Shown one piece after another: positions 1 to 64,000 of a stretch of DNA of 64,000 nucleotides. The translations under genes were made by a program, and so were the position numbers. Position 1 is the stretch's first letter, and every line of letters begins with the position of its first letter. The notes beneath the pieces are model-generated. The model did no database searches, had not been told where the DNA came from, and saw only the letters and a program-made list of their open reading frames with translations. Source of the DNA: Acidimicrobiia bacterium (GTDB lineage: Bacteria > Actinomycetota > Acidimicrobiia > Spongiisociales > Spongiisociaceae); contig VXMM01000043.1 in NCBI GenBank assembly GCA_009841105.1, positions 1-64,000 on the forward strand. Direction: 5' to 3'.

Positions 1-138
1 CACCGGGCCCTCCCCCACCGCCACCACCTTGGTCCGAGGCGCGTCCCGCCCTGCCCCGGGTGGGACGTCCTCGAACGATTTGATCCCTCGCACGGCCCGG
101 TCGACGTCGGAACCGCCGGTAATTACGGTATTCAGCAA
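1..138 (-). CDS. Possible 5' part of a gene running off the left edge
   Basis: The minus strand is open from a TTG at 138 to the window edge (46 codons). The peptide reads naturally, with stretches such as VITGGSDVDRAVRGIKSFED and KVVAVGEGP, and it lies 61 bases downstream of the MMPL gene in the same direction. I do not recognise the family from this little sequence. The frame is also open upstream of the TTG, so the start is uncertain. It could be a chance open frame in G+C-rich DNA. Confidence 0.3.
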   Translation of the reverse strand, partial: MLNTVITGGSDVDRAVRGIKSFEDVPPGAGRDAPRTKVVAVGEGPV

Positions 139-199
139 CTTACAGCGAGGGTGTGACGAGTTTTCAACTCCCGACCGCCGGGCAGCGGGCGCCGGCGCT

Positions 200-2422
200 C
201 TAGGGCGAGGACTTGAGGCGGGAGGGCCACCAGTTCCAGCGGCCGAGCAGGGATACCAGTGACGGGACTATCAGGGTCCGGGTGATGAACGTGTCCATCA
301 GCACCCCTATCGCGACCCCGAAGCCGAGCTGCAGCAGATCCTGGAGGGGCAGGGTCATGAGGGCGGAGAAGGTGCCGGCCAGGATGATGCCCGCCGAGGT
401 GATGACCGGTCCGGTGCGGGCCAGGGCATGGCGGGTCGCCTCTCCGAGCGGGGCCTTCCTCGCCTCCTCGCGGATGCGCGACATCAGGTAGATGTTGTAG
501 TCGACGCTCAGAGCGTTGAGGAACACGAACAGGTAGAACGGGACCGCCGGACCGATCCCGGAGTGACCCGCCAGGACGATGAACACCACCGTCACCAGCC
601 CGAGCGTCGCGAAGTAGGTGAAGGCGATCGTGGCCATCAGGTAGATGGGAGCGATCAGCGAGCGCAGCAGCAACGCCAGGACCACGCCGATGGCCAGGAG
701 GATGAGCGGGAGCACCACGAGTGAGTCCCGGTCGCCCGCCGTCCTGGTGTCGTAGGCCTCGGCCGTGTCCCCGCCCATCAGCACGCTCCCGGCATCCAGG
801 CCCAGCGCCGCGGCGTGGTTGCGGGCGAAGGAGCGCAACCCGGGCAGGGCGTCGAGAGCCTCCTCGGAGAATGGTCTCGCCTCCAGCACTATCTCGATGC
901 GGGCCGCTCCCCCGTCGGCGGACACGAACCGCATCCCGCTCCCCGGCGGCAGCCGGGATACATCGGGACCCTGCGCGCCGAAGGGCCTGCTCGGGCCGGA
1001 GGCGTCGGAAATGGCCGGATGGGTGGCGAGTCGGAGCGTGAGGGTGTCCAGCTTCTCCATGGCGGAAGGATCGGGCACGCTCTCGCCCGGAGGCAGGTCT
1101 ACGTAAAGCTGGGTCGGCGACAGCTTCCCGCCCGGGAATCCGCCCCGCAACAGCTCGAAGCTACGGACCGATTCCGCATTCCGCGGCAGGCTCTCGAGCT
1201 GGTCGTAGTTGGCGCGGTACGGGGCCAGGCCCGCCACCAGCACGGCGAGGCCGGCACACGTCACGGCCAGGGTCACTCCCGGCCTGCGGAGGACGACCGC
1301 TCCGACCCGGCCGTACACGCTGCGCCGCCAGTCGGCCCGCTTCGGGTCCTCGGCCTCCAGCCTGGGCTGGCGGGGCCAGAAGGCGCGCCTGCCGATGATC
1401 GTCAACGCCGCGGGGATGAGGGTGAGCGCGGCCAGCATCATCAATGCGACGGCGAGAGCGATGACGGGGCCTAATGCCTGGTAGGAACGCAGCGACGCGA
1501 GCCAGAGCGCCGCGCAGGCGACCAGGATCGTCATGCCCGCCGAGGCGACCGCCCTGCCCACGCCGCGCATGGTCCTTCGCATCGCCTCGTGCCGGTCCTC
1601 GTGGCGGGTCAGCTCCTCCCGGAACCGGGCCGAGACGAAGAGCACGTAGTCGGTGCCCGTGCCGAAGAGGACCACGGTCATGATGCCGGTGGTCTGACCC
1701 GAGACGGGTATCCCGTAGCGGAGCGCGTACCAGGCGGCGATGGCGCCGGCCATCTGGAAGACCAGCCCTACCCCCAGCAACGGGATCGTGGCCATGATCG
1801 GGGAGCGGTAGATGATGATCAGCAACACCAGCACCAGCACGACCGTCACCAGTAGCAGCAGGGTGTCGATCGTCGCGAACACCCCGATCAGGTCGACTAT
1901 GAGACCTCCGGGTCCCCCGGCGGCGACCTCCACCCCGCTGATGCCGTATGCCGCCGAGCGGTCCCTGATGGCCTCGACCGTGTCGCCGAAGGCCGGGTCG
2001 GACGGTTCGCCGACCACCTCCGCGAACACATACATGACGGTGCTGTCGGGAGACACCAGGCCGAACCGCTGACCCATGACCGGGTCGGGGCCGAGCACCT
2101 GGCCGACGTTGTCAGGCGCATCCGGGCCCGACAGCCAGCCGGCTAGGTCGGCGGCCGCCTCGAAGGTGGGAGAACCGAGACCCTCCGGTTGCGAGAACAC
2201 GATCAATACCGGGGTCCCCGCCGCCGGGAAACGCTCCTGGGCGAACCGGAAGGCCCTGGTCGCCTCTGCGTCCCTCGGCAGGAACAACGCCTGCTCGTTC
2301 TCGTTGGCCTCGTCCAGCCGGGGGAGCTGCGATATCAGAGCGCCGGCGACGATCACCCAGATGGCGACCGTCACCCACTTTCCACGCCGGCTCGAGGCGA
2401 AGTCGGTCAGACGCCCCAGCAC
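200..2422 (-). CDS. MMPL-family RND membrane transporter
   Basis: A 740-residue inner-membrane protein of the MMPL branch of the RND superfamily, which moves lipids or hydrophobic compounds using the proton gradient. One transmembrane helix lies near residues 16-33, followed by an extracytoplasmic loop and a helix bundle with the typical GTGTDYVLFVSARFREEL stretch near residue 255. The second half repeats this plan, with SVDYNIYLMSRIREEA near residue 640. The length fits the family. The GTG start at 2422 has a GGGAG-like ribosome site just upstream. The gene is divergent from the vapBC-like pair. The substrate cannot be read from the sequence. Confidence 0.93.
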   Translation of the reverse strand: MLGRLTDFASSRRGKWVTVAIWVIVAGALISQLPRLDEANENEQALFLPRDAEATRAFRFAQERFPAAGTPVLIVFSQPEGLGSPTFEAAADLAGWLSGPDAPDNVGQVLGPDPVMGQRFGLVSPDSTVMYVFAEVVGEPSDPAFGDTVEAIRDRSAAYGISGVEVAAGGPGGLIVDLIGVFATIDTLLLLVTVVLVLVLLIIIYRSPIMATIPLLGVGLVFQMAGAIAAWYALRYGIPVSGQTTGIMTVVLFGTGTDYVLFVSARFREELTRHEDRHEAMRRTMRGVGRAVASAGMTILVACAALWLASLRSYQALGPVIALAVALMMLAALTLIPAALTIIGRRAFWPRQPRLEAEDPKRADWRRSVYGRVGAVVLRRPGVTLAVTCAGLAVLVAGLAPYRANYDQLESLPRNAESVRSFELLRGGFPGGKLSPTQLYVDLPPGESVPDPSAMEKLDTLTLRLATHPAISDASGPSRPFGAQGPDVSRLPPGSGMRFVSADGGAARIEIVLEARPFSEEALDALPGLRSFARNHAAALGLDAGSVLMGGDTAEAYDTRTAGDRDSLVVLPLILLAIGVVLALLLRSLIAPIYLMATIAFTYFATLGLVTVVFIVLAGHSGIGPAVPFYLFVFLNALSVDYNIYLMSRIREEARKAPLGEATRHALARTGPVITSAGIILAGTFSALMTLPLQDLLQLGFGVAIGVLMDTFITRTLIVPSLVSLLGRWNWWPSRLKSSP

Positions 2423-2563
2423 TTCACCGGCTCCCTTGACGGGCCCCGCTCAGGTAACAGCCGGCCCGCGCGTTTCCTGGATTCATCCGCGAAAGAGGCT
2501 AACGCACAACGGAGAAGCCCCCAGCGCAGGCACCCGTGGTCGGGCAAACGCCGGGCTGGTTAT

Positions 2564-2592
2564 GGTCAGAAAAATATGACTACAATTGTGGG
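2564..2592 (+). promoter_or_regulatory. Candidate vapBC promoter with operator palindrome
   Basis: TACAAT at 2581-2586 is a good -10 hexamer and ends exactly six bases before the ATG at 2593, which predicts a leaderless or nearly leaderless transcript. The palindrome ACAATTGT (2582-2589) overlaps it, and a GTCA/TGAC inverted pair (2565-2568, 2577-2580) lies just upstream. Either could bind the antitoxin. The -35 region is weak. Confidence 0.45.
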
Positions 2593-2880
2593 ATGGCTAC
2601 CTCAGGATTCTCCCCGGCGGAACGGGCTGTGCCCGCCGGGGAGTTCAAGACGAACTGCCTGCGCCTCATGGACGAGATACAGGAAACCGGGATAGAGATC
2701 GTGGTCACCAAGCACCGCCGGCCGGTCGTGAAGGTGAGCCCGTTCCGCGAAATGCCGCCCAGGCTGGTCGGATCTAGCAAGGGTCAGCTGCGGATACTGG
2801 CCGACATCGACAGCGACCCCGCCATCCCCGCTGAAGACTGGGACATGCTCGCCGATCCCGACCATCGGGAACGGCTGTGA
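2593..2880 (+). CDS. Type II antitoxin, Phd/YefM (VapB-like)
   Basis: A 95-residue antitoxin that should neutralise the PIN toxin encoded 19 bases downstream and repress its own promoter. The Phd/YefM signature is clear: a conserved (A)GEFKTNCLRLMDEI helix, then IEIVVTKHRRPVVKVSPF, the strand pair that ends in the usual P-V-V/A-x-(I/V) motif. The acidic C-terminal tail (residues about 65-95) is the expected toxin-binding region. I chose the ATG at 2593 over an upstream in-frame codon at 2536, because the family starts here and a -10 box sits six bases ahead of it. Confidence 0.85.
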   Translation: MATSGFSPAERAVPAGEFKTNCLRLMDEIQETGIEIVVTKHRRPVVKVSPFREMPPRLVGSSKGQLRILADIDSDPAIPAEDWDMLADPDHRERL

Positions 2881-2899
2881 CCGTCCATGAGCGACATCT

Positions 2900-3331
2900 A
2901 TGAACCTTCTCCTGGACACCAACGTCCTGCTCCGGCTCGCCATTGACAGCGGCAGTATCACCGAAGGCTTCAAGGAGGACACCCAGTCCCGACTCGCCGA
3001 CGGCGGTATTGCGGTGTCAACGATGACGTTCGTGGAGACCACCCGGCTGCATCATCACGGACGCATCGACCTGGGATGCCACCCGGCCGTCTGGCGCCGC
3101 GAGATGCTGCGATCGGGCCTGCGGGAGATACCCATCGGAGGCGACATCACCGTCGAGTCGGTACTGCTGATGAACACCGGATTCCACAGCGACCCTGCCG
3201 ACCAGTTGATCGTGGCCACCGCCATGATCTCAGGCATGCGTCTGGCCACAACGGACCGGCGCATCATCGCCTGGGCGAAACAGACCCGGCTCCTCCCCCT
3301 AGTAGACGCCACCGCCGAGTCCCGCAGCTAG
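2900..3331 (+). CDS. vapC: PIN-domain ribonuclease toxin VapC
   Basis: A 143-residue PIN-domain protein, expected to be a magnesium-dependent endoribonuclease held inactive by the antitoxin encoded just upstream. The first acidic residue lies in LLLDTNVLL at the N-terminus, and the C-terminal block SDPADQLIVATAMISG followed by LATTDRRIIAW holds the other conserved acidic residues and the PIN fold's last strands. The length is normal for VapC. It shares an operon with the antitoxin gene, with a 19-base gap. The reading frame is intact and no catalytic residue appears lost. Confidence 0.88.
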   Translation: MNLLLDTNVLLRLAIDSGSITEGFKEDTQSRLADGGIAVSTMTFVETTRLHHHGRIDLGCHPAVWRREMLRSGLREIPIGGDITVESVLLMNTGFHSDPADQLIVATAMISGMRLATTDRRIIAWAKQTRLLPLVDATAESRS

Positions 3332-3526
3332 AGCGCCGACACGCTCCCTCGGCCGGAATCTTCCCCACTTCGTCGATCCCCCGGATCCTCGACTCCTGCC
3401 TGACAACCCCGGGTCCCGGGATTCGGGTCCGGTGTCCGTAGCTCGGGGGAGGGCACCGTGCCGGGTAATCCGTGGGGATCCGGCGGGGCCGGGAACCTTG
3501 GAGGGGGTCGGCGTCGTCTGAGAACC

Positions 3527-5056
3527 ATGATGAGAACAACACCTGCCCCCACCCGAACCCTGATAGTGCTGCTGGCGGTCGTCACCCTCCTGGCGGGCGC
3601 CTGCAGCTCCGAAAGCACCGACGAGCCTGCCGCGACGACTGACGGACCTGCTGTGACGACCGCTGCGCCGGCGGAAACAAGCCGACCGTCCGTCACTGCC
3701 GCGCCCGCGCCCGAACCATCGGATGCGGGCGATACCGCCATGACCACCGACGATGGATGGATCGCGGTAGAACCCGACCGGCACACAGGTGACGGGGCAG
3801 CCCTCGCAGAGGAAGCGGCGGAGGCAGCGATGGCGGAAGCGGAGATGGCCGTCGAGGAGTCCGCGTCCGCCGCAGCCCGAGCAGCGACTTCGGCCTCGGC
3901 AGCCCCTGCCACCACGGCAGCCCCAGCCGCCGTCACGGAAGATGAGATTGTCCACGAATCGGATGAGATCGTCCACGAGTCGGAACAACTCCAGACGAGG
4001 CTCACGGGCGGGTCGATCGACGACAACGAGCGCTTCGAGGACTACCTGGCCTACCGCGCCGACTTCTACCGCCTCGGCATCCAGGTGCGCGACCTCGACC
4101 CCACCGGACGCATAGTGGTGACGGTGACCGGCGCGGGCGGCCTCCCGGTGGCCGGCGCCGAGGTCCTGGTGACCGCAGGCCAGGTAGGGGTGGGCCTGCG
4201 GACCACCGCCGACGGCACGGTCCGCTTCCACCCCGAGGCCTACGAGTTGGGCGACGGGCCGTTCACCGTGCGCGCCGGAAGTGCGAGCACGACCGCCGAG
4301 CGGGGCGAGAGCGGCGCCCTCGAGACCTCCCTGCCGACCGCGGCCGGCGAGACCGTCGCCCTCGACGTCCTGTTCCTGCTCGACGCCACCGGCTCGATGG
4401 AGGACGAGATCCACCAGCTCAAGATCACGATCGACGAGGTGGCCCACCGCATCCACCGGCTCCCCGGTGACGTGGACGTGCGCCTGGGCATGACCATTTA
4501 CCGCGACGAGGGCGACGAGTTCCTCAACCGGACCTTCGACTTCACCCCCGACATCCAGGCCTTCTCCGAGGCCCTCTCGATGGTCGTGGCCGCCGACGGA
4601 GGCGACAATCCCGAAGCCCTCGACGAGGCGCTCGCCGCCGCCCTGTCCCAACCGTCGTGGCGGTCCGCCGCCGACACGGTCCAGCTGGTCTTCCTGGTGG
4701 CCGACGCGCCCCCGCAGGTACTGCGGCAGGTCCCGGTGCCCTACACCGACTCGATGCGAGACGCGGCCCGGCGGGGGATCAAGATCTTCCCGGTGTCGTC
4801 GTCCGGCACCGACGACCAGGCCGAGTTCGTGTTCCGCCAGCTCGCCCAGTTCACCGGCGCCCGCTACGTGTTCCTCACCTACGGCGCCGCAGGCCGCGCC
4901 ACCGGCTCAGCCACCGACATCGACCAGCGCGACTACGAGGAACTGTCCCTGGACGACCTGATAGTGCGCCTGGTCGCCGAGGAACTGGCCGACCTGCTCG
5001 GCCCGACGGACTCCGAGACTCCGGAGACAACCGAGAACGACCAGCAAGGCAACTGA
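3527..5056 (+). CDS. von Willebrand factor A domain lipoprotein
   Basis: A secreted lipoprotein of about 509 residues. The signal peptide ends in a lipobox (LLAGAC), so the mature N-terminus should be lipid-anchored outside the membrane. A long Ala/Thr/Glu-rich linker follows (to about residue 165), then a short beta-sandwich-like segment, and a vWA domain at about 275-480 whose metal site starts FLLDATGSMEDEI (a DxTxS variant of the MIDAS motif). Such domains bind proteins through a metal ion; the partner is unknown. Start: adjacent ATG codons at 3527 and 3530 fit the signal peptide, while the in-frame codon at 3458 would add 23 unlikely residues. Confidence 0.85.
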   Translation: MMRTTPAPTRTLIVLLAVVTLLAGACSSESTDEPAATTDGPAVTTAAPAETSRPSVTAAPAPEPSDAGDTAMTTDDGWIAVEPDRHTGDGAALAEEAAEAAMAEAEMAVEESASAAARAATSASAAPATTAAPAAVTEDEIVHESDEIVHESEQLQTRLTGGSIDDNERFEDYLAYRADFYRLGIQVRDLDPTGRIVVTVTGAGGLPVAGAEVLVTAGQVGVGLRTTADGTVRFHPEAYELGDGPFTVRAGSASTTAERGESGALETSLPTAAGETVALDVLFLLDATGSMEDEIHQLKITIDEVAHRIHRLPGDVDVRLGMTIYRDEGDEFLNRTFDFTPDIQAFSEALSMVVAADGGDNPEALDEALAAALSQPSWRSAADTVQLVFLVADAPPQVLRQVPVPYTDSMRDAARRGIKIFPVSSSGTDDQAEFVFRQLAQFTGARYVFLTYGAAGRATGSATDIDQRDYEELSLDDLIVRLVAEELADLLGPTDSETPETTENDQQGN

Positions 5057-5096
5057 AGCCATCTTCGGCCGTTATGGCCAGTCCGGGTCGATATTA

Positions 5097-5116
5097 GTAC
5101 CGGTACACGGTACACT
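5097..5116 (+). promoter_or_regulatory. Candidate higBA operator/promoter
   Basis: The perfect palindrome GTACCGGTAC lies at 5097-5106, and the octamer CGGTACAC occurs twice (5101-5108 and 5108-5115). TACACT at 5111-5116 could be a -10 box, although it sits very close to the assumed GTG start. The same palindrome occurs at 7058-7067 ahead of another small gene. Binding by the HigA-type repressor is inference. Confidence 0.4.
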
Positions 5117-5117
5117 A

Positions 5118-5403
5118 GTGGCCGTAATCAGGACCATTCGCCACCGAGGGCTCAGGAGAGCACACGAACGTGGAGACTTTCGTAGGGTTCATACGACGCA
5201 TCAGGTGCGGATCGCGACCAATATTGTCAGACCTTGACGTGGCCGAGAAGGTCACTGACCTTGATCTGCCTACTTACCAGCTCCACCGACTCAAAGGGGA
5301 CCTAGCGGGTTTCTGGAGCGTTCGTGTGTCGCGTAACTGGCGAATCGTCTTCAGGTTCGACGAGGGTGACGCCTATGACGTGAACCTGGTCGACTACCAC
5401 TAA
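5118..5403 (+). CDS. higB: HigB/RelE-type toxin, interrupted by one extra base
   Basis: This is a HigB-type ribosome-dependent mRNA interferase gene whose halves lie in two frames. From the GTG at 5118 the first frame gives the family N-terminus ([20 protein letters not shown]) and stops at TGA 5235-5237. The other frame continues the family from [13 protein letters not shown] through [16 protein letters not shown] and [16 protein letters not shown] to the end. The total is 286 bases, one more than a multiple of three, so one extra base near 5232 explains it. A short open frame from GTG 5170 gives only the C-terminal part with an unrelated start. Sequence error, mutation and +1 frameshifting at CCT-TGA all remain possible. 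It is followed by higA, 16 bases on. Confidence 0.75.
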
Positions 5404-5419
5404 GAAGGGAGCGAGAACG

Positions 5420-5725
5420 ATGGTATCGGAGTATCCCACGCATCCCGGGGTCAGCATCCGGGAGGGATGCCTGGAGGGGGAAATGACCGTGACGGAAGCG
5501 GCACGAATGCTCGGTGTAGCCCGACACACCTTGTCGCGTGTCCTCAACGGCCACGCCGGGATCTCACCGGAAATGGCAATACGGCTCGAGAAGGTCGGCT
5601 GGTCCAACGCCGAGTTCTGGATGCGCCGCCAAGCTGCGTACGACCTTGCGCAAGCCCGGCTTCGCGACACCGAGATCGTCGTAGGACCTGTCGAACCACC
5701 CGTCCCCGCATTCACCAACCCATAG
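5420..5725 (+). CDS. higA: HigA-type antitoxin (XRE helix-turn-helix)
   Basis: A 101-residue antitoxin and autorepressor paired with the HigB-type toxin just upstream. The family opening [12 protein letters not shown] is followed by the helix-turn-helix [23 protein letters not shown] and then [34 protein letters not shown], all typical of HigA. A strong ribosome site (AAGGGAGCGAG) precedes the ATG at 5420. The antitoxin is intact while its toxin is split, which is the survivable way round for such a pair. Confidence 0.9.
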
Positions 5726-5833
5726 GCCTCGGCCAGGCAGATAGCGGGATTGCGGACCTGCCGCCACTGCTGCAGGTTCTTTGCCCGAAGCATTGGCTAA
5801 GGCTGTGGGAACGAAGATCCATCCGCCTTGGCG

Positions 5834-6807
5834 TTATGAGTCGGCCGGAGACGGACTAGGTCCGAAGAGCGTAGCCTGCTTCGGAGGCGAGCCCTGTTCC
5901 AGATCGGATCGGGCACCACCCAGGACCTGGTCGAGATCCGCTGTGTCGGTCAGGGGTAGGGCGCCTCTCCGCTCGAGCGGATCGTTGCCGGGGCCCTCTC
6001 CGCTTCCCCTCCACACCGCCACCCGGCAGTAGTCGCCTCTGATGGCCTCCGTCGCGCCCGTCCAGGTTCCGCCCGAGCCGTTGTCGGCAGCGACCGCCAC
6101 GGTCACGTCCGACAACGCGTAGATGAGCTTGTTGCGGCCCATCGCCTTGCCGACCGAGAGGGCGAGTCCGGAGCGTAAGGGGAGCACATCACCGTCCGCC
6201 CGTCTTGGACAGCCTGCCGCACGCCGGGAGACCTCAGCGTCCGGACGAGCGAGTGGGCCGGGACTCCGACCACGGTTCCTCCGGCCTGGAATGCCGCGCT
6301 CATCGCCAGCTGGTCGACTCCCCGTGCCGCGCCCGAGATGAGAGGAAGCCCAAGCGACGCAGCCTGCCGCCCCAGCGCCTTGGCAACTTCGGCACCCTCC
6401 TTGCTCACGTTGCGGCTTCCGACGACACCGACACCAGACTGATCTAGGAACTCCAAAGCCCCGGCGGCATGGAGGATCGCCGGCCTCTTCGATCCGAGCC
6501 TCGCATGCAAGCGCCGTGGATAGCCCTCGTCGAACGGCGTCAGCGTCGCTATTCCAGACTGGTCGAGCCGGTCCAACTCGAAGGCCATCGCGACACCCCG
6601 CGAAAGGAGTCCCACCACGCGGGCCACCACGTCCTCCGCCAGCCCGGAGCCGATCAGATCGTCCTCGGACCTTCCGGGTAGACCACCCGGATCCCCAACC
6701 TGATCGACCAGGCGCCAGAACTGCGAAGCATTGAGAGGAGCCACGCCGTCCCGCGCCATCCTGCTCACCAGGAGGATGGTCGCCAGCGAGTCGTCGTTCC
6801 GCATCAA
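5834..6807 (-). pseudogene. dprA/smf-like gene split by a one-base deletion
   Basis: The product resembles DprA/Smf proteins, which bind single-stranded DNA and load RecA. The first frame (start 6807) carries the Rossmann-like core: SGVGVVGSRNVSKEGAEVAK, GLPLISGAARGVDQLAMSAA and GGTVVGVPAHSL. It loses register after SPYAPDSP near 6165. The neighbouring frame then continues the family with SVGKAMGRNKLIYALSDVTV and GGTWTGATEAIRGDYCRVAV, ending at 5834. The total is 974 bases, one short of a multiple of three, as expected for a single lost base (CCC-TTC to CCC-TC). The rejoined product would be about 324 residues. It may be intact in the living organism if the base was lost in sequencing. No competence genes are nearby. 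Confidence 0.8.
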
Positions 6808-7057
6808 ACCGACCTCCCCGCGGCCCCGTCTTCCTCAGTGCTGTTGAGGGTCGCAGCCCGAGTCGGACACCCGCGGTCCCCTCAATCTGCCCACGCACAC
6901 CTCGCGCATCTCCTCAGGAAACGTAACTACGTGTTGTGACACGAGCAACGCCACATCGCTCAAGCGGCTCGATGTCGGCCCGCGGCACCATCTGACCAGG
7001 CCGGGCGTGGGACTTGGTGAGCAGCCGTATGGACAGAGGTCGGGTGGCCGGTCTGCT

Positions 7058-7077
7058 GTACCGGTACCATACGTGCG
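7058..7077 (+). promoter_or_regulatory. Candidate promoter with GTACCGGTAC palindrome
   Basis: The palindrome at 7058-7067 is identical to the one at 5097-5106 ahead of higB. It overlaps TACCAT (7065-7070), a possible -10 box ending seven bases before the GTG at 7078. No convincing -35 hexamer is visible. Confidence 0.35.
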
Positions 7078-7407
7078 GTGATGAGTTCCTCTAGTTCAGC
7101 CCGTCCAACTGCCTGGTACCGGCCCGTAGCCGTACCCGACGATGTTGACACCCCTTGGGTGGTCAAGGCGAGCGGCCGGATCGAGTTGCCGCGCCATGTT
7201 CGCTGGAGCGGAGATCGGGTGTACGACCTCGACGATGTAGCGGACCGCATTTCCGTGTACAAGCAGGTGCTGTCCCATGGCGTCGCCGAGGATGTCCGCC
7301 GGTTCATCCAGGTTGAGGAACTCGCTCGTTTGTGGCGCCAGATGATCTTGCCCTCGTATGTGAGAGACGTGTGGGGGCCATCGTTACACCGGCGCGGCCT
7401 CCTATAG
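7078..7407 (+). CDS. Small hypothetical protein, possibly antitoxin-like
   Basis: I do not recognise this 109-residue protein with certainty. It is soluble, has no signal peptide, and contains the ordered segment WVVKASGRIELPRHVRWSG followed by VYDLDDVADRISVYKQVLSH and an acidic, helical C-terminal half. The codon pattern and readable protein support a real gene. GTG 7078 and ATG 7081 are both possible starts. Its position among three toxin-antitoxin loci, and a promoter palindrome shared with higBA, suggest an antitoxin or regulator, but no toxin gene follows it: only 66 bases separate it from the convergent tacT. Confidence 0.55.
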   Translation: MMSSSSSARPTAWYRPVAVPDDVDTPWVVKASGRIELPRHVRWSGDRVYDLDDVADRISVYKQVLSHGVAEDVRRFIQVEELARLWRQMILPSYVRDVWGPSLHRRGLL

Positions 7408-7473
7408 AGGAACGGGATGCGGTCGCCCTTCCGTTCGCTGTAAGTGCCGGTGTCTACCGGGAATGGGGCAGTC

Positions 7474-7962
7474 TCAGGGTCGGATGTCTTTGATCAAGAG
7501 CATGAGCGTTAGGTCGTCTATGGGGGAAGGCTCGAATCCCCAGCGCGTGTAGAAACCGGCTGCTCTTCGGTCTTTGGCATGGACCAGTACCAGACGGAGT
7601 CCGGTCAGGTCGGCCACTTCGAGGGCCTTGAGCAGGAAGTGTTTGAGCAGCGCTGCAGCGAGGCCCTTCCCCTGATGCTCGCGGTCGATGGCGAGCCGGC
7701 CCAAGAGCATGGCGGGGAGCGGATCGGGCTGGTTGCGCGCCGCTCGTCCGGTCGCTTCCACCCTGGCTACGACTGCTGTGGCCGATGCGTAATACCCGAC
7801 CACCCGGGTGCTGTCCGTGACCACCCAGGTGCGGCTCGATCCTTCTCGCTGGTTGCGCAGTGCCCGGCGCTGTAGCCACTCATTGAGCGCTTCGTTGCCA
7901 CAGTCGAACCCCTCTACGTCGTGGGACGCTTCCAGCGGTTCCGGACCCCGATAGGGCCTCAC
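7474..7962 (-). CDS. tacT: GNAT acetyltransferase toxin (TacT-like)
   Basis: A 162-residue GNAT-fold protein of the TacT/AtaT type, which blocks translation by acetylating the amino group of charged tRNA. Visible features are the family opening (GPEPLEASHDVEGFDCGNEA), the strand-turn with TWVVTDSTRVVGYYA, the acetyl-CoA loop in LGRLAIDREHQGKGLAAALL, and the C-terminal FYTRWGFEP. The GTG at 7962 gives a four-base overlap (GTGA) with the end of the antitoxin gene. The longer open frame up to 8055 would overlap the antitoxin by nearly 100 bases and lacks family sequence. It is co-transcribed with, and downstream of, the antitoxin gene. Confidence 0.87.
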   Translation of the reverse strand: MRPYRGPEPLEASHDVEGFDCGNEALNEWLQRRALRNQREGSSRTWVVTDSTRVVGYYASATAVVARVEATGRAARNQPDPLPAMLLGRLAIDREHQGKGLAAALLKHFLLKALEVADLTGLRLVLVHAKDRRAAGFYTRWGFEPSPIDDLTLMLLIKDIRP

Positions 7963-8231
7963 CCCGAGTCGAGGATCGAGGGCTCGGCCAACAACGCGGC
8001 GATCCTGGGCTTGGCCGCCGGTGGCCGGTCGAGCATCTCTTGTAGTTCCTCCCATACCTGCGGGGATACCGCGAAGACACGCCGGTCGGCAAGGTCATCG
8101 GCAGCCGCCGCCACGGCGCAGCCGACCACGTATTCGTTCAGTGACATCCCGGTAGCCTTCAGCACTCGGCGCACGATCGTGTCCTGGGCCGGTGTCACAC
8201 GGAGCGACCACCGCCTGGTCTTCGTATCCAT
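7959..8231 (-). CDS. tacA: Ribbon-helix-helix antitoxin (TacA/DUF1778-like)
   Basis: A 90-residue antitoxin for the GNAT toxin. The N-terminal ribbon-helix-helix segment (RRWSLRVTPAQDTIVRRVLK, then GMSLNEYVVGCAV) should bind the promoter. The C-terminal part (FAVSPQVWEELQEMLDRPP) matches the usual toxin-wrapping helix. I chose the ATG at 8231 because the family starts here and TACACT ends six bases upstream. The longer open frame to 8339 runs through the operator. Its stop overlaps the toxin start. Confidence 0.83.
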   Translation of the reverse strand: MDTKTRRWSLRVTPAQDTIVRRVLKATGMSLNEYVVGCAVAAAADDLADRRVFAVSPQVWEELQEMLDRPPAAKPRIAALLAEPSILDSG

Positions 8232-8237
8232 GCCGGT

Positions 8238-8266
8238 AGTGTACGCCGAACCGACGTACACGACAA
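8238..8266 (-). promoter_or_regulatory. tacAT promoter and operator
   Basis: Read on the minus strand, TTGTCG (8266-8261), a 17-base spacer and TACACT (8243-8238) form a good promoter, and the -10 box ends six bases before the ATG at 8231. A perfect inverted repeat, GTGTACG (8239-8245) and CGTACAC (8255-8261), spans spacer and -10. It is well placed for autorepression by the ribbon-helix-helix antitoxin (inference). Confidence 0.6.
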
Positions 8267-8374
8267 GCCCCCTTTTGCTCTCCGATCGGAAGCGTTTCCG
8301 GACGCTGCTCCGCTGAGTCGGCCAGGAAGGCTTTCCCAAATCCTGGACACATCACCACGGGGCCGGATCCGAGC

Positions 8375-8411
8375 TTTACTATATGGATAGTTCTAGTTAT
8401 AATAGAACTAT
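8375..8411 (+). promoter_or_regulatory. gntR promoter and operator, leaderless start
   Basis: TTTACT (8375-8380), a 17-base spacer and a perfect TATAAT (8398-8403) precede the ATG at 8410 by six bases, so the mRNA should start at or beside the start codon. A perfect inverted repeat, ATAGTTCTA (8387-8395) and TAGAACTAT (8403-8411), flanks the -10 box and runs into the start codon. This is the arrangement expected for autorepression by the GntR-type product. Confidence 0.75.
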
Positions 8412-8757
8412 GCTCTGGAAGATCGATGCGCAGTCACCCCAGCCCCTTCACGAACAGCTGGCCGGTCAGATACGCCGTGGCATCGCCGCCCGCGAGCTCG
8501 CGGAGGGCGAGAAGCTGCCCCCGGCCCGTGACCTGGCGAGGGGCCTGGGGGTGAACATGCACACGGTTCTCCGTGCCTTCCAGACGCTGCGCGACGAGGG
8601 CCTGCTGGAAGTCCGCAGAGGCCGCGGCACATCGGTGGCGCGGGACGCCAAGTCGGCGGCCCGCCACGTCGAACTCGCCCGCAGCCTGGTCAACGAAGCG
8701 CGCCGCGCCGGTCTGGGCGACCGCGAGATCCTTCAATTGGTAGAGGTGCAACTATGA
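8410..8757 (+). CDS. GntR-family regulator, YtrA-like
   Basis: A 115-residue DNA-binding repressor of the short YtrA branch. A winged helix-turn-helix spans about residues 10-75, with PLHEQLAGQIRRGIA, EGEKLPPARDLARGLGVNMHTVLRAFQTL and the wing LLEVRRGRGTSVA. A short helical tail (about 80-115) replaces the large ligand domain of other GntR proteins and serves for dimerisation. The start at 8410 is set by the promoter six bases upstream; the upstream in-frame codon at 8383 lies inside that promoter. The stop overlaps the next gene by four bases (ATGA), so it probably controls itself and the membrane protein that follows. Confidence 0.9.
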   Translation: MLWKIDAQSPQPLHEQLAGQIRRGIAARELAEGEKLPPARDLARGLGVNMHTVLRAFQTLRDEGLLEVRRGRGTSVARDAKSAARHVELARSLVNEARRAGLGDREILQLVEVQL

Positions 8758-9719
8758 ACGAGCGGACAAGAAGAGCGGTCCTGGGCGCCGGCATCCCCGC
8801 CGCGGTGGTGGGCGCGGGCCTCGGCCCGTACCTGGCCTACCGGTCCGACCTCCCGGATCGGGTGGCGAGTCACTTCGGCATCTCCGGCCGGGCGGACGAT
8901 TCCATGACACCCGAACTGTTCCTCTTCGTTGTCGGGGCGCTGATGGTGATCGGCCTGGGGATGTGCGTGGCCGTCGCCCTGATCCGGGAGAGGCTCCAGC
9001 CGATGGTCGGCCTGGGCGCGTCGTTCATCGGAGCGTTCATCGGAGCGCTGGCGGCAGGAATACTCGCCACTACCGCCATCGGCCAGAGAGGGCTGGAACG
9101 GTGGCAGGAGGCGACGCTGCCTCCCTGGGCACTGATCCTGTGGATCGGCGGCAGCCTCATCGTCGGCAGCGCGGCCGCCTGGATCGCCTCGGCCCTTCCG
9201 ACCGCCGACGACCCCGGCATCGACACGGCGCCGCCGGCAATGGACCTCGCTCCGGGTGAGCGGGCCTTCTGGACCGCCACCCTGTCTGCTAGGTGGCCGC
9301 TGCTGCTGGGCCTGGTCACCGTTCTCGTAGTCCTGGCCCTCACGCAGTTGGTGGAACCGTGGTTCGCGCTGGTCCTGCTGGCGCCCGCGCTCATCACGAC
9401 CACCTTCAGCCGCATACGCGTGACCGCCGACCGATCGGGGCTAACCGTCCGTTACGGGTTCCTCGGGTGGCCCGGTACGTTCGTGCCCCTGAGTCGCATC
9501 GCTATGGCCCAGGCGATAGACGTCCGCCCCACCGATTGGGGCGGCTGGGGATACCGCGGCAACCTGACCCTGATGAACCGCGCCGCCGTGGTCCTGCGCG
9601 CCGGTCCAGGCCTCCGCCTCGACCTGCACGACGGAAAGGTGTTCGTCGTGACCATCGACGACCCCGACATCCCGGCCCGACTCCTGAACGCCGAAGCCTC
9701 GCGCCTTACAACTACCTGA
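8754..9719 (+). CDS. DUF1648-type membrane protein
   Basis: A 321-residue integral membrane protein. The N-terminus has a helix followed by LAYRSDLPDRVASHFGISGRAD, matching the DUF1648 pattern (a short loop with P-x-x-V/I-x-x-H-F). Further helices lie near residues 60-85, 88-110, 125-145 and 178-215, and the C-terminal third is a soluble beta-rich domain. It is coupled to the GntR regulator by an ATGA overlap, a pairing common in Actinobacteria and Firmicutes where the regulator responds to envelope stress or peptides. The exact role is unknown. Confidence 0.75.
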   Translation: MNERTRRAVLGAGIPAAVVGAGLGPYLAYRSDLPDRVASHFGISGRADDSMTPELFLFVVGALMVIGLGMCVAVALIRERLQPMVGLGASFIGAFIGALAAGILATTAIGQRGLERWQEATLPPWALILWIGGSLIVGSAAAWIASALPTADDPGIDTAPPAMDLAPGERAFWTATLSARWPLLLGLVTVLVVLALTQLVEPWFALVLLAPALITTTFSRIRVTADRSGLTVRYGFLGWPGTFVPLSRIAMAQAIDVRPTDWGGWGYRGNLTLMNRAAVVLRAGPGLRLDLHDGKVFVVTIDDPDIPARLLNAEASRLTTT

Positions 9720-9931
9720 ACACGACAAACAAGGGCGGGGGACGTGGCCGGTCAGCGGAGTACGGGACTCCCCGAAGGCGAGAACGGTCCGATCTGCCCC
9801 GGCGTTTCGACAGGCACCGGCGAGTCCATGCGTGCTGATCGCCAAGCTGAAGGTTGGGCGGGTCAGGCAGCACCGGTAGTCGGGTACTTCTGGACGGATC
9901 CCGGCCCGGCCGGGGATCCACCTAGGTCTCC

Positions 9932-9947
9932 AACGGTGGCTACCGTT
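9932..9947 (+). promoter_or_regulatory. Inverted repeat upstream of the catabolic operon
   Basis: AACGGT and ACCGTT form a perfect six-base inverted repeat with a four-base spacer, 60 bases before the first gene of the operon. It could be an operator. No confident -35/-10 pair was found in 9720-10007, and that gap shows no coding frame. Confidence 0.3.
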
Positions 9948-10007
9948 CCGGTCATGCCAGGTCGACTCCGCCTCCTCTAGATAGCGCGGTCACCGGGTAC
10001 CTACGCA

Positions 10008-11654
10008 ATGGCGCCGGCTGACTCGGAGGGCCTCTCGGGCGATGACGCGGCCCACTACCGGCGTGCCGGGTGGTGGACCGGCCAGCGGCTGGTGGATCGT
10101 TTCGAGTCCCATGTCGCCGCGTCCCCCGACGATCCGGCAGTGGTAAGCGCCCGCGACACCCTGTCACGGGCCGACCTCTGGAACGCGGCGGGCGAGGCAG
10201 CCGAACAGATCCGGGCGGCTGTCGGCGACACGGGGCGGGTCGTGGTGGTACACCTGCCCAACACCGCTCCCTGGATGGTGATGTTCCTGGCCGTGCTGCG
10301 GGCCGGCCACGTTCCGGCGACCCCTCCGGTGACCACCGAGGCGGGCCACCTGATCCACATCTTCGAGTTGGTCAGACCCGCTCTCGCGATATCCGTGAGC
10401 CGCCACCGGCGGGCGGCGCCCGCCGAGGCCATCCGGGAGGCCGCCGCCCGGACCGGCGGCGTGGCAGTGGGCTTGGCCGATGGCACTGCCCTGGACTTGC
10501 ACAGCACCGGTATCGGCAGGGAGGGGACCGGCCGTGTTCCCGGGGCCACCGCCCACCTCATGTTCACCTCGAGCACCACCGGGCCGCCGAAGGCCGTGAG
10601 CCACAGCGAGGACTCCCTGGCGACGCTGAACCGCCAGTTCGCGCAGCGCTTCGGCCTCAGCGCCCGCACGCCCGTGTTCATGCCGTCCCCTCTCGGCCAC
10701 AGCGTCGGCGCCATCCACGGCGCCCGGCTGTCGATGTTCCTGGGCGCTCCGCTCATCCTCCAGGACAGCTGGGACGCCGCCACCGCCCTTGAGCTGGTGT
10801 CACGCCACCGAGCGGCGTTCACCGCCGCCGCCACGCCGTTCCTGCTCGACCTGGCCAACGCCCCGTGGCGCGGCGCGGAGCCCAAGCTGGCCCCGCTCCG
10901 GACCTTCCTGTGCGGCGGCGCCCAGGTGCCGCCGGCACTGATCCGGCGCTGCCGCAACGAGTTCCCGAACACCTTCGTGACGCCACTCTGGGGCATGACC
11001 GAGGGCGGTCTGACCACCTGCGTCGATAGCTCCACCGACCACCAGGTCGAGACCACCGTCGGCATCGGGCTTCCCGGCCTGGAACTACGAGTCCTCGACT
11101 CCGAGACGGGGATGCTGGACTCCGGCGCAGGCGAGCTGGTCATGCGCGGGCCCGGGGTGTTCAACGGCTACTTCGGCCAGCCCGAGCTGTACGCCGAGCA
11201 CCTGGTCGGCGACGGTTTCTTCCGCACCGGCGACCTGGCCCGCATCGACGCCGACGGTTACGTCTCGATCACCGGACGGGTCAAAGACCTGATCATCCGC
11301 GGGGCGGTCAACATCTCGCCCGTAGCTACCGAGAACACCATTGCCGCCCACCCCGACGTGACCGGCGTGGCCGTGATCGGCTGGCCCGCCGAACGCCTCG
11401 GCGAGCGCATCTGCGCCGTCGTCCAGACCACCGCCCCGCTCGAACTCGACCAGGTCGTGGCCTTCTGCGCGGACCGGGGCCTGTCCCGCCGCTACTGGCC
11501 CGAGCGTCTCGAACTGGTCGACCGGTTCCCCCGCACGGCCGCGGGCAAGATCCGCAAGCCGGAACTCCGCAGCGCGCTGGTCGACCGGGCCCGCGGCGCC
11601 GCAAGCCGGACCTCCGGGAACCCGGGTACGGGTCCCGGGGAGGTAGATCGATGA
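10008..11654 (+). CDS. Acyl-CoA synthetase (AMP-binding family)
   Basis: A 548-residue adenylate-forming ligase that should activate a carboxylic acid to its CoA thioester with ATP, the entry step of this pathway. The phosphate-binding loop is LMFTSSTTGPPKAVSHS (near residue 183). GMTEGG lies near residue 330, YVSITGRVKDLIIRGAVNIS is the hinge, and TAAGKIRKPEL carries the C-terminal catalytic lysine. The overall pattern is closest to cyclohexanecarboxylate-type and medium-chain ligases, but the substrate cannot be fixed. First gene of the operon; it overlaps the next by four bases. Confidence 0.9.
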   Translation: MAPADSEGLSGDDAAHYRRAGWWTGQRLVDRFESHVAASPDDPAVVSARDTLSRADLWNAAGEAAEQIRAAVGDTGRVVVVHLPNTAPWMVMFLAVLRAGHVPATPPVTTEAGHLIHIFELVRPALAISVSRHRRAAPAEAIREAAARTGGVAVGLADGTALDLHSTGIGREGTGRVPGATAHLMFTSSTTGPPKAVSHSEDSLATLNRQFAQRFGLSARTPVFMPSPLGHSVGAIHGARLSMFLGAPLILQDSWDAATALELVSRHRAAFTAAATPFLLDLANAPWRGAEPKLAPLRTFLCGGAQVPPALIRRCRNEFPNTFVTPLWGMTEGGLTTCVDSSTDHQVETTVGIGLPGLELRVLDSETGMLDSGAGELVMRGPGVFNGYFGQPELYAEHLVGDGFFRTGDLARIDADGYVSITGRVKDLIIRGAVNISPVATENTIAAHPDVTGVAVIGWPAERLGERICAVVQTTAPLELDQVVAFCADRGLSRRYWPERLELVDRFPRTAAGKIRKPELRSALVDRARGAASRTSGNPGTGPGEVDR

Positions 11655-12445
11655 CCGAGGTCGAGTTGACCGACATCGTCGTCAACTACCGCAGGCGCGG
11701 TTCGGGCCCGGCCGTCGTGCTGCTCCACGGCCTCGCCGAGGACCACCACTCGTGGAACTCCGTCGCTCCGTATCTGGGTTCATTCACCACCTATGCAGTC
11801 GATCTCCGGGGCCACGGCCGGACAACCTCCGGCCGGGGTGCCGGCACGCTGTCGCAGCTGGGCGACGACCTGATCATGTTCCTGCAGGCCGTCACCGGCC
11901 CGGCCGCGGTCGTCGGGTACTCGCTCGGCGGCACCATCGGTCTCCAGGCCGCGACCACCGCACCGGACCTGATCCGCCACCTCGTGGTTGTCGCCACCTC
12001 GTCGGTCGTCGGGAGGGCCGCGGCCGGGTTCTTCGCCGCCCGCATCGCCCAGATCGAGTCCGGAGATCTCACCGGCTTCGCCGCGGGCCTGCGCGACGAC
12101 ACGGCCCTCCAGATCGTCACCGAGGCGGACCTCGACTCCCTTGCCGCTAGCCGGGTGGCCGCGGTCGGGGACGGCCACGGCTACGTCAACGCCGCCATGG
12201 CCATGATCGGGATCCGGGCCGTACCGCTCAACCCGCTTCTGTCGCGGATCACGGCGCCCCTCGACATCGTCGGAGCGGACCGCGATGTCTTCTGTCCCCG
12301 CCGGGCGTCGGATATCATCGCCGACGCCGTGCCCCACAGCCGCTTCCACGAGATCGCCGGCTCCGGTCACCTGCTCTCGGTCGACCGGCCCGAAGCCTAC
12401 GGACGCTTGCTCGCCCGGCTCCTGTGCGAGGCGGAGACCCGATGA
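11651..12445 (+). CDS. Alpha/beta-fold hydrolase
   Basis: A 264-residue alpha/beta hydrolase. The oxyanion segment is VVLLHGLAEDHHSW, the nucleophile elbow is VVGYSLGGTIG (Ser about residue 96), an acidic residue lies in DIVGADRDVFCP, and the catalytic His is in IAGSGHLLSVDRP. Likely jobs are ester, lactone or thioester hydrolysis, or C-C bond cleavage, in the pathway encoded here. It overlaps the genes on both sides by four bases (ATGA), so translation is coupled. Confidence 0.88.
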   Translation: MTEVELTDIVVNYRRRGSGPAVVLLHGLAEDHHSWNSVAPYLGSFTTYAVDLRGHGRTTSGRGAGTLSQLGDDLIMFLQAVTGPAAVVGYSLGGTIGLQAATTAPDLIRHLVVVATSSVVGRAAAGFFAARIAQIESGDLTGFAAGLRDDTALQIVTEADLDSLAASRVAAVGDGHGYVNAAMAMIGIRAVPLNPLLSRITAPLDIVGADRDVFCPRRASDIIADAVPHSRFHEIAGSGHLLSVDRPEAYGRLLARLLCEAETR

Positions 12446-13455
12446 AGCGCAGTTACGGCATCTCGCTGGGCGTGAGCCCCCGGGAGCCTCTGAGCCGCAC
12501 GTCCGAGCTCGCCCGGGCAATCGACGAGAGCGGCTTCGACGCCCTCTGGTACATCGATTTCCAGCTCGGGATGAAGGATGTGTATGCGGCCATGAACCTG
12601 GCCGCGCTGTCCACCAGCAGAGTGCTCATCGGAGCGGGCGTCACCAACCTGGTGACCCGGCACCCCACCGTCACCGCCAACGCGACGGCCGCACTCGACG
12701 AGCTCTCCGGCGGTCGGGCCGTTCTCGGCCTCGGCGCGGGCTGGTCAGCGGTGCTGGGCGCCGGCGGCAGGCCGTCGAAGCTGGGCGACGTGCGGGCCGG
12801 GATCGACGGATTCCGCCGGCTGTTCACCGGCGAGGCATGCGACCTCTACGGCACCCGGGTCCGCCTGGCGGCAGCCGGGCGCCAGATCCCCATCTACCTT
12901 GCCGCTTCGCAGCCCGCCATGCTGCGCCTCGCCGGCGAGGTCTGCGACGGCGTCGTGCTGATGGGCGCCGCCGACCCCGAGTTCTGCTCGTGGCAGCTCG
13001 ACTTCATCCACGAGGGCCTGGCGGCAGCCGGGCGCGATCGCAGGGAGATGACGATCGACCTGTTCGTCACCATGTCGGTGGGCGACGATGAGGAAACCGC
13101 CATCGCGGACATCCGGGCCTGGGCCACCAGCCAGGCAGCCACGTTCCACCCGTGGAAGCGCATGCCCCCGGCGTGGGAGAGGTTCCGCCCCGAGTTCGCA
13201 CGGGCTGCCGACGCCTACCACCTTGTCGATCACCTCTCGCTGCAGGCCCGGCACCGCCGGATCGTGTCGGACGACTTCGCCCGGTCGGTGGCGCTAGCGG
13301 GCGACCTGGACACCTGCGTCGACCGGCTCCGCCGCCTGTGGCAACTCGACATCGACCGCATCACCTTCGCGCTCCTGTCGGGCGGGCGGCAGCAGCGTCT
13401 AGCCCACCTGTCCGGCACTGTGATCCCCGCCGTCGAAGCAGCAGGGAGAAACTGA
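12442..13455 (+). CDS. LLM-class flavin-dependent oxidoreductase
   Basis: A 337-residue luciferase-like TIM-barrel oxidoreductase that uses FMN or coenzyme F420. Typical segments are [20 protein letters not shown], the barrel strand [20 protein letters not shown], and [18 protein letters not shown] near residue 90. The ATG at 12442 overlaps the hydrolase stop (ATGA); the upstream in-frame GTG/ATG region would only add six residues. In this context it could oxygenate the substrate or dehydrogenate an intermediate; F420 use is plausible in an actinobacterium but not shown. Confidence 0.88.
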
Positions 13456-14216
13456 TGGACAACAACCTTCCGGTGGCGCTGGTAACCGCGGCCGCAGGAG
13501 CCGGCATCGGAGCGGCGGTGGCACGCCGGCTCGCTTCGGACGGCTTCGACGTGGTGGTGACCGACGCTCATGAGCGCCGGTGCCGCCAGTTCGCCCGAAC
13601 CCTGTCCGACCAGCTCGGGCGGGAGGTCCTCTCGTACCCCCTCGACGTGACCGACCACGCGCAGGTGCGTTCCGTCATCAATGACGTGGTGGCCCGCAGG
13701 GACCGCTTCGATGTGCTGGTCAACAACGCGGGATGGTCGAAGATCGAGCCGGTGGCCGAGATGTCCCTGGAGACCTGGCAGCGCTGCCTCGACGTGGATC
13801 TCACCGGCACGTTCGTGTGCATGCGCTACGCGCTCCCCACCATGATCGCCAATGGCGGCGGCTCGATCATCAACATCTCGTCGATCGCGGCCTGGGAGAT
13901 GTCGGCCGATCACGGCGCGGCCTACTCGGCCGCCAAGGCCGGCGTCCTGGCCCTTACCCGGGTCGCCGCGGCCGAGAACGGGGTCCATGGGGTGCGTGTC
14001 AACGCCGTCGCTCCGGGCCTCATCCACAACGATTTCCTCCGCCGGATCTACCCCGAGGAGTTCTTCGACCGCTACCTGTCCGAGAAGGCGTTCCTGGACC
14101 GGGTGGGACGGCCCGACGACGTGGCGAGCATGGTCGCCTTCCTGGCCTCGGACGAAGCGAGCTATGTGACGGGCGAGGTGTTCACCGTCTCGGGAGGTGT
14201 GTCCGCCCGTGGATGA
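13455..14216 (+). CDS. Short-chain dehydrogenase/reductase
   Basis: A 253-residue classical SDR. The nucleotide-binding motif is [17 protein letters not shown], a little modified from TGxxxGxG. NNAG is in [14 protein letters not shown], the catalytic Ser in [11 protein letters not shown], and the YxxxK pair in [15 protein letters not shown]. The C-terminus ends in the usual [12 protein letters not shown]. It should oxidise a hydroxyacyl or alcohol intermediate with NAD(P). TGATG overlap with the gene before and eight-base overlap with the next. The open frame extends upstream to 13152, but the family start and overlap fix 13455. Confidence 0.92.
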
Positions 14217-15588
14217 CGGCCCCCTCTGGTGGCCCGTACAGCGGCTCGTAGAGGCCTACCGCGACGGCTCGCTGTCACCCGTCGAGGTAGCGGAACTGGC
14301 CCAGGCCCGTATCGCCGAGACCGACCCGATCCTCCATTCGTTCGTCCTGGCCACGCCCGAGCTGGCCAAGCGCCAGGCTGCGTCAGCCGAGGCGGCATAC
14401 CGGAACGGCCGCCCGGGCCCCCTCGCCGGAGTCCCGGTCTCGATCAAGGACGCCTTCCACGTCGAGGGCCACGTCACCACGCTCGGTTCGTTGGCCCACA
14501 CCGGCGACGTGGCCCGCCACGACTCGGGCGCCGTGCGCCGCCTGCGGAGGGCCGGAGCCGTGTTCGTCGGCAAGACCAACGTCCCGGAGTTCTGCCAGTC
14601 GGCCACCACCGACAACCTGCTGGGTCCGGACACCGCCAACCCCTTCGACCCCGGCCGCACAACGGGAGGGTCCAGCGGCGGCGCCGCGGCCTCGGTCGCT
14701 TCGGGGACCTGCACTCTCGGGCTCGGTTCCGACGGCGGGGGATCGATCCGCATCCCGGCGGCGTTCTGCGGCCTGGTGGGCCTGAAACCCACCTACGGCG
14801 CCGTGGACGATGCCGGCGGCTTCCAGGCCTTCACCCCGTTCATCTCCCCCGGCCCGCTGGCCCGGTCCGTGGGTGACGCTCGATACATGCTTTCCGTCCT
14901 CGCTGCAGGCGGCACCGCAACCCCGGGCACCCCGGCCGGGACGGGCCTGCGCCGTGTCGCATGGTGCTCCAACCCGGAGGACCGCCCGGTGGACCCCGGT
15001 CTCGCTGCCGTCGTCACCTCGGCGGTGGCGAAGCTCGCCGCCCACGGGCACCACGTCAGTCAGGTCGAACTGGACCTCGGAGGATGGGAGGACATGTTCG
15101 GGCTGCTCGTGCTGGCCGAGGAGGGCGAGCGCCGCGGCCACCTGCTCCACGGTCCCCACCGGCTGACGACGTACCAGGAGCGATCCCTTAGAGCGGCCGA
15201 GCAACTGGACCCGGAGACCCTCCGGAACGCCCGCTCGGCCCTCGTGCAGTACCGGGCCCGGGTGGACCGGTACTTCCGCGACCACGACGTGATCGCCACG
15301 CCCGCCACCGCCACCCCCGCCTTCGAGCTCGGACACCGGCCGAAGACCATCGCCGACCGGGGGGTGGGACGGCTCTGGGGTGCGTTCCCGTTCGCGGTGC
15401 CCTTCAACGTCTCCGGGCATCCCGCCATAGTTCTCCCGGTGGGTTTCGTGGACGGCCTACCGGTCGCCATCCAACTCGTCGGACGGCACAATGCCGACCT
15501 CGACCTGCTATCCCTCGCCGAGCAACTCGAATCCGGATTGAACCTCCGGCCCTTCGCCCGGCTTCCGTCCCGGATCCCGGCCTCATGA
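14209..15588 (+). CDS. Amidase (amidase signature family)
   Basis: About 459 residues of the amidase signature family, which hydrolyses amides with a Ser-cisSer-Lys triad. The lysine is in [11 protein letters not shown], the cis-serine loop in [16 protein letters not shown], and the nucleophile region in [20 protein letters not shown]. It could open or remove an amide in the substrate of this operon. The start is GTG 14209, eleven bases after a GGGAGG ribosome site; GTG 14197 is an alternative. It overlaps the following gene by ATGA. Confidence 0.9.
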
Positions 15589-16364
15589 GCGACGTAACCC
15601 GACGGCTCGAGGGCTCCGCTCTCCTCCTGGAGATCAACCGTCCGGATCGCGCCAACGCTCTGTTGTGCCGCACGATCCGCGAGCTCGAAACCGGACTCGA
15701 TGCAGCCGAAGCGCCCGAATCCGACCCGACCCGGCTCCCCGGCACAGATGTCAGCGGAGTGGTCATCACCGGAGGATCGAGACACTTCAGCGCCGGAGCG
15801 GACCTCGCGGCGCTCACCGGATCGATCGAGGACATCGAGTTCGATGACGAGCTCGAACGCCTTTGCCGCCGGATCACCCACAGCCCGCTGCCGGTCGTGG
15901 CCGCGGTAGAGGGCGCCTGCTACGGCGGAGCCGTCGACCTGGCCTGGGCCTGCGATGCGGTCGTGGTCTCCGAAGAGGCGCGCCTCGCCGTGCCGTCGAC
16001 CAGGTTGGGAATCCTGTACAACCCGGTGTCCGTAGCCCGCCTGCATTCCCGGCTCGGCTCGTCGGTCGTGCGCCGTCTCATGGTCCTTCAGCAGGAGTTG
16101 GCAGGCCGGGACCTCCCGCCCGGCTCGGCGCTAGGTGTGCAGCCTGGCACGGCGGTCGAAGCCGCCGTGCGCCTCGTCCAGGCGGTCTCAGCTGACGGCG
16201 ACGCCACCCGGGCCACGAAGGGCCTGCTCGCGTCGCTGGACAGCCATGCCGGGTTCAACCCCGCCCGCTGGCGGGCAGTGCGAGAAGCCCTGCTGGTCTC
16301 GCCGGCCCGCCGGGAAGCCCTCGAGACCCACCGGGCCTCGATCGGTAGGGAGCAGAAGGAATGA
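15585..16364 (+). CDS. Enoyl-CoA hydratase/isomerase family protein
   Basis: A 259-residue crotonase-fold protein acting on CoA thioesters. The oxyanion-hole segments are visible as HFSAGADLAAL and EGACYGGAVDLAWACD, followed by RLAVPSTRLGILYNP. The usual catalytic glutamates are not certain: the position after GACYGGAVDL holds Ala-Trp rather than a clear Glu, so the exact reaction (hydration, isomerisation or ring opening) is open. It is coupled by four-base overlaps to the amidase and the MaoC gene. Confidence 0.88.
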   Translation: MSDVTRRLEGSALLLEINRPDRANALLCRTIRELETGLDAAEAPESDPTRLPGTDVSGVVITGGSRHFSAGADLAALTGSIEDIEFDDELERLCRRITHSPLPVVAAVEGACYGGAVDLAWACDAVVVSEEARLAVPSTRLGILYNPVSVARLHSRLGSSVVRRLMVLQQELAGRDLPPGSALGVQPGTAVEAAVRLVQAVSADGDATRATKGLLASLDSHAGFNPARWRAVREALLVSPARREALETHRASIGREQKE

Positions 16365-17173
16365 ACCTGAAGGACCTGGCTGGCCACGACCTCGGCACCC
16401 GCACCGTCGACTTCTCAGCCGACGACGCCATCCTCTACGCCCTCGCCGTGGGTGCCTCGGCCTCGCAACTCGACCTGGTCTACGAGCGCGACCTGCGGGT
16501 TCTTCCTACATATGCCTGCGCTCTCGGCCTGTGGGCAGTTGAGGCAGCCGGCCGCCTCGGCGCCTACGATCCCACCCGGTCCCTCCATGTCGGCCAGAGC
16601 CTGGTGGTCCACGAGCCTTTGCAGCCCCGACCGACCCCGACGTGCGGCCGGGTCCGCTCCGTGTACGACAAGGGCAGGCTCACCATCGTCCACGTCGAGG
16701 TGGCCGCCGCCGGCTTCGAAGCCGGTTACACGATCCTGCTGCCCGGGGTCGGAGGCTGGGGCGGCGACCCACCTCCGCCGACCGGTAAGACCGCCGGGCT
16801 GGCGCCGACCTGGACCGCAACGGCGCACGTAGCGCCGGAGGCAGCCGTGCTCTACCGGCTCACCGGCGACAAGCACCCCGTCCACGTCGATCCATCCGTG
16901 GCCTCCGCCATGGGACTGGACGGGCCGATCCTGCACGGGCTGGCCACCATGGGCATCACAGCCAGGGCCGTGGCAGAAGCCGTGAGCACCCATCCGGCTG
17001 ACCTGTCCGCGGCCACGGTGCGCTTTTCCAGACCGGTCTACCCCGGGTGCCGGGTGCAGGTCGACGCCGAGACCCAACAGATGACCGCACGTGTCGAGGC
17101 CTCGGTCGACGGCGTGACGGCCATGTCCGGCACATTCACCTTCCTACCAGGGTCATCATCACCCGACAGTTAG
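16361..17173 (+). CDS. MaoC-like enoyl-CoA hydratase (double hot-dog)
   Basis: A 270-residue protein with two hot-dog folds in tandem, as in R-specific 2-enoyl-CoA hydratase 2. The second half carries the hydratase motif YRLTGDKHPVHVDP followed by GPILHGLATMGI, containing the Asp-x4-His pair. Together with the SDR it would give an R-specific hydration/oxidation branch of beta-oxidation. It is the last gene of the seven-gene operon, and the next gene lies about 175 bases on. Confidence 0.88.
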   Translation: MNLKDLAGHDLGTRTVDFSADDAILYALAVGASASQLDLVYERDLRVLPTYACALGLWAVEAAGRLGAYDPTRSLHVGQSLVVHEPLQPRPTPTCGRVRSVYDKGRLTIVHVEVAAAGFEAGYTILLPGVGGWGGDPPPPTGKTAGLAPTWTATAHVAPEAAVLYRLTGDKHPVHVDPSVASAMGLDGPILHGLATMGITARAVAEAVSTHPADLSAATVRFSRPVYPGCRVQVDAETQQMTARVEASVDGVTAMSGTFTFLPGSSSPDS

Positions 17174-17347
17174 CCGGAAGGAACGAACAAGCGGCGTCAC
17201 GGGAGCCTGACCACCACCGCGGCCGGGCACGTTGCAGAAAACAAAAGCCGATGTCGGTTTCAGGCATTACGATCGTCGCCACAGGTTCCGTCGAGCGTGC
17301 TCTGCCGATGCAAGGCTTCGCACCAGGCCTGCGAACGGGAAGGCAAG

Positions 17348-18570
17348 TTGGCCAAAGTCGAACTCGCCAATGTCACGAAGATCTTCGGCGCCGAGCCCGG
17401 CGGTGAGGCGCTCGAGCTGCTGAGGGCCGGCTGCTCGAAGAGGCGATCCGGGAGCGCACGGGCCACGTCGTGGGCGTGAACAACGCCAGCATCGACGTGG
17501 CGGAAGGGGAGATCTTCGTGGTGATGGGCCTGTCCGGCTCGGGTAAGTCCACCCTCCTGCGCTGCGTGAACCGCCTCCATGAGCCGACCACAGGCCGGAT
17601 AGTCGTCGACGGGACGGACATCACAGCCCTCGGTCCCAGGGAGCTTCAGGCGTTTCGCCGCGAGAGCACCGGCATGGTGTTCCAGCACTTTGCGCTGTTT
17701 CCCCACCAGGACATACGCTCCAACGTCTCGTTCGGACTCAGAGTGAAGGGCGTCGATCAGGAGGCGCGCAACGAGGCGGCAGAGCGGGCGCTGGCGCTCG
17801 TCGGACTCAGCGGTTACGAGACCAGCTTCCCGCGGCAACTCAGCGGGGGCATGCAGCAGAGGGTGGGGCTTGCTCGGGCGCTTGCCACCGACCCCGACAT
17901 CCTGCTCATGGACGAGGCCTTCAGCGCCCTCGATCCGCTAATCCGCCGCCAGATGCAGGACGAGCTGATGGAGATCCAGGACAAGCTTCACAAGACGATC
18001 CTGTTCATCACCCACGATCTCAACGAGGCCCTCCGGGTCGGTACACGGGTGTGCATCATGAAGGACGGAGCAATCCATCAGATCGGCACGCCCGAGGACA
18101 TCCTCATGCGCCCCGAGACCGAGTACGTGGCGGAGTTCGTCCAAGATGTCGACCAGGGCCGGGTACTGGCCGTCGAGACCGTGCGCGAGGATGCCGCGGC
18201 GGTTGCTCGAAGCGCGACCGCAGGCGAGGTGCTGCACGCCATCGACAGCCTCGGGACGGAAGCGGCCCACGTGGTCGATGCCGGCGGGCGGCCTGTCGGG
18301 GTGGTCACCCGCGAGTCGGCGGAGCGGGCGCGAGCCCGCGGGCACCAGCCGCTGGGGCCCCTGATCGAAGCGGTACCGACCGTCACCGATGACACGGTGC
18401 TGGCCAAGGTGTACCAGCTCTTCGAGTCGGGCCTGCCTGTCGCCGTGGTCGACGGGGAGGGCAGGCTCATCGGATCGGTGCGTCCCCTGCAAGTCCTGGC
18501 CGAGCTGGGGCGGGTCGAGGGCGTCTCCGAGCAGTTGCGGCTCACCAATGCCAGAGACGCTCGAGAATGA
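17348..18570 (+). CDS. proV: Betaine-type ABC transporter ATPase, frameshifted near its start
   Basis: The ATPase of a glycine betaine/proline-type importer (ProV/OpuAA). A TTG at 17348, behind GGGAAGG, starts KVELANVTKIFGAEPGGEAL, the family N-terminus. Register is lost at GAAG-AGGCG (17437-17445), where the family expects one more G. The other frame then runs from GVNNASIDVAEGEIFVVMG through Walker A (GLSGSGKST), signature LSGGMQQRVGLARAL and Walker B (ILLMDEAFSALDP) to two CBS-type repeats (about 18180-18550). The total is 1223 bases, one short of a multiple of three. A product started at 17470 would keep the ATPase core but lose about 40 residues. ATGA overlap with the permease gene. Confidence 0.85.
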
Positions 18571-20537
18571 ACCCCGGAACGCTCGCCTCCGGATTCTGGG
18601 ACAACAGCAACCTCGACGAGTGGGAGATCCCCTTCGGTCTATGGATCGAGGAGATCGTCTTCTGGCTGACCACCCACATAAAGGGATTCCTTGAGGCCGT
18701 CAAGTGGCCCGTCGACCAGCTGCTGGAGCTCATCATCGACAACCTGCTGCAGGACTGGCTCCCGTGGCCGGTCGTGCTGCTGCTGTTCTTCCTGTTGGGG
18801 GTCACGACCAGGAACTTCCTGGTGGGGCTGGGAAGCGCGGCCGGCCTCCTCGTGTGCGGGCTGCTCGGCAACGAGTACTGGGATCTCACTATGGAGACGA
18901 TCGGGATGATCATCGTCGCCGTGATCATTTGCACGGTGATCGGCATCCCGCTGGGGATCCTGGCGGCCCGGATCGATGCGTTCTGGAGCAGGCTGCGGCC
19001 CGTCCTCGACGGCATGCAGGTGGTCCATCCCTTCGTCTACCTGCTGCCCATCATCTTCCTGTTCGGCGTCCGCCGAACCCCCGGCGTGCTGGCCACGCTG
19101 GTCTTTGCCCTTCCCCCGATCGTTCGGCTCACCAACCTGGGGATCCGCCAGGTCCCCGCAGACGTAGTGGAGGCGGCCCGTGCGTTCGGAGCGACCGAGA
19201 CGCGGATCCTGCGCGAGGTCCAGATGCCATTGGCCCGGCCCGCCATCATGGCCGGACTCAACCAGACCCTGCTGCTGTCCCTGTCAATGGTGGGAATCGT
19301 GGCGATCATCGCCGGCGGAGGTCTCGGCAAACCCATCCTCACTGCGCTCAACACCGCCGACATCCCCATCGGCGCGTCGGCCGGAGCCGGTCTCTACTTC
19401 GTGGGTGTGCTGCTCGACCGGATCTCCCAGCCCGAGAACGGCCGTGACAGGCGCAGCCTCTTCGCGCGGATCCGCGTCGCCTGGTCCACACGGGCCGACC
19501 CCGCCGTCCCCGCCGTGCCCGGTGTGCAAGCCGAGCCGGAGACTCCCGTTGTCACCGCAGTGCCGACCGCGCCCGAGTTGACCGGATCCCACCGACTCGG
19601 GGCCGCGGCGGTCCTCACCGGCGGCCTGCTCGCCGCGTTCGCGTCGCTGCTGACCTGGGGTAACGACGCCGGTCTGTTGTCAGGCTACGCCCGATTCGGC
19701 GACACCGACCTTCCCGGTGCCCACAGCGGCGTGGGCGCCACCGGCGGCTCGTGGTTCGGGATCGCGCTGGCCCTCGTCGGCCTGACGGTCGCGTTCGGGG
19801 GCGCATCGACGCTCTGGCGCCCCCGTATCCGAGAGAGGTTCATCACGAGTGGAGGCGCCTACCTCGCGGCCGGCCTGGTGTTGGCTTCACTTGCCGTCGC
19901 CTACCTGACCGTTTCGCCCCGGGGCGAGAACTACAGCCACGGCACGGGTGCGTGGCTGGCGCTGGCCGGCGCTCTGATCGTTCTTGTAGGGGGTGGCTGG
20001 ACCACCCTCCGCGGGAAGTACGACGACGAGCCAACCCGCGCCGGCACACGAGAGGTGGCGAGCATGGTCGTGCTGGCCCTGTTCCTTGCCTTCGCCGGAG
20101 CTTCGGGGTCCTGGATCCTGGACCAGCGCAGCGACGCCGCCCAGATCGCCGCCGAGCTGGCGGCCGAGGCAGAGGGAGCCGACCAGGGGGGCCTGGCCGC
20201 CGAGGTGCTGGCCGAGGCCCTGGCCGAGACCCGCCGCGTTTCCGTCCGTGGCCTGGACACCGACGGGCCGCGGATCGGCTACATCATCCTCGCCCTCACG
20301 CTGGCGACCATGGCGGCTGTGCTCGGCCGGCTCGTTCGCCGACATACCGTCCAGCGCTTCCTCGCCCTCATGACATTCGGGCTGGGATGCGCCATCGCGG
20401 CGGTCGGTGCGGCCTGGATCGCTACCTTCGTCCGGTTGGCTACCCCGGCCCTCACACCGGGCGCCAGCTCCTTCCTGGTGGTCATCGGCGGCTTGATCGT
20501 TGCCGCCATGGGCTGGCGTACCAGTAACCCGCGCTGA
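18567..20537 (+). CDS. proW: Betaine-type ABC permease with extra C-terminal membrane domain
   Basis: 656 residues, about twice the normal ProW length. Residues 1-300 are the permease: several helices and the coupling loop VVEAARAFGATETRILREVQMPLARPAIMAG, then IIAGGGLGKPIL. After a Pro/Val/Glu-rich linker (about 310-345), roughly 310 residues form a second module with about six to seven further helices (for example LGAAAVLTGGLLAAFASLL and YLAAGLVLASLAVAYLTV). I do not recognise the extra module; it may be a regulatory or osmosensing appendage. The stop is clean and the frame is intact. Coupled to the ATPase gene by ATGA. Confidence 0.87.
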   Translation: MNPGTLASGFWDNSNLDEWEIPFGLWIEEIVFWLTTHIKGFLEAVKWPVDQLLELIIDNLLQDWLPWPVVLLLFFLLGVTTRNFLVGLGSAAGLLVCGLLGNEYWDLTMETIGMIIVAVIICTVIGIPLGILAARIDAFWSRLRPVLDGMQVVHPFVYLLPIIFLFGVRRTPGVLATLVFALPPIVRLTNLGIRQVPADVVEAARAFGATETRILREVQMPLARPAIMAGLNQTLLLSLSMVGIVAIIAGGGLGKPILTALNTADIPIGASAGAGLYFVGVLLDRISQPENGRDRRSLFARIRVAWSTRADPAVPAVPGVQAEPETPVVTAVPTAPELTGSHRLGAAAVLTGGLLAAFASLLTWGNDAGLLSGYARFGDTDLPGAHSGVGATGGSWFGIALALVGLTVAFGGASTLWRPRIRERFITSGGAYLAAGLVLASLAVAYLTVSPRGENYSHGTGAWLALAGALIVLVGGGWTTLRGKYDDEPTRAGTREVASMVVLALFLAFAGASGSWILDQRSDAAQIAAELAAEAEGADQGGLAAEVLAEALAETRRVSVRGLDTDGPRIGYIILALTLATMAAVLGRLVRRHTVQRFLALMTFGLGCAIAAVGAAWIATFVRLATPALTPGASSFLVVIGGLIVAAMGWRTSNPR

Positions 20538-20584
20538 CCAGGCCATCTACTGTAAAAAAAGAGACGTCGTTATTACATTCCTTG

Positions 20585-20590
20585 TATGAT
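20585..20590 (+). promoter_or_regulatory. Possible proX -10 box
   Basis: TATGAT sits in an AT-rich patch (20551-20590) inside the 129-base gap before the binding-protein gene. No good -35 hexamer is seen at the right distance, so this is a weak call. It could allow extra expression of the binding protein. Confidence 0.25.
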
Positions 20591-20666
20591 CACCGTTGGG
20601 AAGAGCTAGACGAGAGAGGGCTCCCAGGTCCGACCCACCGGTAGCCCGACAATCGGAGGGGACCTC

Positions 20667-21764
20667 ATGAACACCGGCCGAGGGCGAGCGTTTCTCGCCG
20701 TGCTTACTGCGATGATGCTGATAGCCGCCGCCTGCGGCGACGACAGCTCGACGACCGACACAGCCCCTGCAACCACAGAAGCCCAGCCAGCCGCAACCGA
20801 GGCGGCCCTGCCTGGTGAGGGTGTGACCGTCACCATGGCGCGGGGCAACTGGATCGAGACCAACTTCCAGAACTATGTGGTCCAGCAACTCCTGCAAGAG
20901 CTCGGATATGAGGTCACCGACCCCGAGGAGATCGCGCCGGCGACCTTCTACCCGGCCGTGGCTCAGGGCGACTACGACCTGTGGGCGTCATCGTGGCCGC
21001 TCAACCACACTCCCCTCCTCGAAGGAGAGAGCCCCGATGGCGGCACCTTCGGAGACAAGGCACGCTACATCGGCAAGATGATGGCGTCCGGCGCGCTTCA
21101 GGGCCTTCTAGTGGACATTCCCAGCGTCGAACAGTTCGGCTTCACAACGCTCGGAGAGCTACTCGACAACCCCGAGGCGGTAGCCCGCTTCGACAGCGAC
21201 GGTGACGGCAAGGCTGACATCAACGGCTGCGACGACGGTTGGGGCTGCCAGAAGGTCATAAACGACACGCTCGCCAAGAATGGCTGGGACGACCGGGCGG
21301 CGCAGGTGTCGGCTACTCACTCCGCCCTGTTCGCGGAGTCGCAGGCGAGCTTCGCGGCGGGCGGCCCGGTGCTTCAGTACGTGTGGACGCCTACCGCGTT
21401 CGTCGGCAAGCTCGTCCCGGGCAGGGACGTGCTGTGGCTCGCCATCGAGCCGGACCAGGCCCTCGAGGGCCAGGATGGGGTCTCGGCGGTGGGCGATGCC
21501 TGCACCAACGATCCCTGCACCACGATGTTCACGCCCTCCGACATCGTGGTGACCGCCAACAAGGACTTCCTGGCCGCCAACCCGGCTGCTGCGTCGTTGC
21601 TCGAAGACCTCGAGCTGGATCCGCTCGCGGTGGCCGTCCAGGCCGTCGCCATCGACGCCGGGGCCAACTCCGACGCCGAGATCGCAGCCGCGGCCGCCGA
21701 GTGGATCGCGGCCAACCGCGACAAGATCGATCCGTGGATCGAGGCCGCGCTCGCTGCGGCCTGA
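20667..21764 (+). CDS. proX: Betaine-type substrate-binding lipoprotein
   Basis: A 365-residue extracytoplasmic binding protein for the ABC transporter encoded upstream, of the ProX/OpuAC fold. The signal peptide ends in a lipobox (LIAAACGDD), followed by a Thr/Ala/Pro linker to about residue 48 and then the binding domain beginning VTMARGNWIETNFQNYVVQQ. Aromatic residues in DLWASSWPLNHTPLL and YVWTPTAFVGKL are candidates for a cation-binding cage around a quaternary amine (inference). A good ribosome site (CGGAGGGG) precedes the ATG. Confidence 0.9.
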   Translation: MNTGRGRAFLAVLTAMMLIAAACGDDSSTTDTAPATTEAQPAATEAALPGEGVTVTMARGNWIETNFQNYVVQQLLQELGYEVTDPEEIAPATFYPAVAQGDYDLWASSWPLNHTPLLEGESPDGGTFGDKARYIGKMMASGALQGLLVDIPSVEQFGFTTLGELLDNPEAVARFDSDGDGKADINGCDDGWGCQKVINDTLAKNGWDDRAAQVSATHSALFAESQASFAAGGPVLQYVWTPTAFVGKLVPGRDVLWLAIEPDQALEGQDGVSAVGDACTNDPCTTMFTPSDIVVTANKDFLAANPAAASLLEDLELDPLAVAVQAVAIDAGANSDAEIAAAAAEWIAANRDKIDPWIEAALAAA

Positions 21765-21792
21765 TCTTCGGACGAGCCACTAGAAGCCGACC

Positions 21793-21811
21793 GGCGACGC
21801 GCTCCGTCGCC
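21793..21811. terminator. Hairpin between converging genes
   Basis: GGCGACG (21793-21799) and CGTCGCC (21805-21811) form a perfect seven-base stem with a five-base loop, 29 bases after the binding-protein stop and facing the TetR gene. There is no T-run, so it may be a weak or bidirectional terminator. Confidence 0.4.
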
Positions 21812-21857
21812 AAGTCACGGCGTCAGCCGGGCGCCAAATCCTTGGGGTCGGGTGCTG

Positions 21858-22487
21858 TCAGCCTGCGGAGGGATTCCCGTAGAAGCTGCGGTACCAGGCC
21901 TTGGTCACGATGCGCGCCACCGTCTCCACGTCCACCGGCGCCTCGTTGAGCGCGGCGTGGGCGAACGTTGTGTACGCGGTCTGCTCGACCAGCGAGGCCA
22001 TAGCCCGGGTCACCGTGGCCGGATCGAGCCCGCCGAGCTCTACGCGTTCGTCGTTCTTGATCGCGTGCAGGAACCGGGCTACGTGGCGTTCGCGCATGGT
22101 CCACCAGATCGTGGTGAATCGCTCCTCCACCGTCGTCGCCTCGATGAATGCCCGCAGCACGCCGCTGTTGTCGTGATAGTGCTGGAGGTATCCCAGGTTG
22201 GCTTCGAACAGAGCGGCTTCGGGGTCCTCGGCGATAGGCGTCGAAGACCGGCTCCTCCGGAAGAGTTCCTCGTGGAGGTCCCGGATGACGGTCCCGAAGA
22301 GGTCCTCCTTGTTGTCGAAATACCTGTACAGGCCTCCGAGGGAGAGCCCGGCCTGTACCGCGACATCGCTCATGCGGGCATCGACGTAGCCGTCCCTTGT
22401 GAAGACCTTCGACGCTGCGTCGAGAATCGTCTGGCGCGTCCGCCGGCCTTTAGGGGTGGTCGGCTTGGTGGCCATGGGCGCTGCCAT
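21858..22487 (-). CDS. TetR-family transcriptional regulator
   Basis: About 209 residues. The N-terminal helix-turn-helix is complete: RRTRQTILDAASKVFTRDGY, then MSDVAVQAGLSLGGLYRYFDNKEDLF. The C-terminal ligand domain (about 70-205) is helical with no recognised signature. Start codons at 22487 and 22475 are both possible; the longer open frame to 22712 has no TetR sequence. It converges on the betaine transporter operon and has no obvious target beside it; the propeller gene upstream is transcribed in the same direction. Confidence 0.88.
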   Translation of the reverse strand: MAAPMATKPTTPKGRRTRQTILDAASKVFTRDGYVDARMSDVAVQAGLSLGGLYRYFDNKEDLFGTVIRDLHEELFRRSRSSTPIAEDPEAALFEANLGYLQHYHDNSGVLRAFIEATTVEERFTTIWWTMRERHVARFLHAIKNDERVELGGLDPATVTRAMASLVEQTAYTTFAHAALNEAPVDVETVARIVTKAWYRSFYGNPSAG

Positions 22488-22662
22488 CGTTCGAAAGCGT
22501 CTGTACGGTGCGAGGCACGCGAGTGATCCCCGTGTAGCTGGTCCCTGTGCGGATCGTCCCGGGTCTGGAGGCCCGCGGCGAACGATCTTACCGTGCTCAG
22601 CGAAACCAAACCGGTGTGTCGACCGGGACGGAGTCGGTCTCAGGCCTCGCAGGCGATCAAGG

Positions 22663-24720
22663 TCAGTCGCCGGTCGATGTAGCTGGACCAGACCCGAGCG
22701 AAGTTCGGTCACGGTATCGACGTCGCCAGAACATCATCAACAGACCGAGCAACAGCATGAGGCAACCCCACAGGAGGGTCGGCCAGGGTATCGACGCATC
22801 GACCGGTCCGTCCTGGGCGGGTCCGGTTCCGGCCCCCGATGCCGGTGACCAGGCCGGGCGGGAGGCACCTTCGGCCAGCAGCCAGGATTCCGAACCCGCC
22901 ATGTCCACCACCCAGACCTCGGAGCGGCCGTCACACGTGGTGGAGTAGGCCAAATAGCTTCCGTCGGGAGACCATGCCAGAGTCCAGCCGAAGTTGTCGC
23001 TCACTGGACGGCCGCTTGACCCGTCAGCATCCATCACCATGACACTGCTCCCCACGTAGGCGATGAGGTCCCCATCCGGAGACCACACCGGGCTCGAACC
23101 GTCGGCCAGCCGCTGTGGACTGTCGCCGGAGGGATCCGTCAACCAGACCTCGTTGGTGAAGTCGAGAGCCTTCTCGTAGGCGATGCGCCGCCCGTTCGGG
23201 GACCACGCAGGATCCGAACCTTCGATCACCCGCCGGAGGTCGCCGCCGTCGGCGGCCACGATCCAGACCTCGCGACCGGAGTCGGCAACCCATCGGTGGT
23301 AGATGATGTGGGCTCCGTCCGGTGACCAGCTCAGGTTCAGACCGCCGTAGCTGGAGTTCGGTCGCCAGTCGTCGGTGAGCCGCCGCCCGGTACCGGCATC
23401 CATATCCGCCACCCAGACCGCTCCGCCCTCCCCGGCGTAGGCGACAAGGCGCCCGTCCGGGGACCAAGCAGGTTCCGAACCTCTGCGATCCAGCCGCCGG
23501 GTGTCGCTGCCATCAGCGCCCATCACCCAGACCCCGATACCTTCCCCATCCGACCTGGTGTAGGCGATATGGCCTCCGTCCGGAGACCACACCGGCCCCG
23601 AACCGTCGGTGATCATCCGGTGCCCGGCGGCATCCGCCACCCAAATCTCGGGAACCTGCTCGACCGCTATCGAGTAGGCGAGCCGCTGTCCGTCGGGCGA
23701 CCAGGCCGGATCGTGTCCCTTCAAGGCCAGCCGCCGCCGGTCCCCGCCGTCGAGGTCCACCGCCCAGAGGTCGAAGACGTACTGGTCGCGCCGCAGATCC
23801 AGGTAGGTGATGTGGCTCCCATCCGGAGACCACTGCGGGCCCGAGCCGCCGCTGGTCAACTGCCGCTGGTTGCCCCCGTCCGTGTCCACCACCCAGATCC
23901 CGGAGAGCTCGCCCCCGTCGGCGAAGGCGATGCGCTTCCCGTCAGGCGACCAGGCCGGGTCGTAACCGCCTGCCAGCCATCGCCGATCACCGCCGTCCGC
24001 GTCCGCCACCCACACCCCGGAATCCACGCCCGACTGGTAGTAGACGATGCGGCGCCCGTCCGGCGACCATGCGGCATCCGATCCCGCGTCGGCGAGCAAC
24101 CGGGGGTTGGCGCCGTCCGCGTCCATCACCCAGACGCCACCGTCGCTGTAGGCGATACGGTCCCCGTCCGGTGACCACACCGGTTTCCAACCCGCCGCGG
24201 TCAAACGCCGCGCGTTGGCACCGTCCGCGTCTGCCACCCAGACGCCGTCACCGTTCGATTCCTCGTAAGCGATGCGGTCCCCGTCCGGTGACCAGGCCGG
24301 ATTCGAACCGGTGGCCAGCCGCCGCGCGTCGGTACCGTCCGCGTTCATCACCCAGACGCCGCCACTGTCCCACTCTTCGTAGGCGATACGGTCCGCGCCG
24401 GGTGACCACACGGGAAGGAAACCGCTTTCGGTCAGACGCCGCGCGTTCGCGCCGTCCGCGTCTGCCACCCAGATCCCGGCCCGGCTGCCATCCGGTCTCT
24501 GCCTGTTGTAGGCGATGGTCCCCGAACCGAAAGCAGTCGTGTCCGGCACGGTCGAGAATGTCACCTCGGCGCGTTCCGGCGAGCACGCATCCTTGGCGAC
24601 CGCGCTACCGGACAGCGCCACCGACCATCCCACCATCACCGCTGCGGCCAGGAACCCTGCGAGCCGTTTGCGGCCGGGCCACGGACCGCGTCCCGTCATT
24701 CGAGTTCCATTCGTTGCCAC
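22663..24720 (-). CDS. Membrane-anchored PD40 beta-propeller protein
   Basis: A 685-residue exported protein. An N-terminal signal sequence ends near SGSAVA. It is followed by about 14 TolB/PD40-type repeats of about 40 residues, each with WVADADGANARRLT-like and PAWSPDGDRIAYE-like parts, enough for two seven-bladed propellers. The C-terminus has one helix (LLWGCLMLLLGLLMMFW) and a basic tail, so it should stand on the outer face of the membrane. The repeats in the N-terminal third (24070-24440) are nearly identical at DNA level, which points to recent internal duplication. No catalytic domain is visible; a binding or scaffolding role is inferred. Confidence 0.88.
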   Translation of the reverse strand: MATNGTRMTGRGPWPGRKRLAGFLAAAVMVGWSVALSGSAVAKDACSPERAEVTFSTVPDTTAFGSGTIAYNRQRPDGSRAGIWVADADGANARRLTESGFLPVWSPGADRIAYEEWDSGGVWVMNADGTDARRLATGSNPAWSPDGDRIAYEESNGDGVWVADADGANARRLTAAGWKPVWSPDGDRIAYSDGGVWVMDADGANPRLLADAGSDAAWSPDGRRIVYYQSGVDSGVWVADADGGDRRWLAGGYDPAWSPDGKRIAFADGGELSGIWVVDTDGGNQRQLTSGGSGPQWSPDGSHITYLDLRRDQYVFDLWAVDLDGGDRRRLALKGHDPAWSPDGQRLAYSIAVEQVPEIWVADAAGHRMITDGSGPVWSPDGGHIAYTRSDGEGIGVWVMGADGSDTRRLDRRGSEPAWSPDGRLVAYAGEGGAVWVADMDAGTGRRLTDDWRPNSSYGGLNLSWSPDGAHIIYHRWVADSGREVWIVAADGGDLRRVIEGSDPAWSPNGRRIAYEKALDFTNEVWLTDPSGDSPQRLADGSSPVWSPDGDLIAYVGSSVMVMDADGSSGRPVSDNFGWTLAWSPDGSYLAYSTTCDGRSEVWVVDMAGSESWLLAEGASRPAWSPASGAGTGPAQDGPVDASIPWPTLLWGCLMLLLGLLMMFWRRRYRDRTSLGSGPATSTGD

Positions 24721-24734
24721 CGGGGAGCGCCCCG

Positions 24735-24944
24735 GTCGGCCAGGTGGAGCCCGCAGGTCGGCTCGTCGAGCACGTCGAAGTCGATCACGCCCGCCCCTTG
24801 CAGTTCAGGCAGGCGCCCCCGGAGGTGGCGCTGAGCCAGCGTCCCCGTCATGTGCGACGCTCACATCCCCGAGGTTGTTCTCCCGAGCCCCCGACACCCG
24901 AATCAGATCATGCCCACCCGCTACCCGCATTGGGGCCACGCTAC
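24735..24944 (-). pseudogene. Rearranged relic of a second class II uvrA gene
   Basis: Four pieces match the intact uvrA-like gene nearby. 24735-24775 matches 26047-26087 (38 of 41 bases). 24775-24834 matches about 26396-26455 with a few changes. 24840-24857 matches 26360-26377 exactly but in inverted orientation. 24862-24944 matches 28099-28181, covering the first codons and the leader. The relic therefore has both ends of the gene with about 2 kb deleted and a small inversion. It has no usable reading frame. Confidence 0.8.
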
Positions 24945-24972
24945 GGTATACAACCCTCGCAAGGGCGCTCCC

Positions 24973-25377
24973 TCAGCTGCTTATGTGTAGTTGGCCAAAG
25001 ACCATCGTGATGTGGAACATCGAGAGGAAGTCCATGCCCCAAATGATGTCGAAGGCCGGCGGGGAGGCCTTCATGAGTAAGGCGTCGAGTTCTGCCCCTC
25101 GTAGCTCTGATCCGTGGGGCAGGTCAATCGGGAGGTCCATTCGCAGTCGGTAGACGCCGGTTTCTTCCTCGTTCTCGTTGACGTCGAAGTATGTGCCGAT
25201 GTCGACCTGTGGGAGGCCTACCTCCTGGACTACTCGCGCGGAGATCATGGTCTTCATTGCCCCTGTGTCGACTAGGGCGTGGTAGCGACGATTGACCGGA
25301 TGCGCGGGTGCGGGCAGGGATACAGCGGCCACGGGTAGGAATCGGTTGTTGACCATGGGGATGGTGCAGGTGGGCAT
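24973..25377 (-). CDS. Retropepsin-like aspartic protease domain protein
   Basis: A 134-residue protein with the single-domain aspartic protease pattern: hydrophobic strand, then HALVDTGAMKTMIS (the D-T-G active-site loop, about residue 35), and near the C-terminus FDIIWGMDFLSMFHI, which resembles the second conserved hydrophobic-G-x-D segment. Such domains act as dimers. There is no signal peptide, so it is cytoplasmic. Its start overlaps the stop of the small gene upstream, so the two are coupled. The substrate is unknown. Confidence 0.72.
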   Translation of the reverse strand: MPTCTIPMVNNRFLPVAAVSLPAPAHPVNRRYHALVDTGAMKTMISARVVQEVGLPQVDIGTYFDVNENEEETGVYRLRMDLPIDLPHGSELRGAELDALLMKASPPAFDIIWGMDFLSMFHITMVFGQLHISS

Positions 25378-25661
25378 CAGGTTGGGTTCATGACCTGGAC
25401 CATGATGCCTAGATGTGCTGGCCGTTCGCCGATCTGTTTCATGGAGAAGTTGCCGAACCCGAATTTCTCGTGTCCGAACAGGTAGGCATCGGCCCTGTCG
25501 TTGAAAATGTGGACGACTTCCCCGTCGTGCATTAGGACTATGCGTCCGGTGTGGTTCCGTTCCAGTTCTTCGCGGTACTTGGGGTACGCAGCGTGGTTGA
25601 TCTCTGCCTGGGATGGAGTCACGTCCTCTTGATTCTCCGATGTCTCGGTGGTTGAAGGCAT
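25377..25661 (-). CDS. Small partner of the retropepsin-like protein
   Basis: A protein of about 94 residues that I do not recognise by name. It has an acidic, disordered N-terminus and a folded part with the segment YREELERNHTGRIVLMHDGEVVHIFNDRADAYLFGHEKFG, which suggests a small alpha/beta domain. I chose the ATG at 25661, eight bases after AAGGA; 25694 is possible. Its stop overlaps the protease start, so it is probably the substrate, regulator or scaffold of that protease (inference). Confidence 0.65.
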   Translation of the reverse strand: MPSTTETSENQEDVTPSQAEINHAAYPKYREELERNHTGRIVLMHDGEVVHIFNDRADAYLFGHEKFGFGNFSMKQIGERPAHLGIMVQVMNPT

Positions 25662-25770
25662 TCCGGTTGTCCTTCGGTTCGGGCGGGTACCCACGCTAGT
25701 TACGCTCCGAGCACAATCAGCAATTGGATGTGGGCCTTGGGACTCTCCGCGGCGCTGCTATTTTCGCGTT

Positions 25771-28176
<2,406 letters not shown>

Positions 28177-28704
28177 GCTACCTAATCGCTGTGCGCGCCA
28201 CCACAGCCGGGACCCACAAGCCTCATCGAGGACCTCGTCCTATTCCGGCCAAGGCCTCGCTCGGGTCAAAACCAAGGACTCGAACGGTTGCCGCGACCAA
28301 CGCGAGCGGCAGGCTGGATCAATGTGACCGTCACCGCTTCCGGCCGCGCTGAGGCGCCTGTCCGCAACGAGTTGGCTACCGTACCCACGCCGGGGGTAGC
28401 AGGGAGCAGTGATCGGTCCAGCGTGGCATCAATCCCGACCGCGGCTACATCTCCTGTCCCGGCAGGGACGGACAGCCGATGACCTGTAGGTCGACGACCT
28501 CATCGTAATTCCTCTCCCCGCTGCATTCGCCGCTACGCTCTCAGTTGGCACTTGGGCGACGCCCTCCAGTCGATCAGCGGGATGTCTTGCACTGTTTGAG
28601 GGCTAACACCCTTCTACGATTCATGACCAGGGCGTGTCTGAGAGTTCACGAACAAAGAGAGACTATCGTAAGGATAACACCATCGTACAAAGGTGGCTAT
28701 CGGA
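28177..28704. other. Gene-free left border of the defence island
   Basis: Between the divergent uvrA-like and methyltransferase genes I find no coding frame and no tRNA. Composition shifts from G+C-rich to mixed near 28500. Hexamers TTGCAC (28587-28592), TTGAGG (28596-28601) and TACGAT (28615-28620) are at wrong spacings for a confident promoter. No attachment-site repeat shared with 38720-38979 was seen by eye. Confidence 0.5.
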
Positions 28705-30009
28705 TTGAAGTTCATTGACCTTTTCGCTGGTCTTGGCGGTTTTCGGGTTGCGCTCGAGCGTCTCGGACACGACTGTGTCTTCGCGTGCGAGGTCGATCCC
28801 CAATTACAAGAGATCTACACCCGAAATTTTCCGTACGGACCCACAATCCACGATGACATCCGCGTATCAAAGAAATTGGTACCTCCTCATGATATTCTTT
28901 GTGCCGGGTTTCCCTGTCAACCCTTTTCAAAGTCCGGCACACAAGCTGGCTTCACAGACGAGACATCTGGTACCCTCTTTCACGAGATTCTGGACATCGT
29001 AAAGCAGCACACACCAAGTTATATCATATTGGAGAATGTTGGCAACTTCGAGCGCCATGACAAGGGTCGAACCTGGCGTATTGTCAGGAATAGTCTGCGC
29101 CAACTCGGCTACGAGATCAGGGCTACCGAGCATGTTGCCAGCGGCGGCGAAGGACTACTTTCGCCCCATCACCTAGACTATCCGCACCATCGCGAACGTT
29201 TCTTTGCCGTAGCCTCTCTCCTAGGTGTACCTAGGAACAGTTTTCCTCCCAGGAACCGAAAGGCAAAGACATCGATGGCGAAGGTCGTTCAGCCCCTAGA
29301 TGAATTATCGGAGCGCGATCTTGAAGAAACGCGAATTGCCGAACAGCATCGCCAGTGTATTGAGCATTGGAACAGTTTCTTGGAAGCGCTACCAGAAGAA
29401 AGATTCACTCTACCCTCATTCCCAATCTGGGCAGATGAGATCGACGCTACATATCCCTTCGAGCATGCTACTCCTTGGGCCCGGCTTCTCAACGCTGCCA
29501 ATGATGTCGCTCCCAAGAACGGGGCGGCTGTCACCTTGGACGATTTCCTTTTACTCCCGAGCTACGCCCGAAGACGCGTCCAGCGTTTCCCTCCTTGGAA
29601 GGTACGATTCATCGAAGCCAACCGAACCTGGCTATCTTCGATACGGAAGGAGCTTCCACTTGACTGGGTCGAGGAACTCCGGCTGTTTCCACCTTCTCTC
29701 CGGAAGCTGGAATGGAATTGCCAGGGAGAATCCAGGAATCTGTGGAACCACATCCTTCAATTCCGGCCTTCAGGTCTTCGGGCAAAGAGATATACGAACA
29801 GCCCGTCATTAGTTGCGATGACATCAACCCAGATTCCCATCCTTGGACCTGAGCAACGGCATCTGACTCGACGTGAAGGATTAAGGCTACAGGGATTTCC
29901 TGATTCCTTTCATCTTCCCGAATCTCGGGTGGCTACGTTCAAGGCGCTCGGCAACGCTGTACATGTTGACCTGGTTCAGAATATTGCACATCGACTCGTA
30001 AGAATGTAA
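28705..30009 (+). CDS. drmMII: C5-cytosine DNA methyltransferase (DISARM DrmMII-like)
   Basis: A methyltransferase of about 434 residues that should mark self DNA for the defence genes downstream. Motif I is KFIDLFAGLGGF at the N-terminus, the catalytic Cys is in CAGFPCQPFSKSG (motif IV), IILENVGNF is motif VI, HHLDYPHHRERFF is motif VIII, and GLRLQGFPDSFHLPE with FKALGNAVHVDLV are motifs IX-X. A long variable region (about 200-360) is the target-recognition part. The TTG at 28705 starts at the usual family position, eight bases after AAAGGTGG; GTG 28693 is an alternative. Much less G+C-biased in codon use than the genes before it. Confidence 0.92.
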   Translation: MKFIDLFAGLGGFRVALERLGHDCVFACEVDPQLQEIYTRNFPYGPTIHDDIRVSKKLVPPHDILCAGFPCQPFSKSGTQAGFTDETSGTLFHEILDIVKQHTPSYIILENVGNFERHDKGRTWRIVRNSLRQLGYEIRATEHVASGGEGLLSPHHLDYPHHRERFFAVASLLGVPRNSFPPRNRKAKTSMAKVVQPLDELSERDLEETRIAEQHRQCIEHWNSFLEALPEERFTLPSFPIWADEIDATYPFEHATPWARLLNAANDVAPKNGAAVTLDDFLLLPSYARRRVQRFPPWKVRFIEANRTWLSSIRKELPLDWVEELRLFPPSLRKLEWNCQGESRNLWNHILQFRPSGLRAKRYTNSPSLVAMTSTQIPILGPEQRHLTRREGLRLQGFPDSFHLPESRVATFKALGNAVHVDLVQNIAHRLVRM

Positions 30010-30186
30010 TGTCACTTATAGCCTACGTAAACCCATCGCTAAATCGTAGCTATAAAGAGTTACAGCTCTAGGGAGGGTTCACCCGTATCTCACCACCAAT
30101 ATACAGATTAAACAATTGACACCTAGCTACGAGTCCTGTACTCAGTTGGGGCCACGACTTGAACAGTTATTCTAGTGCCCTTCCGC

Positions 30187-30283
30187 GCTGTGGAGTGACA
30201 ACTCCTCGGCCGACACTCGAACATGAGTTGATTTGCATCAGATTCTCATGTTCGCTTGACTGCATGCGCTGTCACTCCACAGC
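30187..30283. other. Nested perfect inverted repeats
   Basis: An outer perfect 14-base inverted repeat (GCTGTGGAGTGACA at 30187-30200 and its complement at 30270-30283) encloses a perfect 10-base repeat (CGAACATGAG at 30218-30227, complement at 30245-30254), which encloses TGAT/ATCA (30229-30232, 30237-30240). It lies in the 325-base gap between the methyltransferase gene and the rest of the island, and ends 51 bases before the next start. It may be a paired operator, a structured leader RNA or a small mobile relic. No target-site duplication is evident. Confidence 0.8.
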
Positions 30284-30334
30284 CTTTGGCTTTCGGAGGC
30301 AACTCGTCTCCCCAGGACCCGATCTGAAGGTGCC

Positions 30335-30829
30335 ATGCTTAGTGTCGAAGAGGCTCTGTCGCAACTTACGGAGCAGCATCAGGCAGCTCTTCGTTGGTTT
30401 GTGTCCCATAGAGGTCAGGATCACTCGTGGCCAGGGTCGCTCTCAGATGGGACACTGCTAGCAACCAAAGCTAAAGGTATCTACAAACCACATTGGAGTA
30501 CCTACGCGCTCAGCGTGCGGCAAAGTCTCGACGGCCCGTACTCGGACGGTGATCCTAGGCCGCGTCGCGATGGTACTTGGTCCTATGACTACTTCCAGGA
30601 AAACATCGACCCGAACCAACGGGATTCGGAGTATACGAACATTGGACTGATTCAGTGTATCAAGGATGGAGTGCCGGTAGGTGTGCTCCGTCAGGTTGCA
30701 AGAAGTCCCGGAGCCCTCTATCGGATACTCGGACTCGCTCTCGTTGTTGGGTGGGAGGATGGGTACTTCTATCTTGAAGGATTTTCTGATCATGGCCTGG
30801 CCTATGAACGCCGGACACATACAGATTGA
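30335..30829 (+). CDS. Small restriction-associated protein of the defence island
   Basis: A soluble protein of 164 residues. The core segments LLATKAKGIYKPHWSTYALS, DGTWSYDYFQENIDPNQRDS, YTNIGLIQCIKDGVPVGVLR and ILGLALVVGWEDGYFYLEGF resemble, from memory, the N-terminal modules of actinobacterial HNH-type restriction endonucleases, which probably read modified or specific DNA; I could not check this. No HNH motif or nuclease centre is visible here, so it looks like the reader part alone. An AAGG ribosome site precedes the ATG. It lies between the methyltransferase and the helicase genes in the same direction. Confidence 0.65.
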   Translation: MLSVEEALSQLTEQHQAALRWFVSHRGQDHSWPGSLSDGTLLATKAKGIYKPHWSTYALSVRQSLDGPYSDGDPRPRRDGTWSYDYFQENIDPNQRDSEYTNIGLIQCIKDGVPVGVLRQVARSPGALYRILGLALVVGWEDGYFYLEGFSDHGLAYERRTHTD

Positions 30830-31046
30830 AGTACTAGTAGAACGGCTCGCAAATGTGTTCATGGACATGGGATATAGCGATGAGGATTTCGGGGGTAGCC
30901 GTGTATGTAGAGTCGCGTTTGCTGTCCGACGCGGCGGCCAAGCAGAGTCTTGCCGCGCTACCGACGTTCGTGCCCGGTCAGTCAACTGCCGAAGTACTGG
31001 ACTCCCAGCGCGGATCGACAGCGACCGGCCAGAGGGGGAGTCTGTC

Positions 31047-32987
31047 TTGACCGCGACTGCTCGGCCCATACCAGACTGGGATCTGGAGCAACTTGAGGTC
31101 ATCCTGGATGACCCCGAGAGTTGGCAGCTAGTAGTCGCGGGTCCAGGCGCTGGTAAGTCTGCTGTTGCGTGCCAACGTGTGGCTTCGCTAGTCGACGACG
31201 GTGTTCAACCCTCTCGTATCTTGCTGATCAGCTTCACGAGGACTGCGGCTGCTGAACTCCGAGAGCGGATCGTGTCCTACGCGATGGCACGAGAGAGTGC
31301 CCGGGCAGTTCGTATTTCGACAATCGATTCTCACGCATGGAGTCTCCGAGCGGGATTCGACGATAAGCCTTTTGAAACATCCCTCGCCGATAACTCCTAC
31401 GAGCTTAGCATCGCCCAGGCAGTGGATCTGTTCCGCAACGACAACCCAGACCTCCTCGACTTCATGGACCGAGTTGAGCATCTAATCATCGATGAGGCCC
31501 AGGACGTAGTGGGGATCCGCGCGGACCTAGTCATTGAGATTCTACGGTCATTGTCCGAGGAGTGTGGAGTGACGATTCTCGCAGATCCTGCCCAGGCGAT
31601 CTATGGCTTCACGAGTGATAACAGAGAGAACACGGAACACGAAGCCTCGCTATTGGACCAACTAGAACGCAACAGTCCACGAAAACTGGTCCCTCGACAA
31701 CTAACACATGTCTATCGGATCCAGAACCACGACCTCTTGAAGGTATTCTACCAGACTCGCGATGAAGTTGAGCGAGTTGCGGGTGACACCGGCGATGTCG
31801 ACCGCATAGTGTCAACAATTCACGACACTGCCCTGCACAACCTGGGTTCTACCTCGCACAAGGAGGTTGCCAAGTATCTGGCAGATCACGGGAGTGATTC
31901 CTTCCTGGTCCTGTTTCGGCGCAGAGTAGATGTTCTGCTGGCGTCGTCATATTGCACTAGCTATGGAGTACAGCACCGGCTTCGAATGGCGGGCGTTCCT
32001 ACAATGGTACATCCTTGGATCGGTTGGATGTTTGCTGAGTTTGGCAAGCCGCTGGTCACGAGGCGAGAGTTTGATGTCCTCTGGGATCAGCGCGCTGCTG
32101 TCAGCCCAACCCCATTTGAAGGAGAGGATAAGGACAAAGCGTGGACCGTTCTGCGTCAGCTAGCAGCTGGAGGGCGGAACAACGTTGTCGACTTGACCTA
32201 CCTTCGTAAGCTGGTGTCACGCACGCATCCTCCGATCGAATTGAGCCTTCCGAACCTGGGAATGACCGGTCCGATCCTTGGTACAATTCATGCCTCAAAG
32301 GGCCGTGAGGCAGATAGTGTAGCCTTGGTATGTCCTGCTGTACGGCGCAGGTCAGAGTCCGACTCCCGGGCTGAAGAACGTGAAGAGGGCCGCGTCTACT
32401 ATGTTGGAGCTACTCGGGCGCGCGAGACCCTCATCACGGCCAGTAACGGAGGATCCGGTGCACGCTACATGGAATCTGGGCGAATATACAGGAGACTCCG
32501 TTCCAATGGCAAGCAGCCACCCAGAATACACTTCGAGGTCGGACGCGACGGTGACATCGACCGCCTCGCCCACCTGGGGTGGACGACAACTGGCGAGATA
32601 CAGCGAGTGCTCGCAGAATCCGTCCACCTGACTCTACCTCTGAGGGCTATTTGCCGACCAACTCACGATTTCAAGTTCAGACTAGTACTGGAGCCAGAGA
32701 CAGCCAGGATTACTACTAAGGCGATCGAGATAGCTCAGTTGGGCCAGGCATTTCATTATGACTTGCACGAACTCTGGTCCAAAGTTGACACTGCCGACCA
32801 ATTCAGACCGGGTGACTATATGGAACATATTCACCTTGTTGGAGTGACTACGGTCGCGCTGTCCGATAGTGAGAAGGAGTCGATCGGCCCTCCACACAGC
32901 AACAGTGGGTTCGCTCTCGCACCGGTAATCAAAGGCCTTACCGTGGTACAGTTTCTGTACCGTAAGAAGAGGTATGTTAGATGGTGA
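31047..32987 (+). CDS. UvrD/Rep-family (SF1) helicase of the defence island
   Basis: About 646 residues of a superfamily 1A helicase. Motif I is VVAGPGAGKSAVACQRV, motif Ia ILLISFTRTAAAELRERI, motif II IIDEAQDV, motif III ILADPAQAIYGF, motif V GTIHASKGREADSVAL and motif VI VYYVGATRARETLI. The C-terminal 180 residues have no recognised domain. TTG 31047 is preceded by GAGGGGGAG; the frame is open back to 30681 without clear homology. It occupies the place that an accessory gene (drmE or drmD) has in known DISARM operons. It overlaps drmA by seven bases. Confidence 0.85.
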   Translation: MTATARPIPDWDLEQLEVILDDPESWQLVVAGPGAGKSAVACQRVASLVDDGVQPSRILLISFTRTAAAELRERIVSYAMARESARAVRISTIDSHAWSLRAGFDDKPFETSLADNSYELSIAQAVDLFRNDNPDLLDFMDRVEHLIIDEAQDVVGIRADLVIEILRSLSEECGVTILADPAQAIYGFTSDNRENTEHEASLLDQLERNSPRKLVPRQLTHVYRIQNHDLLKVFYQTRDEVERVAGDTGDVDRIVSTIHDTALHNLGSTSHKEVAKYLADHGSDSFLVLFRRRVDVLLASSYCTSYGVQHRLRMAGVPTMVHPWIGWMFAEFGKPLVTRREFDVLWDQRAAVSPTPFEGEDKDKAWTVLRQLAAGGRNNVVDLTYLRKLVSRTHPPIELSLPNLGMTGPILGTIHASKGREADSVALVCPAVRRRSESDSRAEEREEGRVYYVGATRARETLITASNGGSGARYMESGRIYRRLRSNGKQPPRIHFEVGRDGDIDRLAHLGWTTTGEIQRVLAESVHLTLPLRAICRPTHDFKFRLVLEPETARITTKAIEIAQLGQAFHYDLHELWSKVDTADQFRPGDYMEHIHLVGVTTVALSDSEKESIGPPHSNSGFALAPVIKGLTVVQFLYRKKRYVRW

Positions 32988-35900
32988 CCTCCCAACCACT
33001 ATTTCGGGACACGATTGCGTTGCGACTCAGAGAAGATCTGGCTGGGCCACAATCAGAGTACGAGGTCCTGTCGGATCGGCCGACACAGCTTTATAGCACA
33101 GGAATTCTATATCCACAAGACTCACCGATTACGCCTGAAGAAGATCAAGACCGTGATCTGGCAGTTAATATCAAGGAGGATTCTGCTTCTGACCCCGATA
33201 CATCGGGTGTTCCCTTGTACACAGTACTGAAGCCCTCCGTCGCCGGGATGTCATTCGCCGTGAACCCCGATGATTCCGACGTAACCTCGGCTGTAACATT
33301 TAGTATTCGGTGTGCATCCTATGAGCGCTTCGCTATTGATGAAGAAGGTGAAGAGGTTTCGGGCCCTCCGGCCCACCGGGCGTATGAACGATGGCGACGA
33401 ATTCCGTATCGTACAACGGTCGTCGTAGAACTCCTTTCCGGAGAAACGCGGCTTAATCTCGCACATGCTGGTATCGACGGCCTTGACCTCTATGTACTCG
33501 TGACACCCTATGCCGGAGTACTGACTGTAACTGCCGCGCTATCAAACCAAAGGTACCGTGGAGAATCCTGGGTGATGAGTGAGCAACAGCATTTCTTCCA
33601 GGTAGAGCTATCAGCCGACGAGGTGAGGGATGGGTCGTTCGTGGAACGTCCATCTCGGCGTGTAGCGATGGACGACGACAGCAGGAGTGCGGCGCTTATC
33701 TATCGTGACGTCACCGAGTACGTCGTCGGGCATACGTGCTCCGCTACGGCTGTTTCTGTCAACGAATCGTACGGCTCAGTCCGCCTCAAGACTGAGTGGA
33801 TTCCCTCGGCTACTGTCGCAAGTATCAGCGATAAGGGCCATGACGTGTTTGACGCCCTTCGGGACGGTGATGCGTCGCGCCCTCTAGATGCAGCATGGCT
33901 TGCGGAGGCTGCTGATGTAGAACTCGCGGGGGCGTTGGCTCAAATTGTGGCAGCCTACAGGCGGTGGATAGACGAGCAAGAGCAGCGAGTACGCCGGCTT
34001 CCTGAGATCCTGCGCCCGCAGGCAAGGAAGCACTTGGATCAATGTAAAGAAAGTGCTGATCGGATGGACGAGGGCGTTCATCGTATTCGTAACGATGCGG
34101 ACATCCGCTCGGCGTTCCAACTATCGCAAAGAGCGATGAGCCTACAATTCAGTTGGCGGCAGCCGGGGCAGCCCCTTGTATGGCGGCCGTTCCAAATCGG
34201 CTTTCAGCTCCTGGTGTTGTCCTCGCTCGCCGACCGACAGCATCCAGCTAGAGCAATTATGGATCTGCTCTGGTTCCCGACGGGTGGAGGAAAGACGGAA
34301 GCCTACCTCGCACTCACTGCCTTCATTATCTTCATTCGTAGACTGCGAGCGACCGATAACGATCCCGGCACCGGAGTTGTTGTCTTAATGCGATATACTC
34401 TGCGATTACTGACTATTCAACAGTTCCAGCGAGCAGCCGCGGTTATTCTAGCATGTGAGCTTCTTCGCCGTGACTCTGAGGCGGAGGGAGCCAACCTTCC
34501 CAACCTAGGTCGTTCTGCCATTGGTATTGGTCTTTGGGTTGGTAGTAGCGCAACACCAAATACACTTCGAGAGGCAGTCGACCAGAGTTCCGACAGTCTC
34601 AGCACTCCCCGGCAAATGACCAGTTGCCCGGCTTGTGGCGCGACACTCGAATGGAAAGTGTTGCGCTCCGGATCGACCGTCAAATGTTCATCCGATGTTT
34701 CCGAGTGTGTACTCAGGTCCTCTGGTGAATATCTGCCAATCTGGACTATAGATGAGGAGGTCTATCAGCACGCGCCTTCTCTGGTAATAGGCACCGTTGA
34801 TAAGTTTGCTCAGATAGTGAGGAACATGAACACCCGGGTGCTCTTTGGGGGTAGGACGGGCGGTGGTGCTCCACCAGATCTCATAATTCAGGACGAACTA
34901 CATCTCATTTCAGGTCCTTTGGGCTCGGTTGCAGGTTTGTACGAGGTTGCGATCGACGAACTCTGTAGTAGAGAGAATGTTCGTCCGAAAATTGTCGGCT
35001 CCACCGCCACTATTCGCAGGGCAGAGGATCAGATCAGGGCCTTGTTTGATAGGGACACTTATCAGTTTCCGTCGCCAGGGCTAGATGCTGGTGACTCGGG
35101 CTTTGCAGTGATTGACGAGACTCGTCCCGGTCGGCTTTACGTTGGTGTCACAACAGCAGGACGCTCAGCAACGTATATGCTTCAGGCTCTTGCTGCCTCC
35201 CTCTTACAGGCGGCCACTGATCCTAGTGCCTCACCAAAGGAAAGGAATTTCTACTGGACCCAGGTCGTCTACTTCAACTCGCTACGGGAGCTTGGACACG
35301 CCCTTGTGCTAATGCAAGATGACGTACCAGTATCCATCAGACAGATTGGCGGCCGCAGATGTGAATCCCCCAGGCCAGTGGGCGTCCCGTCGGAACTAAC
35401 GAGTCGAGTGCCGTCGTACGAGATTCGCGATATGCTCGACCGGCTAGCAGTTGATGCGAATGATCCAGAATCAGTAACGCTTGTACTCGCATCGAATATG
35501 ATCTCTGTCGGTATCGATATTCCGCGCCTTGGTCTGATGGTTGTCAACGCCCAGCCGAAATCACTTTCTGAGTATATCCAGGCTACCAGTCGTGTAGGAC
35601 GAGGGGAAGTACCAGGACTAATTGTCACGATGTATAACAATATGAGAGCGCGAGATCGGTCCCACTACGAGACGTTTGAGACCTGGCATCGCTCATTCTA
35701 TAGAGATATCGAAGCTACAAGCGTCACCCCGTTCGCGTCAAGGGCACAGGATAAGGCGCTACATGCGGTTCTGGTGGCTCTGTGCAGGCACAGAATTCTC
35801 GGCATGGACAGGCGCCCCGTCCTCGACGATATTCGAAGGGCTGAGGTCGAACAGCTCGCCTCCCTCATCGAAGAGCGAGTAGCCCGCGTCGACCCAGGTG

Positions 35901-36169
35901 AACGCGTAGCCGTCTCCAGGAAGCTAACACAGCTGATTGACCAATGGGCGAGCCGCCCAGATCTTCAGGTCTATTGGAATGATTATCGGCGGAGGACCAG
36001 TCTCCTTATGTCGGCAGAGCAGTTCGCGGCAAACTCGGACACGGACCCTGACCTCGACTCAGATGGCGCTCGAAGAGCTCTCTGGCCAACCCCAAACTCA
36101 ATGCGTGACGTCGAGGCAGGGACCCCGTTCATACTTCGGTCACTGCTGAGGGCCAGGAGAGACAGATGA
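32981..36169 (+). CDS. drmA: DISARM helicase DrmA
   Basis: A 1062-residue superfamily 2 helicase-like protein matching DrmA, a core DISARM subunit that with DrmB binds DNA and restricts incoming phage. Walker A is WFPTGGGKTEAYLALTAF (near residue 435), the DEAD-like box is IIQDELHLISGPLG, followed by KIVGSTATIRRAEDQIR, and the C-terminal lobe has MISVGIDIPRLGLMVVNAQP and YIQATSRVGRG. Cysteines in CPACGATLEW and a later pair may bind zinc. About 400 residues precede the helicase core. It overlaps drmB by four bases (ATGA). Confidence 0.9.
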   Translation: MVTSQPLFRDTIALRLREDLAGPQSEYEVLSDRPTQLYSTGILYPQDSPITPEEDQDRDLAVNIKEDSASDPDTSGVPLYTVLKPSVAGMSFAVNPDDSDVTSAVTFSIRCASYERFAIDEEGEEVSGPPAHRAYERWRRIPYRTTVVVELLSGETRLNLAHAGIDGLDLYVLVTPYAGVLTVTAALSNQRYRGESWVMSEQQHFFQVELSADEVRDGSFVERPSRRVAMDDDSRSAALIYRDVTEYVVGHTCSATAVSVNESYGSVRLKTEWIPSATVASISDKGHDVFDALRDGDASRPLDAAWLAEAADVELAGALAQIVAAYRRWIDEQEQRVRRLPEILRPQARKHLDQCKESADRMDEGVHRIRNDADIRSAFQLSQRAMSLQFSWRQPGQPLVWRPFQIGFQLLVLSSLADRQHPARAIMDLLWFPTGGGKTEAYLALTAFIIFIRRLRATDNDPGTGVVVLMRYTLRLLTIQQFQRAAAVILACELLRRDSEAEGANLPNLGRSAIGIGLWVGSSATPNTLREAVDQSSDSLSTPRQMTSCPACGATLEWKVLRSGSTVKCSSDVSECVLRSSGEYLPIWTIDEEVYQHAPSLVIGTVDKFAQIVRNMNTRVLFGGRTGGGAPPDLIIQDELHLISGPLGSVAGLYEVAIDELCSRENVRPKIVGSTATIRRAEDQIRALFDRDTYQFPSPGLDAGDSGFAVIDETRPGRLYVGVTTAGRSATYMLQALAASLLQAATDPSASPKERNFYWTQVVYFNSLRELGHALVLMQDDVPVSIRQIGGRRCESPRPVGVPSELTSRVPSYEIRDMLDRLAVDANDPESVTLVLASNMISVGIDIPRLGLMVVNAQPKSLSEYIQATSRVGRGEVPGLIVTMYNNMRARDRSHYETFETWHRSFYRDIEATSVTPFASRAQDKALHAVLVALCRHRILGMDRRPVLDDIRRAEVEQLASLIEERVARVDPGERVAVSRKLTQLIDQWASRPDLQVYWNDYRRRTSLLMSAEQFAANSDTDPDLDSDGARRALWPTPNSMRDVEAGTPFILRSLLRARRDR

Positions 36170-37989
36170 GAAACGAGTTGGGAGATGTCCGGCGCAGCCA
36201 GGTGATTACCTCTCACGGGCCTGGTGCTCTCATCGACTTTCGGGCGGGTGGTTATGGCGGCGCCGGCGTGTCTGTCGTAGCCGGAGGTCTTGAAGAGTGG
36301 GATCGCTGGGCTGCGCCAGCAGGAATTGGTAATCCGCAGACAATCTTCGAGCCAAGATTGCAGAAGCAACTGAACGTTGACGGATTTCGTTTACCCCCTG
36401 TCGCGCCACAGATCGCCCCAGGCAAATACTCACCAAAAGCCGGCAAGTTGGTGGGGGTAAGGTATCCGAGATGGTTGCAGTGTCCTGAGTGCCACGTGAT
36501 AGGAGAAACTAGGCGCTGGGCCGAGGATCCAGGCGACCCTGCGCTGTACTGCGCGCCGTGCAGCGACAAGGCAGGTGGGCGTAATCGAGTTCATACCGTG
36601 CGTGTCAGGTTTATTGTGATCTGTGACAGAGGTCACTTGGACGAGTTCCCCTGGGAGTGGTGGGTCAATCATGATGAACAGTGTCCGCAAAAACATGACC
36701 TACAGCTGTCAGGTAGTGCAACTGCCGGCCTAGCCGGGCTCATACTTCAGTGCCTCGGATGCGACGCTCGACGATCAATGGAGGGCTGCTTTGGGCCGCG
36801 TGCTATCCCACCCCAGTGCCAAGGGCGTCGACCCTGGCTCGGCACGGATGCTGGTGAGTCCTGCTCTGCCAATCCGAGAGTGGTTCAGCGCGGAGCCTCT
36901 AATATCTACTTCTCTGTAGTTGAATCTGCCTTGGACATCCCACCATGGTCAGATGGATTGCAAAAAAAGATCGGAATGCGGTGGTCGATGCTAGAACAGG
37001 CACCCGACGCCCAGGCCCGACGCCTTCTGATAAGTGCCTTGCGTCTATCCAGTCTAGTAGATATGACGGAGGACCAACTAGCAGAAGAGATAGAGGACCG
37101 TATAAGGCGCCTTCGATCACCAGATCGAAACTTGCGTCTCGAAGAGTATCAACAGTTCGTCCGGCACATGGTGCCCTTTGGCGATAATACCGAGTTCGAG
37201 ATTAGGCCTTTGTCTCCACCACCTGAACTCGCCGGATGGCTGCAAAAGGTAGTTCGCGCGACACGTCTTCGTGAAGTGAGAGTCAACTGCGGCTTCACCC
37301 GCATTTTCCCGCCAACACCAGGTTCTGATCGGAGGATCGCCCAACTGTCTATGACATCCCTCGGCTGGCTTCCCGCTGTGGAAAACCGAGGTGAGGGGAT
37401 TTTCCTTCAACTCGACATCGAAAGAGTACGCGAATGGGAGCAGAGGCAGTTCGTACTGGAGCGAGTCGCTATGCTCCAGCAGACCTACACCGAGGCATGG
37501 CAGAGTCGGGGAACTGGGATACCACCCAGGACTCTGACGCCTCGTCTATTGCTCGTACACAGCCTCTCGCATGCCCTGATTTGCCAACTTTCCCTTAGCT
37601 GCGGATACGGTAGCGCATCACTTAGGGAGAGGCTGTACGTCGACTCAGGCGATTGGGACATGGCGGGGCTGCTTGTATTCACATCATCCCCAGACGCCGA
37701 CGGGACCTTAGGTGGTCTGGCTCGCCAAGCTAACCCACAAGCCTTGGTTCCTCTTGTTGAAGACTGCCTATCGGCTATGTCATGGTGCTCTTCTGATCCG
37801 CTTTGTATTGAAGGGGTCCATGCAAGTACTGAGCCTTCGAATGGAGCCGCTTGTCATGCCTGTATGCTGGCATCCGAGACGTCCTGTGAGGACTTCAACT
37901 CGTGCCTTGATCGTGCCACACTCGTCGGCACAGCAAGAAACCCTGAGTTAGGGTACTTTGCAGACTACCTACACGAACTTCGCCGGTAG
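36166..37989 (+). CDS. drmB: DISARM protein DrmB (DUF1998)
   Basis: 607 residues matching DrmB, the partner of DrmA in the core DISARM complex. The N-terminus RRSQVITSHGPGALIDF is characteristic. Zinc-type cysteine pairs are present (CPECHVIGE, CAPCSD, CLGCD). The C-terminal DUF1998 region has LLVHSLSHALICQLSLSCGY and ends in a cysteine-rich block (CIEGV, CHACMLASETSCEDFNSCLDR). Start and stop are coupled to drmA and drmC by overlaps, consistent with fixed stoichiometry. Confidence 0.92.
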   Translation: MRNELGDVRRSQVITSHGPGALIDFRAGGYGGAGVSVVAGGLEEWDRWAAPAGIGNPQTIFEPRLQKQLNVDGFRLPPVAPQIAPGKYSPKAGKLVGVRYPRWLQCPECHVIGETRRWAEDPGDPALYCAPCSDKAGGRNRVHTVRVRFIVICDRGHLDEFPWEWWVNHDEQCPQKHDLQLSGSATAGLAGLILQCLGCDARRSMEGCFGPRAIPPQCQGRRPWLGTDAGESCSANPRVVQRGASNIYFSVVESALDIPPWSDGLQKKIGMRWSMLEQAPDAQARRLLISALRLSSLVDMTEDQLAEEIEDRIRRLRSPDRNLRLEEYQQFVRHMVPFGDNTEFEIRPLSPPPELAGWLQKVVRATRLREVRVNCGFTRIFPPTPGSDRRIAQLSMTSLGWLPAVENRGEGIFLQLDIERVREWEQRQFVLERVAMLQQTYTEAWQSRGTGIPPRTLTPRLLLVHSLSHALICQLSLSCGYGSASLRERLYVDSGDWDMAGLLVFTSSPDADGTLGGLARQANPQALVPLVEDCLSAMSWCSSDPLCIEGVHASTEPSNGAACHACMLASETSCEDFNSCLDRATLVGTARNPELGYFADYLHELRR

Positions 37990-38719
37990 CCTCGTGGGGC
38001 TTCCTCGCGATCTAGTGAACTTGGAAGCGGCACTTCGGTCCGATACCAACGTTGATCTGTTCGCTCCAATTGAACACGGTGGCGGTGACCTTAAGAACTC
38101 GGCCATGGCAAAGGCGCTGATCGAGAGTCTCCAAAGGCGAAGGTATGCCGATCCAGAGCGTACTCTCACGATGTGCCTACAGGCGCTAAGAGTGCAGTAC
38201 GAAGAGTTAGATAGTGGTTCTATAGATGCCGAGCTTGTTGCCACACTACCGCCTGGGATCCCGGGCATTGCTAGAACGACCGACCAAGTGCTAATGGAAA
38301 TGCTAAGGCCCCCTGTGAGAGAGGTGATTCTACTGGGCTACGAGCTAAATGATCAGAAGATAATTGACCTCTTAATCGATGCAGAGGCTGCGGGAGCAAA
38401 CCTCATTGTAATCTGTGACAGGACAAGAGGTACAGTGGAACGGATTCTGAGACTCGGTCTCGCCCGAGTTCGAGTCTTCCAGGATCCAGAACGGCAAGAT
38501 GGTCCTCCCTACGCCTCAATGCATGCCAAGTGCCTTCTGGTAAATGGTACAGACCTGCTAGTCACGTCGGCGAACTTCACATTCCATGGGCTGCATGGCA
38601 ATATTGAGATCGGCGTACGCCTATCGGGTCCTCCAGCGTACGAGGCACGAAAAGTGTTTTCGCATTTGGTTCAGAACAACATCGTGGAGGAGGTGGGAGA
38701 GAACAACGCACCCATCTAA
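37958..38719 (+). CDS. drmC: DISARM phospholipase D protein DrmC
   Basis: A 253-residue phospholipase D-superfamily protein. It has one catalytic motif, SMHAKCLLVNGTDLLVTSANF (the HxK part with its trailing strand), so two subunits would be needed for a full site. The first 100 residues are helical. In DISARM, DrmC is the candidate nuclease but is reported to be dispensable for some activity. TTG 37958 overlaps drmB by 32 bases; GTG 37994 is an alternative start. The island ends here: 38720-38979 has no gene. Confidence 0.88.
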   Translation: MQTTYTNFAGSLVGLPRDLVNLEAALRSDTNVDLFAPIEHGGGDLKNSAMAKALIESLQRRRYADPERTLTMCLQALRVQYEELDSGSIDAELVATLPPGIPGIARTTDQVLMEMLRPPVREVILLGYELNDQKIIDLLIDAEAAGANLIVICDRTRGTVERILRLGLARVRVFQDPERQDGPPYASMHAKCLLVNGTDLLVTSANFTFHGLHGNIEIGVRLSGPPAYEARKVFSHLVQNNIVEEVGENNAPI

Positions 38720-38979
38720 TGTCTGGTGTTGATATTGGCGTGAGGTCTAAGTCGGAAGGCCCCTTCGCGTTGGTGGTGAACCATAACAACATGTAACAAA
38801 CTGTATAGATTGTAGCTAAGGGCAATTGTGCTTAAGGCACTCGAGTTTAGCCGGATCCGGCGGGGCAGGTAAGGGGTACCGAAAGCCGCTCCCTCGGTTC
38901 AGCGCTGGGAGTTCGAACTATGCAACCTCCGTGCCTCTAGCTTCCTAGACTCATACGTGTCGGAACAGGAGACCGCGCC

Positions 38980-40689
38980 ATGGTCTCACGGCTGGGATCG
39001 GTCCCGGAGTCACCGGAGGGAGACACGCCCGGGGAGGGCACGTCCTTACCGCTTGAGGGGGCTCGTGCGGAGGTCGAGGCGAAGTTCCTGATCGAGGACG
39101 CTGGGCAGGTTGGCGATCTGGTTGACTCTCTCGACTCGTATGACGTACGGTCGGACTCGGTCGTGGATGTCGTGGATTACTACTGGGATACGCCTGGCTG
39201 GCATCTGTTTAGGGCGGGGTGGACTTATCGGTGGCGTGACTGCTCGGGGGACAGGAGCATGATGCTGAAGTCCACCAAGTTGGGGGACGGGATTGTGCAG
39301 AGGCGCCGGGAGGTCGAGCGTCGGATATTGGCGTTTCCGCAGGACGGCGGTCACCCTCTGGTTGCCGAGCATGTCGCTGCCCGGTCCGGCGGTCTCCAGT
39401 CGGGGGATCTGCGGAAGCTCTTCCGCGTGCGGACGCACCGTCGCCTCTTCGACATCCGGATGTCCGATGGTGCGCTGGTGGAAGTGGGGATCGATCAGAC
39501 GGTGATCACCGCCGTTGGCCCCGTGAAGAAGCCGGCGCCAGGCCGCCTGGCGTTCGTGGAGTTGGAAATCGAGCTGAAGGAGGGTGAGGAGGAGTCGCTG
39601 CGGCAGTTGGCCGCCGAGACACAGCAACGTTTCGGCCTACTGCAGGCCCGTCTCAGCAAGTTCGAACGAGGGTTGCAGACCGCGGGCCTGTCGCCCCCGC
39701 AGGCTTCTCAAGTGGGGTTGCCGGCGAGCACCCCGTTCGTGGAGATGTTGCGGGAACGGGCGCCCGGGCCGACCGATCCGGCCATCCACCTGGCTTATGG
39801 CCGGTTGCTCGAGCAGTTCGAGGAGATGATCGCCCAGGAGCCCAAGGCCTGGGAAGGTCTGGACCCCGAAGGGGTACACAAGATGCGGGTGGCCACGCGC
39901 CGCCTCCGTTCCGCCCTTCGAGCCTTCAAGAAGGTGCTGCCCGCCTCGATCCGTTCGTTCAACGGCGAGTTCAAGTGGCTCGCATCCGCTCTCGGTGGTG
40001 TGCGGGACCTCGACGTCGCCAGGGGGAACCTCCCGCACTTCCTGTCCGACATACCTGAGGAGGATGCTGCGCACCTGGACGACTACCAGCGGTATCTGGC
40101 CGATCGGTGGCGGGAGGAGCGAAGACATTTGCTGGCCTGCCTGGCCGGCCGGCGGTACGGGCGTTTGAAGGCGGGCTTCGCGGAGCGGCTGGAACGGGGT
40201 CCGTCTGCGCCCGTTATGGCGACCCTGGGTTCGATCACGGTCGGCGAGGCCGCCCAGCTGCTCATCGGCAAGCGCGACCAGGGAGTGGTGCGCCGTGGTC
40301 GTGCGATCACATCCGCGTCCAGCGACGAGTCACTGCATGCGCTGAGGATCCGATGCAAGCGGCTGCGTTACCTCCTCGAGTTCTTCCGTCCGACCTACGG
40401 CGAACTGCTCAAAGCGGAAACCAACCGGCTGATGGAACTCCAGGATGTGCTGGGCGAGTTCCAGGACGCGTGCGTCGCCGGCCAGTTGCTTCGCCGCTAC
40501 GCGGAAGGCCTACCCACGCGCAGCGGCAACCGGGGCCAGCTCATCGCACTGGACCTGCTGATCGCCGACCAGGACCGCCGGGCTGCGACGCGCCGGGCCG
40601 ACTTCGCTAACGCATGGGAACGGTTCGATTCCCCTGGTGGCCGAACGAGACTCCTCACCCGCCTGGCGGAGAGTCGGGCGCCGGTCTAG
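38980..40689 (+). CDS. CYTH-CHAD domain protein
   Basis: 569 residues. The CYTH domain (about 25-225) has EVEAKFLIED near its start, plus YYWDTPGWHLFRAGWTYRWR and FVELEIELKEG, the acid-rich tunnel that handles triphosphates or polyphosphate. The CHAD domain (about 270-560) has repeated HKMRVATRRLRSALRAFK and LHALRIRCKRLRYLLEFF helices, whose basic residues bind polyphosphate. A role in polyphosphate or nucleotide metabolism is likely. Its stop overlaps the stop of the convergent gene. Confidence 0.92.
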   Translation: MVSRLGSVPESPEGDTPGEGTSLPLEGARAEVEAKFLIEDAGQVGDLVDSLDSYDVRSDSVVDVVDYYWDTPGWHLFRAGWTYRWRDCSGDRSMMLKSTKLGDGIVQRRREVERRILAFPQDGGHPLVAEHVAARSGGLQSGDLRKLFRVRTHRRLFDIRMSDGALVEVGIDQTVITAVGPVKKPAPGRLAFVELEIELKEGEEESLRQLAAETQQRFGLLQARLSKFERGLQTAGLSPPQASQVGLPASTPFVEMLRERAPGPTDPAIHLAYGRLLEQFEEMIAQEPKAWEGLDPEGVHKMRVATRRLRSALRAFKKVLPASIRSFNGEFKWLASALGGVRDLDVARGNLPHFLSDIPEEDAAHLDDYQRYLADRWREERRHLLACLAGRRYGRLKAGFAERLERGPSAPVMATLGSITVGEAAQLLIGKRDQGVVRRGRAITSASSDESLHALRIRCKRLRYLLEFFRPTYGELLKAETNRLMELQDVLGEFQDACVAGQLLRRYAEGLPTRSGNRGQLIALDLLIADQDRRAATRRADFANAWERFDSPGGRTRLLTRLAESRAPV

Positions 40690-41780
40690 GCGACTAGGAG
40701 GGGGATCAGTAGTTCTTGGGGGGTGATGCCGCCGTGGTGGCCTATGTAGGGGCTGGGGAGGTGTTGGGGGAAGATGACCGTTCCCGGTGGGGCTAGGAGG
40801 GCGGCGGTCGGGAGTTCGGTGACGGCGGGGTGTGGGGGGCCTCCGCCTAGCCAATGGTGTAGTTGGTCGGCGTTGACGAACTGGGCGTTGGTCCGGCGGG
40901 CGATCCGGTGTATGGGTTCGAGGGATCCGGAGAAGAAGGAGACGCGGCCGTCGCCCCACCATGTCATGCCTTCGGTGAGGTCCTCGTCGAGGTAGATCTT
41001 GCCTTCGGGTGGGATGTCGCAGTGGCCGTGGTCGGCTGATCCGATGAGGGTGGTGTCGCTGGGGAAGGTACGTCTGAGGTGTTCCCACACCTGACCTGTT
41101 TCGGAGAGGGCCGCGCTGTAGGCCTGGGATCGTTGGCCGTAGGCGTGGGCGGCTGTGTCCACGGGGGCCGTGTACACGACAGTCAGGGTGCGGTCGCCGT
41201 CGCCGGAGGGGGCCGGCGGGCGGATGTCGAAGGGGGATGTGTATCCGTGGCGTTCCGCGCCGCGGCAGACCATGTTGCTGAGAGGGGTGTCCAGGAGCTC
41301 GGTGGGTTGGTAGAGCACGGTTCTCACGCCGGCGGCGCTGAGGCGTTCGGGGAGGTTGGGGGTGGGGTGGAAGCCGGCCGGGTCGAGGTCGACGGGTTGT
41401 CCCGTTGCGAAGTCCACCCACTCCAGCATGTCCACGACGGTGCCGATGGTGGGCATCCACTGGGTGTATCCGATCACTCCGTGCTGCATGGGCGCCATTG
41501 CCGTGGCCACCGCGGACAGCCCGACCGAGGTGGTGGTGGGGAACGGTGCACACAGGGCGGCTCGACGATGCCGGCGGAGGGTGGCTGCGGCGGGGTGGGA
41601 GAGTTGCAGGTCGCCGAGGCCGTCCATGATGAGGAGCACGTAGTTCCGCGTGTGGGGGATCAGCTCGGCGAGTTCGGGGCGGAGACCTCGGGTCGGCGAA
41701 CGGCCGGTGAGGCGGATCTCCAACTCGGCGGCGAGGTTCGCCAGGTTGGCGCCGTCGTAGGAAGGTCTCGGGTCATCCAT
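40686..41780 (-). CDS. Nucleotide pyrophosphatase/phosphodiesterase-like (alkaline phosphatase fold)
   Basis: A 364-residue metal-dependent phosphodiesterase-like enzyme. YVLLIMDGLGD gives the first metal-binding Asp, FPTTTSVGLSAVATAMAP the nucleophilic Thr region, HGVIGYTQW is typical of the family, and DTAAHAYG and GSADHGHCDIPPEGK hold the other metal ligands. There is no signal peptide, so it is cytoplasmic, unlike many relatives. It lies downstream of the kinase gene, and the three minus-strand genes here probably form one operon. The substrate is unknown. Confidence 0.85.
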   Translation of the reverse strand: MDDPRPSYDGANLANLAAELEIRLTGRSPTRGLRPELAELIPHTRNYVLLIMDGLGDLQLSHPAAATLRRHRRAALCAPFPTTTSVGLSAVATAMAPMQHGVIGYTQWMPTIGTVVDMLEWVDFATGQPVDLDPAGFHPTPNLPERLSAAGVRTVLYQPTELLDTPLSNMVCRGAERHGYTSPFDIRPPAPSGDGDRTLTVVYTAPVDTAAHAYGQRSQAYSAALSETGQVWEHLRRTFPSDTTLIGSADHGHCDIPPEGKIYLDEDLTEGMTWWGDGRVSFFSGSLEPIHRIARRTNAQFVNADQLHHWLGGGPPHPAVTELPTAALLAPPGTVIFPQHLPSPYIGHHGGITPQELLIPLLVA

Positions 41781-41804
41781 CGTCTGGTCCTGTCGGGGTG
41801 CTGC

Positions 41805-42686
41805 TCATTGTCCTGGACCGGGCTCTGACGGCAGCGCGTCGAGAGCAGCGACGGTGCCGACGTGGCGGACCATGTGGGCTCCGGCTCGCACTGCCAACTG
41901 TGCCGCTTCCACGGCGCTGCGGCCCTGGGCGACGGCTGCCGAGAACGCGCCGCAGAACGCGTTGCCGGCGCCGGTCGTGTCCGTAGGTCGGTGGACCGTC
42001 CGGGCCGGGATGTGGGCCACCTTGGTAGCGGTGGCGACCACGCACCCTTCCTGGCCGAGCTTCACCGCGGCGATCCGGGCGCCGGCCGCTACGTAGTCCC
42101 GGGCCGCTTGCTCGTGGTCCGGCCCGGCCAGGCGTTCGCTCTCCAGCGCGCTGGGCAGGAAGGCGGTGCATTCGGGTATGAGATCGGTGTAGGCGTCCGG
42201 GTCGGCGGCGGCGTCCTCCGTGTGCGGGTCGAGGATGATCATCGACCCGGCCCCGGCGGCGAATGCGATCCACTCGGCCTGGTATCGCACAGGGATGGGC
42301 GCGATGTGCACGCACTGGTCCGGCGCGAGATCCGCGGTGAAGTCGCCGGGCCTCGGGCACGTGCCTTCATAGTCACCCGAACCGCTCTCCCACTCGTACA
42401 CCGTCTCCCGGGCGGCCGACACGTAGACGCGCTCGTGGATGCTCGGGGCGGCCACGTGCTTCACTTCGAGCACCAGGCCTCGTTGCTCCAGTTGGGCGAG
42501 CGCATCCGGATCGATGCCTGTGCCGGCGCGGGCCACGAGGCCCGCCCGGGCGCCCGCGTAGGCAACCCCGACGCAGGCGTAGGCGGCTCCGCCGGCCAGC
42601 AGCCCCATGGTCCTCGACTGGCCTTCGACGTAGAGGTCGTCGACCATTATCAGCCCGACGGACCACACGTCCGGCCGGTTTGTCAC
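41805..42686 (-). CDS. PfkB-family sugar/nucleoside kinase-like, catalytic Asp replaced
   Basis: A 293-residue ribokinase-fold protein. The N-terminal part has VGLIMVDDLYVEG and LLAGGAAYACVGVAYAGARAGL (substrate lid and glycine pair). The C-terminal motif is DTTGAGNAFCGAF, where the family has GAGD. The codon at 41961-41963 reads AAC (Asn) in place of the catalytic-base Asp. Either activity is reduced or the protein has another role. It overlaps the DUF3830-like gene upstream by four bases and precedes the phosphodiesterase gene by 24 bases. Confidence 0.85.
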   Translation of the reverse strand: MTNRPDVWSVGLIMVDDLYVEGQSRTMGLLAGGAAYACVGVAYAGARAGLVARAGTGIDPDALAQLEQRGLVLEVKHVAAPSIHERVYVSAARETVYEWESGSGDYEGTCPRPGDFTADLAPDQCVHIAPIPVRYQAEWIAFAAGAGSMIILDPHTEDAAADPDAYTDLIPECTAFLPSALESERLAGPDHEQAARDYVAAGARIAAVKLGQEGCVVATATKVAHIPARTVHRPTDTTGAGNAFCGAFSAAVAQGRSAVEAAQLAVRAGAHMVRHVGTVAALDALPSEPGPGQ

Positions 42687-43222
42687 CGGGTGGTCTCCGG
42701 TTCGAGCCGGATCGTCTTGGCTCCGTCCTTGAGGGTCCGCTTGGCGAGCATCTCGAGCCGGTCGAGATCGTCCGGATCTCGGATGTAGGCGAAGGCGTTG
42801 CTCGGCAGGTCACCGACATAGGAGCGGACCACGCACCGTCTCCCGTAGGCGATGATGCAGGCCTTGTCGGGAGTCAGGACGAAGTCACCCTGCGACAGGT
42901 ACACAGTGAGGTTCTCGGGTTGGACGAGCCGGGGGCCGTGGACGACCACCCCGCCGTCCGTCACCCCATCGGACCCTGCCCTGCCTGGCATCGTGTCGAT
43001 CGCCAGCTCTTTGTCGACGGGGAAGAAGACCCCCTCACCGGAGCACGTGACATGCATGAGGGTTGCTTCCAGCGGGAGCATGTCCCTGATCGCAGACGCG
43101 GTCCGGCTCGCCACGTCGAATCGCAGCACGGCCGTCGCCACGAACTCATCGTCGATGAACACCCGGAACCCGCTGGCGGATTGCGATATCAACGCCTCGA
43201 TGCCTCTATCCACAGCGCTCAT
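42683..43222 (-). CDS. DUF3830-like (cyclophilin-fold) protein
   Basis: A 179-residue protein. The segment LRFDVASRTASAIRDMLPLE and the following GEGVFFPVD, then ENLTVYLSQGDFVL and IIAYG, resemble the DUF3830 cyclophilin-like family, often linked to uptake or catabolism of small acids; this match is from memory and moderate. No signal peptide. It is the first gene of a three-gene operon with the kinase and the phosphodiesterase, coupled to the kinase by a four-base overlap. Confidence 0.6.
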   Translation of the reverse strand: MSAVDRGIEALISQSASGFRVFIDDEFVATAVLRFDVASRTASAIRDMLPLEATLMHVTCSGEGVFFPVDKELAIDTMPGRAGSDGVTDGGVVVHGPRLVQPENLTVYLSQGDFVLTPDKACIIAYGRRCVVRSYVGDLPSNAFAYIRDPDDLDRLEMLAKRTLKDGAKTIRLEPETTR

Positions 43223-43295
43223 GGATCGTTACTCTATGTCGGAAGGCCGGCGGACGGAGAGGCAGAATGGGTTCTGGGGACTGGACTCACCTTGA

Positions 43296-43487
43296 CGAGT
43301 CGGACCCTCCGGTCGATCCCGGTTCGACTTCTCCGAATATGACGATGCCTTCCTGTCCGCCGAACACACGATGCGGCAGCAGCTCGCGGCCGGGGATCGC
43401 CCACCTGCCGGGCTAACGCCCGACGACTTGCGCGCCATGATCGAGGCGATGCGCGCTGAGTCCGGGAGTCCAGACGCAGCAACATAG
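43296..43487 (+). pseudogene. Probable C-terminal remnant of a lost gene
   Basis: On the plus strand the frame from 43296 to the TAG at 43485-43487 reads like protein (RFDFSEYDDAFLSAEHTMRQ, then LTPDDLRAMIEAMRAES), but there is no plausible start upstream, only a stop at 43293-43295. It looks like the last 60 residues of a decayed gene in the 425-base gap between two minus-strand genes. Chance coding-like sequence is possible. Confidence 0.35.
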
Positions 43488-43647
43488 GCCTGAGCGCCGT
43501 GGCAGACGGAGCGGTGCTTGACCGCGTCCTCGACACATGGTCGGCCGACAAGAGTCATGGAGACAGACTTCTCGTGTTTGGAGTTATCTACGTTCTGTGA
43601 GTCCTCTATGGTTGAAGCGCCCCGCGTCACACCTGGGCTTGGCGTTG

Positions 43648-44478
43648 TTATGGCGTGGTGGTGGTTGTGGTGGTTTGGTAGGGGGTGAGGACTGCGTTGG
43701 CGCCAGCGAGGATGGATGCGCAGGCGGGGTGGGTGGGGTCTCCGTTCCTGTTGATCATTCTTCGGACCCACCAGGCGTACCAGCGGACTTCGACTTCGTC
43801 GCCCATGTCGCGTATGTCCTGGGCGGAGGACACCCCAAGGTTTGCCAACGCGTCGTGGAGGGCGGTTCCGGGGGTGGGTTCCCAGGTCGGGTCTTGCAAA
43901 GCCATGGCTATAACTTTGTCGTGGGCTGATTCGTAGACCCCAAAGAGGGTGCGAAAGGATGTCGAGTGGAGGGGGGTGAAGATCATCTTGTATTGGAAGG
44001 TGCCGTGGCAGCCGGTTCCTTTGAGTCCTTTGCGGGTGCTGGGTAGCCGGTCGTCCCAGGCGGGGTGGCTTGCCCGCCGCTCGAACAAGCTCACATAGAC
44101 GGCGGTGGTTGTTGATGCCGGCTGGGTGGTCGTGGTCGGAGCGGACGTGGTGCTGGTTGTGCTGCGGGTGGCCGAGTCTTCGGGCGCCGGGGCTGTAGTG
44201 GTGAGTACCGGTGTGGTGGATGTTGTGGTGCTGGTTGTGTTGCGGGTGGCCGGGTCATCCCTTGCCGGGGCTGTGGTGGTGTCGGTGACCGGCGCTCCCG
44301 GTGTTGTGTCCCCGTCGGATCCGGCCGCTGCGGCGGTGTCGGTAACGGCAGCGGACGGTTCGGCTGCCTCTTTCTGGTCGTTCTCGGCGCCCATCCCTGA
44401 GAGCACATAGAGAACAGCGATGCTGACGAGGCCCGCAACGATGAGGAGTGTCGAAGCTGCGCGACGATTCTCCCTCAT
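43648..44478 (-). CDS. Membrane-anchored protein with Thr-rich linker
   Basis: About 276 residues. One helix near the N-terminus (STLLIVAGLVSIAVLYVLSG) should anchor it with the rest outside. Residues about 40-130 are a Thr/Pro/Ala linker, partly an internal repeat. A folded C-terminal domain follows (GCHGTFQYKMIFTPLHSTSF and VRWYAWWVRRMINRNGDPTH), with two cysteines that may pair. The ATG at 44478 has GGAGAAGG upstream; the longer frame to 44550 lacks a signal. I do not recognise the domain. Confidence 0.7.
   Translation of the reverse strand: MRENRRAASTLLIVAGLVSIAVLYVLSGMGAENDQKEAAEPSAAVTDTAAAAGSDGDTTPGAPVTDTTTAPARDDPATRNTTSTTTSTTPVLTTTAPAPEDSATRSTTSTTSAPTTTTQPASTTTAVYVSLFERRASHPAWDDRLPSTRKGLKGTGCHGTFQYKMIFTPLHSTSFRTLFGVYESAHDKVIAMALQDPTWEPTPGTALHDALANLGVSSAQDIRDMGDEVEVRWYAWWVRRMINRNGDPTHPACASILAGANAVLTPYQTTTTTTTP
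44149..44281. repeat. Imperfect 78-base tandem duplication in the linker
   Basis: The 55-base stretches at 44149-44203 and 44227-44281 are nearly identical, a period of 78 bases (26 codons). They encode the two copies of the Thr-rich linker in the secreted protein and probably arose by slippage. Confidence 0.75.
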
Positions 44479-44596
44479 GTGCCTTCTCCCCAACCTCAAG
44501 GAGTACCCATCCCGATCGACATCCGCGATTGAGCGTGACAGGAACTCCAAGCTGAATCACTAGCCGCGGGACAGTGAACGACTTAGCAGCCGATAC

Positions 44597-44672
44597 GCAA
44601 GCGCTCGCGCTTGCCTACCCCTCCGCCTATCCCCGCATGCCGTGGCAACTGGGTGCTGCCGGGCATGCGGGG
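44597..44672. terminator. Two hairpins after the binding-protein gene
   Basis: CCCCGCATGCC (44631-44641) pairs perfectly with 44662-44672, with an inner GGCA/TGCC stem. GCAAGCG (44597-44603) pairs with CGCTTGC (44608-44614). Both lie just beyond the stop of the minus-strand binding-protein gene and before the next minus-strand gene. There is no T-run, as is common in high-G+C terminators. Confidence 0.5.
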
Positions 44673-44693
44673 ACTCAGGCTATCGATGCTCTC

Positions 44694-46070
44694 CTAGCAG
44701 TAGCGCGCCAGGATCGGGTCGAGTTCGGCTACGGCCCGGTCCATGGTCTCCTGCGGGTCGGCGCCTAGGGCGATGTCGCCCAGAGCAGTGGTCACGATCT
44801 GCTCGTACTGGGTGAACGCCGGGGTCGGGGGCCGGGGCTGCCCGGCCACTGCGAGCGACTCGGCGAAGATGCTCTGCGGGTACACCTCGAAGAACGTCTG
44901 CTGATCCAGGATGGACTGGCGGACCGGCAGCGACTGGTAATTGTCGGAGTACTTCTTGGACTGCTCCGGGTTGGTGGCGAACATCACGAACGCGGCAGCC
45001 TCGTCTGGGTACTTCGTCTTGGCGCTGACGCCGACCGTCACGCTTCCCGTATGGGTGAACGGCGTGTTGAAGTAGGGCACCGGTGTGATACCCCACTCGA
45101 AGTCGGCGTTGGCCTCCAGGACTCCCGCCACGAAGGGCGGCTCCAGGCCGAACGCGGCGGTCCCGTCGAGCAGGGCGTTCGGGATCCCGACCTTCGGGGT
45201 GATCTCCCACTCGTTGAACATGCTGGCGTAGAACTCCAAGCCTTCGATCGCCTCCGCCGTGTTCAGGTACCCGTCCACCGAGCACCCGTCACCGGACAGG
45301 GCCCAGTAGGTGTTGTACGCAGACGAGCCCATGGCAGCATTGGGATCACCCATCGACCTGGTCATGATCAGGTCCCGGTAGGCGAAACCGGGCGTGCCGT
45401 CGCCGAAGGCTGACGGGGCCAGGCCCCACTCCGCGATCCCCTCGTCCTGGATCTTCTGGAAGGCCGCCACGGCTTCCTCCCACGTCCAGGCATCCTCTAT
45501 GTTCTGCGGTGGTTCGATGCCGGCGGCGTCGGTCATGTCCTTGTTGTAGAAGAGGGCCATCGCCGACTGCTCCAGCCCGGGCGAGTACAACACGCCTTGG
45601 TAGCTGTGCTCGGAGCGGGTCGCCTCGAGGATGTCGTTCAGGTGCTCGTCGCTGATGTAGTCATCGAGCGGCAGCAGCATCCCGGCCTCCGCGTAGGACT
45701 GGGTGAACGGCCCGTCGTAGAGGAGGATGTCGGGCGGATCATCCGATGTCGCCACGATGCTGATCTTCTCGTAGAGCTGGCCGAACGGAACCTCCTCGAC
45801 CGCGATCTCCACGCAGGGTTCCGCTTCCATGTAGTCCGCGATGGCGATGTCGAGCGTGTCTCCCTGCCACCGGAGCAGCCGGAGCGTGATGATCTCGGCG
45901 CACCCCTCCGGCTCCGTGGCGGGCGCAGCAGCCGCGGTGGTGGCCGCGGCGGTGGCCGCAGTCTCCGCAGGTTCCTCGGGAGCGGCCTCCTCCTCCGCGC
46001 ACGCTGACATGACCAGCATTAGCGCCAAAGCCGCAAACGTAGCGGCTCTCAGTTTCCTCTTGCTCCACAT
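44694..46070 (-). CDS. ABC importer substrate-binding lipoprotein (sugar type)
   Basis: About 458 residues of the extracellular solute-binding protein family 1. A lipobox (LVMSACAEEE) is followed by an Ala/Thr/Pro-rich linker and a domain beginning ITLRLLRWQGDTLDIAIADY. EEVPFGQLYEKISIVATSDDPPDILLYDG and EAVAAFQKIQDEGIAEWG are typical. It serves the two permeases encoded at 47.6-49.4 kb, from which it is divergent. The ATG at 46070 has GGGGAGG upstream and starts the signal peptide. No dedicated ATPase gene is in the window. Confidence 0.9.
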   Translation of the reverse strand: MWSKRKLRAATFAALALMLVMSACAEEEAAPEEPAETAATAAATTAAAAPATEPEGCAEIITLRLLRWQGDTLDIAIADYMEAEPCVEIAVEEVPFGQLYEKISIVATSDDPPDILLYDGPFTQSYAEAGMLLPLDDYISDEHLNDILEATRSEHSYQGVLYSPGLEQSAMALFYNKDMTDAAGIEPPQNIEDAWTWEEAVAAFQKIQDEGIAEWGLAPSAFGDGTPGFAYRDLIMTRSMGDPNAAMGSSAYNTYWALSGDGCSVDGYLNTAEAIEGLEFYASMFNEWEITPKVGIPNALLDGTAAFGLEPPFVAGVLEANADFEWGITPVPYFNTPFTHTGSVTVGVSAKTKYPDEAAAFVMFATNPEQSKKYSDNYQSLPVRQSILDQQTFFEVYPQSIFAESLAVAGQPRPPTPAFTQYEQIVTTALGDIALGADPQETMDRAVAELDPILARYC

Positions 46071-46565
46071 GGCCCTGGGCCTCCCCTCAATCGTGCCCGT
46101 CCACCTGAACGCGGACCGCACTACTGGCTATACCTCCCGTCGAGCGTGATAGCGGATCGAGGAGCCCGACGAGTGCGCTGCGATGGGCTTCCGGAACGTC
46201 TCGCGTGGGAGTGCTCGGGGAACGCAGCAACCTGTCGGATCGGCTGGGATGCCTGCCATCATCTCTCGATCAAGGGATGGGTCAACCATAACCCTGGCCC
46301 GAGATCGGCGTCCCTCGATCCTTAGAGTTTCTCAAGAAACAATCCAACGGGGTTCGCTGCCCGCCATCAGGGTGTGAATTGGCGGCTGAACCTCTCTTGT
46401 CCAGGCGTTTTTTCGGCGCCCTCCTGGCGACCGGATTGCCCTCGCGACGGCCTTTTTGGGCGTGCCCAGGCGGGGTTGTGTGAGGGGTCGCGGACCTGAC
46501 TTGACCGGGTAATCGGAGCACGGCTCGTACCCGAAGTGATAGCCTCAGAGGGGAGAGTTTCGGGA
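46071..46565. other. Divergent control region of the importer
   Basis: This gap of about 500 bases separates the binding-protein gene from the divergent nucleoside hydrolase operon and should hold both promoters. TTGACC (46501-46506) is a -35-like hexamer without a good -10 partner. GTTTC/GAAAC (46327-46331, 46336-46340) is a five-base inverted repeat with a four-base spacer, a possible operator. No coding frame. Confidence 0.4.
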
Positions 46566-47528
46566 GTGGAACGGCCAGTGTCGGAAGATCTGATCATCGA
46601 TTGCGACACGGGTTCTGACGATGCCATCGCCCTGCTCGTCGGCGCCCTCCATCGAGATCTGAACCTGATCGCGGTCACCACGGTCGCCGGCAACTGTCCC
46701 ATCGAGGTCACCACGCTCAACACCCTCAAGGTGCTCGAGAGCGCTCAGATCTCGGGAGTCCCGGTGTACCGGGGGGCCGACGGTCCTCTCATCGGCCAGA
46801 TCGACCGTACCGCCGGATGGCCCCAGGATCTGGACCTGCCGGAGCCGTCGAAGACGGCCGAGCCACAGCACGCGGTGGACTTCCTGGTCGACACCTTGAC
46901 GAGCGCCGAGACCCCCATCACCATCGCCGCGGTCGGCCCGCTGACCAACCTCGCCCTCGCCTTCCGGATGCGTCCCGGCATCGTCTCCAAGATCGGGCGG
47001 CTGGCGATCATGGGAGGCGGCATCGCCGTCACCAACATCTCGGCCAGCGCCGAGGCCAACATCTTCTGGGATCCCGAGGCCGCCGATGTCGTGTTCCGGG
47101 CGGGCGTGCCGATCGACCTGTTCCCGCTGGACGCCACCCACATGGCCCCCGTCACCTCCGACCACGTGGCCCGCTGGGCCGAGGCCGGGACTCCGGCGGC
47201 CCTGACCGCCGCCGCGTTCCTGCCGGAGCGGATCCACATGTACGAGTCCAGGATGCCCGTCGAGGGGGGCGGCGCTCCCGTGCACGATGCATTGGCCGTG
47301 GGCGCGCTGGTCGATCCTGACCTGGTGCGGTTCGAGCGGGCCAACGTCGAGATCGAGCTGGACGGGACCCTCACCCGGGGTCGGACGGTCGTCGATCAGC
47401 GGCCGCACATCTTCCTCGCGGATCAACCGAAGAACGCCCGGGTGGCGGTCTGGGCGGATCGCGAGCGCTTCCTCGACTTCCTCACCGAGATATTCCACGC
47501 GCAGGGGTCCGCTGACACCGACGGATGA
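46566..47528 (+). CDS. Nucleoside hydrolase (IUNH family)
   Basis: About 320 residues. The calcium-binding N-terminal motif is IIDCDTGSDDAIALLVGA. VTTVAGNCPIEVTTLNTLKV, VYRGADGPL and TIAAVGPLTNLALAFRMRPG follow the family pattern, and HDALAVGALVDPDLV contains the conserved late His-Asp. It should split ribonucleosides or related N-ribosides taken up by the adjoining importer. GTG 46566 follows GGGGAG at a normal distance; GTG 46536 and 46578 are alternatives. First gene of its operon. Confidence 0.9.
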   Translation: MERPVSEDLIIDCDTGSDDAIALLVGALHRDLNLIAVTTVAGNCPIEVTTLNTLKVLESAQISGVPVYRGADGPLIGQIDRTAGWPQDLDLPEPSKTAEPQHAVDFLVDTLTSAETPITIAAVGPLTNLALAFRMRPGIVSKIGRLAIMGGGIAVTNISASAEANIFWDPEAADVVFRAGVPIDLFPLDATHMAPVTSDHVARWAEAGTPAALTAAAFLPERIHMYESRMPVEGGGAPVHDALAVGALVDPDLVRFERANVEIELDGTLTRGRTVVDQRPHIFLADQPKNARVAVWADRERFLDFLTEIFHAQGSADTDG

Positions 47529-47573
47529 ACTAGCCGCAGCCCACACACACCTCCACGCCCCACTGGAGCCGAC

Positions 47574-48464
47574 ATGTCCAAGCCGAAAAAGAAGGCCCGG
47601 TACTCCCGCTTCATCACCGTGGCCGGCTTCCTGGGGCCCTTCCTGGTGTTGCTGGTGGTCTTCCGCCTCATACCGATCGCCGAGGTCGTCCTGACCAGCC
47701 TCCAGCAGTTCAACCTGCTCCGTCCCGACGACCGCGAGTTCATCGGCGCGGACAACTTTGTCAGGCTGGCGTCCGACTACCGGTTCCTGAAGTCGATGCG
47801 GGTCAGCGCCACCTTCGTGATAGGCATGCTCGTCCTCCAGATCCCGCTGGCATTGGCGCTGGCGATGGCTTTGCGCGGCTCGCAGCGGGGGATCCGCCGC
47901 ATCCGCACCATCGTGTTCTCCCCCGTCACCATGTCGATCGTGGTGGTGACGGCGATCTGGCGGCTGCTGCTGGACCCGGCCAACGGCATATTCAACGGGG
48001 TGCTGGAACGGCTCGGTTTCGAGGGTCTCGACTTCATCACCAGCACGTCGCAGGCGCTCCCGTCGCTGATGCTGATGATCATCTGGTACCAGATCGGGTT
48101 CACGATGATCCTGTTCGTGGCCGGCCTGCAGGCCATCCCCACCGTCTATGCCGAGGCCGCCGCGGTGGACGGCGCCGGACCGTGGCAGCGGTTCCGGTTC
48201 GTGACCCTCCCGCTCCTGTCGAGGACCACCGTGTTCGTGGTGGTCATCATCACCATCTTCAGCTTCCAGCAGTTCGCCCCGGCCTACGTGATGACCCGCG
48301 GCGGGCCGAGCGACAGCACGCTGTTCGTGGTGTACTACCTCTACCAGCAGGCCTTCAGCTTCCTGGACCCGGGCTACGCATCGGCCATCGCCGTGGTCTT
48401 CCTGGCCACGGTGCTGGTGGTGGCCCTCCTCCAGCGGCGGCTGCTGTCTAGGACGGACGCCTGA
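47574..48464 (+). CDS. ABC importer permease 1 (MalF/UgpA type)
   Basis: A 296-residue permease with about six helices, starting FITVAGFLGPFLVLLVVFRL. The ATPase-coupling loop is TVYAEAAAVDGAGPWQRFRFVTLPLL (EAA motif, near residue 200). A basic N-terminus faces the cytoplasm. It forms the membrane channel with the next gene product, sharing one base at the junction (TGATGG), and probably works with the divergent binding protein. Confidence 0.92.
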   Translation: MSKPKKKARYSRFITVAGFLGPFLVLLVVFRLIPIAEVVLTSLQQFNLLRPDDREFIGADNFVRLASDYRFLKSMRVSATFVIGMLVLQIPLALALAMALRGSQRGIRRIRTIVFSPVTMSIVVVTAIWRLLLDPANGIFNGVLERLGFEGLDFITSTSQALPSLMLMIIWYQIGFTMILFVAGLQAIPTVYAEAAAVDGAGPWQRFRFVTLPLLSRTTVFVVVIITIFSFQQFAPAYVMTRGGPSDSTLFVVYYLYQQAFSFLDPGYASAIAVVFLATVLVVALLQRRLLSRTDA

Positions 48465-49360
48465 TGGCCGGGCTGAAGCTGATGCGCCGCCGGCGGGAGG
48501 CGGAGCAGGCTCCGATGCGGCTGAGCGCTCCGGTGCCCGGATACCTCCGGGTGGCGCTCGGCATCGCCGTGGCATTGGTGTTCATCGCCCCGGTGTGGTG
48601 GGTGGTGGCGGCGTCGTTCAAGCCGCAGTTCGCCATCTTCCGGGACGCCTCGCCGGTCACCGCGGCCACGTTCCTCCCCTTCGACGCCACCCTCGACAAC
48701 TACCGGGAGGTGTTCGGCCGCCTCGGTATGGGTCGGGCCCTGATCAACTCCACCATCGTGGCGGTGTCACAGGTGATCCTGACCCTGGTTCTGTGCTCGA
48801 CTGGCGCCTACGCGTTCTCCCGCCTGCGCTTCCCGGGGCGGCGGGTGCTGTTCATCATCATCCTGGGAACGCTCCTCGTGCCCTTCGAGTCGATCCTCAT
48901 CCCGATGTACCTCATGGCCAGCCGCCTCGGGCTCGGGGACATGCTGCCGGCGGTGTTCCTGCCGGAGATCGCCAGCGCCTTCGGCCTATTCCTGCTGCGG
49001 CAGGCTTTCGACGACGTCCCCCGCGAGCTCGACGATGCCGCCCTGGTCGACGGGGCGTCCCACTTCCGGGTCTACTTCGACGTCCTCCTCCCGAACATCA
49101 AGCCGGCCCTGGCGACCCTGGTGGTGATCACCTTCCTCTGGTCGTGGAACGGCTTCCTGTGGCCCCTCGTGATCATCCAGCGCCCCGAGCTGCAGCTGAT
49201 CCAGGTGGCCCTGGCCCAGACGGTGGTCCCCGGCGAGCTGCCCAACTGGGGGGCGATCCTCGGGGGGGCGACCATCGCCACGGTCCCGGTGCTGATCCTG
49301 TTCCTCCTCCTCCAGCGATACATCGTCCAGGGATTCGCCGAAAGCGCCATGAAAGGATGA
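48464..49360 (+). CDS. ABC importer permease 2 (MalG/UgpE type)
   Basis: A 298-residue permease with about six helices. The first helix follows LRVALGIAVALVFIAPVWW, and the coupling loop is ELDDAALVDGASHFRVYFDVLLP near residue 195. It pairs with permease 1. The missing ATPase may be shared from elsewhere in the genome, as is usual for such importers in Actinobacteria (established knowledge). Confidence 0.92.
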   Translation: MAGLKLMRRRREAEQAPMRLSAPVPGYLRVALGIAVALVFIAPVWWVVAASFKPQFAIFRDASPVTAATFLPFDATLDNYREVFGRLGMGRALINSTIVAVSQVILTLVLCSTGAYAFSRLRFPGRRVLFIIILGTLLVPFESILIPMYLMASRLGLGDMLPAVFLPEIASAFGLFLLRQAFDDVPRELDDAALVDGASHFRVYFDVLLPNIKPALATLVVITFLWSWNGFLWPLVIIQRPELQLIQVALAQTVVPGELPNWGAILGGATIATVPVLILFLLLQRYIVQGFAESAMKG

Positions 49361-49363
49361 CCG

Positions 49364-49774
49364 ATGAGCCGGACAGCCGTTGACCTCCCGCTCTATCCCG
49401 GGTTCGAGGGCCCGTACTCCCAGGGCGCCGCCGGCGGCGGCATCCTGTACACGTCCGGCCAGCTCCCGTTCGACCCGGAGGCCGGGAGGATCGTGGACGG
49501 CCCGGTGGCGGCCCAGGTGAGGATGTGCATGCAGAACATCGAGCGCATCGTGGTGGCCGGCGGCTCGAACATGGACTGCGTGATACGTTGCTGCGTGTTC
49601 GCCCGGCGCTACAGCGACTTCCAGGCGGTCAGCCGGGCCTACGCCGAGGCGTTCAGCGAGCCCTACCCGGCCCGGACGTTCATCACGGTGGCGGACCTGC
49701 CGGAGGGGGTGGACGTGATCATCGAGGCCGTGGCGTTCGTGCCGGAGACCGGCCGGCCATCCGAGGATGAGTGA
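49364..49774 (+). CDS. RidA-family enamine/imine deaminase
   Basis: A 136-residue RidA/YjgF-type protein. The family pattern is clear: YSQGAAGGGILYTSGQLPFDPEAG, a CMQNIERIVVAGG helix, and PARTFITVADLPEGVDVIIEAVA near the C-terminus, including the conserved Arg and Glu. Such proteins hydrolyse reactive enamines, or act on related nitrogen compounds in catabolic operons. The gene lies three bases after the permease and overlaps the SIS gene by eight bases. Confidence 0.9.
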   Translation: MSRTAVDLPLYPGFEGPYSQGAAGGGILYTSGQLPFDPEAGRIVDGPVAAQVRMCMQNIERIVVAGGSNMDCVIRCCVFARRYSDFQAVSRAYAEAFSEPYPARTFITVADLPEGVDVIIEAVAFVPETGRPSEDE

Positions 49775-50918
49775 GGGGATGCAAGTGAGTACCTCAGACC
49801 GGACCACGGAGACCAAGCACACCGAGCTGCACATGTGGCGCGAGATCCGCCGCCAGCCCGAGGTGGCCACCCTGAACCTCGGCGACGAGGGCGGGCGCCT
49901 GGGGAGGGCGGCGGCGTGGATCGCCGAGCAGGGCTCCAAGCAACTCCACTTCGCGGGATGCGGCGACTCGCGGTTCACCGGGATAGTGGGGCGCTACGCG
50001 ATGTCGCGGTGGGCGGGGATACCGGCTGCCGTCCACCAGGCATTCGACGCGCAGGCCCACCTGCTGGACGAGATCAGCGGAGGGATCCTCCTGGCATACT
50101 CCAACTCCGGGGAGTCGCAGTCGACCGTGGACTGTGCCGGAGCCGCCGCAGCCCGCGGTATCCCGGTCCTCGCCGTCACCGGCCACGAAGGGTCGCGGCT
50201 GGCGCAACTGGCGGATCACGTGCTGGTGACCACCCTGCCCGAGGCGCCGGTGGCGGCGTCGCACACCACCAGCCACACCGCCATGATCGCCTCGACCCTG
50301 GGGCTCGCCGCCCGCGTCGCCGCCCTCCGGTCCAGGGACACCGCCTCGATCGACCGGGCGATCGCCAGCGCGCCAGCCGCGATGCGTTACACGATCGAGA
50401 TGGCGGGGCCGGCGGCTCAGGAGCTGGCGGCTCGGCACAGGTCCAGGGACCGCTGGGTGCTGCTCGGGGCCGGGCCCCATCACGCCACCGCCCTAACCGG
50501 GGCGGCCAAGCTCTACGAGACCGGCTACGTACCGGCGATCTGCGAGCAACTCGATGAGTACGCCCACGAGCAGATGTTCATCCTGGAGGTGGGAGACCCG
50601 GTCCTGGTGGTGACCTCGCGAGGAGCGTCGCACCGGAAGGCGGTGGTGATCGCCGACGGCGTCTCCGACCTGGGCGGCGACCCGGTCATCGTGTCGGAAC
50701 TCGCGCCTTCGGACCTCGGTGGCCATCGAGTGCTCCCGGTCGCGCCGCTGGCGGAACCCGTGGAGGAGGTAGCTGCGCTGACCCACCTCATGCCCCTCCA
50801 GCTCTACGCGCTCCACCTGGCGCTCGCCAGGGGACAGGACCCGGACCGCGTCAGGTACTTCGCCGTGAACATGCGCCTGATCGGCCAAGGCAAGACCACC
50901 CAGGACGCCGACCTGTAG
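49767..50918 (+). CDS. Double SIS-domain sugar isomerase/deaminase-like protein
   Basis: 383 residues with two SIS domains, as in the isomerase half of GlmS and AgaS-type aminosugar deaminases. Domain 1 has LHFAGCGDSRFTGIVGRYA and LLAYSNSGESQSTVDCAG. Domain 2 has WVLLGAGPHHATALTGAAKLYET, CEQLDEYAHEQMFIL and VLVVTSRGASHRKAV. There is no glutamine amidotransferase half. It should act on an amino- or phospho-sugar released in the pathway. The ATG at 49767 overlaps ridA; GTG 49785, six bases after GAGGGG, is a credible alternative start. Confidence 0.87.
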   Translation: MSEGMQVSTSDRTTETKHTELHMWREIRRQPEVATLNLGDEGGRLGRAAAWIAEQGSKQLHFAGCGDSRFTGIVGRYAMSRWAGIPAAVHQAFDAQAHLLDEISGGILLAYSNSGESQSTVDCAGAAAARGIPVLAVTGHEGSRLAQLADHVLVTTLPEAPVAASHTTSHTAMIASTLGLAARVAALRSRDTASIDRAIASAPAAMRYTIEMAGPAAQELAARHRSRDRWVLLGAGPHHATALTGAAKLYETGYVPAICEQLDEYAHEQMFILEVGDPVLVVTSRGASHRKAVVIADGVSDLGGDPVIVSELAPSDLGGHRVLPVAPLAEPVEEVAALTHLMPLQLYALHLALARGQDPDRVRYFAVNMRLIGQGKTTQDADL

Positions 50919-50952
50919 GTATCGCGTAAACCCGTCGATAGGATCGGTTGCA

Positions 50953-51489
50953 ATGGTCGATCCCCCTCTAGATATCGATGGCTTCCGGAAATGGGCTGTC
51001 GGGAACCTCGTCGACAACACAACCAGGGGGTGGTTTGCGGAGTGGCTGGTCGGCCAAGCTCTCGGCGTGATCAACGACGGCGTTACTCGAGTCGAGTGGG
51101 ACTCGGTCGATCTGCGGTACGGGGATCTCAAGATCGAGGTCAAGACCTCGGGTCTCAGCCAGAGTTGGAATCGTCTTAACCGGTCGACGCCGAACTTTCG
51201 GATCGCTCCCCGCAAGACGGCTTGGGACGCGGCTACCGACACCTGGGAGAGTTTCGATCCGCCCAGGCGTGTTGCCGACGTGTACGTGTTCTGCCTTCAC
51301 CATGCAGTGCCTGCGACGGACGAGAACGTTGCCGATCCGGCCTGCTGGACCTTCTGGGTGATCCCGACAGAGAGGCTCGACGACCGACTCGGCGCCCAGA
51401 AGACCGTACGGGTGTCAACGCTCGAAAATCTCACGACGCCGCTGCGATGGTGCGAACTGCGAGACGCCGTAGACCGTTGTGACAGATGA
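50953..51489 (+). CDS. PD-(D/E)XK nuclease-like protein
   Basis: A 178-residue soluble protein. The central segment WDSVDLRYGDLKIEVKTSGL has the D-x(n)-ExK arrangement of the PD-(D/E)XK nuclease fold, with a helix before it (TRGWFAEWLVGQALGV) and strands after (VADVYVFCLHH, CWTFWVIPTERL). This resembles restriction-like or repair-type domains. No methylase or helicase adjoins. It overlaps cbiZ by four bases, which is odd for a nuclease; the assignment rests on the motif only. Confidence 0.6.
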   Translation: MVDPPLDIDGFRKWAVGNLVDNTTRGWFAEWLVGQALGVINDGVTRVEWDSVDLRYGDLKIEVKTSGLSQSWNRLNRSTPNFRIAPRKTAWDAATDTWESFDPPRRVADVYVFCLHHAVPATDENVADPACWTFWVIPTERLDDRLGAQKTVRVSTLENLTTPLRWCELRDAVDRCDR

Positions 51490-52121
51490 GCCTTCTAGTC
51501 GAGCCCTTCCTGGCCCCTGCAACCAGCAAGCATCGGGGAGTGCTGGTGTGGCGGTGGGGAACTCCGATGTCGATGCTGTCGTCGGCGCCCGTGGGCGGTG
51601 GACCGAGCATGGCGGAGTGGGTGCTCAACATCGGCGTCGGGTCGGACTACGACCGGACGGATCTCTCCGACCATGCCGGGGAGGTGGCGGCCGAGTTGGG
51701 TCTGCTGGGAACCGGGGTGGCGATGTTCACGGCGGTGGACCTGAGCCGGCGGCAACGCAGCAGCTCCGGAGGGGTGGTGGTCGATGCCACCGTGGGGATC
51801 AGCCATCCCACCTGGGCCGCGGAGTCACTCTCGACGGAGACGCCAGCCGCGGGAGGCACGATCAACCTCGTGGTGCAGCTGCCGGTCGCACTGGATCCGG
51901 GCGCAGCAGTAAACGCGGTGATCACCGCCACAGAGGCCAAGACCCAGGCGCTGGCTGCCCACAGGGTGCCCGGAACCGGGACCGCTACCGACGCGGTCAC
52001 GATCGCGTGGCCGGCCGAGGCCACAGCGGAGCGGTTCGCCGGTCCGCGATCACAGTGGGGCACCAGAATCGCCCAAGCCGTCTACCAGGCAGTACGGGCC
52101 GGAGCCGAACCACGCGCCTGA
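51486..52121 (+). CDS. cbiZ: Adenosylcobinamide amidohydrolase CbiZ
   Basis: 211 residues matching CbiZ, which removes the nucleotide-loop side chain of salvaged corrinoids so that the cell can rebuild its own cobamide. The matching segments are GVLVWRWGTPMSMLSSAPVG, EWVLNIGVGSDYDRTD, VVVDATVGISHPTWAAE, AVITATEAKTQALAAHRVPG and TGTATDAVTIAW. No other cobalamin genes are in the window. It is translationally coupled to the nuclease-like gene by ATGA. Confidence 0.9.
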   Translation: MSLLVEPFLAPATSKHRGVLVWRWGTPMSMLSSAPVGGGPSMAEWVLNIGVGSDYDRTDLSDHAGEVAAELGLLGTGVAMFTAVDLSRRQRSSSGGVVVDATVGISHPTWAAESLSTETPAAGGTINLVVQLPVALDPGAAVNAVITATEAKTQALAAHRVPGTGTATDAVTIAWPAEATAERFAGPRSQWGTRIAQAVYQAVRAGAEPRA

Positions 52122-52262
52122 TCCCGGCCGGAACGGCAATCAGGCCAACAGCCAGGGCCGGATTCCTGGAGCCCAGGCTGGCCAAACACGGGATGCCCAC
52201 TCTCGGTGGCGTTCGCGGTCGCGCAGGTCGAGAGCCGGTAGAGGGGGTACCCGACACACCCA

Positions 52263-52337
52263 ATTCGCGGTTACGCACGCGACCGATTCCCGGTTACACG
52301 CGTAATCAACTCCCGGTTTCACACATATCCCAGTTTC
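52263..52337. repeat. Three degenerate 23-base repeats
   Basis: Units starting at 52263, 52286 and 52309 share the core ATTCCCGGTTACAC with changes, at an exact 23-base period; a shorter fourth copy follows. They lie in the 408-base gap between cbiZ and the TRAP gene, which has no gene. Multiple short terminal repeats of this kind occur at IS21-type element ends, so this may be an IS relic, or else a regulatory array. Confidence 0.55.
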
Positions 52338-52529
52338 TTCCGCCCGGGACTCCGACTCTCCTCCATCGAACAGATTCGAGGACGGTGATCACCGCAGCCG
52401 GCACCAACGTCCTACTGGACATCCGAAGACGTCGGCGCGGTCCACTCGGTGGCGACGTCAGGTGGTGGTGTCCGCTGTCGCGGGGGTAGGGTCCGGGGGC
52501 GTGTCGCAATTGTTCAGGGGTGAGGTTTG

Positions 52530-53546
52530 ATGGTTGGTCGGTGGCGGGTTTTGGTGGTGCTGGTGGCGTCCGTGGTTGTGGCGGCGGCTTGTGCGCGTGG
52601 GGAGGATTCCGAGCCGGTGACGCTCAGTCTGGGGTACCCGTTCGCGGCTGATCACCCGGTACGTGTCGGGGTCCTCGACCAGTGGGCGGAAGACGTATGG
52701 GAAGCTACCGGCAACACCGTGCGGGTGGAGTTCCACCCCGAACAGGCTCTCAGCGCAGCGGCGGAGACATACGCGAGCGTGGCCGCGGGCGGCCAGGACA
52801 TCGGATGGGCCCTGCAGGGGTACTCGCCGGGGCGGTTCCCGGCTACCGACGTGGTGGAGATGCCCTTCGTTTTCGACAGCGGCGCGCAAGCCACCGAGAC
52901 GCTGTGGGCCTTGTACGAAGGGTTCGAAGCCTTGCGCGACGAGTACGCCGACGTGAAGGTGTTGGGTTTGTGGACAGGCGGCCCGGGCGACCTGTGGCTG
53001 GTGGACGGCGCCGCATCGTCTGTGGCCGACCTAGCGGGGCTCACACTGCGATCGCCGACCCCCGTACAGGCCGCGGTGATCACAGCCTTGGGCGCCATCC
53101 CCGTGAGCATGGCCGCTCCTGACATGCGGGCGGCTATCGACGCCGGCGAGATCGACGGTCTGTTGACGGTCGACACGGCTCTGGCCACCCACAACCTGAC
53201 CGACGTTATCGCGAGTGGCACCGAGTGCAGGTGCTACGTCCTTGCCTCGTTCCTGGTGATGAACCTCGAAACGTGGAACAGTCTGTCGGCGGACCAGCAG
53301 GCAGCCATAGACGATGTGTCCGCCAGGACCGTTTCCGATGCCGCAGCCGGCTTCTATGACCGGGCCAGCATCACCGCAGCCCAGCAGAACGCGGAAGCCG
53401 GGATCGTCAAGACCCTGCTCGACGACGGCCCGTTGGAGGAATGGAAACAGGCCACCCGCAGCGTGGTCGACGACTGGGTCGACAGCAACCCCGGCTTCGA
53501 CGGCCGGGCCATGTACGAACGCATGCTCGAACTAGCCGCCGGCTAA
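52530..53546 (+). CDS. TRAP transporter substrate-binding lipoprotein (DctP type)
   Basis: About 338 residues. A lipobox (VVVAAACARG) is followed by the DctP-fold domain LSLGYPFAADHPVRVGVLDQ. The family signature region is LAGLTLRSPTPVQAAVITALGAIPVSM, with the conserved Arg for a carboxylate ligand, followed by AAIDAGEIDGLLT. DctQ and DctM membrane genes are absent from the window, so it is an orphan or works with components elsewhere. The next gene starts 18 bases on and may be co-transcribed. Confidence 0.87.
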   Translation: MVGRWRVLVVLVASVVVAAACARGEDSEPVTLSLGYPFAADHPVRVGVLDQWAEDVWEATGNTVRVEFHPEQALSAAAETYASVAAGGQDIGWALQGYSPGRFPATDVVEMPFVFDSGAQATETLWALYEGFEALRDEYADVKVLGLWTGGPGDLWLVDGAASSVADLAGLTLRSPTPVQAAVITALGAIPVSMAAPDMRAAIDAGEIDGLLTVDTALATHNLTDVIASGTECRCYVLASFLVMNLETWNSLSADQQAAIDDVSARTVSDAAAGFYDRASITAAQQNAEAGIVKTLLDDGPLEEWKQATRSVVDDWVDSNPGFDGRAMYERMLELAAG

Positions 53547-53564
53547 CGCAGGAGAACATCGATC

Positions 53565-54362
53565 ATGTCCGATGGCAGCATCAGCGAGTCTTACCGTAGG
53601 GACGGCTACTACTTCCCGATCCCCGTCCTCTCGGCCGATGAAGCCCGGGAGTGCCGCCGGCGCCTGGAGGCCTTCGAGACCGAGCACCAAGGGTTGCCCG
53701 AGAAGTACCGCTTCAAGACCTACCTGGTGTGGACCTGGCTCGATCGGCTGATTCGGCATCCGCGGATCCTGGATGCCGTCGAAGCGGTCATCGGACCCAA
53801 CATCTTGTGCTGGTCGACCGACTTCTTCATCAAGGAACCGCACGATCCGGGGTTCGTGTCATGGCACCAGGACTCGACCTATTGGGGACTGGAACCTCCG
53901 GAGGTGGTCACGGCCTGGCTGGGGCTCACCGACAGCACTGTCGAGAACGGGTGCGTGCGCGTCGTGGCGGGCAGCCACCTGTGGGGCCAGCTCGCGCATC
54001 ACGACACCTTTGGAGAGGACAACCTGCTGTCTCGGGGGCAGGAGGTGATGGTGGAGGTCGACGAGAGCGAGGGGGTCGATCTCAGGCTGGCTGCCGGGGA
54101 AGCCTCGCTACACCACGTCCTGGTAGTCCACGGATCCCGGCCCAACGCTTCATCCGGCCGTCGCATCGGGATCGCCTTCCGCTACCTGGGCACCCATGTG
54201 CGGCAGACCGTGGGGGTCCGGGAGTCGGCCATGTTGGTGCGGGGAACCGACGAGTACGGGAACTTCGACCTCGAGCCCCGACCGCGGGCCGACTTCGATG
54301 AGGCGGCCCTGGCGGCCCATGCCGATGCCACGGAGCGGTTCGAGAGATTCGGAGAGACATAG
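53565..54362 (+). CDS. Phytanoyl-CoA dioxygenase (PhyH) family protein
   Basis: A 265-residue Fe(II)/2-oxoglutarate-dependent dioxygenase. The iron ligands are visible as the His-x-Asp in SWHQDSTYWGL (near residue 105) and the later His in LVVHGSRPNASSGRRIGIAF, where the second Arg would bind 2-oxoglutarate. ENGCVRVVAGSH is typical. Family members hydroxylate small acids or secondary metabolites. Its place after a TRAP binding protein suggests catabolism of an imported acid (inference). Confidence 0.9.
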   Translation: MSDGSISESYRRDGYYFPIPVLSADEARECRRRLEAFETEHQGLPEKYRFKTYLVWTWLDRLIRHPRILDAVEAVIGPNILCWSTDFFIKEPHDPGFVSWHQDSTYWGLEPPEVVTAWLGLTDSTVENGCVRVVAGSHLWGQLAHHDTFGEDNLLSRGQEVMVEVDESEGVDLRLAAGEASLHHVLVVHGSRPNASSGRRIGIAFRYLGTHVRQTVGVRESAMLVRGTDEYGNFDLEPRPRADFDEAALAAHADATERFERFGET

Positions 54363-54396
54363 CTCTCGACACCTCGCCCTGATCAGGAACCTTTGG

Positions 54397-56112
54397 TCAA
54401 ACCTGGGTGGCTTTCCGGGTGTCGTAGCGGTGGTGGCGTTGGGCGTAGGCGGGGGAGATGTGGCCGTCGGCTATGTCGTCCTGGACGGCTTGGGGGTCGC
54501 GGTCCAGGGGGTCGCCGTAGCCGCCTCCTCCGCCCGTGTAGCAGCGGACGCTGTCTCCCTTGCGGAGCGGCATGCGGTTGGTCTTGAGGCGGCGGGTCTC
54601 TCGGGGGGTTCCGGGGTTGATGACCACTTCGGGGGGTGCTCCGCCCTTGCCGCCGAAGAGTCCCCAGGCGGGGTTGCCGGAGCGTTCGAACCAGAGGCTC
54701 ATCTCGGTGTCGGTGGTCATCCGGTACTCGCGGATGATGCCGTTGCCTCCCCGCCACTTGCCGGGGCCGGCGGAGTCCTGGCGGTAGCCGTACTCGGTAA
54801 TGAGAGCGGGATACTTGGACTCGAACACCTCGATCGGCATGTCGTGGAAGTTGCCGGACAGGGTCCAGATCATGCCGTCCTCGCCGTCGCGGCCTTGCGA
54901 TGCGCCCCACCCGCCCACATGCGGCTCGTTGTCGAGGAAGAGTTCGTCGGTGCGGGGGTTGATGCCGGTGAACTGGAAGACCATGCCGTCGCCGTAATGG
55001 GCGGCGGGTACGGTTTCGGCCAGGGCGGGTGAGAGAGCGGAGGAGATCAGGTCGACCATCAGACCCAGAGGGGTGAAGTAGAACTGGCAGGCGGCAGGTG
55101 GCCGGGCATGGAGGATCGAGCCGGGTTTGGTCTTCACCTCCAGGGGACGGAAGGTGCCTCCGTTGACGGGGTGGTGGGAGTTGAACAGGTACTTGAAGGC
55201 CAGGCGGCAGGCGGACAGGGTCTGCACGGCCCCGCAGTTGATGGGACCTCGGCCAGGTCCGTCGGTCTCGGTGAGGTCGAAGATCAGGCGCTCGCCCTCC
55301 ACGGTGATCTTGACCTTCATTCGTACCGGGTCGTCCCCCACCCCGTCCGAGTCCAGGAAGCCTTCGGCGGTGTATTCACCGTCGGGGATGGCTCGGATGG
55401 CTTCGCGGTCGAGTTGCTCGCTCTGGCGGAAGATCTCCTCGGCGGCAGCTTCCACGGTGTCGCGCCCGTAGCGGTCGAAGAGGGCTCCCAGACGGTGCTC
55501 CCCGATGGAGGCCACCGCGAACTGGGCCTGCATGTCGCCGATGGCTGCCCGTGGGAACCGGACGTTGCTCTCGACGATGTCCCAGATGGCCTGCACGGGC
55601 TTGCCCGCTCTCACCACCATGGTGGGGGGCAGGCGGACCCCCTCCTGGAAGATCTCCGTGGAGTCCATGGGCACCCCGGGGTCCTTGGCACCGATGTCCT
55701 GCCAGTGAGCCCGGGAGGCGGCAAAGCCGGCCAGGTCGCCCCGGTAGAAGATGGGGGCGAAGATCGTGACGTCGTGCATGTGGGTACCGGTGAGGTAGGC
55801 ATCGTTCATGATCCAGATGTCGCCCTGGCCCCATACGGACCGCCCGAACATCTCCTCGGTGGCGATCGTGCAGGCCTCCAGGTTGCCCAGGAACAGCGGC
55901 ACCCCCGACGACTGGCCCAGGACCCGGTGTTGGCTGTCGATGAGCGCCACCGCGCAGTCCTTCGACTCGTAGATCACCGGCGTGTAGGCGGAGCGGATCA
56001 GCGCCGCGTTCATCTCCTCGGCGGCCATGATGAAGGCATTGCGAAGGATCTCGATGGTGATCGGGTCGGGTTTCATACCGGTCGGGCTCCGATTTGTCAG
56101 GGCACCGTTCAC
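54397..56112 (-). CDS. hyuB: Hydantoinase B / 5-oxoprolinase beta-type subunit HyuB
   Basis: 571 residues matching HyuB, the second subunit of ATP-dependent hydantoinases and oxoprolinases. The family opening DPITIEILRNAFIMAAEEMN is intact. GDIWIMNDAYLTGTHMHD, GFAASRAHWQDIGAKDPG and GGWGASQGRDGEDG follow, and it ends with the glycine-rich GGGGGYGDPLDRDP. With HyuA it opens imide rings such as hydantoin, N-methylhydantoin or 5-oxoproline. It is the last gene of the importer operon, 257 bases after hyuA. Confidence 0.93.
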   Translation of the reverse strand: MNGALTNRSPTGMKPDPITIEILRNAFIMAAEEMNAALIRSAYTPVIYESKDCAVALIDSQHRVLGQSSGVPLFLGNLEACTIATEEMFGRSVWGQGDIWIMNDAYLTGTHMHDVTIFAPIFYRGDLAGFAASRAHWQDIGAKDPGVPMDSTEIFQEGVRLPPTMVVRAGKPVQAIWDIVESNVRFPRAAIGDMQAQFAVASIGEHRLGALFDRYGRDTVEAAAEEIFRQSEQLDREAIRAIPDGEYTAEGFLDSDGVGDDPVRMKVKITVEGERLIFDLTETDGPGRGPINCGAVQTLSACRLAFKYLFNSHHPVNGGTFRPLEVKTKPGSILHARPPAACQFYFTPLGLMVDLISSALSPALAETVPAAHYGDGMVFQFTGINPRTDELFLDNEPHVGGWGASQGRDGEDGMIWTLSGNFHDMPIEVFESKYPALITEYGYRQDSAGPGKWRGGNGIIREYRMTTDTEMSLWFERSGNPAWGLFGGKGGAPPEVVINPGTPRETRRLKTNRMPLRKGDSVRCYTGGGGGYGDPLDRDPQAVQDDIADGHISPAYAQRHHRYDTRKATQV

Positions 56113-56369
56113 TTGGAGTAGCGGGCTACCGCCCGCTCCGCATCACCGTAGTCCCGGGATCGCGGTGTCCGGTAATCCCGGTTCATCCTCCGGCTACGGT
56201 CGCTGCCCGGCCTTACCCGGCGTTTCCCGTGCGGGCCACAGGGCACCGATGGGCAAGGCCCACAGGCGGTCACCGATCCGGAACGGGAACTGCCCGGCCT
56301 GGCCGGTGTCCGCCGGCACGGCTGTCTCTCAAACCCGCATCTGGCCTGGTCAGGGATGTTGAGAACGCC
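56113..56369 (-). other. Gap between hyuA and hyuB with a small hairpin
   Basis: No gene. AGCGGG (56120-56125) and CCCGCT (56132-56137) form a six-base hairpin just ahead of hyuB. It may be an attenuator or a processing site that separates hyuB expression from hyuA. Confidence 0.35.
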
Positions 56370-58409
56370 CTAGACCGGAGGGGCCTTGATCACGAGGCAG
56401 CCGTACTCGTCGATGGTGGCGGTGCCTTCGGGGGGGATGACGGTGGTGGCGGTGGCTTCCTCCACGATGGCGGGGCCCTCGATCGCACAGCCGGGCATCA
56501 GGTACTCGCGGTGGAACCGGGCGGTGGGGTAGGAACCGGTGGCGAATAGGACCGGGGTGGTCTTGGACGGCTCATCCGACGGGTGGTCGGGGCGGTAGTT
56601 GGCCTGGAGGAGGGGGCGTCCCACGTCGCCCAGGGCGGTGAGCCTCAGGTTGACGGTCTCGAGGGCGGCATCGGGGTTCGAGTGGCCGTAGCGGGCGCGG
56701 TAGGTCTCCTCGAACCTCCGGCGCGCGGCGGCCAGGTAGCCGTCACCGGAGGGGGACGCTCCGTTGGGGAGAGTGACGGTGAGGGTGTGCTCCTGTCCCT
56801 GGTAGCGCATGTCGAGGCGCTGGACGAGGGAGATGCGGTCGTGGTCCACGCCTTCTCCGAGCAGGCTGGAGACGGCATTCTCGCTTAGTGCGGCGAACCG
56901 GGTCTCGACTTCGGTAGTGTCGAGGTCGGCGAAGTCCTGGAAGAAGGCCTCGCTGAAGTCCTGGCGGACGGCCGACTGGAGCATCCCCCAGGCGGAGAAG
57001 CCGCCCGGGTCGGGGGGGACGATCACTTCGGTGATGCTCAGTTCCTGGGCGAGGGCCACGGCATGCATGGGTCCGGCGCCTCCGAAGGCCACCAGGCTGA
57101 ACTCCCTCGGTTCAATGCCCCGTTCCACGGTGAGGGTGCGGATGGCCTGGGACATCTTGGCGTTGATCACCTCGATGATCCCCAGCGCCAGCCTCTCCCC
57201 GTCCAGTCCCAAGCCGGCCCCGAGGTCCTCGAGGGCCTGTCGCGCCGCCGCGATGTCGAGGGTGAGGTTGCCGCCCAGGAAGTATCCGGGGTCGATCCTG
57301 CCCAGGTACAGGTTGGCGTCGGTGACGGTGGGTTGGGTCCCTCCCCTGCCGTAGCAGGCGGGGCCGGGATGGGCGCCGGCGCTCTCGGGTCCCACCCGCA
57401 GGCCTCCGGCCTCCTGGTAGGCGAGGGATCCGCCTCCGGCCCCGATGGTGTGGATGTCGACCACGGGCATCAGCACGGGCAGGCCCTCCAGCAGGGCCGA
57501 GGGGGAGCTGTCGGCGTGGCCGGCGGTGATCAGGCTCACGTCGAAGCTGGTCCCGCCCAGGTCGATGCAGATCAGGTTGGGCCTGTCCAGCACCTCGGCC
57601 AGGGCCACGCCTCCCGCCGCGCCTCCCACCGGGCCGGACAGGAGGGTCTGGAGGGGCCTCTCCGACGCGGAGCGGGCCGAGATGACACCTCCGTTGGACT
57701 GCATCACCCGGAGAGGGGCCTCCATCCCCCGGTCGCTCAGGCGGGTGGAGAGGTCGGCCATGTAGCGGGAGACCGAGGGGGCGATGTAGGCGTCCATCAC
57801 GGTGGAGGCCGTCCGCTCGTACTCCCGCCACTCGGCGGCCACCTGGTGGGACAGGGAGATGGACACCTCGGGCAGCAGTTCTTCCAGGATCTCCGCTGCC
57901 GCCAACTCGTGGGAGGGGTCGACGTAGGAGAAGAGGAAACCCACCGCCACCGAGCGGACCTGCTCCGAACGGATGCGCTCGGCTGCCCGGCGCAGGTCTT
58001 CGTGGTCGAGGGGGACCAGTTCGTTGCCGTCAGAGTCGAGCCGACCGCCAATGGGAATGATGTCGCGGCGGGGAATCAGGGGCACGGGTTTGCGGTAGCG
58101 GATGTTGAACATGTCCAGGCGGTTGCCTCTGGCGATGTGGTAGATGTCGCTGGCGCCCCTGGTGGCGAGGAGCATCACCCGCTCCCCCCGCCTTTGCAGG
58201 AAGGCGTTGAGGCCCACCGTGGAGCCGTGCACGAAGGACTCCACTCCCGACGGGTCGTCGACCACCAGGGCGAGGGCGTCCATTACCCCTCCGGCCAGAT
58301 CGTCGCCGCGGCTGGGCGCCTTGGCGGTGGTGTACCGTCCCAGGTCCGGGTCGAACACCACCACGTCGGTGAACGTGCCGCCGATGTCGGTCGCTGCCCG
58401 GAGCTTCAA
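56370..58409 (-). CDS. hyuA: Hydantoinase A / 5-oxoprolinase alpha-type subunit HyuA
   Basis: About 679 residues of the HyuA family, an actin-fold ATPase subunit. The phosphate-1 segment is ATDIGGTFTDVVVFDPDLGR at the N-terminus. VHGSTVGLNAFLQRRGERV, LICIDLGGTSFDVSLITAGH and LVAFGGAGPMHAVALAQEL are all characteristic. The TTG at 58409 overlaps the ATPase gene stop (TTGA); the longer open frame to 58517 has no family sequence. Coupled translation suggests that the importer brings in the hydantoin- or pyroglutamyl-type substrate. Confidence 0.93.
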   Translation of the reverse strand: MKLRAATDIGGTFTDVVVFDPDLGRYTTAKAPSRGDDLAGGVMDALALVVDDPSGVESFVHGSTVGLNAFLQRRGERVMLLATRGASDIYHIARGNRLDMFNIRYRKPVPLIPRRDIIPIGGRLDSDGNELVPLDHEDLRRAAERIRSEQVRSVAVGFLFSYVDPSHELAAAEILEELLPEVSISLSHQVAAEWREYERTASTVMDAYIAPSVSRYMADLSTRLSDRGMEAPLRVMQSNGGVISARSASERPLQTLLSGPVGGAAGGVALAEVLDRPNLICIDLGGTSFDVSLITAGHADSSPSALLEGLPVLMPVVDIHTIGAGGGSLAYQEAGGLRVGPESAGAHPGPACYGRGGTQPTVTDANLYLGRIDPGYFLGGNLTLDIAAARQALEDLGAGLGLDGERLALGIIEVINAKMSQAIRTLTVERGIEPREFSLVAFGGAGPMHAVALAQELSITEVIVPPDPGGFSAWGMLQSAVRQDFSEAFFQDFADLDTTEVETRFAALSENAVSSLLGEGVDHDRISLVQRLDMRYQGQEHTLTVTLPNGASPSGDGYLAAARRRFEETYRARYGHSNPDAALETVNLRLTALGDVGRPLLQANYRPDHPSDEPSKTTPVLFATGSYPTARFHREYLMPGCAIEGPAIVEEATATTVIPPEGTATIDEYGCLVIKAPPV

Positions 58410-59374
58410 GTCCGCTTCCAGCAGGCGACGCGGTGTCGGCCGCCGATGTCCACCAGCTCCTGGGGCGTGTCGGCGCAGACATCTTCGGCGATCGGGCACC
58501 TCCCGTAGAGGGGGCATCCCGGGGCCCGGTCCAGGGCGGAGGGCTGCTCGCCCACCAGGAAGACGTGGTCGGTCTTGTGGGCGGGGTCGGGGCGGGGAGC
58601 GGCCCGCAGTAGCGCCTCGGTGTAGGGGTGGCGGGGCGAGGCGAATATCTCAGCGGCCGGTCCGGACTCGACCACTTTGCCCAGGTACATGACAGCCAGG
58701 TCGTGGGCTATGTAGCGGACCACCGACAGGTCGTGGGAAATGAACAGGTAGGAGATGTCCATCTCCTCCTGGAGGGACTGGAGCAGCAGGAGGATCTGGG
58801 ATTGGACCGACATGTCCAGGGACGAGGTGGGCTCGTCCAGCACCACCAAGGCGGGCCTCGTGATCATCGCCCGGGCTATGCCCACCCGCTGGGCCTGGCC
58901 CCCGGAGAGCTCGTGGGGGTAGCGACGGGCGTGCTCGGGGCTGAGACCCACCCGCTCCAGCATGTCGGCCACCCGCCCGGAGGCCTGTTTCATGGTGAGG
59001 TCCTCGTGCAGAAGCAGCGGTTCGGCCACGGTCCGGCCCACCGTCTGCCACGGTGAGAGCGAGTCGTAGGGGTCCTGGAAGACGATCTGCATCCGTCCCC
59101 GCACGTCTTCCAACTCGGCCCCTTTCATGGCCGTGATGTCGGTGTCCTCGAGGAGCACCGTTCCCTCGGTGGGTTCCAGCAGGCGGAGGATGAGGCGGGC
59201 CAGGGTGGTCTTGCCCGATCCTGACTCCCCGACCACGGCCAGGGTCCGTCCGGGCGCGATGGAGAGGGTGACGTCGTCGACCGCCTTGAGGTCGGCATGG
59301 TGGAAGCCGCGGGTCCTGATCCTGAAGACCTTGGTGAGGTCCCGGATCGCCAGGGTGTCGACGGCGCCGGTCAT
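58406..59374 (-). CDS. Peptide-type ABC importer ATPase 2 (DppF-like)
   Basis: About 322 residues. Walker A is GESGSGKTTLARLIL, the Q-loop region QIVFQDPYDSLSPWQTVG, the signature ELSGGQAQRVGIARAM and Walker B LVVLDEPTSSLD. The C-terminal oligopeptide-type extension has CPLYGRCPIAEDVC, the cysteine block often holding an iron-sulfur cluster. The ATG at 59374 overlaps the upstream ATPase stop (ATGA); the frame is open far upstream but only as shadow. Confidence 0.92.
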   Translation of the reverse strand: MTGAVDTLAIRDLTKVFRIRTRGFHHADLKAVDDVTLSIAPGRTLAVVGESGSGKTTLARLILRLLEPTEGTVLLEDTDITAMKGAELEDVRGRMQIVFQDPYDSLSPWQTVGRTVAEPLLLHEDLTMKQASGRVADMLERVGLSPEHARRYPHELSGGQAQRVGIARAMITRPALVVLDEPTSSLDMSVQSQILLLLQSLQEEMDISYLFISHDLSVVRYIAHDLAVMYLGKVVESGPAAEIFASPRHPYTEALLRAAPRPDPAHKTDHVFLVGEQPSALDRAPGCPLYGRCPIAEDVCADTPQELVDIGGRHRVACWKRT

Positions 59375-60330
59375 CGCATGACCTCCCCGGCGTTGACGGG
59401 ATGGTGGCAGAAGGCGATCTGCCCGGTCCGGTCGATCCTGGGAGGCTCCTCGTCGAAGCAGCCGGGCCCCGCCCGGAAGCAGCGGGGGGCGAAGGCACAG
59501 GCGGCCAGGTGGTCGCCCGGGTTGGGGACCCGCCCGGGGACCTCCCGGGGGGTGCCGCCCGAGTCGAGCGAGGTAGCGATGGAAACCAGCCGGTTGGCGT
59601 ACGGGTGCAGCGCCTCGCGGTAGATCTCGGCTGTGGTGCCCAGGTTCACCACCCGCCCGGCGTACATCACCGCCACCCGGTCGCAGACATCCGCCACCAC
59701 CCCCAGATCGTGGGTGATCAGCATCCCGGCCGCGTTGCGCTCCGAGATCACCTCTCCCAGCAGCCGGAGAATCTCGGCCTGGATGGTGACGTCGAGGCCG
59801 GTGGTGGGCTCGTCCGCGATGATGAGCTCGGGCTCGCCGGCCAAGGCGATAGCGATGCACACCCGCTGGCACATGCCTCCCGAGAGCTCGTGGGGGAACG
59901 ACCGGTACACCCGCTCCGGATCCGTGATGCGCACCGAGCGCAACAGGCCGAGAGCCTCGTCCTTCGCCTCCCGCCTCCCCATGTTCCTGAGGCGGCGGAG
60001 GGTGCCGGACAGCTGGTTGCCGACCCGGAACACCGGGTTGAGGCTGCCGCGGGGCCGCTGGGGCACGAAACCTATCCGGTGGCCGCGGGCCTCCTGGCGG
60101 GCCTTGGGGGGGATGAAGTCCTGACCGGCGAAAGTACAGGAAGCGAAGGAGACGGTGGCCTTGGCCGGCAGCAGGTCGAGAACGGACCGGGCCGTCATCG
60201 ACTTGCCTGCCCCGGTCTCGCCTACCACTCCGAGGATCTCCCCCGGCTTCACTTCCATGTCCACGCCTCGGAGGATGGGAAGGCCTTCGATACCCACTTC
60301 TAGGCCCCGGACTTCGAGAAGTGCGCTCAT
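59371..60330 (-). CDS. Peptide-type ABC importer ATPase 1 (DppD-like)
   Basis: 319 residues. Walker A is GETGAGKSMTARSVLDLLP, the signature ELSGGMCQRVCIAIALA and Walker B LIIADEPTTGLDVTIQAEIL, followed by the oligopeptide-type tail with CAFAPRCFRAGPGC. The signature reads Met-Cys where Met-Lys/Arg-Gln is more usual, a mild oddity. Four-base overlaps on both sides couple it to the permease and the second ATPase. Confidence 0.92.
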   Translation of the reverse strand: MSALLEVRGLEVGIEGLPILRGVDMEVKPGEILGVVGETGAGKSMTARSVLDLLPAKATVSFASCTFAGQDFIPPKARQEARGHRIGFVPQRPRGSLNPVFRVGNQLSGTLRRLRNMGRREAKDEALGLLRSVRITDPERVYRSFPHELSGGMCQRVCIAIALAGEPELIIADEPTTGLDVTIQAEILRLLGEVISERNAAGMLITHDLGVVADVCDRVAVMYAGRVVNLGTTAEIYREALHPYANRLVSIATSLDSGGTPREVPGRVPNPGDHLAACAFAPRCFRAGPGCFDEEPPRIDRTGQIAFCHHPVNAGEVMR

Positions 60331-61157
60331 CGTGACTTCCTCCGGGTGGGCTCCACCAGGTCGGCTACCGACTCACCGATGAGGCTCAGGGAAAAGACGG
60401 TTATGGCGATGGCGATACCGGGGAAGACCGGTATCCACCAGCTACCTCCCCTCCTCATCTCGGGTATGCCTTCCGCGATCATCGCCCCCCACTCGGGTTC
60501 GGGAAGCGGCACGCCCAGGCCGATGAAGCCGAGTGCGGCGGCGAGCAGGATCGCCCAGCCGCAGCTGACCGCCGCCTGGGTGACCACCGTGCCGACCGTA
60601 CCCGGGGCAATGTAACGCACCAGTATCTTGGACCGGGAGTTGCCAACCGCCCGGCCGGCCTCCACGTATGCGTGCTCCCGGAGGGAGCGGACCTCGGCCC
60701 GCACCAGGCGGACGAAGGTGGGCACCCCCACGATTCCGATCACGAGGATCAGGTTGCGGACTCCCTGGCCCAGGGCGGACAGCACGCCGATCGCCAGCAC
60801 CAGAGCCGGGAAGGCCTGGATCACATCGAGGCAGCGCATCGTCACCGAGTCGCCCCACCCACCCACGTAACCGACGAGCAGTCCGATCGGGTGACCTATG
60901 GCGATGGAGAGGGCCACGGCGGAGACCGCGATCAGCAGGTCGTGGCGGGCGGCGTATACGACTCGAGCGAAAACGTCGAAACCGAGGCTGGCCGTTCCGA
61001 ACCAATGGTCCGCCGACGGTGGGACGAACTGGTTGGCCAGGTCGATCGCCAGCGGATCGTTGCGGGCGATGAGCGGGGCGAAAAGCGCCACGGCCACCAT
61101 GAACCCGAACATGCCCAGCCCGATGATCAGCCGCGCGTCGTACTTGCGGGCGGTCAC
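60327..61157 (-). CDS. Peptide-type ABC importer permease 2 (DppC-like)
   Basis: About 276 residues with the DppC layout: first helix RLIIGLGMFGFMVAVALFAP, then the periplasmic HWFGTASLGFDVFARVVYAAR, and the coupling loop EHAYVEAGRAVGNSRSKILVRYIAPG. The GTG at 61157 overlaps the DppB stop (GTGA); the open frame extends to 61979 as a shadow of dppB. Confidence 0.92.
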   Translation of the reverse strand: MTARKYDARLIIGLGMFGFMVAVALFAPLIARNDPLAIDLANQFVPPSADHWFGTASLGFDVFARVVYAARHDLLIAVSAVALSIAIGHPIGLLVGYVGGWGDSVTMRCLDVIQAFPALVLAIGVLSALGQGVRNLILVIGIVGVPTFVRLVRAEVRSLREHAYVEAGRAVGNSRSKILVRYIAPGTVGTVVTQAAVSCGWAILLAAALGFIGLGVPLPEPEWGAMIAEGIPEMRRGGSWWIPVFPGIAIAITVFSLSLIGESVADLVEPTRRKSR

Positions 61158-62197
61158 TTCAGCCTCACCCTCGGGTCGATCAGCGACTGCACCAAGTCGA
61201 CCGCCAGGAACACCACCGTGTAGGTGACGGCGGAAAGCAGGACGTACGCCTGGATGGCCGGGTAGTCGGTGTTGACCAGGGAGTTGAAGCCGTACAGACC
61301 CACCCCCGGCCAGGAGAACACCCTCTCTACCAGCACCGCCCCGCCGATCATGTATCCGGCGATCAGTCCGGTCATGGTCACCGCGCCCGGCAGCGCGTTG
61401 CGGAGAACGTACTTCAGGTAGAGCGGCGCCCCCCGCAGGCCGGCGGCACGGCCAAAGGCTATGTAGTCGGAGTTGAGCACCGACAGGGTGGCGTTGCGGG
61501 TGAGCCTCAGGATGGGGGCGACGGCCGGGAACCCGATCGCCACCATAGGCAGGATCAGGTGTTTGACCGCCGTCCGGAATGTCTCCCAATCGCCGCTCAC
61601 GAGTGAATCGATCACGTACAGGCTGGTGGGACCTTCGGGGGGCGTCGCGCCGATCGGCAGGCGTCCCACCGGTCCCGGTAGCCACTCGAGGACTATGAAG
61701 AAGATCAGCAGGAGGATCATGGCCAGCCAGAAGTCGGGGACCGCTACCCCCAGGGTCGAGATGAAACGGCAGAACCTGTCGAGTAGCTTGCCCTTTCGCA
61801 CCGCCGCCCATACCCCTAGGGGCAGGGCCACGAGCAGGGCGAACAGCATTCCGGCGGCCACCATCTCGATGGTCGCCGGCAGCCGGGCGCCTACGTCCTG
61901 AGCGACCGAGAACCCCGTGCGTATCGACTCGCCGAGGTCTCCGCGTATCAGCCCGCCCTTCCCGGATCCCCCCAGACACGTGTCGCCGATCATGTAGACG
62001 CAGTACTGCACGGGCAGCGACTCGTTCAGTCCCAGGCGCTCCCGGATGGCCTCTACCTGGGCCTCGGAGGCGTTGATGCCCGCGTATTGGCGGGCCGGAT
62101 CCCCGGGAAGGGCATGGGAGACGATGAAGGCGAGCAGGGTGACCCCGATCAGGATCGGGATGAGGGCTGCCAGCCTTCTGGTCACGTAAGAGAGCAT
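61154..62197 (-). CDS. Peptide-type ABC importer permease 1 (DppB-like)
   Basis: 347 residues with the DppB layout: N-terminal MLSYVTRRLAALIPILIGVTL, HALPGDPARQYAG, a periplasmic loop containing cysteines (YCVYMIGDTCLGGSGKGG), and the coupling loop NSDYIAFGRAAGLRGAPLYLKYVLRNALPG. About six helices. It follows the binding-protein gene by 124 bases and overlaps DppC. Confidence 0.92.
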   Translation of the reverse strand: MLSYVTRRLAALIPILIGVTLLAFIVSHALPGDPARQYAGINASEAQVEAIRERLGLNESLPVQYCVYMIGDTCLGGSGKGGLIRGDLGESIRTGFSVAQDVGARLPATIEMVAAGMLFALLVALPLGVWAAVRKGKLLDRFCRFISTLGVAVPDFWLAMILLLIFFIVLEWLPGPVGRLPIGATPPEGPTSLYVIDSLVSGDWETFRTAVKHLILPMVAIGFPAVAPILRLTRNATLSVLNSDYIAFGRAAGLRGAPLYLKYVLRNALPGAVTMTGLIAGYMIGGAVLVERVFSWPGVGLYGFNSLVNTDYPAIQAYVLLSAVTYTVVFLAVDLVQSLIDPRVRLK

Positions 62198-62321
62198 CTT
62201 CTCCCTACTCCGAACCTTCCCGCGGCGCTACGCCAGTTGCCCCGCCATGGGGAAACCGCCGGGCCAGAGTACCGGCCCGGCGGCTTCGTCCGTTTTCTTC
62301 GTCCGGTGAGCTACCGGGTGA

Positions 62322-64000
62322 TCAGACCGACTTGGTCACGTAGTAGTAACGGTTGATCTGATCGGGTCGCCAGATGAATCCCAGGACGTCCTGGCTAGAC
62401 GCCACGATGTGGTGGGGCTCGGCCAGCCACACCGCCGGGGCGTCGGCCAGCATGAGCGCCTGCACTTCGTGGTAGAGCTCGGCCCTGGCCGGATCCGCCG
62501 GGCTCAGGAACTTGGCGGCGTTCAGCCTCTCGGTGACCTCCGGGTTCTCGTAGTTGCTCCGCATGGCGAAGGCGTTGGGCTCCCAGAACAGCTCCATGTG
62601 GTACTGGGGCTCGTTCACCCACGAACCGGACCCGAAGTAGAACAGGAAGAAGTCCATCGGGTTGATCCGGTTTCCGTCCTCATCCTGTGCGAAGACGTTG
62701 TCCCGGAACTGCCCGGAGTCCAGCCTCACGATGTTCACGTCAATCCCGATCTGAGCCAGCGACGCCTGCACCACGATCGCCAGTTCCGGAGCGAAGGCCA
62801 GCGTGCCATCTATGTACAGATCGGCGCTGAAGCCGTCGGGATAGCCCGAGGCGGCGAGGTGCTCGCGGGCGTGGTCCAGGTCCTGGCTGTAGAACGGGGC
62901 GTCCGGGTCGTAGGACGGCGTGGTCGACGGGATCGGTCCGCCGCCGCGGCTGGCCGCGCCGAAGTAGACGCCTTCCAGCACGTCATCGTACGGGTAGGCG
63001 TACGAGATCGCCTGCCGCACGTTCTGGTCGTCGAACGGGGCCCGGGTCGGGTTCATGTACATGACGGCCTGGTTGTTACCGCCCACCGTGGTGACCTTCA
63101 CGCCTTGGTCGCGGAGGTCGGGGATGGCGGTGACCGGCACTGCCTCGGCAAAGTCGATCTCCCCGGCGGTCAGCAGGGCGGCCTGCTGGGCGGCGTCGGG
63201 GATCACCCGCAGGATGATCTGCTCCGCCTGGGCCGGTCCGAGGAAGTAGTCGTCATTGCGCTTCAGCACGATCTCGACGCCCGGTTCCAGCTTCTCCAGG
63301 TAGAAGGGGCCGGTGCCTACGTCGTTGGTCTTCAGGTACTCATGGGCCCACGGGTCGTCATCGGTTGCGTGCGCCATCAACACCTCGGAGTCATAGACCG
63401 TGACTCCGGCGTTGGACAGCACGTGCAGCGGGAACGGGGTGGGCTTGTTGAAGTCGAAGCGGATGTGGTAGTCGTCGATGACCGTGATGGCGGCCTCGAT
63501 GTCGGACTCCGAACCGAAGTCGTACAGACCGATCACCGCATGGTCGAACCAGCCGCCCGCGTCCAGGTAGGCCGCCCGCAGGAAGCTCCACCGGACGTCA
63601 TCGGCGGTCATCTCGTTGCCGGTGTGGTGGAACTTCACACCCTGGCGAAGGGTGAATATCACCGAGGTGCAGTCCTCGTTGAAGTCCCAGCCTTCTGCCA
63701 GCAGACCCTGGGGACGGGTGGAATCCGCCACCAGCACGCCGTCGGCGTTCGGCACCAGATGGAAGGTGGTGAGCTGGTCGTACATGTTGGCAACCATCTC
63801 GGAAGCGCGCGCTTCGAAGTTACGCCGCGGGTCGATGGTCGAGACATCACCGCTGATGGCACGCACGATGGTCATTCCGTCCACGGGGTCGACCCCTCGA
63901 GGCGGAGCGGCCTCGGACTCGGGAGCGCAGCTGCCCTCGCCGCCGGCCAGTTCGGTTCCCGTCAGCTGGGTGGTGGTCGTTACCTCTGCGGCCGCGGTGG
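62322..64000 (-). CDS. Peptide-type ABC importer binding protein (partial)
   Basis: A family 5 extracellular binding protein. The frame stays open to the right edge, so the true start (and signal peptide) lies beyond the window. The visible part begins with a Thr/Glu-rich linker (AEVTTTTQLTGTELAGGEGS), then MTIVRAISGDVSTIDPRRNF. DDVRWSFLRAAYLDAGGWF, FKTNDVG-type and YDDVLEGVYFGAASRGGG segments are typical. The linker confirms a lipoprotein-like export. It is the first visible gene of the importer-hyuAB operon. The ATG/GTG near 63884 is internal, not the start. Confidence 0.9.
   Translation of the reverse strand, partial: TAAAEVTTTTQLTGTELAGGEGSCAPESEAAPPRGVDPVDGMTIVRAISGDVSTIDPRRNFEARASEMVANMYDQLTTFHLVPNADGVLVADSTRPQGLLAEGWDFNEDCTSVIFTLRQGVKFHHTGNEMTADDVRWSFLRAAYLDAGGWFDHAVIGLYDFGSESDIEAAITVIDDYHIRFDFNKPTPFPLHVLSNAGVTVYDSEVLMAHATDDDPWAHEYLKTNDVGTGPFYLEKLEPGVEIVLKRNDDYFLGPAQAEQIILRVIPDAAQQAALLTAGEIDFAEAVPVTAIPDLRDQGVKVTTVGGNNQAVMYMNPTRAPFDDQNVRQAISYAYPYDDVLEGVYFGAASRGGGPIPSTTPSYDPDAPFYSQDLDHAREHLAASGYPDGFSADLYIDGTLAFAPELAIVVQASLAQIGIDVNIVRLDSGQFRDNVFAQDEDGNRINPMDFFLFYFGSGSWVNEPQYHMELFWEPNAFAMRSNYENPEVTERLNAAKFLSPADPARAELYHEVQALMLADAPAVWLAEPHHIVASSQDVLGFIWRPDQINRYYYVTKSV

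Follow-up and report, generated by a model that had tools for sequence, protein, structure and literature searches.

An AT-rich island in an Acidimicrobiia genome that looks like a DISARM-like anti-phage system with a second helicase fixed beside the usual one

DISARM occurs as class 1 (drmD-drmMI-drmA-drmB-drmC) and class 2 (drmMII-drmA-drmB-drmC-drmE). Where does a locus belong in which a UvrD-type helicase gene stands directly before drmA, and is a small neighbouring protein that resembles DNA-reading modules a part of it? In the window, the whole 64,000-nucleotide stretch that was analysed, the ORF list and profile searches identified an island of six open reading frames, all on the plus strand, encoding a C5-cytosine DNA methyltransferase (C5-MTase), a 164-residue protein termed R164, a UvrD helicase, DrmA, DrmB and a PLD protein. 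The GC content of the island (0.50-0.57) was lower than that of the flanking genes (0.66-0.68), and base composition was alike in all six genes. The island is bordered by a UvrA-like ABC ATPase gene on the left (25771-28176, minus strand) and a CYTH-CHAD gene on the right (38980-40689, plus strand), both outside the system; the site between them is a chromosomal insertion hotspot, which other genomes of the genus fill with different defence-like cargo. The AT-richness and both flanks agreed with the original prediction. An Rfam search of the island gave no match, and a promoter and terminator scan found no excess over shuffled sequence.

DrmA, an SF2 YprA-type helicase (32981-36169), scored 683 bits in PADLOC and retained intact GGGKT and DELH motifs. 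Its NCBIfam DrmAS score of 889 bits lay just below the cut-off of 950, which was missed by all three scored members of its own clade, itself included. Its DUF1998/MZB zinc-binding partner DrmB (36166-37989, overlapping drmA by 4 bp) scored 249 bits in PADLOC, 474 bits with NCBIfam DrmB_fam (cut-off 240) and 32.5 with Pfam MZB. The DrmC-like PLD protein (37958-38719) matched DrmC with 76 bits in PADLOC and with 86 bits in NCBIfam, under the cut-off of 133, and Pfam PLDc_2 with 47. It keeps the HxK, and the Asp of HxKx4D, retained in 10/10 other aligned DrmC proteins, is replaced by Asn (HAKCLLVN), given which the protein may be inactive here. The predicted drmA, drmB and C5-MTase genes and a drmC-like gene were found at their expected places by profile matches far above chance, with DrmA and DrmC under the NCBI cut-offs. 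A second drmA locus in the same genome (L003) belongs to the class 1 clade.

The gene upstream of drmA encodes a 646-residue UvrD/GajB-like SF1A helicase (31047-32987) with intact Walker A and DEAQD motifs. It starts with TTG, just downstream of which the homology with the 50%-identical helicase of the nearest relative, locus L076, begins, and it overlaps drmA by exactly the 7 bp foreseen (32981-32987). Its matches in PADLOC, Pfam and NCBIfam were UvrD, GajB and PcrA profiles, including Pfam UvrD-helicase with 88 bits and, as the best PADLOC match of the core, GajB with 82 bits. The likeness to Gabija GajB lies in the helicase core, whereas the island helicase belongs to a dedicated drmA-linked subfamily with a C-terminal tail peculiar to it; no GajA appeared among the profiles that PADLOC matched to the island's six proteins.

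A survey of drmA neighbourhoods had been set beforehand as the test of whether the helicase and R164 define a new subtype. A UvrD gene was located directly upstream of drmA on the same strand in 71 of 119 DrmA loci (a count that includes three loci labelled by hand), which were distributed over at least eight phyla. Among the 80 nearest DrmA loci, 63 had a UvrD homolog immediately 5' of the drmA gene, a fraction that does not represent prevalence, these loci having been chosen for similarity to UvrD-linked DrmA. The helicase subfamily was found in only 4 of 396 same-phylum genomes, beside drmA every time. The loci with UvrD before drmA include named plasmid loci whose genes are annotated UvrD-helicase / helicase-related / DUF1998. 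On the DrmA tree, the UvrD label required 3 changes against 35.5 expected in shuffles, none of 500 shuffles being as low, and UvrD-type DrmA proteins were separate both from class 1 (DrmD) and from the NERD-helicase/DrmE group. They formed two clades whose union was without positive support, and a single origin was not rejected (p-AU 0.47). Because the UvrD-drmA coupling recurs widely and follows DrmA phylogeny, these sequence comparisons support the UvrD-DrmA-DrmB triad as a distinct DISARM subtype, which is a fair reading; the triad seems to be a third kind of DISARM that has been overlooked. The helicase part of the predicted subtype thus stood, while R164 was beside no other drmA examined.

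The island shares with class 1 the gene order DrmA, DrmB, DrmC-like PLD protein, but lacks DrmD and an adenine MTase, carries UvrD instead, and its DrmA falls in another clade. DrmD and DrmMI profiles were absent from the matches listed for the island proteins, and the DrmD model did match elsewhere (for example on L082 F8). The DISARM-like YprA clade contains many uncharacterised DISARM-like classes (Bell et al. 2025, PMC12458937), of which the UvrD triad is presumably one. A UvrD-DrmA-DrmB triad does not figure in the main text of that paper under any name or description, ArmD being its sole mention of UvrD, and a literature search for class 3, type III and DISARM-like systems likewise found the triad neither named nor described.

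The first gene of the island encodes the C5-MTase (28693-30009), which starts at a GTG at 28693 or alternatively at a TTG at 28705. It was recognized by Pfam (213 bits), PADLOC and NCBIfam profiles and has intact PCQ and ENV motifs; in PADLOC its best profile was DruM2 with 276 bits, versus 180 bits for DrmMII. The link of this MTase to the triad is not conserved, and locus L076 carries a different C5-MTase of 495 aa. C5-MTases, often with Vsr, nevertheless accompany the triad in 31 of the 71 UvrD-type loci. A gap of 325 bp separates the MTase gene from R164 and contains a strong nested inverted repeat of 97 nt (30187-30283, plus strand), with perfect 14-nt outer arms (30187-30200 and 30270-30283), inner arms at 30209-30227 and 30245-30263, and an RNA fold z of -4.7. 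This repeat had no Rfam match and no second copy in the genome, and could be an attenuator, a terminator or a mobile-element remnant.

Judged by homology and predicted fold, R164 (30335-30829) is a stand-alone SRA-like modified-cytosine-reading domain. It corresponds to the N-terminal part of the proteins in an HNH endonuclease family and lacks their nuclease half. Its full-length relatives carry a C-terminal HNH_2 domain, and the homology of R164 to this family ends at residue 161; a search of all frames downstream of R164 (30830-31600) revealed no HNH remnant. An AF2 model from a 4-sequence alignment reached a pLDDT of 73.6 and a pTM of 0.76, compared with a pLDDT of 40 for single-sequence AlphaFold. 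The VIA Z of the model was 11.9 to the SUVH5 SRA (rmsd 2.9, 123 aligned), 10.5 to TagI and 9.9 to ScoMcrA, its Foldseek E was 1e-4, and the R164 profile matched an SRA set with 80% probability. The proposed resemblance to a DNA-reading module is therefore upheld by the predicted SRA fold, which R164 shares with the modification-dependent SRA-HNH endonucleases TagI and ScoMcrA without their HNH half. No matching model was found in Pfam, NCBIfam or PADLOC. The ORF is intact and keeps 27 of 27 family-invariant residues; R164 may be a relic or a nuclease-free reader. No R164 homologue was found beside drmA among the 80 nearest loci or in a set of 30 loci, which rules out that the system includes R164 as a conserved component. 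A Vibrio phage homolog yielded usable relatives, and A3 was too diverged for a pattern; direct scans of viral contigs with R164, A4 and the Rhizobium protein retrieved no relatives.

Taken together, the island is probably an anti-phage system gained by horizontal transfer and built around the UvrD-DrmA-DrmB triad, a separate and widespread DISARM-like branch that may be called UvrD-type DISARM. A substantial possibility is that UvrD-DrmAB(-DrmC) adjoins by chance an unrelated, decayed restriction remnant, composed of the C5-MTase and the HNH-less R164, with no part in the system. The lost HNH half, the restriction of R164 to this drmA locus among those examined, the MTase that differs from that of L076, and the repeat-containing gap before R164 all favour chance, as do the R164-HNH relatives, in whose seven neighbourhoods only one weak MTase-like ORF was found. 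The recurrence of C5-MTases in UvrD-type loci, the intact R164 ORF with its invariant residues, and the similar base composition over six genes argue against it.

For UvrD-type DISARM, the most likely function is DNA restriction that is tempered by methylation and carried out by a two-motor complex of DrmAB and UvrD. The analysis shows the gene identities, the conservation of the triad, the limits of the families, the predicted SRA fold and the missing HNH; we infer that the island acts in defence, that the complex forms, the sequence of events and what R164 does. DrmAB, an SF2 translocase with a DUF1998 clamp, would load onto single-stranded or overhang regions of unmodified incoming DNA. The co-translated SF1A helicase, as the second motor, would feed DrmAB by opening ends, gaps or forks. 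Host DNA would carry the mark of the C5-MTase, leaving the complex idle on self, and unwound DNA would be degraded by DrmC or host nucleases. In Serratia DISARM, DrmAB binds 5'-overhang DNA and its ATPase is lowered by 5mC (PMC9142583). R164, as an SRA-type modified-cytosine reader after HNH loss, would be a relic or a reader of the self mark; only a nuclease-free form could persist, because with an active C5-MTase next to it a 5mC-dependent nuclease would turn on the host's own DNA. A bolder and rather unlikely version is a third DISARM class with a dedicated UvrD obligately coupled to DrmAB, in which a captured nuclease-less SRA reader here takes the 5mC of the resident MTase as a sign of self and holds the two-motor complex in check. 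If true, this would be a reader-based self/non-self switch, which is not known in DISARM.

A DNA-repair module of UvrD and a YprA-type helicase, as in MrfAB, is improbable. The UvrD and YprA/MrfA families do include repair helicases (PMC12458937) and the left neighbour is uvrA-like, but the DrmA and DrmB profiles are those of DISARM, the low-GC island occupies a mosaic mobile context in a hotspot whose other cargo in same-genus genomes is defence-like, and plasmid relatives lie close to transposase and integrase genes and are accompanied by dcm, Vsr, McrC-like DUF2357 and DarT genes. An ordinary class 2 DISARM with a diverged DrmE as accessory gene is very unlikely, despite the C5-MTase, DrmA, DrmB and DrmC-like protein and a same-phylum locus (L047) with a genuine DrmE beside a helicase and drmA. 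DrmE_fam NF038316 had no match in the whole source genome, while the same model gave 263 bits in G120; together with the helicase's own UvrD/GajB/PcrA matches, this rules out the helicase as DrmE and bears out the prediction that a UvrD helicase stands in its place. The description as class 2-like is not supported, since DrmE is absent, the MTase is nearer to DruM2 than to DrmMII, DrmA lies outside the NERD-helicase/DrmE group, and just one of the other 71 UvrD-type loci has a DrmC. The suggested intermediate towards ARMADA is likewise very unlikely: ARMADA type II also pairs a YprA-type SF2 helicase with a GajB-like UvrD helicase (PMC12458937), and in a few UvrD-type loci a RelE-UvrD gene resembling ArmD (family F10) lies close to drmB, but the island has none of the BrxHII-like (BrxHII/SNF2) helicase, PglX-like MTase, fused DUF1998 or RelE-UvrD of ARMADA type II, its strongly DrmA-family DrmA and its DrmB are separate genes, its UvrD starts at the helicase domain, and ARMADA YprA proteins are reported to be closest to Druantia, not DISARM (PMC12458937).

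The analysis shows that one large branch of the DrmA family, coherent in the phylogeny and represented in many phyla, has a second helicase fixed in the operon. This branch often goes unnamed by NCBI, several members being labelled 'helicase-related protein', and defining it would aid the sorting of DISARM-like loci. The contribution of an SF1A motor to DrmAB becomes a testable question, and the truncated SRA reader beside a C5-MTase is a naturally occurring case in which to ask whether a modified-cytosine reader can persist without its nuclease.

All six genes of the original prediction were found on the plus strand at their predicted positions within the island (28693-38719). Profile searches against PADLOC, Pfam and NCBIfam identified five of them as a C5-cytosine methyltransferase, a UvrD/GajB-like SF1A helicase (31047-32987), DrmA (32981-36169), DrmB (36166-37989) and a DrmC-like PLD protein (37958-38719); the sixth encodes a 164-residue protein (R164, 30335-30829). 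The uvrD and drmA genes overlap by 7 bp, and drmA and drmB by 4 bp. GC content per island gene was 0.50-0.57, versus 0.66-0.68 in the flanking genes. DrmA scored 889 bits, below the NCBI equivalog cut-off of 950, but was nevertheless strongly matched by the PADLOC DrmA models; DrmC likewise fell below its NCBI cut-off (86 versus 133 bits). A nested inverted repeat with perfect 14-nt arms (30187-30283; RNA fold z -4.7) separates the methyltransferase and R164 genes, occurs once in the genome and had no match in an Rfam search.

The helicase retained an intact Walker A motif and DEAQD, and matched PcrA/UvrD/GajB profiles. Its identification as DrmE was ruled out by these matches together with the lack of any DrmE_fam (NF038316) match in the whole genome. 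Among 396 same-phylum genomes, this model exceeded its cut-off once, in G120, where the match adjoins a NERD-type helicase and drmA (compare locus L047). The subfamily also carries a C-terminal tail of ~175 aa (residues ~470-646), which contains a conserved GxSGxxLAPR-like motif close ahead of drmA, matched nothing in Pfam and is a candidate DrmAB-binding part.

A DrmA search of the 396 genomes gave matches in 29, of which only the three top-scoring relatives had a homologous UvrD gene directly upstream of drmA, overlapping or abutting it. A profile built from these helicases and that of the window matched strongly in exactly those 4 of 396 genomes, always at drmA; since the relatives were included by construction and only two candidates were scored per genome, the result is telling through the lack of matches in the other genomes. 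A genome-wide scan seeded with the DrmA clade recovered 80 DrmA loci, 63 with a UvrD homolog, nearly always directly upstream on the same strand, a fraction that is not a prevalence because the seed was UvrD-linked. Overall, the predicted helicase-drmA coupling, with the helicase gene directly upstream, recurred in 71 of 119 collected DrmA loci (L034 and L102 being one locus) from at least eight phyla, the named ones being Actinomycetota, Pseudomonadota, Bacillota, Balneolota, Myxococcota, Acidobacteriota, Chloroflexota and Candidatus Melainabacteria. For three of the 71 (L104, L133, L138), mispredicted gene starts or a split drmA made manual labelling necessary.

Mapped onto a 115-protein DrmA tree, the UvrD label required 3 changes; shuffled labels averaged 35.5, and none of 500 shuffles was as low. 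UvrD-type DrmA formed two clades (support 91 and 98), both apart from DrmD-containing class 1 DISARM and from the NERD-helicase/DrmE group; the nearest relative of the window protein was L076 (65% identity). A single UvrD-type clade was neither rejected nor proven on a 47-row tree (p-AU 0.47). Among the members tested, NCBI DrmA scores also distinguished the class 1 clade (1134-1238 bits), the second UvrD clade (986-1009) and the window's clade (861-912).

Other partners of the 71 UvrD-type loci were a sacsin-like ATPase/SF2 helicase (43), a C5-methyltransferase (31), a NERD-UvrD helicase (29), Vsr (23) and an ArmD-like RelE-UvrD helicase (6). The sacsin-like fusion (~1590 aa; family F3, L131:3241-8004) lies near the triad, in most cases immediately upstream of uvrD, and probably serves the majority of Actinomycetota versions as an accessory subunit. 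The RelE-UvrD helicase resembling ARMADA ArmD (family F10, L104:6960-9137), near drmB in several loci, suggests that DISARM-like and ARMADA systems have exchanged modules. On the Rhizobium rhizogenes plasmid pC5.7d (L158), a C5-methyltransferase, McrC-like DUF2357, Vsr, UvrD, DrmA, DrmB and a NERD protein form one run, which may be the DISARM-like/McrBC association mentioned in PMC11090510. DrmC occurred in one UvrD-type locus besides the window (L088), making the window a rare mix of UvrD-type core and DrmC-like gene; at L076 a short DrmC-like start follows drmB, then a stop near the contig end. Asn replaces Asp in the HxKx4D motif of the window DrmC, versus Asp in ten aligned DrmC proteins.

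R164 matched no Pfam, NCBIfam or PADLOC model. Its relatives, mostly of 313-426 aa, carry the R164 domain N-terminal to a C-terminal HNH_2, the closest being a Rhizobium HNH protein (50% identity across residues 1-161). R164 ends where the HNH linker would start, and no HNH remnant was found 3' of it; each of the 27 positions that do not vary among six full-length relatives is conserved in R164. Its profile matched an SRA set (hhalign 80%) and, weakly, the SUVH4 SRA (E 0.05). An AlphaFold model from four-sequence input (pLDDT 73.6, pTM 0.76) matched SRA domains in Foldseek (E 1e-4), with VIA Z of 11.9 for SUVH5, 10.5 for TagI and 9.9 for ScoMcrA. These profile and predicted-structure matches, with no HNH, point to an SRA-like reader without nuclease, consistent with the suggested kinship to DNA-reading modules of restriction enzymes. 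Its conserved membership of the system was not borne out, as no R164 homolog adjoined any other drmA among the loci examined. The favoured reading of R164 is a relic or a putative nuclease-free reader. The HNH half may have been lost because a 5mC-dependent nuclease would be self-toxic beside an active C5-methyltransferase. Full-length SRA-HNH relatives occur in Vibrio phages and prophages (L166:2638-3918 in phage PQ189353.1; L176; L178), beside integrase or other defence-like genes.

The uvrA-like (25771-28176) and CYTH-CHAD (38980-40689) genes enclose other cargo in same-genus genomes, 15.7 kb apart in G402 and 19.4 kb in G403, and G401 has a class 1-like drmA-drmB-drmC set near the CYTH-CHAD gene. 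Cargo at or close to the site (L186, L187, L191) was large helicase-like, GHKL-like or class 1 DISARM. Given this variety between the same flanks, the site is an insertion hotspot. The same genome has a second DISARM-like locus (L003, G000:C68:78000-97500) with drmA (13358-16903, minus strand), drmB and PLD genes, which lies between a RES-type gene and a divergent DUF4365-like gene (named by inspection). Its DrmA fell in the class 1 clade; the ORFs inspected there included no DrmD.

SF1A helicases translocate in the 3' to 5' direction. Work on the Serratia DISARM structure (PMC9142583) describes binding of 5'-overhang/ssDNA by DrmAB, lower DrmAB activity on 5mC DNA and no requirement for DrmC. 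The likeliest predicted mechanism is that a two-motor complex of UvrD helicase and DrmAB would attack unmodified incoming DNA, while the C5-methyltransferase would protect self DNA. According to Bell et al. (PMC12458937), the DISARM-like YprA clade contains many uncharacterised DISARM-like classes, of which this is presumably one; their main text does not describe the UvrD-DrmA-DrmB triad. A literature search of partial coverage, confined to main texts, returned no other description of it.
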